NCBI GenBank assembly: GCA_022225965.2 | Contig: JAKJXP020000043.1 | Location: 310,001-374,000 of the forward strand | Source of the DNA: Diatrype stigma | Lineage: Eukaryota > Ascomycota > Sordariomycetes > Xylariales > Diatrypaceae | Direction: 5' to 3' | DNA: 64,000 nt | Part shown: piece by piece, positions 1 through 64,000 of the stretch | Layout of the letters: each line of letters begins with the position of its first letter | Position numbering within the stretch: the stretch's first letter is position 1 | Notes under the pieces: generated by a model | Seen by the model: the letters and a program-made list of their open reading frames with translations, nothing else | Told to the model about the DNA's origin: nothing | Database searches by the model: none | Position numbers and translations under genes: made by a program

Positions 1-2807
1 CGTTTTCGTTACATTATAATAAGAAATATATAAAAGTATTAATAATATATTAATGATTTTTTAAAAACCATATATAGCTTTTCGTCGTTTTTTAAGTTTT
101 AAAATAACTTATTCGAACTATTAGCATTTTTTATTAATCCAAATTGATTTTCGGAATTTCCGCTTTGGTTTATTTAATAAATACCGTTTCGGCTTTTATA
201 TACCTTTTTGCGATATTTTTAGCTTTCGTTACGTTGGTTTTTTTCGTTATTTCGTCGATTACGTCGTTCGTTTTGGCCGTTTCGCTTATTAACGGATCGA
301 TTTTTTTTACGCTGGTTATTTCGTTAATCGCTACGTTTATTATCCCGATAATTCTTACGTTTATCGTTTCGTCGATTATTACGTCGGTCGTCGTTACGGC
401 AATTTCCGTATCGTAAGCGGTAAATATTAAAATATTCTATATATTCGTTTTCTTTTTAATAATCGTATCGGAAACGGCTTTTATTACGCTAATAGTTTCG
501 ATTTTAAGGCTTGCAAAAATACTCGTCGTAATTTCGTTTTTTCGATTGCTTTAAAAAACGTAAGCTGCTTTACGTATTGTTATAATATAAAACCTTTAAA
601 TTTCCCGAACGCGTTTATATAAGGTATTTTTAAAATATTAACGCTAAAAGGGTCGCTTTATTTTGCTTAATTTAAAGCATATATATCTTAAATGTTTTAT
701 ATTAAAAAAGCTATTTTAAATATTACTTTACGGCTAAATTTATATAATTCCAAATTTATATTATAATTCCGTATTAATTAATATTATTATTAATTAGGAT
801 TTCCATTATACGAATTCATTTAAGCTTTTTTATAACGTAAATTTATAAAGCGTTTTCGTTTTTTACTAAATCGCATAAAACGAAATATAAAGAATTGAAT
901 TATATTATTGCCATTATTACGTCGAATCGGAATCGATTAATTAAAGCTAATAATATGGCCTGGATTTTAATTACGCGGAATTATATACGATTAAATTCCT
1001 AAAATTCGTTATTTTATTATATAATAACTAAACCGATTAATAAGGTTTAAAATAATATTAATAATTGCTTTTTATAATCCGCTCGATTTGTTTTGTTTTT
1101 TAAGAAGCTATTTATGCGATTATAAAATATATACGTATCGATAAAAATAATTGGTATTTTTATAAAAATAAAGCTTATATTTTTTGGATTTGGCTCGTAT
1201 AAATTAAAAATTCCGATATTATTTTTTTAAGCTTATAACTTAATAAAGATTAATTTTAAAAAGCTAAATAATAATATATATTAAAAAAGTCGTTTCGTCG
1301 GTCGAAAAAACATAATCCTTATTAATATGAATTATAATTATTATTAATATGCATTTCCGTAATTAAAATACGGGTTTAATTATTAAATTAGCCCATTACT
1401 TTTTAAACGTTTTTTTAAATCTGTTTGCTTATATTTATTATAAAATTTACAAATTAATTGCTAAACTGAATTATTAAGTTTTAAAAATCGCCAATTTTGG
1501 CGTTAAATTTTACAATAATTCTTAAATTAAAACTTATTTGCTTATATATTGCTTGAATTAATTTTATATTTCCGTTTAATTTATTTATATTAAATTTATT
1601 ATAGGAATCTTATAAAATTGCATTCGTTATACGTAATTTATTACGAATATCCGTTATTATTGCTTTAATTAAGTCGTATAATATTTTTAATTAACTTGCT
1701 TCGTTTAATAACCGGCGTTTTTAATTTTAATTGCCCGCCATATTATTTATAGGCTTATGCCAAAATAAGCTATTATTTCTTAATTTTAAATACGAATAAG
1801 CCTCGGAAACAAAATCGATATTGCTTATAAATTGTTTAATAAAATTTCGTTTATATAATTTATATATTAAATTTTTAATGGTTTTTTTTATTTGGGCTAT
1901 TATTTTGGCTTATTTTTCTTTTTCGTCGTGTCTTTGGTTAATAATCGTAAATTCTTCGAATTTTTCCGGTATTAATTAAAAGTCTAAAAAAAACGGATAT
2001 AATAGATTTCTTAATGCTATTAATTATAAAAATCAGCGATATTAACGAATTATATATATATATGCCAAATATTAATAAATAAAAAACGAATATAAAATGG
2101 TTTAATAAAAGTAATAAAATTAATCGTATTACGATATACCGTTTATTTAACGTTATTCGATAAAAATTATTAAATCAAATAATAAAATTAAAAAGATTTA
2201 CATTAATACGATGCACCGTTTATTTAACGTTATTCGGTAATGGTATTTTTAACGTATTACCGAAGCGTTAATTTTTGTTTAATTCAATTAAAATACCCTT
2301 AGCATTTACGAAAATAAGTTACGATATAATCCAATCTTTTAAAATCCGAGAATGTAATGCTAAAAATGGAGTAATTATTAACTTTTAACGGGAAAAAGGT
2401 ATACGGTTTTTATTTAAAGGCTTTTTTAAGATACGTATCGGACGCGGAAAAATTTTTGCGTTTAACGAATAAGTTTTTAACGAATTAATCGTTTTTTATC
2501 GTTTAACAAGTTTTAGCCAAAAAAATTCTTAACATAAATCCATTTAAGAATTAATTAAATCAATTTAACGATAATTTAATATTTAATTACGTAATAAATG
2601 CGTTTAAAAATGCTACCATTTTAATACGGAAATAATAGGTATTATAAAAATAATAATATTTTAAGAAGGTTACAGCTTATTCGCGAAACGAAAGGCTGAA
2701 ACTTTAGTTTAATTAGCTAAGTCTTATCTCTTCTTATTTCATATTTTATCCTTTATCTTATTTCTTTATCTTACACATAAATAGGACCCCTAAGGATTCT
2801 GTACCAG

Positions 2808-2871
2808 CTTTATTTAATATTACGTTTTTATATTAAACCTTATTGCCGTTAATTTAAAATAATTTATAAAT
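2808..2871 (+). repeat. Direct repeat copy 1 (RIP-mutated)
   Basis: This matches 3311-3374 at an offset of 503 bp. It carries T where that copy has C and A where it has G (for example ATATTACG versus ATACTACG), so it is the RIP-mutated member of the pair. Confidence 0.75.
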
Positions 2872-3310
2872 ATAAATAATTTATAAATTTAAAAAAATCC
2901 ACCTTTTAAACTTTTTTTTTATAATAATAATAATATAATATAATAACTTTCGACTCATTAATTGCTTTCGTTTATTCGTTTGCCGTTTTATTTAAGTAAT
3001 AAAAAATAAAAGCATAAAACCGGGATATTACTAAAGGGGTTATTTATAAGTTTTGTTTTATATATACCGACGTGGGCTGCCCTTAATTAATTTTCGTCGT
3101 ACGTACGTAAACCGCTAGCAACAACGCTGCCGATGCCGTTCCGTTTTCGGGCACCAGGCTGGCAGCAGCGTTGCCGGTGCCGTTCCGTTTTGCCCGGTAG
3201 CAGCAGCTTCGTTATTGCCCCTTTAGCATATCCGGGCATATCGTCATAAGCAAGCAACAACAGCTTCGCTGCTGCTGGGCCGCTGCTACTTAGCTAGGCG
3301 GGGGCTTACG

Positions 3311-3374
3311 CTTTATTTAATACTACGTTCTTATACCAAACCTCGTTGCCGTTGATCTGAAGTGATTTATAAAC
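3311..3374 (+). repeat. Direct repeat copy 2 (little mutated)
   Basis: This is the less mutated partner of 2808-2871. Its end (CTGAAGTGATTTATA) is shared with the right end of the insertion at 17700-17715, so the two degraded blocks belong to related elements. Confidence 0.75.
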
Positions 3375-5448
3375 GTACCTAATGATATTATCGGCATTAT
3401 TACGAAACACGCTCAACATTCCTTGAGTAACTGGGTTAATACCTGGGATTAGTCCAACCCGATTTGATATCAGACATGCTTTTGAAATTCACCTTGCCAA
3501 AGTCTCCCGGGGTATTTTCTCCACCGAAACAGATCCTAGGTCGACAGTCCAGCCAACCCTGATGGTAATCTTTAGACCAAATATATCGGTACTAGGTAAC
3601 CCTTATGATAAAGGGCTTACTAAGTAAGTAATGTAACCTCTTATTCGAGGATGAAATGACCGAGTCTGTTGATTGCCAGGTGAGGTATTGGGAGAAACAA
3701 AGCGTTAAACCACCCACGCCCCCATACAGTAGCGTTGAAGAGGACTTCATTCGTCCCTGTCAAATTATCACCTTACAGACCTGTTCTTGTAGATAATGCT
3801 ACGGAACTGTGATGCTTAAGTCTGCCAATAATTACCACAGAGCATTTACCGTTCACGGATCCGATACCCAGTCCATAACAACGAATGAACGCCATTCGAC
3901 GAGCACCTGCTGACTTGCTTCGAAAATTGACTCCACCAAGTGCGACGATACCGCACGTATACTTCAACTTGTGCTCGGGGGGTGGGGGATTGAAGTATAC
4001 AACAGCGGGTTTGGCGACCTTGGCTGGGAATGTTTGGCCCCCCTGAAATAGTTAAAGGTCATTATCCCGGAACCCGGGCTACATGCGGAACACTTATCAG
4101 TCAAGACGTCAAATATTGGGGAATTTAGGGCATGATAATAGCACCGGCCATTGACTAGCTTGGAATGGCGTTGAGGCGTTGACCAACTCCTATGAGCGGG
4201 CCGTCTAGTAGGACGACAGCAAGGCTGAATGAAGGCCTACATAACAGTCGATCGAGGCCCGCTACGGGTGCCGATGCAGTGAAAACACGACGAACTGCGA
4301 TGGTAATAGATCTATCGACAACATGACTTCAAACCCGACAACTGCGAGAACGTCTATGCCCCTGAGCGATGCATCACCGGCCAACGTTAAACCGAACCCG
4401 AAATACTTGCTGGAGAGTTGACCGATCCCTGCCACGACCCTAACCACTTCTGGTTCGATTGGACCGCGACGACGACATCGGGTGTCTACTGATTACGATA
4501 CCCTGAGTGGAGGCATCCTCGCGAAGTAAGAGCATCGTCAGTTCTGCTGGCATGGTACGCTAGAATCGAATTGCGTGGAGGAACTAACAAGTAAGTTAGG
4601 CGCTAACAATTAACGCCGGACATAGCCCGAGGAACACAATAATGCATCGTAGAAACCTGCCACGTGCGATCGTTCGTCCAAAACAGGGTTATGAACCAGT
4701 AAATCGGTCCGTCCCTCCTAGGCCACGACGTCTTATAGCAAGGAATGTGAAGGTGGTACTTCACCGCCCACATTGCTAGTCGCGAGATGGCAACAACAGC
4801 GCGACGTGATGTCGAAAGTAACTGCCGATCCTCGGGACGTTTTGTTGGATATCACGGGCAAGAAGCACGCAAGCCGGGATGATGTAATAAGATCAGCGCG
4901 TAGGTAGCAGGGCACGCGAGGCACGGCAGATCGTATGAACCCCTAGAGTCCCAGACCCCTCGATTCCTCTCCGCCTCCGCATAGAACTAGCGGATCTCCG
5001 CCGCCCCAGGACCACATGGCTCGCGATGCTGCATACCGGAAGTGGAAAGCAATTTGGAGATTAGGCCCACTCTCTCCACAGGCTAGGAGAGAGTTCGGTA
5101 TAGCGATCGGATGCCTGAGCCATATGTGTCCGGCGGGGCCGGCGAGGAAGGAATCGTGATGAGGACGGGAGGGCAGAGCGGTGCGTGAGAGGAAGCCTAG
5201 TCCTGACTTGTTGTCGGTCGTTCTCAGTTCGAAGGTCTGGTCGCCTGCTGGCTGGGAGGGACCTGGCAGTAAAGTAGTTACTTGAGCAAGTAGAAACAGG
5301 CTAATAATTGTGATCGCTGTTCCCACAATTGCCGAGTATAAGAACGCTAGGAAAGACTTTTGATCTCGGCATGGCGAGTCAGGGACGACCTTCTATTGCT
5401 CCCCTCCATCCTTAATCACCAGTTGGGCCATTTGCAGCACATTCCATC
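3375..5448. other. Intergenic, no supported gene
   Basis: Base composition is normal. The short frames here (such as minus-strand frames at 4262-4447 and 4943-5326) lack family features. The 3' part should hold the promoter of the lipase-like gene that starts at 5449. Confidence 0.5.
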
Positions 5449-6954
5449 ATGCGTCGTCAAGACACCTGGGCTGCTGTCCTAGCCTCCTGCGTCGGTAGGG
5501 TCCTGGGCCAGGGCATGCCCACCGCCGAAGTGCAGAACAACACGTTCAACGCAAGTCACGGGGAGTACAACCCGGAGTCGGCAGCGGCGCGCATCGCCAA
5601 GGCGAACCTGTCGGCCGAGGTGGCCGACGCGGTCCTGACGTCGGTCAACTTCGAGCGCTCGAACTGGGCCGGCACCTCGGTACGGCTCGACCCCTTTTAC
5701 GCCGACCTGCCCAGCAACTGGACCGGCCTCCCCGCCGGCTCCGTGCTCAAGGTCGAGCAGAACACCAGCGCCTCGCTGTACACAGTCGCGCCGACCCTCG
5801 CCATCTCGCGCCTGCTCTTCACAACTAAGACGTTCAACGGCACAGTGGTCCCGGCGTCCGCGTACGTCCTGTGGCCCTGGTTGCCACGCGGCTACGCTTC
5901 CGCCTCCTCCAACTCCTCCGATGACGACGACGGCCTCCCCGTGATCGCATGGGGCCACGGTACCTCCGGACAGGCGGGCGAGTGCGCGCCGAGCCACATC
6001 CGCACGCTGTGGTACGAATTCATGATCTTCTCCGCGGCTACGCAGGGCTACGCGGTCGTGGCGCCCGACTACGCCGGGCTAGGGCTGGACCACGACGGGG
6101 CCGGCAACTTCATCCCGCACCAGTACCTGGCCAACCAGGCGTCCGGGAACGACCTGCTGTACGCGGTCAAAGCGGCACAGCAGGCGTGGCCGGGCGAGAT
6201 CGGCAGCCGGTACGTGGTTATGGGCCACTCGCAGGGCGGCGGGGCGGCGTGGGGCGCCGCGAACGTCCTAGCCCAGGCAGAGAACGGGTCGGACATCGCA
6301 GCGCTGCGGCAAGGGTACCTAGGGACAGTCGCGGGGTCGCCGTGGACGTCGCTCAGCACGACAATGCAATTCTCGCAGCAGAACTCCTCGTCGTTCCAGT
6401 CGCTCGTCGGCCGCATCGCGACGGGGGTGCAGTCCATCTTCCCGTCGTTCTCGCTCCGCGAGTGGCTGACGGACAAGGGCGCGCGCGTCGTGCAGCTGAT
6501 GCAGGACCTGCAGGGCTGCCAGGCGGTGTCGATGGAGCTGCTGACGAGCGCCGACCTGGTCCGTCCCGACTGGCGCCAGAGCTGGTACGCGGATGCGTTC
6601 GACAACCTGACGACCCTCGTCGGGAGGCCGTTCGCGGGGCCCATGCTCGTCATCCAGGGCACCGGCGACCCGGCTATCAACGCCGCCGGTGTCAGCGATG
6701 CCGTCGACGCCACCTGCGCGGCGAACCCCGCGGAGGCCCTCGAGCTCGTCGAGTTCGACGGCGTGGGTCACACGGCTGTGATGTTCTCGGGGCAGCAGGT
6801 CTGGCTTGACTGGATTGATGCTAGGTTTGCCGGCAAGGAGGCAAAGAAGGGCTGCCAGAAAGCCCGGTATAGCCCGGTGCGGGCGGTGTCGCAGTACTTG
6901 AAGGACCGGAATTACTTTTTGGAGTGGAGTCAGTATCAGTACGGCACCGCTTAG
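5449..6954 (+). CDS. Secretory lipase-like alpha/beta hydrolase
   Basis: This is an intronless 501-residue secreted hydrolase, probably acting on lipid or other esters outside the cell. The N-terminus (residues 1-22) reads as a signal peptide. The nucleophile elbow is G-H-S-Q-G with Ser261, Asp407 (GTGDP) fits the acid and His441 (GVGHT) the catalytic histidine. The blocks AWGHGTSG (about 167-174) and VAPDYAGLG (about 204-212) are typical of the fungal LIP/secretory lipase family (PF03583 type). Several N-glycosylation sequons fit secretion. Family members are usually 400-480 residues, so the C-terminal tail after about 455 is slightly long. No operon or cluster context is visible, and the substrate cannot be inferred. 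Confidence 0.85.
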   Translation: MRRQDTWAAVLASCVGRVLGQGMPTAEVQNNTFNASHGEYNPESAAARIAKANLSAEVADAVLTSVNFERSNWAGTSVRLDPFYADLPSNWTGLPAGSVLKVEQNTSASLYTVAPTLAISRLLFTTKTFNGTVVPASAYVLWPWLPRGYASASSNSSDDDDGLPVIAWGHGTSGQAGECAPSHIRTLWYEFMIFSAATQGYAVVAPDYAGLGLDHDGAGNFIPHQYLANQASGNDLLYAVKAAQQAWPGEIGSRYVVMGHSQGGGAAWGAANVLAQAENGSDIAALRQGYLGTVAGSPWTSLSTTMQFSQQNSSSFQSLVGRIATGVQSIFPSFSLREWLTDKGARVVQLMQDLQGCQAVSMELLTSADLVRPDWRQSWYADAFDNLTTLVGRPFAGPMLVIQGTGDPAINAAGVSDAVDATCAANPAEALELVEFDGVGHTAVMFSGQQVWLDWIDARFAGKEAKKGCQKARYSPVRAVSQYLKDRNYFLEWSQYQYGTA

Positions 6955-8481
6955 GGTAACGTAAATAAGGTGTTAGCTGGGCTGGGTGTTACCACGACGG
7001 CAATGATTAATATATATGCTTAAGACCAGAATATGAGTGTGTGGCTGAGAGACCTGGATATACCGACGATCACGAGGAGGCGGATGTTCATAATGACCAT
7101 CATATTCACTCATTACGTCTTGGGCGTGTGAGGATACTTCATGCGGCGCACTACCCAATGAAAGAGTCTAGTTCTCCTGAAACACCAAAGTCCCATCACG
7201 AGGCGCGCGGGGGGGTATTAGTCACTGCCATCGAATGCCGTCTCCATACCTCCGGCGATATCATGTTATCAATAGATGGCCCTCATTCGCGAATGGTTGC
7301 CACTCTATAAGTTATATTACTGTGGAGAGAACATAACCAAGACCAAGATGTATGTTGGTTTTTGGCAACATAAATGTCGAAGGGATCAAACTGCTATCTC
7401 CCATGAGTGATACGCTAACCCTGTCCCCATCCGAGCCATGTTTTTTCATGCGAGGGTTAGTAGCAGAGAGGCTGTCGCCAATGACACAGACTGTACCGAA
7501 GAATGAACCACTACACGGAGACCAAGTTCTGAGGGATTTGACACTTCTGTTGTCGCCAGGTTACCTAATCTCCTAACTGCATCTTCCTTCATCATGGATG
7601 AATACTTCGGATTGAACGCTGTGTCGCAAACACACAGTTCACTGTACGTACGCCGCGGTGAGCTTCGGGCGCTACTAACCTGCTCTTGAATTCGCACCCG
7701 GATCCTCTTACCTTCTACGTAAAGAAATCGAATTGGGCATCAACCTGTAATCCGATCTGTTCGGGCTTATGTCGAAAGACGGAGAGCTAACTACGTATAG
7801 GTGACGCCTGGTTATAGAGGAAGACGCGTCGCTGTAAGGGGCCGGTGCTGCCATGGGGAAATATGCGTGTTCACGTGATGCCACAGTGCCAAGCTGCAGC
7901 CACTGAACTACATACTAGTATGAATGTATTTTACCCCCTGTTTTGCCTATTCATACGCGGGCGGCGGGCCTTCGATTGGCTTTCGTGACACGATGCCAAA
8001 ATGCACCCTTCATGAGTAGTAACATCACAGAATGTCTCCCAACGTGACGCGAGAAATATAGGATGAGCAGCATACTTCGGATGTTGGATCACTATTGCTA
8101 CTTTCATTCTGCCGATCCTGTTGTTTGTTTACCCTTTCCAGAAACTCGCGTGCGCCATGCGGGGTCCTACAGTTAGTAGCCGGCGCTTAGAGGTCGATTT
8201 CGATGCAAGGGAAGGACCAACATCCGTTTGCTGTTGGTACTGGTGATTTGAGGTGCAGGATCGCAGAGGATGTTGCACAGGGCCTGGTAGGTAAGGCTGG
8301 ATTGCCCGTCTCCCTTGCTGCTTCGACCGATTTAACTCGTAGACAAGTACAGCCCTGCCACCGTTGACTCTAGCCATCCAAAGACTCATCACTTAGTCCT
8401 GGACAAGACAGCATATACCCAGGATTCCCCAATCTTTCCTATCAGTCTTTCTAGATTCGTTGGCTACTCTTAGAAACGACA
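6955..8481. other. Intergenic, P450 promoter side
   Basis: I see no coding frame with family features. The stretch separates the lipase stop from the P450 start at 8482 and must hold the lipase terminator and the P450 promoter. Confidence 0.5.
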
Positions 8482-10325
8482 ATGGCCATCTCCGTGTCAC
8501 AGATAGAAGCAGCTGTATTAGTGCTATCAATTCCGCTTGCCTACTATCTTATCGCATTTGACTCGGAGGGTCAACGTCAGTACAACACCCTTCTTAAAGC
8601 ATTCCCCATAGTGGGCTTCCGCGATGAGTGGTTCCGTGGTGTACGAGCAACGTTCCGATCCCTATTCAAAACAGCAGAATGGGCTTCGGAGGGTTACTCC
8701 AAGGTAGCACCCCTTAACCACGTCGAGATTTGTCTCAGATGGTCTAACTTCCTGCCCAGTTTACCAAGCATGATTCTCCATACCTGCTTCCAACCATGGA
8801 TCGAGGGACAGTGATCATCCTTCCAACGGAGCAGATGAAGATAGTAGGCAGACTACCAGAGGACCGACTGGATATCTTCGGCACCCTCCAGGAGCAGATA
8901 CAAGCAAAGTACACTGTTCGCGATCAAAGGGTTGTTCTTGATCCCTACCACCGGTATCTAATCCCCAGCCAGCTTACGCGAGAGCTTGATGCACTCACAG
9001 GCCCAATGGTCACCGAACTTGAGGATGGATTCAAGTCGGCGTGGGGGGCCGACTCCGTATGGAAGGACGTCACAATATGGCAAGGATGCTTCCACGTTGT
9101 TGCTAGGGCTGCTAACTCTGCGCTGTGCGGTGCTCCTTTATGTACGTCATTCCAGCAACAAGCAGTAATGTTTTGGGCTAACATCGCTCAGGCAATGACG
9201 AGAAGTACATTGCAAGCTTGGAAGGCCAGTCAGTCGCACTATTTGGTGGCGCGATGTTCATCAGCATCACGCCAAGATTCCTAAGGCCTATCACCGGGTA
9301 CTTGGTGAAGCTATGGTGTGCATACTATGCCAGACAATTCGCGAAGATATGTGCTCCATATATCGAAGCAAGGATTCGGGAGACCACCCAGGCAAAGCCT
9401 CGGGTTGAAGGGAGCAGAAAACCTGTGGTAAGATGCCAAATTGAACTTGTTAACCATTCACCCCGCATACTGTACCCACATCATTCCTTAGCTAAACTCG
9501 TATACAGAAAGATGCGCTTCAGCTCATCATTGATGAAGCGATCTCCCGCGACGATGACACGCAACTATCAGCGAGTCTGATTTCTGATCGACTTCTCATA
9601 ACCAACAATGTTTCCCTGCATAGCACGACCTTGACGTTATTTAACCTCATATCGAGCCTTATTACCTCTGACCCGTCTCTTGGGTATATCGAGGCTTTGC
9701 GAGATGAGTGCGATCAAGCGCTGAGCGACGCCGGTGGAAGCTGGAATCTGGAAGCAATTCGGAAACTCAGGCTCGTGGACTCCGCCATTCGAGAGTCCAT
9801 GAGAGTCGCACCTTTTGCTTCTGTTGCCATGGCCCGGACAGTCAGTTATCCCTTCTTCGGTGTCTTGGAGTACTGTGCCTAACGGATTTTCACATACAGG
9901 TAGTTGACCCGAAGGGCATATCGATTGAGCACGGCAAGTCTAGCGTTCTTGTTCCTCAGGGGACTATTCTGGCCTCACCCATGGAGAGTATACATTGCGA
10001 CGAAGCCATATATCCAGACGCCCGCCATTTTAACCCTTTCCGGTTTGTGAGCGTTGAAAATGAGGGCATGAACTCAGAAGGGCAACGATATGTCACCACC
10101 AAGCCTACGTCCACTCCCGATGACCATTTCTTTGGCTTCGGTACCAGCAAAAATCCATGTCCCGGTCGCTTCATAGCTATTCACGAGATCAAACTTGTTT
10201 TGGCATACCTGTTAACGAATTTTGACATCGAATACACCGAAGCAAGGCCCCAGCCTACGAACCTACTGGCAATGAAGCTGCCCAAGATGGACACCACTAT
10301 ACGGGTGCGAAGACGCGCTAACTAA
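8482..10325 (+). CDS. Cytochrome P450 monooxygenase (five exons)
   Basis: Exons 8482-8703, 8760-9141, 9192-9427, 9508-9840 and 9900-10325 join in frame to 532 residues. The N-terminal membrane anchor lies at about residues 8-25. The K-helix ExxR is at 376-379 (ESMR). The meander/PERF region reads FNPFRF, and the heme-binding loop FGFGTSKNPCPGR places the thiolate at Cys478. The style (VGFRDEWF, then GYSK, then MDRGTVIILP) resembles the ent-kaurene oxidase-like P450s of fungal secondary metabolism. The gene looks intact. Donor GTCAGT at the last intron is slightly off consensus. The substrate is unknown. The nearest neighbours are a lipase and a disrupted membrane gene, so no pathway is implied. 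Confidence 0.88.
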
Positions 10326-11756
10326 CTTTGGATTATTACTAAGCGGTTGCGGTAAGGGGCCCCTATTATGGAGATATGAGACCTATGCGGTCCCGCCGGA
10401 ACACTATAATTTGTACCTGGGGATGTGTTTTATCTCTAAACAAGAGACATGGTAGTAGTGTAGCAGCTAAGGACACATTAATGAAACTCTTGCGTTGCAG
10501 TGCTGGTCTTAGTAAGCGTCGCCACAATCGCTTTTACTATCCTTGATCTAGGGTACGGCGCAATTCTTGAACATAAGTAAATCGATCCTTTTGCGTCAAG
10601 CTCGTGCCAGAGAACTTGCATAGTTCTTACCCGTGGGGCTTGTAACTTCAAATATTTCCAAATACATTCGGCAAGTACCTACGACCCTTTTTAAGATGTG
10701 AACTCTTATCGGAGATACATTTAATGCATTAGCGTTACGGCTTCAAGAACTTCTGGGGCAACATTCAACGCCAATAGCTGATGCATGGGATGCCGAAAGG
10801 GCTGTTGTGGGTCTACGACAGCAAATGCATCTTCCAGGACTCCTCCAGGGGTCCCAAGTCATGAATTGCTTTTTGTTTTTATTTAAGAACAGCGCCGAAA
10901 GAGTATGACCTCCGATCCGTTCCCTGCATGCTGACAGCACCCCGGTAGTTAGTCCCAGTCCGTATCCTAATTATAGTCACTAGTTATGTGATAGGGGCAT
11001 ATTGACTTCGAACGTATGAAACAGATCAGCTTGTAATTTACTATGGTCCTAAGGAGGGTACAGAGTCAGCTTTCCCTATCGTCGAACAGAATCGATGACG
11101 TATCTATTTTATATAGAAATTATCGGTGCGTATCTGTACGTATTCCTTCGTTTCCAGCTTCAGCAGCTCCCGCTGTTATTATCTTGTAGGCTATATTAGG
11201 CAGGAGTGCATTCCAATATATCCTACCGTGGGTTAAAGCTGCTGATGCTGTTGGCTACAGCCCCCGCGTAACAAGCTGTCCCCTGCATGTGCAAATAATC
11301 AAGAGGCGCGGCCCTGTAAAGCAGCAATCGTTGGGTCAAAACAACATTGGCAATATTGACTTCAGGTGCGGTTGCATTTGGGCGTAGCCTGGAGTGTCGA
11401 ACGGCAAAATACTCCCGATCCCTGCTGGCCCCATATCTTCTGACATGGAGTTATTTTGAGTGTCCGTCGGCCGTCAAGTATGTAGTCGATGGCTTGTCAC
11501 GGGGCAAGGCCGGCTGAGTGCGCAGTATAAATATGATAGACACGAACCGCTGGTAGTCGTTAGGGGGCTTAGGTATGTGAGCTACGGTCTTTGTCATTCT
11601 ATCTAGCTAAGCATGTATTTATGGTATTCATTCAATTTTCGATATCCCATCTACACTTTGTCATATTAATTAGACCACCTCCGCTTACTTTGTGAGACTT
11701 CTTGATACACCCGGAATATACAGGTACCGACCGTTAGTTACTATTAACATACTACC
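10326..11756. other. Intergenic
   Basis: No supported gene. Just after the P450 stop, 10346-10425 contains a sequence related to 20242-20308, downstream of the lipocalin-like gene (see separate entries). Confidence 0.5.
10346..10425 (+). repeat. Dispersed 3'-flank repeat, copy A
   Basis: It begins GTTGCGGTAAGGGGC and ends near TTGTACCTGG. The same order of words appears at 20242-20308, also just after a gene's stop codon. The origin is unknown. Confidence 0.45.
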
Positions 11757-12846
11757 ATGTCATTCCTGAAGTATTTGTCTGAGATACGGGAAGTTGTGGC
11801 GCTATGTGTGACGCTATGTATTACACTTCTTTGGAAAGTTGTCACGAGAATGGGTAGCATGCTATCACGAGCTACAGTACGCGAAACCCATCAGCTAGGC
11901 AAACAGTTCAACCTAAAACTGAAATCCTTCGATTTCTGGAACCTTTTCACAGCTGCACTGACTGTGGGAATACTTTTCATGTAAGATAATATAGTCACAG
12001 CATTTGGCTATACCATAACAATTAATTAATCTTCGATATACCACAGGGTTTTAGCATTTGGCTTGTTCCATCAGGCTTTTAACATTCATAACTTCTTGCT
12101 TCATAATACAGTCGAAGTAAACACGGAAATCCAGCTCGCGGCGATTGGACTACTCAACAAAGTTTTGGATCTTCTTGTAACTATGGCTCTTGAACGTGGT
12201 GCCGCATTAACGTTGTCTTACTGGACGATGGACTCGTCGGTCGGCAATCGTAGAATTGGCATCCATCTGCTAGATCTTGAACTGAGCGAAGAACTTAAGA
12301 AGGTCTGGGTGTGTGTACTGAATTACAAACGAAGAATGAAGCTACACGGCGGACGGATAGGCCCAAGGGGCCACATTCGGTTCATTTGCTGCCTTTTATC
12401 ATCTGTATCCCTCTTATTTTTGGGCCTCGGATTGAACACTGTTGGTATTCCTAAAGGACGGTGGTATACAGACGAAGGATTCCTCTGGCACACTAATTAC
12501 ACTACTATTGGGAGCATATCCTGGAGTACCGATACAGCCCAGAGCATTTCTTTAATCAACGGCTCGGGGGGTTACTCTTCACGAACGGTTCATCGGCTAA
12601 CGGATGCCGCCGAATCCGTAGAAATATTCAAGGCCCTCCAGGCCCTACCCACTTTGATGCATCGCCAACCGACAGGATGGTTACCTCTTGTCAATAGCGA
12701 TGAGCCCACCTTCGCGACTACAGAGTATGCTAATGACTGGTACGCGTCGCTGAATGGTCAGAATTCACAAAGGTTCACGACGCTCCTCCACACTGGGAAT
12801 TCTTCGAGCATAATAAAGATCTTCTCAATATATAAACAAAATGCGG

Positions 12847-12851
12847 TAGAT
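12847..12851. repeat. Target-site duplication, left copy
   Basis: TAGAT stands at the left junction of the insertion. The right copy is TAGAC, and the single difference is the C-to-T change expected of RIP. Confidence 0.6.
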
Positions 12852-12852
12852 A

Positions 12853-12960
12853 TATATAAATTAATCTACGGATCTAAAAGGATTTCATACCGTAATCTGC
12901 CATTTATAACAATAACAATTAACAATTCGATTAACTTTATAATTACGCCGCCGCTTTTAT
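12853..12960 (+). repeat. Left terminal direct repeat of insertion
   Basis: This aligns with 17206-17312, with the shared order AAATTAATCTACG, ATTTATAA.AATAACAATTAA and GATTAACTTTATAA. The right copy has more C-to-T and G-to-A changes, so this end escaped some mutation. Similarity fades after about 12960. Confidence 0.6.
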
Positions 12961-15900
12961 TTCGAATTTTAATTCGAATCCTTTACAAATATTCCTTAAG
13001 TTCGATTTATTAATTAATTATTATTTATTTATAGATTCCGATATAATAAATCTTAATAATACCCTTGCATTCATTTTTGTTATTTAAAACGCGTTTTTAA
13101 AAATCGTCGCCGCAAGTATCGAAAAACGCATAACGCGGTCCTTATTAAAAGCACCGGCGGTCCTTAATACAGTATTAAAAACCGATACCGTCGGTTCTTT
13201 ACCGCCGGCCGTAAAGTTTGCAAAAAGATTACGCGTAAATACGGCTAGCGAATTTTCCGAATCCGTTTTTTCGGCCGAAAAGTTCGATTTCCGTAAGCGC
13301 CGATTTAAAATACGCAAAATCGAATTAAAAAAACAAAAGCTACAAAACAAAATGGCCCGCCGGCATTACGAAAAGAAAATCCGAAAATGCGATTCAGATT
13401 TAAACGACGAAATTAATAAATATCTTAATATCATAACAAATACCGCAAATATATTTCCGAATATAAAAATACGTTACGTAATATAAATATTTAAATTTAA
13501 ATTTAAGCCTTTAAATTTAATTAAGCTTCGGATTAACGTTTATTCGGAAACGTAAAACGAAATTTCGAATGTCCGTATCGTTAATTCCGAATTTCGGTTC
13601 GTCCTTAATACCGGAAAGATCTTTTATTACGGTTCCGACCTATATATTTTCTTTTAATGCTTCGCCCGATATATAAAAATTTACGTCCGCTTTTTTTTAA
13701 TATACCTAAACGTATAAATAAACATAATGCGCTTCGCCGGATATATAACGAAATACGAATAAACTTATCGAATAAAATATATATTTATATACGCAATGGT
13801 TCGCATAATTTCCGTAATAAACCTTAGCTATAACGTAACGAAATAAAAAAACGAAAAGCCGAATTAAATTAATAAATTCTTCCTTTTTAGCGCCCTTAAA
13901 ACATATAACGAAAACGTTTCGATATCGCTTAAAGCCCGAAAAACCTTTTAAAGGAATATTTGCCGTAATTGGAATAAAAACGAATACATCCGGAAAGCTT
14001 CCGGTAATAAATATAAAAGGCCTTATAAATGCCTTAATTATAACGGAAATTATAAAATAACGAAATATAATAACAAACCCGAATAAAATTCGAATATTAT
14101 TACGTTCGGCTTTAATAGTTTGCCCGTAATACCGAAAGATCCGGAAATAATTTAATTATTCGTTCGGATACGCAATTTTCCCCCGATTAAGCCGGATATT
14201 AATACATTTCCCTTTTTCGAAACCTTCCTTATAAGTAAGGATTTCTTTTAGGATTTGCTATTCCTTTTAATCGCCGAAAAATAAAGGGCCGCTTTCGGGC
14301 GTTATTCCGAAAGACTTTCCATTTTAATCGACGGCATATTTACATACGGCATTTAATTCGGTTATACGCAATAACCCTTACCGGTAATTTCCGGAAATTT
14401 CGTAATAGCTTACGAAAATCCGGCAATAATTTAATAACAATTAAAAAACGACTTTATATTCGGCCGTATCGCCTTTGTTCCGTTTTTTTTGCCGTCCGGC
14501 TTTATTTTTTCTTTATTCGGCCTCGTATTAAAACCGGACGAAAAATAACGCAGGATATATTATTTCTTTTATTTTCCGAAGGATTCGATTAACGACTAAA
14601 TTCCGAAAATAAATGCTATACTTAAATACATTACGATTAAAAACGTTTTCGATTTTATACGCCGTTCCGGCAAAAAGTTCTTTTTCGTTAAGAAAAACCT
14701 TAAAAACGCGTTTCGCATAATGCCCGTAACGGCATCGCAATGTCGGCTATTCGGCTTCGAATAGCGCAAAAAGTTTTATTACGAAAATTGCTTCTTATTT
14801 GGCCTTCGTATAGCCCCGTATTTATTTAATTTATTCGCAAAAGCCTTTTATTAAATATTTTTCGTATTATTTATCGAAATATTAATCGCTTATTATTTTA
14901 ACGATTTTATTTTCGTATTTCTTTCGGAAAAATCGCGATTCCGTTATACTTTTTTTATAATAAATTAATCGTTGCATTAAAAATTTTCCCGAATCCCGAA
15001 AAAAACGACTAAAATATAACCTTCGAAATTTTCGGAATCGAAATCGATATAACGTTAATAAACGCCCGCTTATTAAAACGGAAACTTACGAAAGCCAATA
15101 AATTAATTATCGATGCCTTTATTGCAGGCATTTTTTCCGGCCGTTAAACCGAACGGATCGCCGGCTTCTTAAACTTTTACGTAATAATAATGCCTTTAAA
15201 TAAGCCCTTTTTATACGGGATTTGGGACTTTTTCGCTTTTATATGCAATTTACGTTTATAATGCCCGCTTAATAACGGCGTCGTAAAGGATTTACGATAA
15301 TAAAAAAAAATTTTTCGGAACTTTAACGGCATTTATTTATTAATAAATTCGAATCGGACGGTTTTTTACTTATTTACGGATTTTTCGAAATCCGTATTCG
15401 GAAATTTTTAATACCGCAAAAGCCCGGCTTAAAAAAATTAACATACGAACCTGTTTATTTCGGTTATTTAAGCCTTTTATTGCTTATTCGGCGAAAATAA
15501 ATTATAATTTCCAATTAATATTTTCAAATTAATTGCGATTTAAGAAACCTTTTTATTATTCGGCCTAATATAAATATACGGTACGATTATTGTATATACC
15601 GATAATATAACGGCTTAATACGGCTTATTTAGCCTTAAAATAAAAGTAACCTTTTTAATAAATGCCTTCCGTAACGTTTTCGTCCGTTCGGCGAAATTCG
15701 ATATTAACCTTATCGTAATACGTATATTGTTAATTAAAAATATATTCGTAAATACGCTTTTTTAACGGAATTAATAATCGATTATTAATTTATATTTTAA
15801 TTAATAAACGTTTATAACATTAAATCTCCAAATAACTTCGTAATACGAATATCGCAAATTTTCCTTAACGAAAATTACGTAAGGTTATTTTAAACCGGAT

Positions 15901-16922
15901 TCGTTCCGAATATCCGAAAAACCTATAATATAACGGTACGTTCGTATAAATTATAATGCTAACGGTACGCATTTATACCGTAACCGGCAATAATAATTAC
16001 CTTTTTGAAATAAATATTCGATCGGATTTTCGGTTAAATACAAAACCGATTTCGGAGCCTTATAATAAAAAAATACTTAATATCCATACGTTTAATATAT
16101 GTCGATATAAATTACGATATAACAATTTTCGAAAACGCATACATAAAACGCTTAATATAAAAGGCGAAATATTTATTTTTATACGAATCGGTATAAACCG
16201 AAAAAAAATTCCCCATTTTTAAAACTACGTTTTAACGGCTCGTTAATTTCGAGGCAACGGCGGGCGAAAATCCCGGAAATACATTCGCAATTAACGCCGC
16301 CTTTATAACGGCATAAGCAGGTTTTTTCCGTTTAAGCGAAATTATATATACCGAAACCGACGCCGGCGATTCGGTTCGGTATAAGTACGAAAAGTTCTTT
16401 TCATTTTACGTTATCCTTTTCGAACGGAAAAACCATTTCCGGCTATTCTTTCGGTTTAATAAAACGAATCGAAATAAAAACGGAATAATCCTAATAATAA
16501 GGGCTATAAGCGATATTATATGCCCTTATTTTTATATAGCTAAATGGTTACGATAAAATTCGAATTCCGAATATAATCCAAGCCGATAATTTTTATTTTG
16601 CTTACGAAACGGCGTTTTTATCCGTAAACGCGTTTTCGTTGCATTCCGGATCCGTTTAACGCGAATCGGAATTCCCTTTAATACGTATTTGGATTATAGC
16701 TTTCGCCGAAAGGCCGTATAATACGTTTCCGATTCCGGCATAAGCGAAAAAAACATTAAGCTATTAAGCAAGTAATTTTCCGATATTATACGCCGATATT
16801 ACAAAACGTTCTTAATAAGTTTTTTATACTTATAATGTTATTTCGTATACGAATAATCGAAAACGAATTAATAATTTTTTTTTTATATTCGAAAAAAAAA
16901 AATAACAAATGAAATAAATTGG

Positions 16923-17207
16923 GTTGCCTTAAGCCGGCCGCGAAAATAACTTTCGGTTATTTTTACGAACGTTATAATATCCTTACGTAAAGGATTCGTA
17001 TAAGCCGTTATAAGCCGCTTTTATAATACCTTTATTTAAAAATATCGCTTAAATAGCTAAAAACGGCCTTTACGAACGTAATAATAGCCTTACGAAACGT
17101 TACGTAATAGCGCTTTCCGAACGTTACAATAGCCGGCCTTTAAAAGGATTTATATTATTAATATATTATTTTAATACCCTTTAATCGAATTCCTAAAATG
17201 ATTTATA
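16923..17207 (+). repeat. Right-end direct repeat, unit 1
   Basis: This matches 17431-17715 at an offset of 508 bp. Unit 1 is the more mutated copy (for example TCCTAAAATG versus TCCTGAAGTG). Confidence 0.75.
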
Positions 17208-17430
17208 AATAAATTAATTTACGAATCCAAAAAAATTTTATATCGTAACTTATTATTTATAATAATAACAATTAATAATTCGATTAATTTTATAACCGCG
17301 CCGTTGCTTTTTCCGTTTACCGTTTTTATTAACGCTTACGATTATAACGAATTAAAAAAAAAAGAATCTTAATAAGGGAAATATTAATAAGGGGATTATT
17401 TATAGGTTTTGATTTATTTATACGTATAAG

Positions 17431-17715
17431 GCTGTTTTAAACCGGCCGCGAAAATAGCTTTCGATTATTCTTACGAACGTTATAATACCTTTACGTAAAA
17501 AGTTTATGTAAGCCGTTATAAACCGCTTTTATAATACCCTTATCCGAAAGTATCGTTTAAATAGCTAAAAGCGGCCTTTACGAATGCAATAACAGCCTTA
17601 CGAAGCGCTATGCAGCAGCGCTTTCCGAACGCTATAACGGCCGGCCCTTAAAGGGGCTTATACCATTAATACATTATTCCAATACCCTTTAATCGAATTC
17701 CTGAAGTGATTTATA
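17431..17715 (+). repeat. Right-end direct repeat, unit 2
   Basis: This is the less mutated partner of 16923-17207. Its end, CTGAAGTGATTTATA, abuts the resumed coding exon and is shared with the block at 3360-3373. Confidence 0.75.
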
Positions 17716-17718
17716 GAC
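17714..17718. repeat. Target-site duplication, right copy
   Basis: TAGAC at the right junction. Its last three bases form the GAC codon with which the interrupted reading frame resumes. Confidence 0.6.
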
Positions 17719-18654
17719 AATAACTTTAAGGGATCAGGCAGCTTTTATGCAAAGGCAGCCATTGGATTGTGGGCTATTCTTAACCTGGCTGCACCATTCC
17801 TCGATATTACATGCAATTTGAACAGCACTAAGGGCTTTCCCGTCATCCCTCTTGGTGCTTTCGTGGTTCAAGCTAGACAACAATCACCACAATCTGGATT
17901 GACCTTTCTTGAAATTATGCTAGGACCAGATTCTTCGGTAGCATTTCCTGGGGCACGATGCCATCTTTCCCTTTCACAAAATTTGATACCGGCTCGTGTT
18001 CTTATTCAGAGCGACAAACTCAACTCAATAAGGCCGAGGAATGAATCAGGCCCATCGGATCCTTGGCTTCCAGTTCCCCTATCACCGCAGTCATCAGACG
18101 GGGACATTGCTGACACTTTAGCTAAGAAGCTTGAGTCTCTTATCCCGTCGTTGGATCGCCTGCTTGATGGGGGCACAGTGGCTTGCCTTGCAGAGATATA
18201 TCATAGCATACGAGATCAACGACCAGAGCTTGAGACACCTGGGAACTCGGCTCTCTCCTTTGTCGTTGCCCCATTGGTACAGACCCTCTTGAGCCTCGCA
18301 GACTGGGACATGGTCACAGACCCATCGAAGCAAGTCATGCACCAAAATGTGCGCTTATGGTTATATGCTTCAGGCCCGCGACTTGGATGGGAATGGGCTG
18401 CCTCCTTCTTTATTGTCGTGTGCCTTTTGGGTGCTTTCTGGTCTCTATCTTTGCAGCTATGGTTTTGGATGGCCCCGGGTCCGTGGACATCGCTCATGGG
18501 GATGCTGATAGTAGCCAATAGGACCCCGGAGCTAAGGAATATCGAAGACCTTCGAAAGAAGAATATCAATCTAGATGATGCAAAGACACTTGATAAAGGC
18601 ATCTATGGCGTTGAAATGTCAGATCAAGTGGTTCTAAAGGACTGTACAAACTAG

Positions 18655-19700
18655 GATGAAAGAAAGATTGTCGCGATATAGGGGTAACAATAGGAGGGCT
18701 TGGATTACATAACCAGGTGATCGGCACCTAGTGGCTTGGCATTCTGTATATATAGAGCTCTCCTCCTAGACTGGGGATCTCTTATTTTCCTCTGCATGAA
18801 AAAATCTACATCGGAGTCCATTCCTATCTGTGATCTTCTGAATGTGACAAGAGTAGTGCCGAGGACTGCTATGTATCTTAAACCGTACGTGATAGTGACA
18901 TACACTTTGGACCACATGGCCCGCCATTAAGTCGATCTCGTTGTGCCAGGGGTTTACCTAACTCCACCACCTTCACCGCTATGTACACCTATTAGACTAA
19001 GTGGTGGCAGCTAAGTGCATTAATGTCAATTAGCGTCCACGGATAGTAAAGCGCGGACTTGGGCTCTCATATTCTCGAGCTTATCAGCTCACTTACAACC
19101 AATTATTGCCTATTTGGGACGAACCTCCAAAGAAGGCTTTCAACATAATAATCCCTCGTTTCACCAAGCTACACCTACACAGTATGAGGGTAATACGCTT
19201 TCGCGCCATTTATTTCTTGCCATGATGGTTATCCATAGACCTATGTAATGGATGATTATAGGGTCGATTTGACCAGTGATTGGGTGATGGCTCGGAATCC
19301 TTCGGCAAAAGGGACAAGAATACATCATTTGATCGCAACTATGATGAATCGGCTTTTTCTATAAGTAACCAATCCCTTTATACCTAAGTCAATTGCTACT
19401 ATAACCTCGACGATGTTCTAGGGTCGTAGCTGTAACACTAATATTTCTCATCCTAGCCAATAACGTCGTCCGATCTTCAACACTCCGTGTGACTGGTGCT
19501 CTGCTTGACTAGTTAGCCGCCGCCGCTAAACCAGTCACTTAGACGAACGTCTTCCTACGGACGTCAATATACAGCCCGACGCAAAATATTGATTCCTGAT
19601 CGGACCTTACAGCATTATAAAGCATGGCCAAGTACCTACCCATGTTAGCTCAGCATGCTGGCATCTACTCACAATCGGCTCGACTACATGAATACACGAA
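18655..19700. other. Intergenic with dispersed repeat
   Basis: No supported gene. The segment 18676-18780 shares two blocks with 50495-50659. The rest shows nothing recognisable. Confidence 0.5.
18676..18780 (+). repeat. Dispersed repeat, copy A
   Basis: It holds ATATAGGGGTAACAA (18676-18690) and TATATATAGAGCTCT followed by TAGACTGG.GATC (18747-18780). Both blocks recur in the same order and strand at 50495-50659. Confidence 0.55.
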
Positions 19701-20192
19701 ATGGTGTGCCCACGTACGCTCTCGCTGTTCAATGGCGCATTCGAGCTCCTCAACATAACTCAACTGCAAAACGGGACTCCGATTCCAGATACTACCACGG
19801 GCCGACACCCCAACGGTATGATTGTGTATAGCACCGGTGGCTACGTCTCCGTCCTGATCCACGCGACGGAGCCCGAATGGAGACCCACCAACCTGACGGT
19901 ACTGGACCGGGGCAGCCAGTTCGACGCGCAGTGGGCCCTCGTCGGCCAGCACTCGGCGGCCTATTCCGGGCCGTTCAGTTTCAACGAGTCGCTGCTCCTC
20001 AACGATACCCATGGCGAGATCATGCACGGCCCGCTCATCGCGGCGAGCTTGCCCTCCAACATCGGCAGTATTCAGCACCGCAACTTCTCCTTTTCCGAAG
20101 ACGGGGAGTATCTGAACCTAGTCGGCGACTTGGGCCAGGGAATCATCGACATGCTCTGGTGGAAAAGACTGAAGGACAACAGCGACATATAA
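19701..20192 (+). CDS. Lipocalin-like domain protein
   Basis: This is a single-exon protein of 163 residues. The pattern (FELLNITQ..NGTPI, then G..P.GMIVYSTGGYVSVLI, then a central YSGPF segment and a late L.L..D...) matches the small lipocalin-like beta-barrel family seen in fungi and bacteria (PF13924 type), where a typical member starts with a conserved G-x-W. Here the W position is Phe (AFELLN). In fungi, such proteins are often encoded near secondary-metabolism genes and may bind or isomerise small hydrophobic compounds; that role is not shown here. No signal peptide is evident. The ATG at 19701 is the first in frame. A short upstream exon cannot be excluded. Confidence 0.7.
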   Translation: MVCPRTLSLFNGAFELLNITQLQNGTPIPDTTTGRHPNGMIVYSTGGYVSVLIHATEPEWRPTNLTVLDRGSQFDAQWALVGQHSAAYSGPFSFNESLLLNDTHGEIMHGPLIAASLPSNIGSIQHRNFSFSEDGEYLNLVGDLGQGIIDMLWWKRLKDNSDI

Positions 20193-20241
20193 TACAGTTT
20201 TTGTTAATGGATAGTGATGGAATATAATTGCAAGAGTAGCT

Positions 20242-20308
20242 GTTGCGGTAAGGGGGCTCCTATTCTGTGGGGCCGGGAGCTGTGATATTCCGCGTAACTT
20301 GTACCTAG
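20242..20308 (+). repeat. Dispersed 3'-flank repeat, copy B
   Basis: It begins GTTGCGGTAAGGGGG and ends CTTGTACCTAG. It is related to 10346-10425 and lies 50 bp after the lipocalin-like stop codon. Confidence 0.45.
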
Positions 20309-20575
20309 AGGTCCTTCATGTACATAAGATACCCCGTCGACTGTTAGAATTGTTATATTGTTCGTATGTGCACTGGTTAAGGTCGAACAGTTGAGTCCAA
20401 AGTCTACCTATCTCTAGGTAGGTATCTATGGCTATGAGAATACAGGTATGCAAAGTGACAAATCATGACCCCGCACTTACGGTGCAACCTTAACCAGCAT
20501 ATGTTATAGCTATATCCTACCCCTGGGTCAGAAGTAATCTGCCAGTCGCTTCCTTAACCATACGAAGCCGCCCCC

Positions 20576-20760
20576 TGATCTTGACAACACGCAGCCAGAG
20601 GACATCCCGGTGGGCAGGGACAAAGACATGGTGGACAGCAACCGATCAGGCTCGCTGCAGCCCTTCAAACCCGAGGATGAGCCGTTTGACTGGCGGCCGG
20701 CTGGGTTCATCTTCTCGGGGACGCCGTCGGAAAGCCGCGCAATGGGCTTTTCTCGCTAAG
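20576..20760 (+). pseudogene. Possible coding remnant, unidentified
   Basis: One frame of about 60 codons, ending at a TAA near 20760, has strongly G/C-ending codons and a natural acidic composition (contains PEDIPVG, KPEDEPFDW and GFIFSGTPSE). No start codon or upstream domain is visible, so it may be the C-terminal scrap of a lost gene or a terminal exon of an unrecognised one. The family is not recognised. Confidence 0.3.
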
Positions 20761-21334
20761 TCGCCCCTTTATCGGCAGACTGCACCCAGGCCACGAACCT
20801 GGCCGCGTTAGCGTACATGTCAGATGAGCTCCTGCTAGGGGTGGTTATTTTTGCAATTCCAGAGGCAGCTGGCCCGGGAAATCGGAACGTGGCTATGGCA
20901 GCCACTCTTAATCATCACCTCTAGTTTCATGACCCCAGTGTTAAGGTGGATCAGTGGATGGTAGGCGAGGGAGGCATCGTGGGGTGCAGACCGGCGTGTA
21001 GTTATCAACCAGAGTGTTTGAGATCAGAAGAGCGGGCGGCTGGTGATGACTTGTGTGCAGGGAGCTCTGGTCCGGTTGAAGGACTGACCTACACTCGCGG
21101 CAAGGGTTTTCAGGAGGCAGTCCAGCCTTTCAAAGGCGATGGAAAGGTAGACCGAGAAGGGATTTGCAGCGCGCTGCCAAGCTGCCCACCCACTCCTGGC
21201 CAGACACCGAAATAACAAGGCAGTGAATTCAATGACAGATGCCAACTGTTTGATTTCATGTATTACCACTCGTTTACCGTACTCCGATTCCTCGTGCTAA
21301 CAAAAATCTCTTCACTCATGCTTGGCGACGAAGG

Positions 21335-21340
21335 ACCTTG
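21335..21340 (-). promoter_or_regulatory. Candidate zinc-response site CAAGGT
   Basis: ACCTTG on the plus strand, 286 bp upstream of the small Cys/His protein start. CARGGT is the core described for the Aspergillus zinc regulator ZafA. The context AGGACCTTGA is repeated exactly before the ZIP gene at 22898-22907. Short sites like this occur by chance. Confidence 0.35.
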
Positions 21341-21625
21341 ATGGTCTGAAGTGACTGGCCAAGAAGACCGGCCAAAGCACCAGTAAAGGATAACTTCTTG
21401 GCTTCACATTGCACTCTCGTGTAGGATGGTGAGTTCAATCATTCTCGAGCTCCCATCTCTCTCGTGAGTCTCCACTATGATAGATGGCAATCAATATAAG
21501 AAGAGCCCTTCCGACGGCGACTTGGACACATAGTGCTACTCTTCGCTATCAATCGGCTCCTCTGAATCTGTTGCCATATATCCTAAATCTATCTTGGAAG
21601 AGCTACACCAACGGAACTGATCAAT

Positions 21626-22196
21626 ATGAAGACTTTCGGTCCAGCCATTACTGCTCTGATTGCTGCTGCACTTGCAGGGGCCCAGTCATTACCCCCTTCG
21701 CCAACCGCATCTGTTGGTTGCGAACCACATGTAAGTACCGCAAACATTCCACAGCCGACTTTATACGTACTAACTCTTAAATCTTGGTAGGGAGATCACT
21801 GGTAAGATCATGCACTGTCCGAACTCTATTCTCGACCTAACAAGGTTTTCAAACAGGCACTGCGATGGTCCGGCCACCACGACGTCTGTAGCCGTAGTGA
21901 CGAGCACCTCGGATACTACCGCACCCACAAGCTCAAGCTCCTACGACCATAGCACGGAAGAGGAGACGGGATCGGAATCCATAGCACCAAGCCCAACGGA
22001 GTCAATCGGCTGTGAGCCGCATGGCGATCACTGGCACTGCGATGGTCCCGCAGTGACGAGCTCCGGGTCTGTCACTACAACCCCCACCACCGAGGCTACT
22101 TCGTCGATATCGTCGGCTCTTGGTGCTAGTGACTTTGGTTTGGATATGGCTGCACTTGCAGGAGGTGTGATGGCCGCCGTCGGCTTTGCCATGTAA
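21626..22196 (+). CDS. Small GPI-type protein with two Cys/His metal-binding-like repeats
   Basis: Exons 21626-21730, 21791-21801 and 21857-22196 give 151 residues. Residues 1-20 are a signal peptide. The ten-residue motif CEPHGDHWHC occurs at 32-41 and again in exon 3, each time inside G-CEPHGDHWHC-DGPA. A Ser/Thr-rich linker separates and follows the copies, and the hydrophobic C-terminus (about the last 20 residues) fits a GPI-attachment signal. The middle exon is only 11 nt; the second motif copy, uncut in exon 3, has the same residues and confirms the splice. The density of Cys and His suggests extracellular zinc or copper binding (inference). The ZIP transporter 1.07 kb downstream on the same strand carries related motifs. 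The protein could be a cell-wall metal buffer or donor to that transporter. Confidence 0.75.
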
Positions 22197-22685
22197 CACC
22201 GCAACTGCGCATTTCCCTCCGATCCTCTCTGGAAACTACTGGGGAGTCACCTAACATAGTCTACTGTTGCGTGTTTGAAATACTATCGCGTTCAATTTGG
22301 CGCTCAACTGTATATTTCCTGAATGTGCAATAACTACCCAATGCCTTCTCTATAGGAATGGGCGATATCCGTTCCTGCTTAGGCTCTCAATATATCTGAT
22401 TCTGTATCGTATCTGCCGTAACCAACGATCATACCCCTCGAATTGCTGTAAGCTCTGATGAGCCTCATGATTGCCTCTTTAAACGTAGATATGCATCGTT
22501 GAATCACGTTACGAACGTTTGAATTGATTACGATGCGACCTTATCGTCTGAAACACTATCGATCCATAGAACGTCGTTACATCGGCTAGATGAATTCCAT
22601 ATTGCTGCGCTGTTATGCTCCAAAGAAGCGGGTAGATCAATGGAGCCGATGTCACGTAGAGTTACGATGTAATTGGTAGGGCCAT

Positions 22686-22691
22686 CAAGGT
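22686..22691 (+). promoter_or_regulatory. Candidate zinc-response site CAAGGT
   Basis: Lies 577 bp before the ZIP start codon and matches the CARGGT core reported for the fungal zinc regulator. On its own this could be a chance match. Confidence 0.3.
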
Positions 22692-22900
22692 TCTCGAATT
22701 CTGCCTATTATAAGGACGAATAATGTACGCATCTCCATGCTTCGTAGCGATGTCCCTGCAATGGGATGCACCAAACTTCCTCCGAATAACGACCTCGGTG
22801 AATGAGCGTCTGACGGAGTGAATAACGGAGACAAAACGTATAAAGTGACCAGAGGTGCCTAACTGCCAAGTGCCTGGCTACTTGGCGTGTGTCAACGAGG

Positions 22901-22906
22901 ACCTTG
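22901..22906 (-). promoter_or_regulatory. Candidate zinc-response site CAAGGT
   Basis: ACCTTG on the plus strand, 362 bp before the ZIP start. The surrounding ten bases AGGACCTTGA (22898-22907) are identical to those before the small Cys/His gene. Confidence 0.4.
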
Positions 22907-23262
22907 AGGGACGCCAGGACGGTACCTGCTTAGGTATTATTCGGAAAAGGCCAAAACCACATAATGAGTTGGATCAGTAACTGCCACAGTCAGTCAGGAA
23001 CCTCTCTGGCCATTTCTCCCACACAGGGAAGTTTCGACTGCGGAAAAAAGAAAAGTCTAAGAAATCCTCCCAGTCTCAAGACCACTCAGACTTGAGCCTC
23101 CGCCACTACATCAACAACCACCACAACAACAATACCACTCCCTCTTCCACTGGCAATCCTTAGCCAGTTGGTCCATCTGACATCCCCACCATTCCCGCAC
23201 TGCTCATCTCATCAACTTGCACCTTCACAACAACGAACTGAACTGCTGCAACAACGATCACG

Positions 23263-25309
23263 ATGGGTCGAATTGGCGGTCTTTCTTTCGCCTTCGCCCT
23301 GGTGGCCTGGTTTCTCATCCAGGCCATTTCGGGCGTCTCGGCTTCCAACCCTTCTCTGAGCGTCAGACAGCACGCCATCACCGCAGGCCCTACCGCTACT
23401 GTTGTCGCTGCTGCTGCCGCAGCAGAGAGCTTCACTGCTGTTTCCGAGTGCCATCTTCATGGCGCTGATGCGTACGCTCATCCCCCCCCCCCCCCCCCCC
23501 CAGTCTAGAGATCTCTCTCGGAAGTTGTTGTCATCTGAGCCGGCATTAACGAATCCAACAGATACTGCATGTTTGGCACCGAGGAATACTCTGTCTCCAT
23601 CCCGGTTACCGCTACTGCCACTGGTGAACTTCCCGCTACTTTTACTGAGTGCCACCACCATGGCCAGGATTCGTGAGTCTCTCCATCCATACATACACGC
23701 TCTGTTTCTTCCTCTATCGCGGGTTTTGGCCTCTGTGCAGTGATTCTAACCATTCTTTTCTAGTTACTGCGTGGCTCCCGACGGCTCTGATGTCGAGATC
23801 CTCGGCATGCCGCCTGCTGCTGATGGTTCCAGCGGAGAAGCCACGCCTAGCAGCACTGGAGAGTCCGGCGCCCACAGCGAGGGCCAGCACTGCCATTTTC
23901 ACGCGGGAGTTGAGTAAGTTGCACGTTCTCTTTTTTCCCTTCTCTTTATTTGAGTAGGAGCTCTGACTGACTAACGAAAACTTGACAGGCATTGTGTGGG
24001 AGGGTCTGCTGGTTCCGAGAAAAGTTCCCCAGCCAAATGCACGAAGCAAGAGCGAGACTACAACATCGGTCTCCGTATTGGCCTGCTGTTTGTCATGTTT
24101 GTGACCGGCCTCATTGGTAAGTCGGACAGCGAGAAACACAACGAACATCATGGGAATAACCTAGAAACCGTGAGCTCGGCTAACTTCATGACAAGGTGCT
24201 GCTGGTCCGATCCTTCTGGCTACCGTACTGCCGCCCAAGTTCAATATCGTCTTCAGTATTGTCAAGCAATTCGGTACTGGTGTGATCATCTCTACCGCAT
24301 TCGTCCACGTAAGTATTGCTACTTTCCTTCAACCAAGGAAGAACATCTGCTAACACAACTTGTCCCAAAGCTCTTCACCCATGCAACTCTCATGTTGACC
24401 AACGAATGCCTCGGCGAGTCAAAGTACGAGGCTACGACTGCCGCTATCCTCATGGCTGGGTTGTTCATCTCTTTCTTGATCGATTACTTCACCCACCGCG
24501 CTGCCAAGGGCTGGAGCATGAAAGGTGGATACAATGATGAAGTCGTCGGAGTCATGATCCTCGAGGCGGGTATCATTTTCCACTCTGTCCGTAAGTGTTC
24601 CTTCTTTCAATGCTTTCCTGATATCATATTTGGTCTTCTATATATCGTTCTCCCTGACCCTCCGCTCACTAATCATCTCCGAACAGTAATTGGTATCACG
24701 GTTGTGGTTGCCGGAGACTCCTACTTCGTCACGCTCTTCGTCGTCATCGTGTTCCACCAGATGTTCGAGGGCATCGCGCTTGGTAGCCGAATTGCGGCCA
24801 TCGGCGCGCACAAGCGCAACATTGAGGTTAGCCGTGGTCCTATCGGCAGTACCCACACCACATCCTCGCATCTCAAGGGCGATGATTCGGTTACTGGAGG
24901 CAGCAGCAGTGGCGTCACCCCTATTGCCACCAGCGATGGCGCCTTGTCAGAGTCAGAGCCTACCCCCACCGCTACCCCTGCCGCTACCCCCGCCTCGAAG
25001 TCCCTGTCCAAAGTGAAGAAGATCATCATGGCTCTCGCGTTCGCCATCACCACCCCCATCGGCATGGCTATCGGTATCGGCGTTCTGCACTCATTCAACG
25101 GCAACGACCCCACTACTCTAAAGGCTATCGGTACCCTCGACGCGCTCTCGGCTGGCATCCTTGTCTGGGTTGGTGTCGTGGAGATGTGGGCCGGTGACTG
25201 GATGTTTGGTGGCGAGCTGGCCAATGCCTCGCCCCTGATCACCGCCCTGGCTCTTGTCGGGTTCATCGCGGGCATGGCCCTGATGAGCTTCCTCGGCAAG
25301 TGGGCCTAA
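23263..25309 (+). CDS. ZIP-family zinc/metal transporter with three N-terminal Cys/His motifs
   Basis: Seven exons (23263-23471, 23562-23672, 23764-23913, 23989-24116, 24196-24308, 24371-24590, 24687-25309) give 517 residues. A signal or first membrane segment (about 1-27) is followed by an N-terminal region with motifs at 63-72 (CHLHGADAYC), 100-109 (CHHHGQDSYC) and 150-159 (CHFHAGVEHC). The ZIP core begins near 180. HSVLIG at 308-313 and HQMFEG at 334-339 are the metal-binding signatures of the fourth and fifth segments, and a Ser/Thr/Pro-rich loop of about 75 residues separates segments five and six. ZIP proteins move zinc or iron into the cytosol. The extra motifs probably gather metal outside the membrane. 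Introns 1-3 each cut one motif at the same place. Two CAAGGT sites upstream suggest zinc-dependent control (inference). Confidence 0.9.
23482..23502 (+). repeat. Poly-C tract in ZIP intron 1
   Basis: About 20 consecutive cytosines within the first intron of the ZIP gene. The length is likely to vary between strains or by sequencing error. It is intronic, so the frame is unaffected. Confidence 0.8.
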
Positions 25310-26784
25310 TCGATTCCCGCGAGTAGAGCAATCGAGCCAGAGTGCGCTTTCCCATGAGTCCTTGTGATTACCTTTCGGGGATTCATAGGTATGAATTTGG
25401 TTCAACAAAGCTCACTCGACTATCGCCACGATGTTCATACATGGATGAGAATACGTGACCACGACCAACATCAGCATCAGCATCAGCATCAGCCTTTGCC
25501 AGGCCTTTGATAAAGAATTCGGAAGGAGTTAATGGATATGCCATAATGATGGACAAATCCTCATACGGAAAGGTAATAGGTACGCCTTTCTTAGTTTGCC
25601 ATGACCTAGATAGTGTCGGCAACCCTAATAATAAGAAACACAACATGATAATTACCTTCGTCCGTGTGTGATATCAGCCTGTAGACTTATAACTTGGATC
25701 TTTCTTAATCTCAGTGGCATAGCCACTGCACAATAAACACTCAGTACTATAAGGCTTCGATCTATAGAAAGACCCTAGGAAGGCTTGTCAGCAAGTAGTT
25801 AACCTTTGATATTTAGGTAATCTCGTCAAAAACATGTAACAGGAAATGGCGTTAGGTTATTGGCTTTGGCTTATCCCAACTATCCAGTTCTTCATCTCGT
25901 GGCTGATGATTGCGGCCTCCGAACTAGAGCAGTGATGGGTGGAAGATGACACCAGTTCAAGGATATATACAGGGTAACAAAGTAACGCCAATGAAATCGG
26001 GGAGGAAGTAGGGGATAAGACTTATTCCGGAAAACTTAGACGAGCGACTTAGAGCAGGTCACGACCTTGTTTATTGGAGGATAGCGGCAGGTACTAGATG
26101 GGATAGGAGAACGTCGTTTGGCAAAACTACTGCATGAATCGAGATTGGTCTTCGAAACGCCACCTACGATGCACTAGGTGAGACGAACGATGTTACCCCT
26201 CAATAAGATTCTAGAAGGCTTCCAGCTCATACTTGGCGCTACCGATAAGTCAATATAAGATACGCGAGGGCTGCTGTAAGACGGAAGAGGGTTGTGTAGC
26301 TGCCGTCAAAGTCTTCCATACTACATCGAGAAGCTTGTGCAACAGAGCATCTGCACACCGGTCCAGCCCCATGCCTGGAACGAGAGTAAGGCTCCGCCAT
26401 ACCATATTCCAGGAGCCGATATGGAGGTATGATTTGATGAGGCGCCGAAAGCTGACGAAAGTATTTCCCCTTAACTTGATAGCTCAGATCCTCATAGGTC
26501 ACTGACCACGCTTGCCATGCCTTGCTCGCTATCAAGCCCCAAAGAGATACCTATCGGATTGGAGCCAAGCCGAAGCCGTAATGCATCGGGTTTTCAGGCA
26601 GCCATTCTTACAGAGGGGAATCCCGAAGCCACCGTGTCGCATTTCTGCGCGAGGGGTTCCTCTCATCAGTGATATTTAGACTGATGGTGATCTCTACCTG
26701 CCGAAGCATCGATTTCCCCGAGTTGCCATCATTCCAGGTAACTGGTATCGCTTTCCTATACGGATATCAACATTGCATTACAAC
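25310..26784. other. Intergenic
   Basis: No supported gene. It contains a short hexanucleotide array (CATCAG, four copies, about 25469-25493). The rest shows nothing recognisable. Confidence 0.5.
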
Positions 26785-28174
26785 ATGGATTGTGCAATAG
26801 CTCCGAATACGACCATTGGGTCCCCGAAGTCCGAGGTGCAGTACTGGCAGTTCCAGGTCTCCCTCGATCAGCACGCCAACTGCACCGAAACGACCTACCT
26901 GCGGCCCGACATCGCGGGATCCATCCTGCCTTGGCCTTACACTCTGGCGTGGCTGCTCATCCACATCCCGCTCGTGCTGATCCGCGTCGCGCGCTGGGAG
27001 AAGGTGCAGATGCTCTCGCTGTTCCTAGCAGCCGTGAGCATCGCCTCCTTTACTCAGGCCTATTCGAGCACCCAGCGCAGACCGGAGGAGATCCTCGTCT
27101 GGTCGCCTTTGACTGTCATACTGGACGTCGGGGCCGTCATGCAGCTCTTTTTCCTGGTGGTGGAGAGCTCCAAGGGAGAAAATGTCAACGGGTTCGTGCC
27201 GCTTTGGGGCGCTTTCGCTGAGCTGATGGCCGCAATCTTTGGCCGTGGCCGCGGCCGCACCCGCACCGAAGTTCGGGGTCCGCCTGAGTCAGATGCCCTG
27301 ATTAACCAAGGTATGCTCGCTGGTCATATACATAAGCCCTCTCGTATCTCTAAACACAGAACTAACTCAGGCGGTAGTCAAAAGCGAAGTGCAGGGGACG
27401 ACAACTCAGGTCGAGAACGTACGGGCGTCTCATGACACACAAGACCAACCATCGCCCAACAGGACCAACGATGCCGCAGCGCCAGCAGCCGTCAGTAGCG
27501 TCGCCCCCATGCCCATGCCCATGCCCATCAGCATCAACACCGAAGAGAACTCGTACAAGCAGCTGCGCGGCAAAGCGATCATCGTGACCCTCTCCGCGCT
27601 CCTATTTTCCGGCCTGGTCGCGATCCAGACAATGGGCCTCGCATCGGCGATCCAAGGCCTGCGCTCGCGGGAGGAGCTGACGTCGTCGTGGTGCTCGCCG
27701 ATGTTCCAGTCGTTCGCGATCGCCGTGGGGGACGGCAACTGCGCGATCCATCCCGTGCATCCGAGCGCCAGCAAGGGCATCGGGTGCATCACGCTGTCCG
27801 GCCGGCAGCAGGCGGGGTGGCTGGCGGGCACGGCGGCGGGCACGGCCGTGTCGCTGGCGCTGCAGCTGGCCGACCTGCTCGTGCTCGCGCTCGTCGAGAG
27901 CGCCGCCAAGTGGCGCGGCGTCAAGATGCGCAGGCCCTGGGCCACCATGTTCGCCGGCATCGTCGTGCTCGTCGTCTACGTCGTGTACGGCGTGGTCAAT
28001 GCGAGCCGCTTGCCTGGCGACATGACCGAGCGCGTCTGGGTGTTTCGCCAGGAGCCCAGCCTCGGCATCGCGACGGTCTGCCGCGGTACTATCACGCCTC
28101 CGGGTGTCCGCGGGTCGATCATGGGCTGGACGGATGGCTTCCTGTCGAGCTGGGGGAGGGCGTACTTCGGGTAG
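26785..28174 (+). CDS. Multi-pass membrane protein of unknown function
   Basis: Exons 26785-27310 and 27378-28174 (67-nt intron ending TAG) give 440 residues. Four or five hydrophobic segments are visible: about 52-70, 78-96 and 110-128 in exon 1, then two or three in exon 2 around the IVTLSALLFSGLVAI and VLVVYVVYGVV stretches. Between them is a basic, Pro/Met-rich hydrophilic loop with a PMPMPMP repeat. Two CxxC-like pairs are absent and no catalytic motif is seen. It looks like one of the conserved hypothetical fungal membrane proteins. The gene converges with the P450 on the other strand, with 283 bp between their stop codons. Confidence 0.7.
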
Positions 28175-28457
28175 GTTATACCCCCTGGCCCTGGGTCTTT
28201 AAGATCCACGTAGAGATCCGGGTAGTTACTTGATGTAGTTATAGACTAGTTACGAGAGAATCGGAGATCAACTTGCATTTCATTTTACGACAAGTTAATG
28301 AACTTCAATTATCAGCGATAGTTACGGTAATACATAAATTATAATACACAGATTAATGGCTAGTCATCTTACATAGGAAAAGATTCTGTGGAATCACGTG
28401 ATAGTCCCCCCCATTGCCCAGCCCCCAAATGTTCGACATAGTCCCTCGGCCCCCCAT

Positions 28458-30261
28458 CTAGTTCTCAACGGCGTTACCGTTCTGGTGGTACTTCTCCGCA
28501 CCCTCCCGTCGGGAGATGCGGGCGTTGACGCCGCTCTGCTTGGCGAACCACAGGTTGCGCGTCTTCCACACGGCCTTGGGGTCGTCGAGCTCCAGCTTGA
28601 AGTTCAGCAGGATCTCGGGCACGAGCTTGTGGATCTCGGCCATGGAGATGTTCTTGCCGATGCAGGTGCGCGTGCCGGCGCCGAAGTGGAGCATGTGCTT
28701 GTCCATGCGGGTGGCGCGCTCCGGGTCCTCGACCCACCGGTCCGGGTTGTAGTCGGCGGCGTCCGCGCCGAAGATCGACGTGTCGTAGTGGATCACCGCC
28801 GCGTTCATGCCGACGCGGTAGCCCTCGGGGATGAACGTGCCGCAGAGCTCGAGCCCGCCCGCCGGCGCCAGCCGCGGCATCGTCAGCTGCACGCCCGGGT
28901 GGATCCGGAGACCCTCCTTGATGCACGCGCACAGGTACGGCAGCTTGGACGCTTCGGCGTACGCCACGGGCATGTGCAGCTTTCCTTCGGCGGCGGCGGT
29001 TTCGAGTTCCTCCATGAGCTTCGCGTAGACGGCCGGCTTCTTCATGATGTAGTAGAACACAGTGCGGAACCCGATAGCGGTAGTGTCAGAGCCGGCAAAC
29101 AGAGCGACCCACGACTCCTGCTCGATATCACCCATATGGAAGTCGACCTTCTCTCCCTTCTCCTTGTGGATGTTGTAGAGCTGCGTCAGGATATCCGTCC
29201 GAGCCTTCGACTCGTCCGCCTCCTTGAGGGCCAGGTTGTCCGAGACACAGGACTTGGCCGCCGCGTTGATCTTGGCGATGGCCTGCAGGGCAGTGATGGC
29301 ACCGGGAATTACGAGAGCAGAGGCCAATATGAAGTTCCGCACGTACGACGGCGCGATACAGGTCACACAGAGCAGGGGCATGAGCGCGTCTAGGGAGTGA
29401 ATCCAGTTGTTGTGGTCCTCCGACTTCTCTAAGAAGCCGAACATGCGGCCGAAGAAGAGCTCGCCGACAACATCGAAGGTGTACCTGAGTTCGAGGGAAA
29501 ACGTCTAAGTCAACTTTGATCCGTTCCGCGCATGCGCCGAGGTTCAGTCATGATCGAAGGGGCGGTACAGCAAGGAACACTTACATCTGAAGCCATTCAC
29601 CGAAAGCAAACGGTTTGCCCGAGTCGGCAAACTCTCCCAGTCGAGTCATGAAGATGTCGGAGCACTTGTTGATGTACTCCTCGCCCTTCAGAACATTGCT
29701 CAGCGAGTAGATCTGGTTAACGATCCTCCTCCGCTCTCCGTGCTTCTTGTCGTTGGTCTCGGTGAAAGTATCGCGGTGCTTGCTGAAGCCTTCGGCGTTC
29801 CACGGGGGGTAGAAGTCCGTCTTGTTGAGCGCACCCTGGGTGCGGTAGATGGTCTTGATAGCCTCAGGATCGGCGCAAGCAACCTCATTGGGGGCAATTC
29901 GTAGGAGAGGACCGTAGATCGCGTGGAGCTTCCTTTGGGTGACCTCCACTATAGATGCTGAGGTTAGCTAACATGTGTAAAGAATGGTTCCAATGTAGAG
30001 TAACCATGGATCATATTTCCCAGCTAATGAACATTGGTCTTAGAGGGAGAGAGGGTGGCCTTTAGCGATTGAAAGACTATATCACTTACTGTCACCTTGG
30101 GCAACCTTATACATATACCATGTTCGACTCACGGAGGCGAGCCATGGGCCGGGAACCTTGGCGAGGGGGTGGGCGGTTCTGGCATACACAATCCAGCCTA
30201 TCCAGTAGGCAATGAAGAGAGTGAAGGCCGATAACAACGCTGGTACAGAGAAGAGAAACAT
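28458..30261 (-). CDS. Cytochrome P450, pisatin-demethylase-like
   Basis: Exons (minus strand) 30261-30090, 29948-29585 and 29484-28458 give 520 residues. A membrane anchor occupies about 5-25, followed by the proline-rich hinge KVPGPW. The I-helix oxygen-binding motif is AGSDTT, the K-helix KEGLR supplies ExxR, and NPDRW is the PERF-like block. The heme loop FGAGTRTCIGKN places the thiolate at Cys453. The style (YGPLLRIAPNEV near the N-terminus, FKTIGKNIS-like heme tail) is that of the CYP57/pisatin demethylase and benzoate-hydroxylase-like group, whose members often modify plant phenolics or secondary metabolites. An in-frame ATG 33 bases upstream (30294) is an alternative start. The gene looks intact; the substrate is unknown. 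Confidence 0.88.
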
Positions 30262-33200
30262 TTTGAATGAGTGTAACGTCGATCTCCTCAACACATCTGT
30301 CTTCTGAACAGAGGAAAGTTGCCGAATCTTCGATATAAATACTTAGATGCCCGTCGGAAGGGACGGGGAACATATAATTCTGTCATTTTATCCTGGTTTC
30401 TCGCGTGGAGACCTTGTCCCCTCACATGGCACCCCTGATCTTGACCCGAAAACAGGAATAGGGGCCGAGTTTGACCCAATCAGCCCATGTAATGTCAGTT
30501 AGATGTAGGTCCACGTTCAGCTGGCTTGTCTACTTTAGCTCCTTCGCTTCTCGAGCATAGTCATTTCCTAGTGATGGGCATTGCTAATATGCATTCGCGG
30601 CGTTATCTATGGCTCTCTTTGCGCAGGTGTGGAATGTTATAACATGATAAAATCTAGTGGCTACCTATCAAGGCTAGTTCTCATTCTACGGCCGACGAGG
30701 GTTGTTTAAAGCAGGAAAGCTAGTGAACTGACGCATCAAATATTATGGGGTGACATCCACTTGATCTACAATATCCGACGCAAGAGACAAGGCTCTGCTG
30801 CAAGTATCAATTGAAGAATGCATATGAGCCAGACGCATGTTGACATGTTCGTGTGCCGCCATTCGTCAAGACTTGGCTGGCTCTGTATGATATTCAGTAC
30901 TCAGCCATGTGTAAGCTGCCGTCGAATCTACCGTCCACGAGTGTTCATCATCAGCCTCCACTATACAATGGAACCACTAGGTAGTCTCGAGCCAACGCTG
31001 ACGTTACCTACATACCATATGTAATGCGTAGTACAACATTCATGCATGTCTATCATCTACTAGTAACTAGCTAGGGCCAGGTCCGGGATCTTGGGAATCG
31101 GTCTTGGTTCGGGATACGCGACCGAAGTCGCCCAATCAGATTCGCGAGAATACAAAGACATTGTATGGTTGCTATAGTCCGTGACATACTTAGGGATCTT
31201 CAAACTAGTGTCTTAATGGTTATGTTACACGAATGACGAGGCTGATTAAAAACACACGAGCCTACGATGGCGAGCGCGGGCTGAACTGCCTTGCTAGAGA
31301 ATACCTTAATAATGGCGCGTCTCGGCCCGTGGCGGACCTCCCACGGGCAGTGCTTGCAGACCGGGCGGCGTGATCCCGATGACCCCAAGACATCCAGTTC
31401 CCCCGCGGCGCAGTGGCCTACTCATTTTCATTTATTCGGGGCCAAGAATTAAAGCTGGTTTACTTGTTGTCTTGATCCATTCACCTACATCCGACACCCA
31501 TCCGCCAGCCCCCCTAAGCGACCAAAGTTCATCTGATGTGGGATATTATACTTATTACTGCTCTCCGCGCGAAGGATTCTTAGACTACGGGCTAAAACCT
31601 TAGCTGGTTGCTGGATTACCTTAGGCGAGCTACTACAGTATAAAGAACTTACCCATAGAAGAAATAGCGTCACCCCGGTGCTACCATAACGGAGCCTAGA
31701 TGGCTAGATGACCGAAAAGCCTTGATATATGCACACCTTGAAGCTAGTTATTTCCGGTTGTGTCCAGTTATCAGTCCGAGTTATCAGCTCAGGCGAGACA
31801 GGGCTGCTAGGACAGGAATGGGTCCCCTTCGACCCTCAGACTCTGTCTGTTATCTGAAGAGTCTGAGAGTCCTAGTAGTAGTGGCTTTAGATAATAAGCT
31901 GCCTACAGTACGGGGTACAAGTTATAGCTGCATGCAACCCCTTGTTTGATGGTAGGAGGGGCCCCCACCAACCACCGCAACCGAACTTCACTGCAATCTA
32001 TACGAACCATATGCAGGTGCTTGGTGCTATCCGCAAAGATGAAGAACGGTTTACTTCACGATGGACACGGGGAAATGTATTCCTTTTAACGTTCTCCGGT
32101 GACAAACCCGTCGGTCCAGTGGATAAGATAGCCGTCTATATAATGTGCGCGTATGATACTGGTCAATATAGCAAGGGCTGACTTTTCAAGACGTTGGCAA
32201 GCGTTCGCTTTGGTTTAAAAGCTACCAGATGGTGTTGTGGGTAATTCTCCCCACCATGTGGACCATGGAGAGGCGAACACACAGGCAGAACAGGGAAGGG
32301 GTTAGATTCGGAGGCCGGATGGCCCCCCGCGCGGGCCCGCGATGGAATTGCGCGACTTGCTAATTACATATGTGGTATAAGATGGTCTCCTCCTAACAAG
32401 TACTAGCCGCTACATTATAATCCAGACTCCAGCTAAGTAAACAAAAACAAGACGGCGCAACAAGAGTCCAACGTCCCGCATAGGGCGCCCTGCAAGTGCG
32501 TACGGAATGGACGCCATGGATGGTGGAGAGAAATTTAGAAGGGACTCCGTGTCTTCCCCTAGCGGTTTTATATTCATGCTAGCAGTCGTCTCCGCACCGG
32601 AGGAGGGAATGTACCCGCAAACAGAGCCGGAGAAAGACGTTAAGAGCGGGTCTGAGACTGGAATAGAATAAGAAACGTAGGGATTCCCCTTCAGGACGGC
32701 CTGGTTGTTAAGCCTATTTTGGGTTTGGTGAAGTTTGATCTAGTCTGTGGGATAAACGTACGATTCCAATCCACTTTGGAGAAGCACTTTGATATTTTAC
32801 TTCTTGCGTTGTAGTGTTCTGCCTACGTAGACACCTGCAGAAGTTGGCGGGTATCACACCATAATTAAATATCTCTACCGACAGCCGTGGTCTGGGTCAA
32901 TGCAAAGCATATTGCGGCGTGTCCGCGTGGTAGGCCTGTGCAGATGCGGCGTTGCTGCGCTGCTGCTTCTATACATGAATTAACAGCCACCCAGCTCACC
33001 GCATTGTCTTCATGAAGATAGCCGTTAAGATTAGCACCCCGCGTCTCCATTGACCGCCGGACGTGTTATAATATGGCATGGAATACGGACTTGTATACTG
33101 GGTCTGTGTATCAACTAAGAACAGGCATTTACGTCGTAAGTATCGCATACATGGGCACCGTATGTGCGTTCACGGGTCTGGACAACATCTTCTGCGGTCT

Positions 33201-33737
33201 CTTGTAGGCTTTCCCTTGACACGGTGCCGTCTTACTTGCACTAGCTAGAATGGATTGTGTTAATCCGGTTTGAAACCGCAATCATCGTTACATAACGGTA
33301 ACGTTAAAGCTATGCTGTGCCGCACTCTACGGTCCGTTGGTAATTCCGGACCGTCAGTAGGTATGTAGGTCAACATAAGTACATCTCCCGAAGATTTTCG
33401 GCTGCAAGTACATCCTTAGTACTACTATACGCTTCCTCATTCAATCATAAGTTATCGCGGATGCTCCCGCATGGACCATCTGAAGAGTGTGACATTATAG
33501 AAACCCTAGCGGCCGATACTTGGGGTGGTAAGTGAGGCGTACAATTACACCCTAACTAACATCCTTGACGATATTGGCTAGGATTTGCCATTTGGCAGAT
33601 TGAAATCTTGAATGAGCGGCCGCACTTTAGGCGTAGTCGATATGGGCGGACATATGTTTCCGTATGTAAATTGCTTCAGCAGCTATATAGATCCGCATTA
33701 ACCAGGCTGCCAGGTGGAACCGGTCCCGTACAGTCTC

Positions 33738-33910
33738 CCCCTTGTATTATAGTATGAGGGTCCGGTAACGCCTTAGTATCTACAATCTGTTATCGTGTAT
33801 TTTAAGTATTCGTTTCTATAAGAAAAGCTTGAGTTCGGGATAATTAGGTACAAAGCAGAACACCTGATAATCATCCCATGGTACCGGACCCTCATACAAT
33901 AATACAAGGG
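33738..33910. mobile_element. MITE-like element with terminal inverted repeats
   Basis: Left arm 33738-33767 (starts CCCTTGTATTAT, contains GAGGGTCCGGTA) and right arm 33882-33910 (TACCGGACCCTC to AATACAAGGG) are near-perfect inverted repeats of about 29 bp, enclosing about 114 bp of noncoding DNA. No transposase is present. A small nonautonomous DNA element or a large hairpin would both fit. A target duplication is not clear. Confidence 0.6.
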
Positions 33911-34288
33911 TTATACTGTATAACGAAGCAGGTACTAGTCCTGGTAGTGTATGTAATCATCTCGAACAAGTCTCTTATTCCCTGCTGGGAGGAGTTCGTT
34001 CATTCGTTATGGAGTTAGTCCTGGCCATCCTGGCCGGCTTGGAATCGAACGCAGTGCCGTCCGTCCAGTCGGTATCGTTGCGACCCTTGCATAGAATTGT
34101 GAAAATTTGGATACCAGATGGTCCCATACTAGGTAGATAGATGCCTAGGAACTACGGGCAAGTAGATTTCAACCCAAACGTTGGTACGCTTGAAACCCTG
34201 CTCAGGGGTATTTGCTAGGTAGAGACAGGAAAGCTAATCGGAGATCTGAGCCGGCCTCTAGGAAAGATTTCTAATACATAGTACGCGT

Positions 34289-34398
34289 GGAACGTCCTTC
34301 ACATCTTAGATCCGAGCTTTACCGAACGCCTACACCAGCCAATGCCCTTCAAGGTGAACGTCAAGGAAAACATCGAGGGGAACGTCACGTTGAACGTC
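34289..34398 (+). promoter_or_regulatory. Four GAACGTC words before the CFEM receptor gene
   Basis: GAACGTC occurs at about 34290, 34356, 34380 and 34392, all in the 140 bp before the start codon. The close spacing of the last three suggests a regulatory array or a short degenerate tandem repeat. No factor is assigned. Confidence 0.35.
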
Positions 34399-34427
34399 GA
34401 AGGTCAACGCCCACAACACGAGGCACC

Positions 34428-36227
34428 ATGAGGGGACGATGGGGTGCTGTCGCTGTGGCGATGTCCCTAATAGGGCTGTCTCTCGCCGAGTCGACTATGC
34501 CCTCCTGTGCAGTACGTGTTCAGAGCTGGATCATCTTGGTTGAGCATCATCAACTAACGATTATTCCAGATGACTTGTATGCAACAGTTCATTCCGAGTT
34601 CAGGATGCGATGCGACGGATTTTGGCTGCATATGCTCAAATGCAGCACTGATGAGCAATCTCGAAACGTGCACATTAGGTAGCTGCTCGGTAATAGATGG
34701 CATGGGTGAGTTGGTTCGACATCTCCTTACTGTTGCCGTTGCTGACATAACCTGTCTCTTCAGCTGCGAAGAATGCCACCGCGACGTCCTGCGGAGACCC
34801 GGTGAGGGATATCACCCATATAACGCCAATTATTACAGCAGTCTTCGGATTTCTCGCTATCGTTGCCGTCGGCATGAGACTGTACCAGTGTATTCCCCAA
34901 AAGGAGGTCCAGTGGGCTGACATCTGTGCCGCCATTTCGTTGGTAAGAAAATATCCTAGTATGAGATGCAACGAGACAAGAGCTGACCATAATAGGTCTT
35001 TGCAGTTCCAATGGGCATCTTGGAATTCATGAGTACGGTATACGATCTCCCCAGAGATTACCATTGGCTAACGCGATATCAGTGTCGTCGCATGGCTTTG
35101 GAAAGGACATATGGACGTTAACTCCCGATGCGATCACAAAAGTCGTACAGGTACGGCACACACATCCAACAAACCGGCATCTTTGCATGATCATTCAGCT
35201 GACAGCTTCTTAGTGGACCTGGTTGACAGAAATATTTTACTTCTCGGCTCTAGGCTTCACTAAGGCGACCTTTCTATTGTTCTATTTGAGGGTGTTCCCG
35301 CAGAGCAAGATGAGGACCACGATCATGGTCACCATGGGTGTTGTCACAGCCTTCACGATTGCATTCGTTTTCGCCGCCATTTTCCATTGCTGGCCTATGG
35401 AGGTACGTACTTTACTCATCATTCTCACAATTTCCCTGTTACAGTAGAATTTTCATCCAGTTCGGTGCTTGAAAGGGCCTGGAACCATCATGTCTAACTT
35501 GGCGCTCTACAGTACGGATGGGAGAGTTGGAGCGGAGAGACGACAGGAAGATGTTTTAATTTCAACCTTTTCGTGTGGGCTCATGCCTGCATCAGCATTG
35601 CGCTCGACGTCTGGATCCTGTTCATTCCACTCCCCACGTTGGCGGGACTTCAGCTTGGGATGCGGAAGAAGGTCAACTTGATAATCATGTTCTGCGTCGG
35701 ACTCTTGTAAGAAGAACCCCCCACCCTGGTTTATATCCTGTGGAAATGCCTTGCTGACATGAAATGTTTCACTTTTTTCAGCATCACGGTCGTGAGTTGC
35801 GTACGCCTCAAGTCATTCAGCACGTTCGGAAATACAAATAATCCCACATGTAAGCGAGAGTCGTGTTTGATTCGATCCGAACATCCTCCCGAGGTACTAA
35901 CAGACGGTGATAGACGACAACGTCGCAACGGCGTACTGGAGTGTACTCGAAGCCTACGTTAGCGTGATCTGCTGCTGCCTTCCCGCCGTGCGCGCCGTCC
36001 TACGCAAGGTGTTCCCCATTTGCTTCGGTTCGACCGACGACGACACGCACCAGACATCATCTAGGTACCGGATCTCGGGGAAATCAGGCATGCCGAACTC
36101 GAACGGAATCAAGAAGAGCGTCACGCACAGCGTCTCGTTTCAACAGCGATCGAACGAGTCAGACACGTTCGAATTGGTCGACAAGAACAACCATCACGAT
36201 CCAGATTATAGACAGGAGTGGGCATAA
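34428..36227 (+). CDS. CFEM-domain Pth11-like seven-helix receptor
   Basis: Nine exons (34428-34511, 34570-34705, 34764-34942, 34996-35032, 35083-35150, 35214-35402, 35513-35706, 35782-35849, 35914-36227) give 422 residues. A signal peptide (1-20) leads into a CFEM domain with all eight cysteines (27, 31, 41, 48, 50, 62, 67, 83) and the conserved acidic residue Asp45 of the DFGCIC block. Seven hydrophobic segments follow, of the fungal rhodopsin-like/Pth11 type (blocks EIFYFSALGFTKATFLLFY and SVLEAYVSVICCCLP). A Ser-rich cytoplasmic tail ends the protein. Family members act as surface receptors in host or substrate sensing; CFEM domains can bind heme. The ligand is unknown. The exon chain keeps one frame throughout, so the gene seems functional. 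Confidence 0.85.
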
Positions 36228-38069
36228 CGGCGTACGGTGGTTACGACGGACCATTGAAACTTAAATCCAATCCAACTGAGGCAAGGACATGATATGACTC
36301 AGCTTCTGGAAACAAAGATTCATTAGGAGACCGGCAAAAGCTACCACAACTACTTAGCTGTGCTAAGGTATGCTCCAGGGCCGCGCCCGATAGACGTTCA
36401 AATATAATAGACATTGAGATAACATGAGCCACTGTATTTCCCCCTTTTATGTAACCAAGTTTTGTATTAACTAATATTGACAACAAATTTCAAATTCGCC
36501 GTCACAGCTCTCCTATACCCGTCATTCGATCTAAATGCTCATAACTTCCAGAGCAGTCCCAACGAATTACCTCAAACGATTTGCGCACATATCTTTTGTC
36601 TTGGCCTGATCTTTCGGTCGAAAACCCTCTGCAAAGGCCCAGTGTCCATGAACAGAAGCATCTAATATTTACTGAAAACAGCATTCGTTACGGAAGATGC
36701 TCGTAGGACGATGTATAGTCGTTCTATGTAACATTCAAGATGGTGGCCAAAAGTCTACGGATACCCTACTGCCGTTTGTTGGTGGTGTGGTATCCGCGGA
36801 CTTTTGATTGCTACTTTCGTAACGATGAGTACAGATAGTATACTATAAGGTCATGTATATGTTGGGAAGGAAGGAGGCCCTATAGCCACTTAGTGACTTG
36901 TTATTAAGTTCTTCGTAGGAGATCGTCATTTGTGAAACATCCGTCTATGGATACTCTGTCTAGTGGTCCATGCGGGAGTCGGAGGTGTTCGAACTGAATG
37001 TTGGGGATGAGGGGATGAAGTGTGTGGAGAGGACAAGCTGGTTGATTATAATATCTTCAATGGCCCCATCTAGCATTTTGAAGAGCGCTGTAGTTTAGAC
37101 AACACGAGCCCGAGTGGCGAGGCTAATCTACGTAGTCGAGAATGAGATTGAAATCGTACCAGAAAAGATAATGACTCTAATTTCGAACATGCAGGTTTTG
37201 CAACCCACTTGTAGCTCGTATTGTACCTGACTGCGTCGTAATCGAGCATGACTCCACAGCATCCAAACCCCTTCTGTCTCGGTCCTCGGGCCACAGAACA
37301 GTGAAGCGAGGATTCATCTTTTATCCTTTCATCCGGAAAAGCCGACAGTCCATGAAATACCTACACCTGAATCTTAAATAACTTTTTCGACGAGGAAGCT
37401 TCGTTCGTACCTCAGCCCACGGTCACCAGTCGCGCCAGGGACAGTAACAGAAATGGAGATCTTGTGCATCTGCAATATAGGTAATTCATAATGGAATATA
37501 TATATAATCACATATGATATGACTTAACGACTTCGTATGTAAATGATTTTGAAAACTCGGGGGTCAGCTCCTAACATAATTGGAGTCTAGATCAGGGTGT
37601 GAATAACGGCAGGAATTAGTGCTCGTTCAAAGAAATCGGCGTTTATGGCTGTTTTGACGTACAGGTTTTACAAAGAGCCAACGGAACTTGAGGGTGGCAT
37701 CACCAGGTATTCGACTAGTCGTGACTATAGCCTGGCTGTCCCTCCCCCATTATCGTCTTCTCTGTCCTGAGTAGACAAGAGTTTGTACAACGTTAGTGGT
37801 CTGGGTATGATCTTATATCATCGTGGATTCACAGTTTACAAGTCAGATTCAGCTATGGTCACTCCTTTCATTTCCCACTACACCTCGTGAATTTTCCATG
37901 TTTCTTGTTGCACTTGCTGGTACATCTAACAAATTATTACACGGCGAGTCTCTTCGGTATGTGGATGTATTCGTAGGCTCAACGGGTAGATGGCATCGTT
38001 TTCCGCCGCAGACTTTTGAGTTATGTTGATATACCTACTAGCTGAGATATCGCGCCTCTCCCTAATCGA
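36228..38069. other. Intergenic with a nested inverted repeat
   Basis: No supported gene. A palindromic structure lies at 36683-36827. Confidence 0.5.
36683..36827. repeat. Nested inverted repeat, possible MITE
   Basis: Inner arms 36749-36765 (AAAAGTCTACGGATACC) and 36789-36805 (GGTATCCGCGGACTTTT) pair with two mismatches. Outer arms near 36683-36697 (TTCGTTACGGAAG) and 36813-36827 (CTTTCGTAACGATGA) also pair. The whole would fold as a long hairpin of about 145 bp. Confidence 0.5.
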
Positions 38070-39591
38070 TCACCACAAGAACGGCAGCTTCCTCCAGTTC
38101 CAGAGCAAACCCCATCCACCCAACACCGAGGACAGCCCGGTGAATATGATGAGAGGGCCATAGCTCGTCCCGTACGCGAAGCCTCCCGAAAGCGTGCTCC
38201 CGACCTGGAGCAGCGGAACGCCCACAAGGCCGCCGGCCACATACCCGAGTCCCCGCGCGCCATTCAGCAGGCCGTACACCATGCCCGCGTCGATGGCCTC
38301 GTTCCGCTGCGCAGCCTCCCGCTCCATCTCGTTGATGACGCCGCCCCAGGTGGCGCTGTACCCGCCGGCGAAGAAGCCGAAGGTGGTCGAGAACAGCACC
38401 AGGAGCGCCATCCCGCTGCCGCTGCCGGGCGACGCCAGGCCCCAGAACAGGAAGGCGGAGAGGGCCGAGCTGACGGCCGACACCGCCGTCACCGTGGTGG
38501 CCGACAGCGGGAAGCGCTTGTTGTCGCTGAGGTAGCCGAAGCAGTACGAGGAGACGATGCCCGGGAAGTTGAAGATGGTAAGCAGCAGCGTGGCCGAGGT
38601 CTGCGACACCAGCGTGACCTCGCGCGCGTACGTGCTCAGGTACGTCTGCGGGATGCCGTACCCGGAGCTCTGCAGCACGATGGCCACGGCGTAGATGTAG
38701 AAGGTCCGGTGCCCGAGGAAGTGCCAGGGGATCCTGCGGGAGCGGTGCGCGTTGCCCGTGTCCGGGAGGGACAGGCTCGACGGGTGCGTGGGGATCAAGA
38801 GGATCGCGAGGACGCTCGTCGCGACCGCCATGCCGGCCCACGCGCGCAGCGCCGTGCGGAAGCCGTAGCGGTCGAGAAGAACGCGGAAGAGGAAGGGACA
38901 GGCGGACCCGACGATGTTCTTGCAGGATAGCGTGATGCCGTACGCCACGGCGCGGTTGCTCGTCCGGAACCACTCGCCGAGCGACAGCGTGGCCGGGCTG
39001 AAGATGAGCGTGCACCCCAGCGCGGCCAGGACCCCCTGCGTCGCGATCAGGTGCCAGACGTGCGTGCTGAACGAGGACGCGATAAAGCTGATGCCCATCA
39101 ACACCGCGCCGCAGACGGCAGCGGCCTGGCGGCACTGGGCCCATCGGCGGGTGAACAGCGCGAAGAGAAAGGGCATGGAGAGGTACATGACGCCGTTGGA
39201 CGTCGTCCCGATCACGCCGGTGGCGCCCTGGCTCCCCTGCAGCGTCCAGTGATCGGAATAGTACTCTTGGAAGACGCCATAGCTCATGGCAAACCCTGCA
39301 ATGCAAACACGTGTTAGATGCGATTTAGTTATTTGCTAATCATTCCGAGAACTAGTAATGAAAGGGAGAAGCTGGGTTGATTTACTTACCCCAGATTGGG
39401 AGTTGGAGTATGGCCGAGCCTGCGAGGACGCAGGCCCGGTTGCTCTTCGACTCCGAGTGTCTCCTGTTGTCGGCCTGGTCTATATAGGAGGCAGAGGTTG
39501 TGGTGTCTTGCTCGCTGTGATGCCGGTGTTCAGGATCACGAGCGACTGACGGCCGCGACTCTCGGAGTGCGATCGACTCGTTCCTCGACAT
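38070..39591 (-). CDS. MFS transporter, monocarboxylate-transporter-like
   Basis: Exons 39591-39390 and 39295-38070 give 475 residues. A hydrophilic N-terminal tail of about 50 residues precedes 12 membrane segments. The block GVFQEYY after the first helix and GSACPFLFR, GYGIPQTYL and GGVINEMER further on are typical of the fungal MCT-like branch of the major facilitator superfamily. This branch moves small acids, vitamins (riboflavin, nicotinate) or secondary metabolites; the substrate cannot be told from sequence. The gene lies between two receptor-like genes, divergent from nothing obvious. Codons are strongly GC-ending. Confidence 0.85.
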
Positions 39592-40280
39592 GCTCTCAGC
39601 GCAGAGTGTACCGGTATCTATGTACGTACCTAGGTTAGGATGACAGGGAGCAGGCGCTGGATGTTGAAGTCAAGCTACCTCTCGGTTTACAATGTTGGGA
39701 AGATATTGTCGGTGAGATACAGACCATGCGGTCGTAATCTGGCACGTATTACTATCGGACGCGGTGGAGCTCGGCAACAGCGGAGCTGCCGAGGACAGGG
39801 TCAAGTTATAGCCTATGAAGTATAACGCTGAGCTCGTACGTGACAAACTTCTAGATAACACCTGTTGGTATATAAATATATATCAATAATGTGCTTTCCT
39901 TGTAACTTGATGATCAGTGGATTGTCATTTTCTCTTTATTCACTATTTATCAGTGCTTGTGACTGCGATGTCGTCTACGCCCTCTAAGCCGTATGCGGAG
40001 CACATTTCGTCAATCCTTTCCGGCTTCGGCGGCAGGGGCTCGCCGCTGACCAGGCAGCCGGTCGGAGATCTCAGCAGCTCCGTATGACGACCCGATGCAA
40101 TGATCTATATAAGATAGACCGACCAGGGATAAAGCCTAGGTGCCATGCACCGTTGGGCATTTGTAGGGACTATGTATCATCTACTCCTTTTTTTCTTCGC
40201 CCCCATTCTCGCTCGCTTTCCTTATCATATACTCATACTCATACGTACACTTAGTTCACCATTAAACCCAGGCCGATCTA
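39592..40280. other. Intergenic
   Basis: The presumed promoter of the MCT-like transporter and the downstream flank of the Pth11-like gene. No other feature is seen. Confidence 0.5.
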
Positions 40281-41974
40281 TCAAACCGGACTGCTACGAC
40301 CGCCAGAAGGCGAGGCCTGGCCGTCACGCTTCGCATAGCAGTCCGTGTTCCACGAGCTCATCACCAGGTTTTGCTCGCTGCCGTCGTCGGGCATCGGCAT
40401 CGACTGCATCTCGAAGGCCCGCTCCACGAGGATGCCTCCAACCCCCTTGTTCTGCTCCCGCGACAGCTCATCGTCATTGTAGCCATCATGGGCCGTCGCC
40501 TTCGACGTCGACATCGACGATGCTGCGTTCTCGCTTTCGTGGTGGCTGCGGCCCGGTTGCATGCTACCACAACCATCACCACCACCACAATTAGCCCCGC
40601 GCCCATCTGTGCCACGCCCGCTAGCACCAGTTCCGTAGGCAGTACGTGATGAGCCGTAGTAGGATCCCAGCTTCGGGATGATTTTGACGAACATGGCCTT
40701 GAGTTGGGGCACTGAGGCACACGAGATGGCTATGTTGATCTCAAGGCCCGACCACAAGGCGATATCGACTCCTTTTACTGTTGACGGCACATAGTTCAGC
40801 TGCTCGCTCTCCATATGCCAGTCTGATCTGATGTTAGGGGAAGGGGGGAGGGGGGAGGGGGGAGGCGGGGCTTACTGGGCTGCTGGTCAATAGGAGCCGA
40901 GTTATTGACGAACAAGGCTTGAAGCCGGATTATGGCTACAATGCAGGCACTGAGAGGGAGTTAGCGAGCAAACGAGAAGTTAAATTTTCATCAGTCAGGG
41001 CTGTGCTGTACTCACACACCACCACAAGCGAAAACCCCTATCAGAATGTACTTGGCCCGCCTGGTGATATTGAGCCTTCGCAGGAACGGGTAAGGGATGC
41101 ACAGCAACATGAAGTCATTGACGATGTTCACGCCCGCAATTCCATAGTGGAGGTTCGACCGGTTGATGCAACCACCGGGTATCGTGTCATCCCAGTACTT
41201 GGCGATCGGGATGCAGGTGCAGATGCTGGAGCCGAGGCAGAAGACAGCATAGCAACCCAAGTAGATGAGAAGCGCGGTGAAGAGCTTGGAGGCGGACTTC
41301 GTGTCGAATATCCGCTTGTACTGCGTAAGGATGGAGAACTTGACAGCGAGTTGCGTGCTTTACCGGTTTTGAGTCAGTGGCTGCATTAAGACGCTCCTAA
41401 CCGGATGGCTGACATATCGCAAGGGGATAGGGGGTAGACATTCTTGCTTAGGGCACTGCCCAAAGCCACTAGCTAAGTCTTGACACTCGAGACTCGACTA
41501 GATCCGAAAGAGGGAAAACAAACAGCTTCTCACTAGTTATATACAATGACTGTCGCATAAAGCGAGATCAGAAAGCCGCGGAGAGACTCTGGATGGACGG
41601 CATCGCCGAGACCGAATCGGATTTCTGGTGGTGTTAACACTCCTTGCCTGTGGCTGAGTGGAATGGCCTTTGAACGTACGTTGAAGCATAGCCGACATAT
41701 AGAGCACAGATCCAACCTATAGTTGGCATTATTAGCCATTATCTCATGATTGGAAGACTGGCGTCCCTTGAATGTGGGCTGCATGCGCATTCGAAGGTCG
41801 ACTCACCATAGCCGCAACCATGAGGCAATCATCTACCCCCACGTTCCTCACCAACACCACGCGCGTGAATATCCTCATGCATACGATGAGGAAAGCCAGA
41901 GTCGCGAAGAAGAACAGAGTGGCGACCATCGAGTGGTTCCTCTCCACCAACGGTATTCCCCCAATATACCACAT
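40281..41974 (-). CDS. Pth11-like seven-helix receptor without CFEM domain
   Basis: Six exons on the minus strand (41974-41807, 41716-41680, 41624-41534, 41357-41016, 40949-40876, 40822-40281) join in frame to 417 residues. Segments match the fungal rhodopsin-like family: VERNHSMVATLFFFATLAF at the start, VGVDDCLM before helix two, IRFGLGDAVHP in the extracellular loop, LAVKFSILTQYKRIF, and the helix-seven block DIALWSGLEINIAISCASVPQ. The C-terminal tail of about 130 residues is Gly/Ser-rich and polar. There is no CFEM domain and the N-terminus is very short (about 12 residues before helix one). The fourth exon's acceptor (AAAG) is weak and its intron (176 nt) is the longest. It is a likely surface sensor with unknown ligand. 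Confidence 0.75.
40839..40866. repeat. G-rich short tandem repeat in an intron
   Basis: GGGGGGA-type units repeated about three times inside the last intron of the Pth11-like gene. On that gene's strand this is a pyrimidine-rich tract preceding the acceptor. Confidence 0.6.
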
Positions 41975-44329
41975 CTCGGGAATGGTGGCGGTGACTTGTT
42001 GTTGATGCCAATACCGGTGCCAGAAATAGACAGACTGTATCTGCGACGGAAATGCGCATCAAATCATCAAGCGGCTAGTTCGAAATAAATAGGAGGGAAT
42101 TCATTTTCAAAGTATCATCTTCGTGAGCTGGAGATTCTTCGTGATGAAAACTGGGTCGCCGTTGACTAGCATCAGTTTAAACGTGCGGGTTATCCCGCCC
42201 TCGCAATAACAGTAGCAGTTAACGACCTTTTCTTTTCTTTCAAGAGTATGTACCGTGGTGTCTTCTATGAGAAGGGAACTGCATTCGATCCCTTCGTAGC
42301 AAGAAAAAACAGGGATAGCTTCTGTGTAACAACCCACGCGCCACACCGGGTCCCTTAGTCTATGCGCGCACACTCTGAAAGAAATAAGCAAAAAAGAACA
42401 AAATGACTGGTACTCTTCTGACCTGTCCTGACTGGCCGGCCATTTTCTTCCCATCACCTTAATCCAACCCTTGTAGGACGGGCATGCACCGTGTAGGTTC
42501 AGCCGCGTGCTCTCCGTTGACGATCAAACTACTGTATGTCGTGCTGAGTTCCTCGTGGCCTGATCTAGTAGTTGATTACCCATCTGCAGCATGGCGCCTC
42601 AGATATGGGGAAGACGAGGGACTCTCAGACCGGAATGGCAACAATGCGGCAATGCCAATGTGTCCCAAGAGTTCCCGTACCCCAAGGAAGGGAAGACCTG
42701 TGTTAACAGGTATGAATACGTAACAGCTGCTCTATTCCAGGGCAGGGCACCAGAACTTTCTCAGTGCCTACCTGGCAGGGACTATCTGTTTCCCTAGGTA
42801 AGGTTGTCCAACCACTCATAGGCCCGATAGCCACTGCGACCGACTATCCCTGCTATTGCATCCCGTCTCCCTGGTCGCTCCTCTGCATATTGAGAAGCCG
42901 GTTTCTCATTGGATCGATTCTTTACGCGTCGTAGATGTTCTATCCGGCACTTATGCCCTACCTATTGCCTCCCCTTTAACTTCCTTCATCTTTGGTAACC
43001 GTCGTACAATCCGTGTTCTAGGTATCATCAACATGAGTAATTAAATTGATGCGCGCATATGTTGAGAGATAAGAACCTCTCGTAACCGTGACCCCTTATT
43101 TGTGAAACAAGATCCAAGTTGAGTATCGGTCTCGGTCTCTGGGTACTGAATTTCTCGTATGTCTTCTAGAATGTGATGATGCCGTGTTACCATCGCGCAT
43201 ACAGTCTCTTACCGCATTGGCAAGATACAAGTCAACGGCACGGGTAGACGCATCATTGAATCGGGGTGATAAAGCTACCTACCCCTCTTGTCACTATTCT
43301 CAACCCTGCTTGCCCAAGTCGTTCTCATTGGCAGCGTCCTTTCCACGATATTTCAGTCGGGATCCAGTCCGGCCCCCAACCTCGGCGCCAAGATACGGCC
43401 CGTATCCCACTCTTCAACCGCCCTGACACGCCTGCTAACCCTCTAAACTTGTGAAGCTATGGAATATGCCGCCAACCGCCAACCCGTTTAATCCTAGTTA
43501 CATAGCCACTGGGGCCGGATGTTGCACCCGCCCTGGTGTGATCGCCTTGGCCCGCTAGATAAACTCCAGGGCCCAGGATCCTCCCCAATCATCCCTTGCT
43601 AGCGCTGACCAGGGCCAGGACCGGGGTCTCCTCAATGCGCGGGGAACCCTTCCAGAATGTAACGGTTTTGTGCGGGATGAGCTGTTACCTGTTGCCTACA
43701 GTCTTGATGTTCTCATGGTATATGATTGCAGGCTTCGTGCGTGCGTCGTCTGCTTCCCCAGTCTAACAACTAATATGCCATGTGTAATTCATGACATCAA
43801 GATGCAGTTCGTAATCATATAGACCCCCTAGCCCCCCTGATACCCCCACGCCTTTATGGTCCCGATGGTATGGATCCCTTACATAATGTTTGAGTTTAGC
43901 AAAATACATGGCCCAGATATGGTTCGACACCGAACGGTCTCTACTACCGGTATATAGTCAATGTAGTCAATGTAAGGGGGGAGATGATGGCGGCAGACGG
44001 CATTTGATGTGAGACATACATTGCAACGTCCCAGAGCGGGGAACATCGATGCACCGTCAATCTCTTCACCTCATTTTCATTCAGGAGTTGGTTCTTGGTC
44101 TTCGGGTTCTGTGACGTGTGACATGTAGGAGCTTCATAGCAACCAGTTTCCATGCGAAGATGACACTACATAATTACCAAGCCCCGATTGGCTGCTATAA
44201 AGGTCTAACGCACCTCAACTGACTACTGTACGTCACGATGATAAACAGAAGGTTGGTATCAATCCACGTTTTTATGTGTACATACTCTACAGATGTGTCT
44301 ACTTCAATGGGAAAATCAAGCGCGGCCAG
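41975..44329. other. Intergenic
   Basis: About 2.35 kb between the Pth11-like start and the TRI12-like stop. Short frames (for example minus 42107-42457) have no family features. Confidence 0.5.
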
Positions 44330-46363
44330 CTATGCTTTCTCATACAATCTTGTGCTCTCCTCCACTGGAGCATCGATGTGGTCATTGAACTCCTGCTTGG
44401 GGTCTAGCAAGAATGTCGCAACTAAAATACCGAAAAGCATTAGAGCAGTAGAGCCGAGACGGAGCAAAGGATGAGTGGACCTACTAATACTAGCAAGGGC
44501 GACAAAACAAGCTGCTGCAATCCAGACGTTCTGGAAGGCTTGAACGTAAGTATTGAGAATAGCAGTATTGCCTGCTTGGACTGCCTCCGGAGTTATGCCC
44601 GGGATAGAAGCAAGCATGGTATCGTTGTGGTTTTTTACCGCTGAGATGAAGACATCCATATCCCCCGGGGAGAGACCCTTGGGTGCGGCCGCGTTGGAAA
44701 TGTTGGTGCCGATGATGCTCATGGCATCATTGAAGAGTGCATTGTCTGTCGAAAAGAAATGTTAGGAGAACGCAACAGACATGTAGACATGTTAAGAATC
44801 AGTCGTCGGTGCCTTACATATTGCGATGCCAATCGTGCCACCTAAAGATCTAACGCTGATGATCAATCCGCTAGCGATAGAGATTAACTCAGGGGGCGTG
44901 GAGAGCTGCGCCACAGTGACCAGGGTCGTCAGGGTCATTCCCAGAGCGATACCCATCAAGACGGGGTAACCCCAGACGAGCCTGTCAGTCTCCAGGTTGC
45001 TCGTCGCCATGCACGCGAAGAATGCGGTGAAAATCACGAAGGCCAGGACGGTCGCCCACCGAACCTTCTTGTAGATGGCGCAGTACCAGCCAGTCGCCAC
45101 CGCGCCGACCGAAGCAGAGACCAGCATAATGGTGTACCGGGTCCCGACTACCACGGCGTCGGTTTCGTATAGAACGCTGACCTGGAAGGCGAAATAGTTG
45201 TTCGCAGCGAAAAAGGCGATGCCCTCCGAGAAGACACAGAACAGCGAGACGGCGAAGTTGCGGTTGCCCGTGAAGAGGCCGTGGTGGAACATGCCGTCCT
45301 TCTTCCAGAAGGTCTCGTAGGCGACGAGCGCTAACGCGAGGCTCAGCCCGACAGCGAAGGTGGCGGCGACGTGGGGTTCGCCGAAGTCGAAGGGGTTATT
45401 GATGAACGACAGCGCGACGCAGAAGAGCACCAGTCCGGAGGCGAGCAGGGCGTAGCCGATCCAGTCGAGCTTGGCCAGCTTCTCACCGAAGCCCAGCCTG
45501 TGCTGGAGCTCCGTCTGAGGTGGGTTGTATGCGAAGAAGCATATGGCGGCCGCCGCGAAGTAGATGGCCATGGTGATGTAGAAGTAATACCGGAAGCCGT
45601 CGGATGCGGGATCGTTCGTGCGGTTCAGGGCGCCCCCGACGAGGAGTCCGAAGATCGAACCGGTGCAGTTGGATACCATGTCAGCCGCTTGCCCGTAGCC
45701 TCGCCACCGTCGGGGGAGCACTTCGGACGTAACGGTGTGCAGCAGCGGCTGAGAGCCGAACGCGACACCAATCACCGTGAACCCCAGTATACAAACTCCG
45801 ATGGACTGCGCGCGGGACACTATGATAGACCCGACGCCGCCCAGTACGGTCGGGACGATGAGGAACCATTTCCGGCCCCAGTAATCGGCGGCGTGGGAGA
45901 AGATGGGGCCGAGGACAACGGTAAGGATGGTGATGGGACCCGTAAACCAGACAACGCTCGTTGGTGAGCCAAAGTGGGCAGCTATGGTTTGACCTTGCTA
46001 TATATCCACGCGGCCAGAATCAAAAAGTTAACACTCGACCACCCATTCATGGTGATAGACATTGATTTCGTGTCCTGGTCTTCCCGGGGAAGATAGACTT
46101 ACCGCACCAGCGCCAATCAAGCTCACGAGCTGTGCGAAGTAGATCAAAAGCACGGCGAAGACAGCGAGGAAGGTCTTCCAGTGCAGATGCGCCCTGCGCT
46201 CTGCAAGTTGGTCATCATCATCTGGGATGCGCTGAAGGCCTTCCTCTGGAACATCGCTACTGGGTTCAGAGGAAAATCTAGACGCCGAAGCTGTCTTTGT
46301 GCCAATGTCCTCCAACTTCTTCTCACCCTCGGGCATCCGTGCGAACTTTCCGGCGTTGTTCAT
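44330..46363 (-). CDS. TRI12-like MFS efflux pump (14-helix type)
   Basis: Exons 46363-46103, 45997-44818 and 44745-44330 give 618 residues. The layout is a polar N-terminal tail of about 55 residues, then about 14 membrane segments, with the MFS signature region HAADYWGRKW between helices two and three. The blocks EVLPRRWRGYGQ and GSIFGLLVGGALN and the late extracellular loop between the last helices fit the trichothecene efflux pump/siderophore transporter group (PF06609 type). These proteins export mycotoxins or exchange siderophores; the name reflects the family, and no trichothecene genes are seen here. An in-frame ATG 27 bases upstream is an alternative start. Confidence 0.82.
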
Positions 46364-48676
46364 TGTCGTATACAGAGAATACCTATGCACAATGAAAATA
46401 TTGGATAGGGGCTTTTCGAATATTATTACGTTGTCGATGCGGTCCAGGGAATTCTATCAGATAATATGTCAACTCGAGGACGTGAGTGATGATATCAGAT
46501 ATCTAATTATCTGTGTAGATATGTAGTGGCATTCTGGAGGTCCTAAACCAAACATACATGCACCTCTTGATTACCAGGTAATAGGACTACAGGAGTCATT
46601 ACCTAGGTAGTTATGATGCATCCCCTCCATCGAAGACAATAGTGTGTATGCCTCACATGGCCAAACTCGGGACCGATAGGATGCTGACTGGCAGGAGCTA
46701 TGAGGAGCTATGGTGATACGCATATGCATGGCAGGGGCTGGCCCATCTATCCTTGGCAGTCATTGCTACATGGGAGGCAGCTAACGTTAATGAAGCAGGT
46801 AGCAATCATGAATTCTTAGCCTGAGGCTCTGGAACGCACTGCATTCTCGAATCTGGCTTCTGAGAGGCCCTAGGGGCTACACAGCGGCCTTGTGTGCTAC
46901 CGGATGGTGATTCACAAAAGGCCATGACTAGGCATGGTAACCAACACCCCCTGGGTCCTGTGGTGGAAGTGTAGTTGCGTTAAACTAGTGGATCATGCAT
47001 ACCGTCGTTACATGGGCTCCTAGGCCGGGGGGTGGTGCGGGATGCGCCGATGCGACCAGGGGTAGGGCAGGGGGCTTTTGGGTGACCCGCACCCACTCGT
47101 TACCAGCTCCTGAGGTTGAAACTGCAATAATATACGGGACCTATAGTTCTTAATGCAGTTGGCTGCAGCCCGTCTATAGTTGCAGCTGCCCACTTGGCTG
47201 CTTGGGGTGGTCCAGCCTCTTTCCCATCCTAACAATTAGATCTCAAACACATACTCGTGGAGGCTGGGCCGCCGCTGGGGAGGCAACGTACAGGAAGGGA
47301 AATTTCGAATACCAGAGATTCATAGTGAAACGTCTATTGCCATGATAAGGACTGTATGCGAATACTAGTGGTTTCTCTAGGTCAAGCTCTGGAACTATAC
47401 GGCTCAGAGCCTCCTTGCATATGGTCTGGTCTCAGGCTAACTCACTGATTAGAGGGTCGTCGGTGTAGGACAATTGGCAAGATCTTCATTGTTGAATCAT
47501 GCATTCTTGCAATCGTAAACCCGAGTTTGGATTGCAAAAGTTTGCTTCGGTTATCCAGGCATCAAGAACTGAACAGATGAGAGTGCATATATTAAAAAGA
47601 CCCCGCCCGGTGAAGCCGCTGTCCGGTGGCGTGGGGTGGTCTACTGCTCTTCGAGGCTCCTCGAATCGGACGCAAGGGAGAAGATGAGAGGAAGAAAAAG
47701 CAACGAAGTACGAAAAAAAAGCAAAAGTGACAACGGCACGCAGCAGTCGCTAAAGGCTGTAATCAGTGACCTATTTGAGACATGCATATTGACAGATTTC
47801 TCGGGCCAACACCAGCCTCTTAAAACACCTTCGTCCTTATCTACCTTTCGTCAACGTGATTGAGAAGTGACAATGATTTAGTTAGTCGATTTTCTTTGTT
47901 CTATATATGTTGTATCTTCTCGTCAGACCTGTCTTACCCCGTCCATCCCATGAGTCTCTCGGTAGTGTGTCAAATATTGTCCAACACCGACCCCTGAACT
48001 AGTGAGTAATCAAGCACTGAGAAGACTATAATGTGACCCACCCGTATGTAGGCGGTATCCAATGCGCGGCTTGTAGAACCACGCGCGAATTCCTGGCGCG
48101 GCGGCTGGTCGACCGTCCACGTAACTCACGTCGGACGAAGTTATGCCGCCTTGTGTTAGTTCTCGCAGATCGCTCACCAAGGGCAGGCAGGAGACTCACA
48201 CCGCACTTGCAGGGACTTGACGCCGCACCGATGCGTCGGGTTAAGGATGAATGGGGAGGGTGAGAGGGGAAAGGGGAAGGAAATGAAAGAAGAGCACGCA
48301 CATTGCAGACCGTACATGCTGTGCTGTGCGAGCCTCTGTGGGGAGGGCAGAGTGGGCGATCCTCGCTGTAGTTGTAGGGATAACACGTCCTTATAGCTAC
48401 TGCCCTCACATGTATTCTACATAGACTGTCTGCCTATAACCAATGATACAGAGCTCTCTTTCCGAAATACCACAAGCCACGACAGAGACCCCAGGACAAC
48501 ACGTAGACACACACTCATACTCTCTTTGCAAGACTTTCCTTCTCGAACCTGGCCCCCTGTCCGCCACCCCCTTCCCCACGAAATCGAGAACCAATACTTG
48601 GCTGCTACCTAGGAAGATAGGTAGGTAGGTAGGTAGGCAGGCAGTACCTAGTCAGTTGGCTTAGAGCTAGGGAACC
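46364..48676. other. Intergenic
   Basis: No supported gene. A GGTA tandem repeat at about 48617-48643 lies just before the FAD monooxygenase start. Confidence 0.5.
48617..48643 (+). repeat. GGTA microsatellite
   Basis: About five copies of GGTA followed by two GGCA variants, 34 bp before the start codon of the FAD monooxygenase, so it probably lies in its leader or core promoter. Confidence 0.7.
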
Positions 48677-50579
48677 ATGCTCCGCGCCGTCATAGTCGGC
48701 GGCGGCATCGCCGGCCTCTCGACAGCCATAGCACTGCGGCGCGCGGGACATGCCGTGGTGGTATACGAGCGAACGCAGCTAGACAACGAGGTCGGGGCCG
48801 CGATTAACGTGCCGCCGAACGCGAGCCGGTTCCTGGTGGGCGATTGGGGCCTAGACCCAGCGCGCAGCCGCTTCGTTCGCGCGACCCGCCTGACATGGCA
48901 TGATCCCGTCACCGCCGCGCCGCTGTCCGGCGCAACGTTGTCACACGCCCGCAATGCCGAACGCTTCGGTGCCGACCTCTGGCTCGCTCATCGCGTCGAC
49001 TTGCACGCGTCGCTGAGGCGGCTCGCTACGGAACCCGGTGCGGGGCCGGGTGTCCCCGTGGTGCCATATCCGGGGTCGAAAGTCGTGGGCTACGTATGTC
49101 TCCTCTCTATCTACTTTGCGCACACATAGTCCAACCTGCATACCTGTCATATACGTATCTGACTGGCCTCCTTGCCCATGTCCCCCCTCCCGCCCTAAGG
49201 AGCTTTCTCGGCCCGAGCCGTGCAGAGGTGTGGCTGAGTGGCTGGCTGGCTAATATACTCTCGTCTCGAAGGATCCGCACGTACCGTCAATAACGCTCGC
49301 CAGCGGAGAGGTGGTCGAGGCAGACGTCGTGATTGCGGCGGACGGAGTCCACTCGACAGCATCGTCGTTCGTGCTGGGCTACACGAACCACCCTGTCACG
49401 CCGTCGCACTACAACTACTGCTACCGCTTCCTAATCCCCGCGTCGGTTCTGGAGGCGGATCCTAAAACGCGCTTCTGGAATGAAGGGACCGATGGGAGAA
49501 CCCGCATCTTCGCAGACAACGAAGGACAGCGGAGGTTGGTGGCGTATGTGTGTCGCGAGTAAGTCGTGTGTGTGTCCCGCGTTACCTAGGCACGTAGTAG
49601 CACGAGGCCTCAGTTACGTAGGCATATGAGTAGGGCTGACTGATACTGACTGATCTGCAAGTAACACGGTGCATAATTTCGTGGGTCTCTATTATGATGA
49701 TTCGCCCACGTCGGTGGAGAAGGAAAGTGTGTGGTTTCTCTCGAGCCATGTCGGTCTTTGATACTGATCACTTCTAGATTACCTCGCCACCGTGAACAAG
49801 ATGGACTGCTTACGGCGATTTTCGGGTTTTCACCCGACCGTACTATCAGTAATGGAGTTCGTTCTTCCCGCCATTCATCTCATTGTATTCTACCGCATAA
49901 TTCTGAGACTTATATTTATCACAGTAAGGCTACCGACATCCGGCGATGGCGATTGTTATACCGAGCCCCTATTCCCACGTGGAGGAAGGGTAGATTAGTG
50001 CTGGTTGGCGATGCAGCACACCCAATGCTTCCTCGTTCGTAGCCACGTTGCTTCTATCTGGCCTTTCCTCCAAATCCCAACCTTATCTGACTATGGATAG
50101 ATCAAGCACAAGGTGGTGCTCAAGGAATGGAGGATGCCGCTGCCCTTGGCATCGTTCTGCAAGGCGTGTCTTCCCCGAGAGAAATAGAAAAGCGTCTCGA
50201 CCTCTACCAGGATATCCGCCGGAATAGAGCTAGTGCTATACAGATACTCAGCAACGTCGGATCAGATCAGTGCCACCTTGTCCACGATGATCTAAAAGAG
50301 TTCTTGGCGGAGCCTGACATCCCTAGTAAGAACATCATCACCATTACTCTTTTTTGCTGCAAAAACGACTGACTTGCCTGGCCTAAACCCCTAGAGAATC
50401 CAACTGAAATACTAGAATTCAACTACGGCTACGACGTGGTCAAGGTATCTTTAGAAGCCGTTAAACAGTTGACTGGGTCATACCCCCTTTCATCATATAG
50501 GGGTAACAAGATCCAGGTTGTAGATAACGTCCGGGGCAGTGTGTCAAATGCGACTCGGCTTGCAACTTCTGTACACTAA
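48677..50579 (+). CDS. FAD-dependent monooxygenase, salicylate-hydroxylase-like
   Basis: Seven exons (48677-49093, 49272-49558, 49662-49726, 49778-49856, 49925-50034, 50101-50325, 50395-50579) give 455 residues. The Rossmann motif [11 protein letters not shown] stands at about 7-17, the second FAD motif is VIAADGVHS, and GDAAHPMLP with [10 protein letters not shown] is the third. This is the group A aromatic hydroxylase type (PF01494), using NAD(P)H and oxygen on phenolic or other rings. Two introns use the rare donor GTTCGT; both are required to keep the frame and the conserved motifs. The C-terminal exon partly overlaps dispersed repeat copy B. The substrate is unknown. Confidence 0.85.
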
Positions 50580-50659
50580 CTTCATGTTGTACCTACAAGT
50601 AGGCAAACTATACAATGTGTTTATATATAGAGCTCTTCTGCTCCTTAGACTGGAGATCG
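50495..50659 (+). repeat. Dispersed repeat, copy B
   Basis: It holds ATATAGGGGTAACAA (50495-50509, inside the last exon of the FAD monooxygenase) and TATATATAGAGCTCT with TAGACTGG.GATC (50622-50659), in the same order as 18676-18780 but with wider spacing. Confidence 0.55.
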
Positions 50660-52247
50660 CCTCTTTTTCTGCTGAAGGCGACATATATTTCGCCCATATC
50701 ATATACTTCGCCCGAGATCGGCCGTTTTTACTTCTGTAGACACGTCTTACGTTTGTATTGAGATGGTAGGGAAACGGCAGATCTTAGGCGGAGTGAGACA
50801 TGAAGTGATTGGCAGTGTGACTAGGGCTCGCTTTGATCAGCTGGCTAGGAGATCGCGTATAGTGCTGACTGAACTTTATGATTTAGGGCTGGGGAAGATC
50901 GACCTTTGCGTAAATATGCTGCGGGCACTTGCATCACTATGTAACGTCAAGGACACTGACCTGAAGAGTACATTAATACTCGTGGCAATTTAGTTGATAT
51001 AGGATTTGAGCGACCCGAGAAACCCAAGTGAACGAAGTAAGCGGTCGATCTAAGGCCGAACAAAAGTTGTAATGCCTTTAAACCATGACTGGATCTGATA
51101 TGAATGAAACGGATGACTTAAGAGGCTGGAAGGCAATGAAACACTACACTGAGGTGTGGTCCTATCAGAACACTAGCTTCGCAACCTACCTCCCTTTATA
51201 CTGCTCCTTGAATCAGAACCAAAAGTGTCTTAATCCTATTTGGACCCCATCTGATTCCGGGGCTGAATTATACGGGGTATCCTGACACATGCTGTAATGC
51301 GGCGTATGTCGACGTCCTATTGTAAGGATTCGAAGAGAGATTACACGCGAACTCACCAAACACACAGATAAATTTAGAATCTACGACGTGGAAGCGCAAA
51401 GTGACTGCAGGACTGATACTGTTACGGCTTGATAACCCGGGGTTGCCTCCCACCTATGTAGTATAGGGGTGGTGCATCAATATAGGTAGCTATAAGTACC
51501 AGTTTGGTTGTCACAATTGCAATCCTTCCTCCAGCCTTGTGTCCCCTGGCGCAGCGGTATGTGGTGTAGACCGTTGCAGATACATTGTGTCAATGTGTTA
51601 GACCTCCTAGTCGAGCTTTCACGTTGACTGAATGGCGGTTCTGCTTAGAGCCTATGACGACAGCTTATCTTGGTACGTTCCACAAGGTCATACAGATTCA
51701 GTCAGCCATTGCTTTCTTATGGGCGGAGGCCATATTGGCTGCGCCGAGTACCCCGTATACTTACGGTGAATGATGTTTCACGTTCAGGGCATTATCACGG
51801 AGTTACTAGATGAGGATTGACATGCCTGAAATCTAGCAAAGCCTACTACGTAAGACCCAGCGGATCTTCATGATCTGCAACCATTCACACAAAGGCGAGA
51901 AGGCATTTCAGGGAGACTAGCAATGCTTCGTATTTGTATCTCACCCGGCGAGTCGATCAAATGTTAATAGTGTGATACGAACGGTACCTTGCCGAGCAAA
52001 ATATCTAGGAGAGACGTGTGAGGTAAGGCAGATATCAACCAAAGTTAGACCCCAGGGTATATAAAATGTGGACGATTTCGCTTGCCGAGGACGAAGACAT
52101 TAACCCTCGACATCCTCATCACCTACTTCACACTGCTAAGTTTACAACGAGCGTTGATCACCCCCATCGGTTTATTCGAATAATCTATCATCAGACTCTC
52201 CAGTTCACCTTCCTCACTTCAAAAACATCCATCTCCCAACCGCCAAA
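50580..52247. other. Intergenic
   Basis: No supported gene. A 76-codon frame at 50763-50993 and a 66-codon frame at 51085-51285 have no recognisable features. Confidence 0.5.
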
Positions 52248-52685
52248 ATGCAGTTCACCACCAGCTTTGTTACCATTGCGTCCCTTTACGCTGCCGCCAG
52301 GGGCCTCTCCTCCGCTGCATCGTCATCGTCATCGTCAGCATCCGCAGCTGAGCTCGAGTGCGGGCACCTAGGCGTCATGAACGCGACCGCCCACCTCGAG
52401 CTGCCCGAGGGCGTCGACCCGAGCGCGGTCCGCAAGTGCCTTGGACACCCTGCCGGTAGCGTGGAGAGCAAGCTCGAGCAGCGCGCCTGCTATTTCGACG
52501 CGTCCGTGGGCTGCAGCGACGGCTACTGTTGGAAGCAGTGCGGACAGCCGGGCTCCGGCCAGTGGTGCTGGACCGCGTTCAACGGCGGCTTCGGCGAGTG
52601 GATCGGCTGTAGCACCTCGGACCAGTGCTCCCAGGACCAGGAGTGCGGCGTGGGTGATTGCGATAGCTGTGGGTGCAGCTGCTAA
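52248..52685 (+). CDS. Cys-rich small secreted protein, IDI-2-like
   Basis: This is a single-exon protein of 145 residues. Residues 1-19 look like a signal peptide, followed by a Ser-rich stretch. Fourteen cysteines follow, twelve of them in the last 70 residues, ending in C-x2-C-x-C-x-C. The blocks GCSDGYCWKQCG and GQWCW recall the Podospora IDI-2 family of small proteins induced during heterokaryon incompatibility; the match is from memory. Such proteins are secreted and disulfide-rich and are commonly considered effector or defence-related candidates. No enzymatic motif is present. TATA-like and CA-rich leader sequence precedes the ATG. Confidence 0.72.
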   Translation: MQFTTSFVTIASLYAAARGLSSAASSSSSSASAAELECGHLGVMNATAHLELPEGVDPSAVRKCLGHPAGSVESKLEQRACYFDASVGCSDGYCWKQCGQPGSGQWCWTAFNGGFGEWIGCSTSDQCSQDQECGVGDCDSCGCSC

Positions 52686-53628
52686 GCTAAACTCTGGTCC
52701 TCACACACTGGGCTTTCACGAAGTCACTTTGGGGGGGGGTGATGGTAGAAGTTGTAGGAAAGGGGTAACTTGCAATTGCACTTCGTGACCGCCAAATAGG
52801 CCTGTGAGTGGGGAAAGGGGGGAAGTTATCATGTGGGGGTTAGGAACGTGAAAATATAACATTTTACGCCCTCGTTTCGCCCTCGTTATTGGGGAAATCA
52901 ATATTCCATCGAGATGAAGTGAAGGATATACGGCGCCGTCTTCTTAAGAACCGAACCAAAAAGCATGTGAATCTCATATGAAGATTATGTATAGCTTAAG
53001 AATAAGATGCGCGAGCATTTCTAATACGTTCCCCTTCCCACATTCTCTCGGATGAGCTTGCCACGCATGGGTGCGTCGAAGCAGCGAACGAGCATACTAT
53101 AAACTGGATCGTTGTTTGGCCATTGGCATTTTCATGTATGATCAATGGACATAGGAACCCTTTCTCTCTACACTGCTGGTCTATGACTAACATCGATACG
53201 TAGCTCTCCCGTCACGAGGAGCTGCCAGGTTGCACGTGGAGTTCTCGTCTGGATAGTGCCCCGGTACTTCAATTTGGATTGGACGAACTTCTCAATTCCT
53301 TAAGGAAGTTTAGGTTTCATCAATGATAAGTGCCGTGCCCCTGTCCAAACCTGGGTTCTTATGCTATAAATTCGCAGATCTTACCCCTTGTAGATGACAT
53401 ATCCCGCCTATTCTGCCGGTGCGGTGCACTGCAAGATATATTAACCAGACGGCATATCTACCTGCGCACCCCATTGGGATGCAAGCCTGTTCTATCACAA
53501 GCCGCCCCTTAGATATATGCTGTGATTCCAGAATAATTGTACGCATCCGTGATAATACCCACTATGCTTACCTATTGATTTGATCGCTAGGACCTGACTA
53601 TAGCAAGCAACACCAAGAAAACCCCACG
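52686..53628. other. Intergenic
   Basis: Terminator side of the Cys-rich gene and promoter of the DUF8021 gene. It includes a short G-homopolymer near 52731-52739. Nothing else is seen. Confidence 0.5.
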
Positions 53629-54675
53629 ATGATGCTTCACCGAGGATACACCCTTCTGGCGGCAGTCAGCGCGCTGCTGGCCACGGCCGCAGCAGACTGC
53701 GACCGGGACGCGCTCCTCCAGTTCGCCGACTCGTACGTGGCAGCGCAGGAGAGCGGAGAGGCCGGGTCCCTCGCGCTCGCAGAAGACTTCGCGTACGTGG
53801 AGAACAACCAGACGCAGGATCTCGGGGCGGGGATCCTAGCGCAGGCGCTGGCGATCGACCACCGGCGCACCATCGTCGACACGGTCGACTGCGCCACCTT
53901 CACGGAGCTGGTGATCACGCACGACGCCTCGGGGGCCGACGCCCCCTACGTCACCGGCACGCAGATCCGCCACAACCCGAGCGACTTGGGCGTGTTCCTC
54001 ATTGATTCGATCGTGTCCACGACCGGACACTGGCTCTTCAACGCTACTCAGACCCTCTACTGGGTCCAGCAGGAGACCTGGGACCCCATCCCCGAGGACG
54101 CGCGCGACTCCCGCGAGCTCCTGAAGAACGCTGCCGATGCGTACCTCAGCATGTGGGACAATGCCACCGCTGCGGATGCTGTGCCGTGCGTTCTTCTCTT
54201 CTCTTTCTCTATTGTTCTCCCCACCATACCATAGGATATAGGATAGAAGCTCCAACCTTCTATGCTGTGTATCGGTGGTTAAGATTGATTAACTAACCGC
54301 CCCTCCAAGACGCACAGATGGGGCACACCGTGCGCGCGCCTCGAGGGCTCCGTGTACACTGGAAACGGGGGCCCGAACGACTCGTGCAAGGTGGGAATCC
54401 CGACGAACCACAACCAGGCGCCCAACTCGAACCGGCGATACGTGATCGACGAGACGATGGGCACCATCAGCGTGCTGTGCGTCTTCGAGCACCTCGGCGA
54501 CGCGCCCGATAGTCATGAGTTCCGCCTTGAGAACGGCAAGACCCGGTACATCCACACGATGACGCTGGCGCCGAGCAACTTCCCCATTCCCCCCGCTAGC
54601 GCGGGCGCGGACGCGGACGCGGACACCGCGGAGATGCCGAGGAGGATTCGGGGGACGAACCCCGTATTTGGCTAA
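53629..54675 (+). CDS. Secreted DUF8021 protein
   Basis: Exons 53629-54185 and 54318-54675 (donor GTGCGT) give 304 residues. Residues 1-22 are a signal peptide. The domain follows with the family's recognisable blocks: ADSYVAAQ, FAYVENNQ, LAIDHRRTIVDT, CATFTELV, YVTGTQI, WLFNATQTLYW, ETWDPIPED, and after the intron PWGTPCARLEG and RYVIDETMG. The domain has no settled function that I know of and is common in secreted fungal proteins. A short Ala/Asp-repeat and basic tail end the protein. Two N-glycosylation sequons support secretion. Confidence 0.8.
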
Positions 54676-55054
54676 TTAGCTAAGCTTGGATAGTGGTCAA
54701 GGCGCCTCGCATCGCGGATGTTAAGAGAGCACAGAAAGCATCGTGAGAGCGAAGGGGTTGTTGGTTAGCTGAGTACTATCGGTAGCTGGGAAACAACTTG
54801 TATATTGCCATACATATGTTCGGTATAATGTCGGGGAATCTCTATGAAGTACGAAGTACTTGGACAAGGTAGTCAAATCAAACAGAGCTTATCTCCGGTT
54901 TCCGATAGTTATCCTCGCCACTCTTTCCTAAGCGGCACTGAGTGCTTTTCCCATCATAGGCAATATGCACAACACCCGCCTCTCCCCTTCTTAAATGTAA
55001 TAGCTACATCATATACTACAATGATACTCCCCGGGATGGTAGTTTTTGTGAGAG
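54676..55054. other. Intergenic, short
   Basis: Contains the terminator of the DUF8021 gene and the promoter of the DNAJC28-like gene. Nothing specific is visible. Confidence 0.5.
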
Positions 55055-56740
55055 ATGAAAATGGCTAGAGATCTCCTGTTGTCGTACATATGCGCACGAT
55101 GCGCCGGTAGACTACTGAGAACAAGAACATATGCTCCGTACTTTATCAAAGGACAATGGAGGAAACATTACTCGACGGGATCCAATGAAAAGAACGGCAG
55201 CAAACCCGAAGATGGACATGCCAGTAATAAGTCCTCGACGTCCGAGTCCGAGCCAGGCCCCATGGCACGCCGTCTCGAAGAAGCGACCGAAGAAGCGTTA
55301 CTCACGGGCGGAAGAGCTGGTCGACGAGCTGTGGAAGATGCCGGCTTTTCCGACGAGCTAAAAGAGCGCCTCCTCTCCAAAGTCCAAGACGCCCAGTTCC
55401 GATCCGAACACGCTGCCGCATTCGCCGAGGCCGGGATGCCCACGTCGGCTGGCCAGGGAACACGGCTCACAGCCGCCAGCGAGCCATGGGGAGGAACCGA
55501 GACCACCGAAGACGCCGTCCTGCGCATGCTGAACGACGCGCACAAGCCCCTCAAGCGCGAACTCCGCGGCCGTCCGAAGCTGCCCGACCTCCAGCCGGTC
55601 GACACACGAATCCGCGGGGAGCCGAAGCTGAGCCCCGGGCGCAGGGCCGCCAGCGCCCGGGACAAGGCGTCGATGTACTCGGGCATGGGGCTTGGGAAAG
55701 AGCTGGACAAGAAACAAGAGGGGGGCAACGGCCTCAGCGACGAGGAGCGGGAGGCGCTGCGGCAGGAGTTCCGGGAGCGGTTCCGGCCGGCGGCGCGCGC
55801 GATGCCCAACACGCTCGTGGGGCTGGCGTCGCTGGCGAACGAGCGGATCGAGGACGCGATCGCGCGGGGCCAGTTCAAGAACATCCCGCGCGGGGCCGGG
55901 GTGGAGCGCGACACGCGGTCCGACAACCCCTTCGTCGATACGACCGAGTACATCATGAACAAGATGATCAAGCGCCAGGACATCGTGCCGCCGTGGATCG
56001 AGAAGCAGCAGGAGCTGGTCAAGCAGGCGCACGTGTTCCGCACGCGCCTGCGCAACGACTGGAAGCGGCACGCCGCCCGCATGATCGCCAGCGCCGGGGG
56101 GTCACTGGAGCAGCAGATGGACAGGGCAAGGCGCTTCGCGAGGGCCGAGGAGCGCCGCAACCCGCGCAGGCGGGACGTGGATCAGATCGTGGTGCCGACT
56201 AGCGCAACGGACGATCCTGTCATGGTGAAGGTGCGCCAGCAGCGGGAGACGGTAGCGGCGGCAAATACCGATGGTGGCGAGTCGGGCCCTGCTGCTGCTC
56301 CAAGCAAAGCGGAAACCGAAACCGGAACCGGAACCGGAGCCGTGACGCAGGAGCAGACAGAGCCATTGCCTGCGCCATATCGAGATCCCACCTGGCTGAA
56401 GACGGAACAAGCATACATGGAGCTCTCGATCAGCAACCTGAACGCGCTCACGCGGTCCTACAACCTCATGGCGCCCGAGCTGGCGAAGAAGCCGTACTTC
56501 TCGCTCGAGCGGGAGCTGAACAACTGTTACGCCGACGTCGCGCCCCAGCTGGCGGATGTCATCCGAGAGAGGGCCACGGCGCCGACCAAGACGGTCTTGG
56601 AAACGCTAGAGAGCCGGCAGCAGAAAAGCGTGCTGGATCGCTTCGGGGGCGGCCACAAGGCAAGGGTGTACGACTCGAAGAAGCCGCATTACGGGTTCAG
56701 GGAGATGTGGCGGGATTGGGTCAGCAATTTGCGTAGTTAG
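55055..56740 (+). CDS. DNAJC28-like mitochondrial protein (DUF1992)
   Basis: This is an intronless 561-residue protein. The first 40 residues are basic and hydroxylated with few acids (RLLRTRTYAPYF..RKHYS), a typical mitochondrial presequence. The conserved DUF1992 domain is at about 262-335, with AIARGQFKNIPRG and the invariant-looking DNPFVDTTEYIMNKM. The flanks are charged, coiled-coil-prone and low-complexity, and the C-terminus has a second conserved block (about 465-561). The J domain of animal DNAJC28 is absent, as is usual for fungal members. A second ATG six bases downstream is an equally good start. The family's exact role is unsettled; it is conserved and single-copy, so this marks a more stable part of the window. 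Confidence 0.85.
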   Translation: MKMARDLLLSYICARCAGRLLRTRTYAPYFIKGQWRKHYSTGSNEKNGSKPEDGHASNKSSTSESEPGPMARRLEEATEEALLTGGRAGRRAVEDAGFSDELKERLLSKVQDAQFRSEHAAAFAEAGMPTSAGQGTRLTAASEPWGGTETTEDAVLRMLNDAHKPLKRELRGRPKLPDLQPVDTRIRGEPKLSPGRRAASARDKASMYSGMGLGKELDKKQEGGNGLSDEEREALRQEFRERFRPAARAMPNTLVGLASLANERIEDAIARGQFKNIPRGAGVERDTRSDNPFVDTTEYIMNKMIKRQDIVPPWIEKQQELVKQAHVFRTRLRNDWKRHAARMIASAGGSLEQQMDRARRFARAEERRNPRRRDVDQIVVPTSATDDPVMVKVRQQRETVAAANTDGGESGPAAAPSKAETETGTGTGAVTQEQTEPLPAPYRDPTWLKTEQAYMELSISNLNALTRSYNLMAPELAKKPYFSLERELNNCYADVAPQLADVIRERATAPTKTVLETLESRQQKSVLDRFGGGHKARVYDSKKPHYGFREMWRDWVSNLRS

Positions 56741-57869
56741 TAACTTTTCTAGATAGTAACTTTGAATCGCAACTCAAGCGCCTTCCAATGAAAGGGGCCG
56801 TAAATTGCAGGAAGCAGATGCCATTTTCGCTTTGTCTTACGATGGCTTATGGTGACAGGTGACATTATATTATGACTGTGCTATATGATGGATTACGCCT
56901 CTAGTCTTGATACTAATCCTAACTATGTTCCAGTACACAATGCCACCAGCTCCCGAGATAATAGCGAGATTGCCCCCGCAGCCCCGATGTTGAACGGAGT
57001 GCGCCGCTGCCGGGTGCCGTCCTCGAACGCCACCCCCTGGATAGCAGCGCTTTTCGGACCAAAGGGAGGCTCAGGTAGCTCGGGCCGAGCCACGTTCTAG
57101 ACTCCATGCGCCCGACATGCTGATAATCCCTGATAGCCCTTGATAACCCTTGAACAACCCACCGAAACCCCGTCAACCCTTCGGATTATATAAGGATTTC
57201 GTCACTTTCAGGCCAGATAAGGAGCTGTTAACAAATTAGATTCCCCAGATTGGCGGCATCCGGAGTTCTACTAATGGTAGGGATTAGATTATAATTGTCC
57301 TACCCGCCTGAATATATAAGGGAAGGAGAGTGTCAGGGAGAACAAGCTGTCGACTATCCTCCCAATTGAATCCTGCCCTGATCAGCATTTCTCCTTCCAG
57401 CGAGATCGTACGATACGACACGGCACCCGGCGTTCCCTTCAAATCGGGGAACTGGAATTATTCAATCGCGTGGTTTCTTCCGGTCGATAAATAAATTGGG
57501 TCACAGCTGGAGACCCCACCACCTCATTACGTATAAGGCTCATCAGCTCTGGAATATTTACTAGAAGAAGTCCACTGTGAACTTTTCTCGTGTGATTTCC
57601 TTTTTTCTGACCATTGGACCTCTCCCCTCCTTTCACTAACTAATACCTGCGCCCCTGTTAAACTATTTGCTTTGGCGCGAGGGTAGGGACTCCGACATCG
57701 TCGTTGCTCTTAGCTCATAAAATAAACCTTGCCCTCCTTACTTCTTCGTACACGCACTACCTCATCTCCCTTCGACTTTGTTCGCGCCCGGTGTTTTCTG
57801 GTGCTGGGAGAATTGTTGGCATTGCGCCCTTGTAATCATATATCCACCACCAACGCCACCACCACCACC
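56741..57869. other. Intergenic, promoter of CoA-transferase gene
   Basis: No supported gene. A degenerate short tandem stretch (CCCTTGATAA-like words, about 57127-57160) is the only repeat noticed. Confidence 0.5.
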
Positions 57870-59765
57870 ATGGCGTCTCCAGTCGCGTCTGCTGTCCTGA
57901 AGTCTCGCATCCGGCGGCCGTCAATGCTGAAGAAGCTATGCCGGCCACAGGACCTGTTGCACCACTTCCCCGACGGCGCCTACGTCGGCTGGTCGGGCTT
58001 CACCGGTGTCGGATATCCTAAGTGCGTAGCTCCCGCTGTCTGGTTTTGGCTTCCGAACTCTTCCGTGATCCTGTCCCTGCGCAAGGGTTCTGGTTTCGTA
58101 GAAGAGCAAACGGGAATGAGATGAACCCCGCTGACATGTGATGTGCAACACCAGAAAGATGCCCACGTTCTTAGCAGATCACGTCGAGAAGAACAACCTG
58201 CAGGGGAAGCTTAAATATAACTTGTTCGTCGGCGCCTCGTCCGGCGCCGAGACGGAGAACCGGTGGGCCGAGCTGAATATGATCGAGCGGCGGAGTCCCC
58301 ACCAGGTCGGCAAGGCGATCGCCAAGGGCATCAACAATGGACAGATCAAGTTCTTCGACAAGCACTTGTCCATGTTTCCGGTTGATTTAGTCTACGTAAG
58401 GCTTTTCGTTTTTATCTAGACTCCGGGTCATTTTGGGCGATATATCCGCCCTCGAACACGGTTACTGACCATGCGATCATAGGGATTCTACACCAAGGAC
58501 CGGCCGAACCAGAATATGGACGTGGTAGTCGTCGAGGCTTCCGACATCAAAGAAGATGGCAGCATCGTTCCTGGAGCGTCGGTGGGCGCTACGCCCGAGT
58601 TGGTGCAGCTCGCTGACAAGGTAAGGAGCTCTCTCGAACCTCCGTTACCCCCATCCCATCAATGCGCACACGCGCATAACTACATGTCCGGAAATTACGC
58701 TAACGCCCAGACCAGATCATCATCGAGGTCAACACATCGATACCCAGTTTCGAGGGTCTACACGACATCACCATGACGGACCTGCCGCCGCGTCGGAAGC
58801 CGTACCTGATCATGGGAGTGGAGGACCGAATCGGAACGACCTCGATCCCCGTTGACCCGGAGAAGGTTGTGGGCGTGCTCGAGTCGGACTACCCGGACCA
58901 GACGGCGCCCAACACGCCCGCCGACGCATCCTCGCGGGCCATTGCCGGCCACCTGATTGAGTTCTTCGAGCACGAGGTGAAGCACGGCCGCATGCCCAAG
59001 TCGCTGCTGCCTCTCCAGTCGGGCATCGGCAACATCGCCAACGCGGTGATCGGGGGTCTCTCCGAGTCAAACTTCTCTAACCTGAAGGTGTGGACCGAGG
59101 TGATCCAGGACACGTTCCTGGACCTGTTCGACAGCGGCAAGCTGGACTTCGCCACGGCGACGTCGGTGCGCTTCTCGCCCGACGGCTTCAAGCGCTTCTA
59201 CGACAACTGGGAGTCGTACCACAACAAGCTGCTGCTGCGGTCGCAGCAGGTGTCCAACTCGCCCGAGATCATCCGGCGGCTCGGCGTCATCGGCATGAAC
59301 ACGCCGGTCGAGGTGGACATGTACGCGCACGCCAACAGCACCAACGTGCTGGGGTCGCGGATGCTGAACGGGCTGGGCGGCTCGGCCGACTTCCTGCGCA
59401 GCAGCAAGTACAGCATCATGCACACGCCGTCGACGCGGCCGTCCAAGACGGACCCGCACGGCGTGTCGTGCATCGTGCCCATGTGCACGCACGTCGACCA
59501 GACCGAGCACGACCTCGACGTCATCGTGACGGAGAACGGGCTGGCCGACGTGCGCGGGCTCAGCCCCCGCGAGCGCGCCCGCGTCATCATCGACAAGTGC
59601 GCCCACGACGTCTACAAGCCCATCCTGCAGAACTACTTCGACAAGGCCGAGTACGAGTGCCTCCGCAAGGGCATGGGCCACGAGCCCCACCTGCTCTTCA
59701 ACGCCTTCGACATGCACAAGGCCCTCGTCGAGGAGGGCAGCATGCAGAAGGTCAAGGGGTGGTAA
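57870..59765 (+). CDS. ACH1: Acetyl-CoA hydrolase / succinyl-CoA:acetate CoA-transferase
   Basis: Exons 57870-58021, 58155-58395, 58483-58620 and 58716-59765 give 526 residues, the usual length of Ach1. The N-terminus ([19 protein letters not shown]) is basic and suits mitochondrial import. Conserved blocks include [33 protein letters not shown], the acyl-CoA binding [16 protein letters not shown], and [22 protein letters not shown] with [16 protein letters not shown]. The enzyme moves CoA between succinyl-CoA and acetate (or propionyl-CoA and acetate), which helps growth on acetate and detoxification of propionyl-CoA. All introns keep frame. The gene is highly conserved, so confidence is high. 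Confidence 0.95.
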
Positions 59766-61165
59766 ACAAAACGGTATTCCAACTGTCGTGGTTAGATCAC
59801 GAAAGTAAAGTAAAGGGGAAACCCCAGTACCTACCACGAAACAGGGATCTAGGGGGTGGAGGATATAAGGTAGCGCTTGACTGGTTAGAACGTCAGTAAG
59901 GGGCCGCGAAAGGGCCATGAATGTACATAGGTAGTAGTGTAGAACACTGAACATGCATTGGTCATAATTGACCATTCACATCAAGTCTCTGAGGTGTATA
60001 ATGGACGAAACGAAAGGATTCTATTGTATCGATGTATTTTCAAGTGCTCCTTGGCACGACCAGGATAATTATACCTCCCAATCTGTACCGCTGTTTGACT
60101 GGTATACACCCTCTGTGTCGAGTGTAGTATGTGTTGGGTTGCTTCCTCGCATGGCTTCGTTTACAAAGCTTTCTTTTTAGGGTTATTCAATTACCTCCCC
60201 TTGTGAGAGGCAGGTTACCATCCAGAACTATGGCAGGTACGATTATGGGTCAAGCTTCAACAGCCACATGAATCACCAACAGCATCAAAGACAATCCCAT
60301 CTTACTGCGATGTCCCCATCACAGATCACGAAACGGGCTCGATAAGAGCCGAATAAAAATCGAACACTTCACCAGCCTCTAGGATCCGCAGGCTGCGGGA
60401 CCACTCTTCCTGTCTCATATTATTGCCTGGGGTAACCATATGCCGTGTTTGGCGGTGCGCCAGACGGGAGTGCAATCGCAATCGGAACATAGCTAATGCA
60501 GAAATCATGTGTGGTTAAAGATAAATCATGGTCGAGGCAATGACCGTCACCTCGTGATAGATTCGATTGTTGGTTTCCCCTTCGTAATTCGACATCCGGA
60601 GGCGACTCGAAAATTTATCACCGGCAAGAGCACTAGAGAATATAAGTTGTGGTCCTAACGACAGATGGAAGGGCAGAAAGGTGCGAGTAACAGTCCCTTC
60701 TTCATTATTTGCACACGCAATATTTATTCCCCTCTCCGATTCTCTCGTCCACACTTCGACGTCCAGCTCACAGAACAACCGATAGCGTTATGGACCAAGG
60801 GGAAAAGACGGGAATAGTGGTTAGAGTTTCATTCTGTCTCCTTTTCCACTTATATCTCCACGCAGGACCTTGGACTAGTCATACTAGCTGACGCGCTTGA
60901 CATCACATCTGCGGTGAACTGCCGAAGCTAGTCGGGGTCCGAGAACGGAGGGCAAAAGAAGCTCCCGGAGCTGCCGCAGCTCTCATATAAAAACAAATCT
61001 TCATCGCATTTGGACAAGTGCCTCGACTATATATTTCCAAGACTTTTAGTGAATCCAGAATACGTTCTAGCCCTATCCGAGAAGAAGAAGGAATAAAACG
61101 GCGTCGGTCGACATCGAATTCTTACGGCTCCGAAATCCGGGAAACCTAGTGCTTACGTACCCGCA
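59766..61165. other. Intergenic
   Basis: No supported gene between the CoA-transferase and the PEP-mutase-like gene. The last 200 bp are the latter's presumed promoter. Confidence 0.5.
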
Positions 61166-62211
61166 ATGGCGCAGCTCCAAGCCGCAACTAAGCTCCGGCA
61201 GATGCTGGCCGATCCGGACAAGATCATCGTGTGTCCCGGAGTTCAGGATGGCCTGACGGCTCGCATGGCGCTGCACGTGGGGTTTGATGCTCTGTACATG
61301 GTAAGTCAATTGCCTTCTTCCCCATAGCCCATTATCCTACCCTTATGTGTAAACTACCTACTCGCCTACCACCACCATTTCCCCCTTACCACATGCATGG
61401 AGACTAACTAACCACCACCACCCAGACCGGCGCAGGCACAGCGGCCTCGCGCCTGGGGCAGGCGGACCTCGGCCTCACGACGGTAGACGACATGGCGACC
61501 AACGCGGGGATGATCGCGGGCCTGGACCGGGCGGTGCCGGTGCTGGCGGACGCGGACACGGGGTTCGGGGGCCCCGTGATGGTGGCGCGCACGGTCGAGA
61601 AGTACGCGCTGCAGGGCGTGGCGGCGCTGCACATCGAGGACCAGGTGACGACCAAGCGGTGCGGGCACCTGCTGGGCAAGGAGCTCGTCGACGAGGCCAC
61701 CTTCGTGGCGCGGATCCGCGCCGCGGCCGCGGCGCGCGCCCGCCTCGCCAGCGACATCGTCATCATCGCGCGCACCGATGCGCTGCAGTCGCTGGGCTAC
61801 GAGGGCGCGGTCGCGCGCCTGCGCGCCGCCGTCGCGGCTGGCGCCGACGTCGCCTTCGTCGAGGGCGTGCGCACCGCGGACGACCTGGCCCGCGTCGCTG
61901 CCGACCTGGCCCCCACGCCGTGCTTGCTGAACATGGTGCAGGGCGGGGTCACGCCGCTGGTTAATGCGGAGGAGGCCCGCCGCCTCGGGTACCGCATCGT
62001 GATCTGGCCGCTCGCCGGGCTGACGAGCGCCTACATCGCCATGCGCGAGACGTGCCGCGAGCTGAAGGCCACGGGCGAGATCAAGGAGCGCTACACCGAG
62101 GATGGCAAGATCGACGGCGGCGTGCGCGATGTGTTCGAGCTGTGCGGGTTGAGCAAGTGCACTGAGTTCGATAAGGAGGTTGGCGGGTCGAGTTTCGCGA
62201 AGGGGATTTGA
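61166..62211 (+). CDS. PEP-mutase/isocitrate-lyase superfamily enzyme
   Basis: Exons 61166-61300 and 61426-62211 give 306 residues. It is a TIM-barrel enzyme of the superfamily that cleaves or forms C-C or C-P bonds next to carboxylates with Mg2+. Metal and substrate ligands are seen as DADTGFGGP (Asp87, Asp89) and HIEDQ (115-119). KRCGH at 122-126 supplies Cys124, the catalytic position of true lyases such as isocitrate, methylisocitrate and dimethylmalate lyase; phosphonomutases lack it. Later blocks IIARTDAL and NMVQGG are conserved. Candidate activities are dimethylmalate-type lyase or oxaloacetate hydrolase. The length (about 300) fits these better than isocitrate lyase (over 500). Following ACH1 in the same orientation, it may act in related carboxylate metabolism (inference). 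Confidence 0.85.
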
Positions 62212-64000
62212 CTGTTTCCACTTTTGTCGGGTCTCGACTGGTTCAAATGGAGGAAAGGACGGGTCTGGTCATTCAGCTGTGGGGATAGTCACTGTATATA
62301 ATAATAGGGGGTAGGGAGCGCACAAACAATTCATGATAATGGTCGCTTATACGACTTGATGATACATCCTTCCACATGCCGGCGGCGGTGTCCCCCAGGC
62401 ATCACACGCATTGTCACTTACAAACGTCTCTATGCGAGTCGATCTTTGAGTTACTTGGTATAGAAGGGGGGACCTGTAGAGAGTATGGCTAGAGCCTAGC
62501 CCCTATCAGGTCTGAAGGGGAGGCAACGCTATGATGACCAGTGAATTGAGACACATGTGTAGGAAATATCATGAAAGAGTTTAACTTGATTGACTCCAAC
62601 GAAGCTCTAAACACCATGATATATCACAGCAGTAACGACGGTATAAAAGCTTGCACACCAACTGAGATCAGTCTATCTTCAAGGGTGAAAGAAAAAAAGA
62701 AAAAGAAAACATAAAATCTTCGATTTTAAATGCGTTATTTCCAACCTTTCGCCATCCTAGGTTTGACTGAAGGCCGATGATCAGCGAGATATATCCAGGA
62801 TTTTAATCTCCTTCAAACACGCGCCGTATACGAGCTCAGAGTCCATATATATCTGTAGCAGGGGACCATGCAGCCGGCAGTTGCGAAGAACACTCATAGG
62901 TATAACACCAACTCGACAAATGGTAATCTCGATATGTGCTCTACCAGGGCCAGGGGGTACGGCACGGCACGAGGCTACAGCTGTATATCTGTGGATGAAG
63001 AACGGCTGTACGGAGATCGGATTACCGAGTGATAAATATAGAGTCTCACAGCCGATAACGGTATTGTCTCACCTTTATCGACCAACAGTTAATGTTGACT
63101 ATTATAGGCCGGGGAAACATCACTCAGGTATCTTCCCTTCGTCATTGCGGATTGCAGACCTAGGATGAGTTGGCTAGAACAGCTAACTACAACCAGGGTT
63201 TGGTAAAGGGGTCAGGTTGAGTAAGTTGCAAATCACGGCGCGAAGCGGTGAGTCGTCGATGTGAGCAGGCTGTGGTGTTTTGTTACAGGAAAGTAACGGC
63301 AACGATGTATAGTGAAGTAGCAATGCATATTGGAGGTGGTAACTGACGTTGCCGCTTGATATTGGGTAGGTGTTGGGGGATGTCTTGGCAAATCTTGGTC
63401 AAGCCGCCCAGCCTGGCCAACATCTTTCGCCACCCTATGCCTCACTCACCACCTGTCAACCTCATAAGAAGTTGGCCACGATCATACAGCCCCTTAAAGT
63501 TCATCAGTTAACTGTCAGGGTCTGGTATCACGCAACCCTTATAATGGTTCGTGAAGGGTATTTATATAAGTCGATACGGCTTCTGGGCTTCCTCGGAATC
63601 CTAGAAGGTCAGGTTTCAGATTTTTCTTACTACGAAAGGTTGCCCTGGCACTCTAATCCTACACAAAAACTGACCTTAACAGAACATCGCTCTTATCCTT
63701 CAGGGGCAGAGTGCCGCTCCTTACTAGGGTGTAGGCTAGCCTCTGGACTTTACCTTTTCAAAGCTACCTTATGGCAGTATGTTGTATATTAGACGGAAAC
63801 ATTAGCCACGCCTGTTCTTGCTCTACTTGGGTAGATGACGAGGTTGAGTGGTCCAAAGCGTTTATTACTGTCAAGTCTTTAGATGCTTGAGGGTTGAGGC
63901 TTTGAGGTTAAAAGGTTTTGGTCCTGATTTCATATGGAGGGGGGAAGCTTGTTCAATCTTTATTATTTTAGACAATATATTATTCCAGTGTCTGACCAGC
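62212..64000. other. Intergenic to window end
   Basis: No supported gene. A 140-codon frame at 63370-63792 is unrecognised and is treated as noncoding. Confidence 0.45.

Follow-up and report, generated by a model that had tools for sequence, protein, structure and literature searches.

Tandem genes for a GPI-type wall protein and a ZIP transporter with a common Cys/His motif suggest wall-anchored zinc capture in Diatrype stigma

Diatrype stigma is a wood-inhabiting fungus, and in the stretch of its genome analysed here (64,000 nucleotides, hereafter the window) a gene for a small GPI-type wall protein lies in tandem with a gene for a ZIP transporter, both on the + strand, with a similar ten-residue Cys/His motif in the two products. 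This arrangement raises the question of whether wall protein and transporter act together in acquiring zinc and, if so, whether they do so in a manner other than that of the fungal zinc scavengers already described. On balance we think that the two genes probably form a zinc-starvation module in which the wall-anchored hairpin protein would collect zinc for the adjacent ZIP, and the evidence suggests wall-anchored zinc capture distinct from the known secreted scavengers. An earlier note on this DNA had proposed an extracellular metal-capture module of a different kind, an interpretation that is partly supported by the results below.

The two genes and their products

21626..22196, + strand: gene 1, GPI-type wall protein, 151 aa (spliced model and homologs)
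21626-21730, 21791-21801, 21857-22196, + strand: the three exons of gene 1 (spliced model)
21719..21863, + strand: gene 1 motif 1, CEPHGDHWHC, aa 32-41, split by two introns (spliced model)
22011..22040, + strand: gene 1 motif 2, CEPHGDHWHC, aa 91-100, without intron (spliced model and six-frame translation)
23263..25309, + strand: gene 2, predicted ZrfC/Zrt1-type ZIP zinc transporter, 517 aa (model, identity to P0121, PF02535)
23263-23471, 23562-23672, 23764-23913, 23989-24116, + strand: exons 1-4 of the seven of gene 2
24196-24308, 24371-24590, 24687-25309, + strand: exons 5-7 of gene 2
23449..23568, + strand: ZIP motif 1, CHLHGADAYC, aa 63-72 (phase-2 intron 23472-23561 within the codon for residue 8)
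23650..23770, + strand: ZIP motif 2, CHHHGQDSYC, aa 100-109 (phase-2 intron 23673-23763 within the codon for residue 8)
23891..23995, + strand: ZIP motif 3, CHFHAGVEHC, aa 150-159 (phase-2 intron 23914-23988 within the codon for residue 8)

Inspection of the gene 1 translation by eye indicated a signal-peptide-like start, a Ser/Thr-rich body and a hydrophobic GPI-type tail, and the AlphaFold model of a homolog has a helix at each end. The best 120 of its 389 homologs (protein search, E<=1) include no D. stigma protein, so that the gene model, with its exon of 11 nt, was built from splice signals and homology. The homologs match much of the length of gene 1 and, among those 120, are widespread across Pezizomycotina. 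Full-length homologs among the matches listed, including the top ones, are annotated with PF28209.1 (E down to 4e-82), a Pfam family newer than the library used, and gene 1 is linked to it through the annotation of these homologs. The literature searched yielded neither a mention of PF28209 nor a paper on this protein family, and a sequence search of the PDB with gene 1 returned just two HLA matches at chance level (best E 0.62). A pattern search for HGDHWHC also hit C125, a chance match in a frame interrupted by stops. A Verticillium homolog of gene 1 has weak matches on C36, C6, C47, C46 and C20.

Across 517 aa the gene 2 model and P0121, listed at NCBI for Diatrype stigma as 'high-affinity Zn(2+) transporter zrt1', are 100% identical. 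The model scores 120.5 bits with the PF02535 profile against a cut-off of 35.1, and as an AlphaFold model matches BbZIP structures in Foldseek (E 1.6e-5); Foldseek gave these expected entries and no match for the N-terminal hairpins, while phmmer against the PDB found nothing at E<=1. As in the ZrfC/Zrt1 ZIPs found at zincophore loci, a long extracellular N-terminus carries Cys/His motifs, and both this N-terminal motif and the database name zrt1 are the grounds on which we class gene 2 as ZrfC/Zrt1-like. That group is described as combining a PF02535 core with a long extracellular N-terminus, zinc motifs and CHFHAGVEHC, all of which recur in gene 2, and the motif-bearing N-terminus of ZrfC is reported to matter for its role in vivo (PMC4343018). 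All three motifs of gene 2 precede the membrane core, as the earlier note had it, and CHFHAGVEHC, which adjoins the core, is present in 160 of 166 ZIP homologs among the matches listed; as a peptide of C. albicans Zrt1 this sequence is a measured Zn(II) site (PMC8773511, PMC9780748). A nucleotide pattern for unspliced CHxH motifs (TGYCAY...) had two matches.

Linkage in relatives and promoter sites

The linkage of gene 1 and the ZIP is conserved within Sordariomycetes. Among the matches listed, locus tags of the two homologs are consecutive (differing by one) in nine of 15 comparable pairs; tag numbers lie far apart in the other six same-species pairs, all of them with JGI DRAFT ids, which we take to be non-positional. 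Both homologs sit on a contig of the same size in 26 of 28 species among the matches listed, 19 of the 26 on contigs below 0.5 Mb, and in 27 of 31 species once those added by eye are counted; the four exceptions comprise two cases of different strains and two, Rosellinia necatrix and Fusarium vanettenii, that are unexplained. In the non-pathogenic alkaliphile Sodiomyces alkalinus the two lie on a single contig. Synteny, which the earlier note had named as a check, is thus found in relatives. With an Orbilia ZIP as query, nearly all of the 120 matches listed belonged to Sordariomycetes and Orbiliomycetes.

Both promoters contain sites of the type recognized by ZafA, as well as GCCARG words of the PacC/Rim101-type consensus:

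21331..21345, - strand: ACCATCAAGGTCCTT, a zinc-response site of ZafA type lying 5' of gene 1 (16.92 bits, rank 2 in the window)
22681..22695, + strand: GCCATCAAGGTTCTC, a site of ZafA type lying 5' of the ZIP (16.59 bits, rank 3 in the window)
22897..22911, - strand: TCCCTCAAGGTCCTC, likewise of ZafA type and 5' of the ZIP (18.65 bits, rank 1 in the window)
21176..21402, no strand assigned: five GCCARG words upstream of gene 1 (0.5% of the 600-bp windows in the 64 kb reach or exceed this count)
22865..22918, no strand assigned: four clustered GCCARG words upstream of the ZIP (7.8% of the 1066-bp windows reach or exceed this count)

No other ZafA-type site in the window scores as high as these three, all of which fall within the two promoters; the fourth best has 12.5 bits. 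The exact 15-mer TCCCTCAAGGTCCTC occurs twice in the 49 Mb genome, each time upstream of a ZIP gene, the second copy lying about 500 bp upstream of another one; with up to one mismatch there are seven matches, no excess over the reversed control (11), and upstream of gene 1 the core CAAGGT by itself shows no enrichment. Co-regulation by zinc, as anticipated in the earlier note, is accordingly supported at the level of promoter sites.

These observations bear on which metal would be concerned. His/Cys hairpins bind Cu(II) and Ni(II) too, and Ni(II) binding is reported for published peptides of this kind (PMC9780748), so a module for copper, nickel or manganese, or one for protection from metal excess, deserves mention. 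The ZIP beside gene 1, however, is a ZrfC/Zrt1-type zinc transporter, and the sites in the promoters correspond to those of the zinc-starvation activator ZafA, which together indicate zinc scarcity rather than excess, and we regard another metal as very improbable.

A motif shared by wall protein and transporter

The earlier note had seen two CxxHGxxxHC motifs in the wall protein and three of the form CHxH(G/A)xxx(Y/H)C in the ZIP. All five are present, the wall protein having CEPHGDHWHC twice, the coordinates given for the gene pair are exact, and the case for a common motif has become stronger than it was first put. Shuffling the composition of gene 1 produced at least one motif in 0.006% of 100,000 trials, and shuffling that of ZIP residues 1-190 did so in 0.044%, with three or more in none of 100,000; six-frame translation of the window gave a single unspliced match, the true one at 22011. 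Four of the five motifs (the three of the ZIP and motif 1 of gene 1) are interrupted by a phase-2 intron in the codon of residue 8, a four-way coincidence that random intron placement reproduced in none of 200,000 trials; any sharing of an intron position between the two genes arose in 0.3%. Motif 1 of gene 1 has an additional intron, phase 0 after residue 4, which the ZIP motifs lack.

AlphaFold predicts a hairpin at the motif in both proteins, with strands 59-66/69-74, 96-103/106-110 and 149-153/156-160 in the ZIP (pLDDT just 58-69 in the block of the third) and 33-35/38-40, plus repeats, in P0012, a homolog standing in for gene 1 (pTM 0.24, mean pLDDT 64). In both, the strands are joined by a turn of two residues (5-6 of the motif), and Cys1 and Cys10 form the ends. 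Given the same intron position and phase and the same predicted hairpin, we consider all copies of the motif most likely to be homologous, a single unit shared by descent. That the two genes lie together by accident and their short motifs resemble each other by accident can be practically dismissed in view of the common intron position and hairpin, the linkage across many relatives and the promoter sites; as regards linkage this explanation is already refuted, and as regards the motif it is close to being so.

The conservation of single residues speaks to what the hairpin may do. Among the 346 C-x8-C decamers of the best 120 of 389 gene 1 homologs, residues 2, 4, 7 and 9 are all H, E or D in 323, whereas none of the 346 has any of these three at residue 3 or at residue 8, and residue 9 is H in 334 and D in the remaining 12. 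Paired cysteines in secreted proteins are usually oxidised. Cys1 and Cys10, located at the hairpin ends, may simply form a disulfide, which counts against the module reading, and one could regard the hairpins as structural, with His and Trp serving in wall binding, adhesion or surface masking and the likeness to the ZIP reflecting old common descent without a shared present function. Such a role would suit the product of gene 1, in character a typical low-complexity wall protein of GPI type, yet it leaves the confinement of H/E/D to four positions and the exclusive H-to-D exchange at residue 9 unaccounted for, and zinc is what both the promoter sites and the neighbouring zinc importer suggest; we judge it rather improbable. 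The GPI protein is a putative zinc binder. The ZIP hairpins have the fold in common with those of the GPI protein, but their ligand set is incomplete, with H, E or D at residue 7 in 282 and at residue 9 in 171 of 689 N-terminal C-x8-C decamers of the homologs listed, which likewise counts against the module.

A candidate zinc module and the known systems

In the module that we favour, both genes would be expressed under zinc starvation, and the gene 1 protein, GPI-anchored in the wall, would display small Cys-closed beta-hairpins of the SVGCEPHGDHWHCDGP type as beads along flexible Ser/Thr-rich linkers. Residues 2, 4, 7 and 9 (Glu/His, His, His, His) would occupy one face and hold Zn(II), while Cys1, Pro3, Trp8 and Cys10 would brace the hairpin from the opposite face. 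The extracellular N-terminus of the ZIP would present three hairpins of the same type, CHFHAGVEHC being the last, and zinc trapped in the wall could be handed on by ligand exchange, from the hairpins of the GPI protein to those of the transporter and into the cell. More tentatively, and with somewhat less than even confidence, we propose a wall-tethered relay in which one exon-duplicated, Cys-closed His hairpin was installed in both the ZIP arm and the GPI protein encoded next to it; donors and acceptors would then be copies of one unit along which zinc could walk from wall to pore.

A simpler possibility is that the GPI protein buffers zinc in the wall, evening out the supply or denying it to competitors, without docking to the ZIP, the genes being neighbours because they are co-regulated. 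The zinc-response sites in both promoters would suffice for that, and the acidic and His-rich stretches between hairpins (a run of at least six D/E/H in 78 of the 120 listed homologs) resemble a low-affinity sponge. Buffering does not explain, however, why binder and transporter have the same structural unit and intron position, nor why the linkage persists, and we hold it to be unlikely, if a serious contender.

The module invites comparison with Pra1-Zrt1 of Candida albicans and Aspf2-ZrfC of Aspergillus fumigatus, where an extracellular protein is likewise encoded beside a ZrfC/Zrt1-type ZIP, the loci are described as having ZafA/Zap1-type sites, and the Zrt1/ZrfC N-terminus carries C-H-x-H...H-C segments as gene 2 does (PMC3386192, PMC5751234, PMC6070888, PMC9780748). 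The pairs also differ: aspf2-zrfC is divergent whereas gene 1 and the ZIP are in tandem, ZrfC is reported with four motifs and gene 2 has three, and the neighbour of zrfC on record in Aspergillus is aspf2, which counts against the module, while that of gene 2 is not Pra1/Aspf2. Pra1 and Aspf2 are soluble proteins with a deuterolysin-like HRXXH domain; gene 1 encodes a small, repeat-built, GPI-type protein in which a Pfam scan up to E=10 detected no HRXXH (PF13933). A search of the D. stigma genome for Pra1/Aspf2 gave no match at E<=10, a result equally obtained with 14 prokaryote control genomes. The earlier claim that the binder is unrelated to Pra1/Aspf2 therefore stands for the HRXXH domain, but the contrast is not total, since the C-terminal tails of Pra1 and Aspf2 hold C-H-x-H...H-C segments of similar type, SHCHTHADGEVHC and PNCHTHEGGQLHCT (PMC9780748).

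A further parallel is PhtD, a streptococcal surface protein with repeated HxxHxH in which Zn is held by three His and one Glu; this zinc has been shown to move on to AdcAII, which is encoded with PhtD and forms the extracellular component of a zinc transporter (PMC3842936). HGDHWH of the GPI hairpin also fits HxxHxH. PhtD-AdcAII, however, belongs to a bacterial ABC system rather than a ZIP, and homology to gene 1 was not detected (7.1 bits with the Strep_his_triad profile, cut-off 27), so the resemblance is likely convergence. A Pht triad of the form PHGDHYH is not part of the comparison, as neither HGDH nor PHGD occurs in the text of PMC3842936. Regarding possible Aspergillus counterparts, gzbA (AFUA_8G02450), strongly ZafA-induced and a candidate by name, has no sequence evidence linking it to the gene 1 family. 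AFUA_4G09600, which we take to be a GPI protein close to zrfC/aspf2, was considered as well. It is CweA and, with 848 aa, far too long (PMC7426169).

A conserved and linked GPI protein that bears a zinc box and the putative binding unit of the transporter is a concrete candidate for Pra1-independent zinc capture. Should the relay prove true, fungi would possess a second kind of zinc-capture system, one that does not depend on Pra1, and it would count among the alternative routes of uptake whose existence has long been suspected in species lacking Pra1. Common descent of the unit would mean that both ends of a metal relay, donor and acceptor, had come from the same small exon, which would be unusual. 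Among the matches listed, gene 1 homologs also occur in medically and agriculturally relevant lineages, in lichens and in saprobes, a distribution that points to a general trait of Pezizomycotina rather than a speciality of pathogens.

Gene models and relatives of the pair

The earlier note had described a GPI-type protein linked to a ZIP transporter with which it has a Cys/His motif in common, and this observation is confirmed by the gene models and motifs. The genes lie in tandem on the + strand:

21626-22196, + strand: gene 1, three exons, 151 aa (spliced model)
23263-25309, + strand: gene 2, seven exons, ZIP transporter of 517 aa

Translation of gene 1 gives a signal-peptide-like start, a body rich in Ser/Thr, PSPT(A/E)S(V/I)GCEPHGDHWHCDGPA in duplicate, and a hydrophobic GPI-type tail, while in gene 2 CHLHGADAYC, CHHHGQDSYC and CHFHAGVEHC precede the membrane core. 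The gene 2 model gives the same protein as the public Diatrype stigma entry P0121, with the same splice sites for the first intron (23472-23561), which starts with GTACGC and has a long C run right after the donor site. Since no D. stigma entry occurs among the 120 gene 1 homologs listed, gene 1, with its 11-nt exon, may be unannotated in the public D. stigma data. Upstream of gene 1, the ORF at 19701-20192 encodes a lipocalin-like domain (PF13924, 75 bits).

A protein search returned 389 gene 1 homologs at E<=1 out of 1042 candidates. The 120 listed are assigned to PF28209.1, and the named taxa among them are all Pezizomycotina (Xylariales, Hypocreales, Eurotiales, Onygenales, Helotiales, Orbilia, lichens and Geopyxis). 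As a proxy for linkage, the GPI and ZIP homolog lists were matched by organism, and the size of the longest contig and the locus-tag numbers were compared. By script, 28 species were common to both lists and longest-contig size was equal in 26, of which 19 were on contigs <0.5 Mb. With three species added by eye, namely Sodiomyces alkalinus (same), Fusarium vanettenii (different) and Orbilia oligospora (different strains), contig size was the same in 27/31; among the four mismatches, Biscogniauxia mediterranea and O. oligospora are represented by different strains in the two lists, while no such reason is apparent for Rosellinia necatrix and F. vanettenii. Locus tags had a common prefix in 15 pairs, and the GPI and ZIP numbers were exactly one apart in nine (four Monosporascus, two Fusarium, Pestalotiopsis fici, Phialemonium thermophilum and Verticillium albo-atrum). 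The six pairs with numbers far apart all carry JGI 'DRAFT' ids, which we take to be catalogue numbers, not positions. One 737-aa ZIP homolog, P0252 from Cercophora sp. LCS_1, is listed with the additional domain PF14856, presumably an Hce2 effector-type domain, and represents either a fusion or a gene-model error. For A. fumigatus, the partner recorded for zrfC in excerpts of PMC6070888 is aspf2.

The Cys/His motif as a probable single unit

The Cys/His motif of gene 1 and the ZIP is most likely one homologous unit. With the decamer numbered from Cys1 to Cys10, four of the motifs (the three of the ZIP and motif 1 of gene 1) have a phase 2 intron within the codon of residue 8, a four-way coincidence that never arose in 200,000 trials of random placement; any sharing of intron position between the two genes occurred in 0.3% of these trials. 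Exon sequence bordering the intron varies between these four sites, so insertion at a common signal is not an obvious explanation. The match is incomplete, because gene 1 motif 2 is without an intron and motif 1 has one extra. A pattern search of the D. stigma genome (224 contigs, 49.0 Mb) found a second GPI-like gene:

G000:C79:31299-32362 (L021 1800-2863): 308 aa, CTLDSDGDHWDC plus three CSPH(V/I)DHWHCPPG(I/V)VAP repeats

Its intron likewise interrupts the first motif (DHW(D)C) at the Trp codon, but in phase 1, one base off, and a Pfam scan of its product gave no match.

AlphaFold predicts a beta-hairpin with a two-residue turn (residues 5-6) at each ZIP motif, with pLDDT blocks of 86-92 for the first two and 58-69 for the third, and the same hairpin and turn in all three units of P0012, a gene 1 homolog (78-84; linkers mostly <60, pTM 0.24). 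From this predicted register we deduce that residues 2, 4, 7 and 9 would face one side and 1, 3, 8 and 10 the opposite one. Among 346 C-x8-C decamers from the 120 listed GPI homologs, which are related sequences and hence not independent events, 323 have His/Glu/Asp at all of residues 2, 4, 7 and 9, and none has one of these at residue 3 or 8; His occupies residue 4 in all 346, residue 7 in 344 and residue 9 in 334 (Asp in the other 12). In the N-termini of the listed ZIPs, His is found at residue 2 in 634/689 decamers and at residue 4 in 618/689, and His/Glu/Asp at residue 7 in 282/689 and at residue 9 in 171/689. The predicted fold is thus common to the gene 1 family and the ZIP and the complete ligand set is not. 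CHFHAGVEHC itself is found in 160 of the 166 listed ZIPs. D/E/H runs of at least six residues lie between hairpins in 78 of the 120 listed GPI homologs; the gene 1 protein (22041-22196 region) is without one.

Candidate zinc-response sites in the promoters

Both strands of the window were scanned with a weight matrix for ZafA, the zinc-starvation activator, built from 71 published A. fumigatus sites (PMC6070888 Table 3; median 14.5 bits on this matrix). The three best sites were:

22897: ZIP promoter, 18.65 bits, best in window
21331: gene 1 promoter, 16.92 bits, second
22681: ZIP promoter, 16.59 bits, third

The fourth-best site in the 64 kb reaches 12.5 bits. When two regions of the promoters' sizes were drawn at random, both held a site at least as good as that of gene 1 in 0.075% of cases; this cut-off was chosen post hoc. 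The best 15-mer (TCCCTCAAGGTCCTC) has exactly two copies in the 49-Mb genome, here and on contig C49, where the first in-frame ATG of another ZIP gene follows ~500 bp downstream:

G000:C49:86430-87250 (L001): another ZIP gene, with TCCCTCAAGGTCCTC as at 22897 in the window and TCCCTCAAGGTTCTC farther upstream

This ZIP is likely a zinc-regulated importer of the other type. Two results count against zinc regulation through these sites. Genome-wide, 15-mer copies with one mismatch were not above the reversed control (7 vs 11), and the CAAGGT core taken alone shows no enrichment in the region upstream of gene 1 (as many in 36% of 1-kb windows) and just a mild one in the intergenic stretch (9%). 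Upstream of the C79 gene lie two ZafA-type sites (14.0 and 12.8 bits), weak evidence because comparable sites (15.1 and 13.2 bits) fall inside its coding region. GCCARG words, which we take to be the PacC-type consensus, crowd the region upstream of gene 1, where their number is matched in 0.5% of windows; ahead of the ZIP they are less dense, and the figure is 7.8%.

A proposed zinc module and its known counterparts

Short of biochemistry, a zinc module is the best supported reading of gene 1 and the ZIP. According to excerpts of PMC4343018, what ZrfC, the alkaline zinc importer of A. fumigatus, does in the host depends on its extracellular N-terminus, which carries four putative zinc-binding motifs. 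The Zrt1 peptide CHFHAGVEHC is reported to bind Zn(II) with higher affinity than the Pra1 site does, allowing zinc to pass from the zincophore to the transporter (PMC8773511, PMC9780748, in part). The gene 1 product would offer such a ZIP-type zinc site from the cell wall, and we infer zinc binding by it, hand-over to the ZIP and induction by starvation. The nearest working analogue is bacterial PhtD-AdcAII: in the available portion of PMC3842936, PhtD is a surface protein with repeated HxxHxH, encoded with AdcAII, that ligates zinc through three His and one Glu and then passes it on. HGDHWH of gene 1 is likewise HxxHxH, with Glu at residue 2, although profile comparison finds no homology between the two.

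A linked binder and ZIP is a known arrangement; PRA1-ZRT1 synteny and repeated PRA1 loss, in Neurospora crassa and Yarrowia among others, are already published (PMC5751234 and PMC3386192, in excerpt). An HRXXH search of the D. stigma genome gave no match at E<=10, but the control genomes of that search gave none either. In searches of the open-access literature, nothing was found on the gene 1 family, PF28209 or the gene 1/ZIP pair, matches to the motif letters concern CHFHAGVEHC only, and the binder type of gene 1 was not found described. In the C-terminal tails of Pra1/Aspf2, SHCHTHADGEVHC and PNCHTHEGGQLHCT (PMC9780748, in part) resemble the ZIP hairpin with a turn longer by 1-2 residues. 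The hairpin unit may be older than both the Pra1/Aspf2 and the gene 1/ZIP systems.
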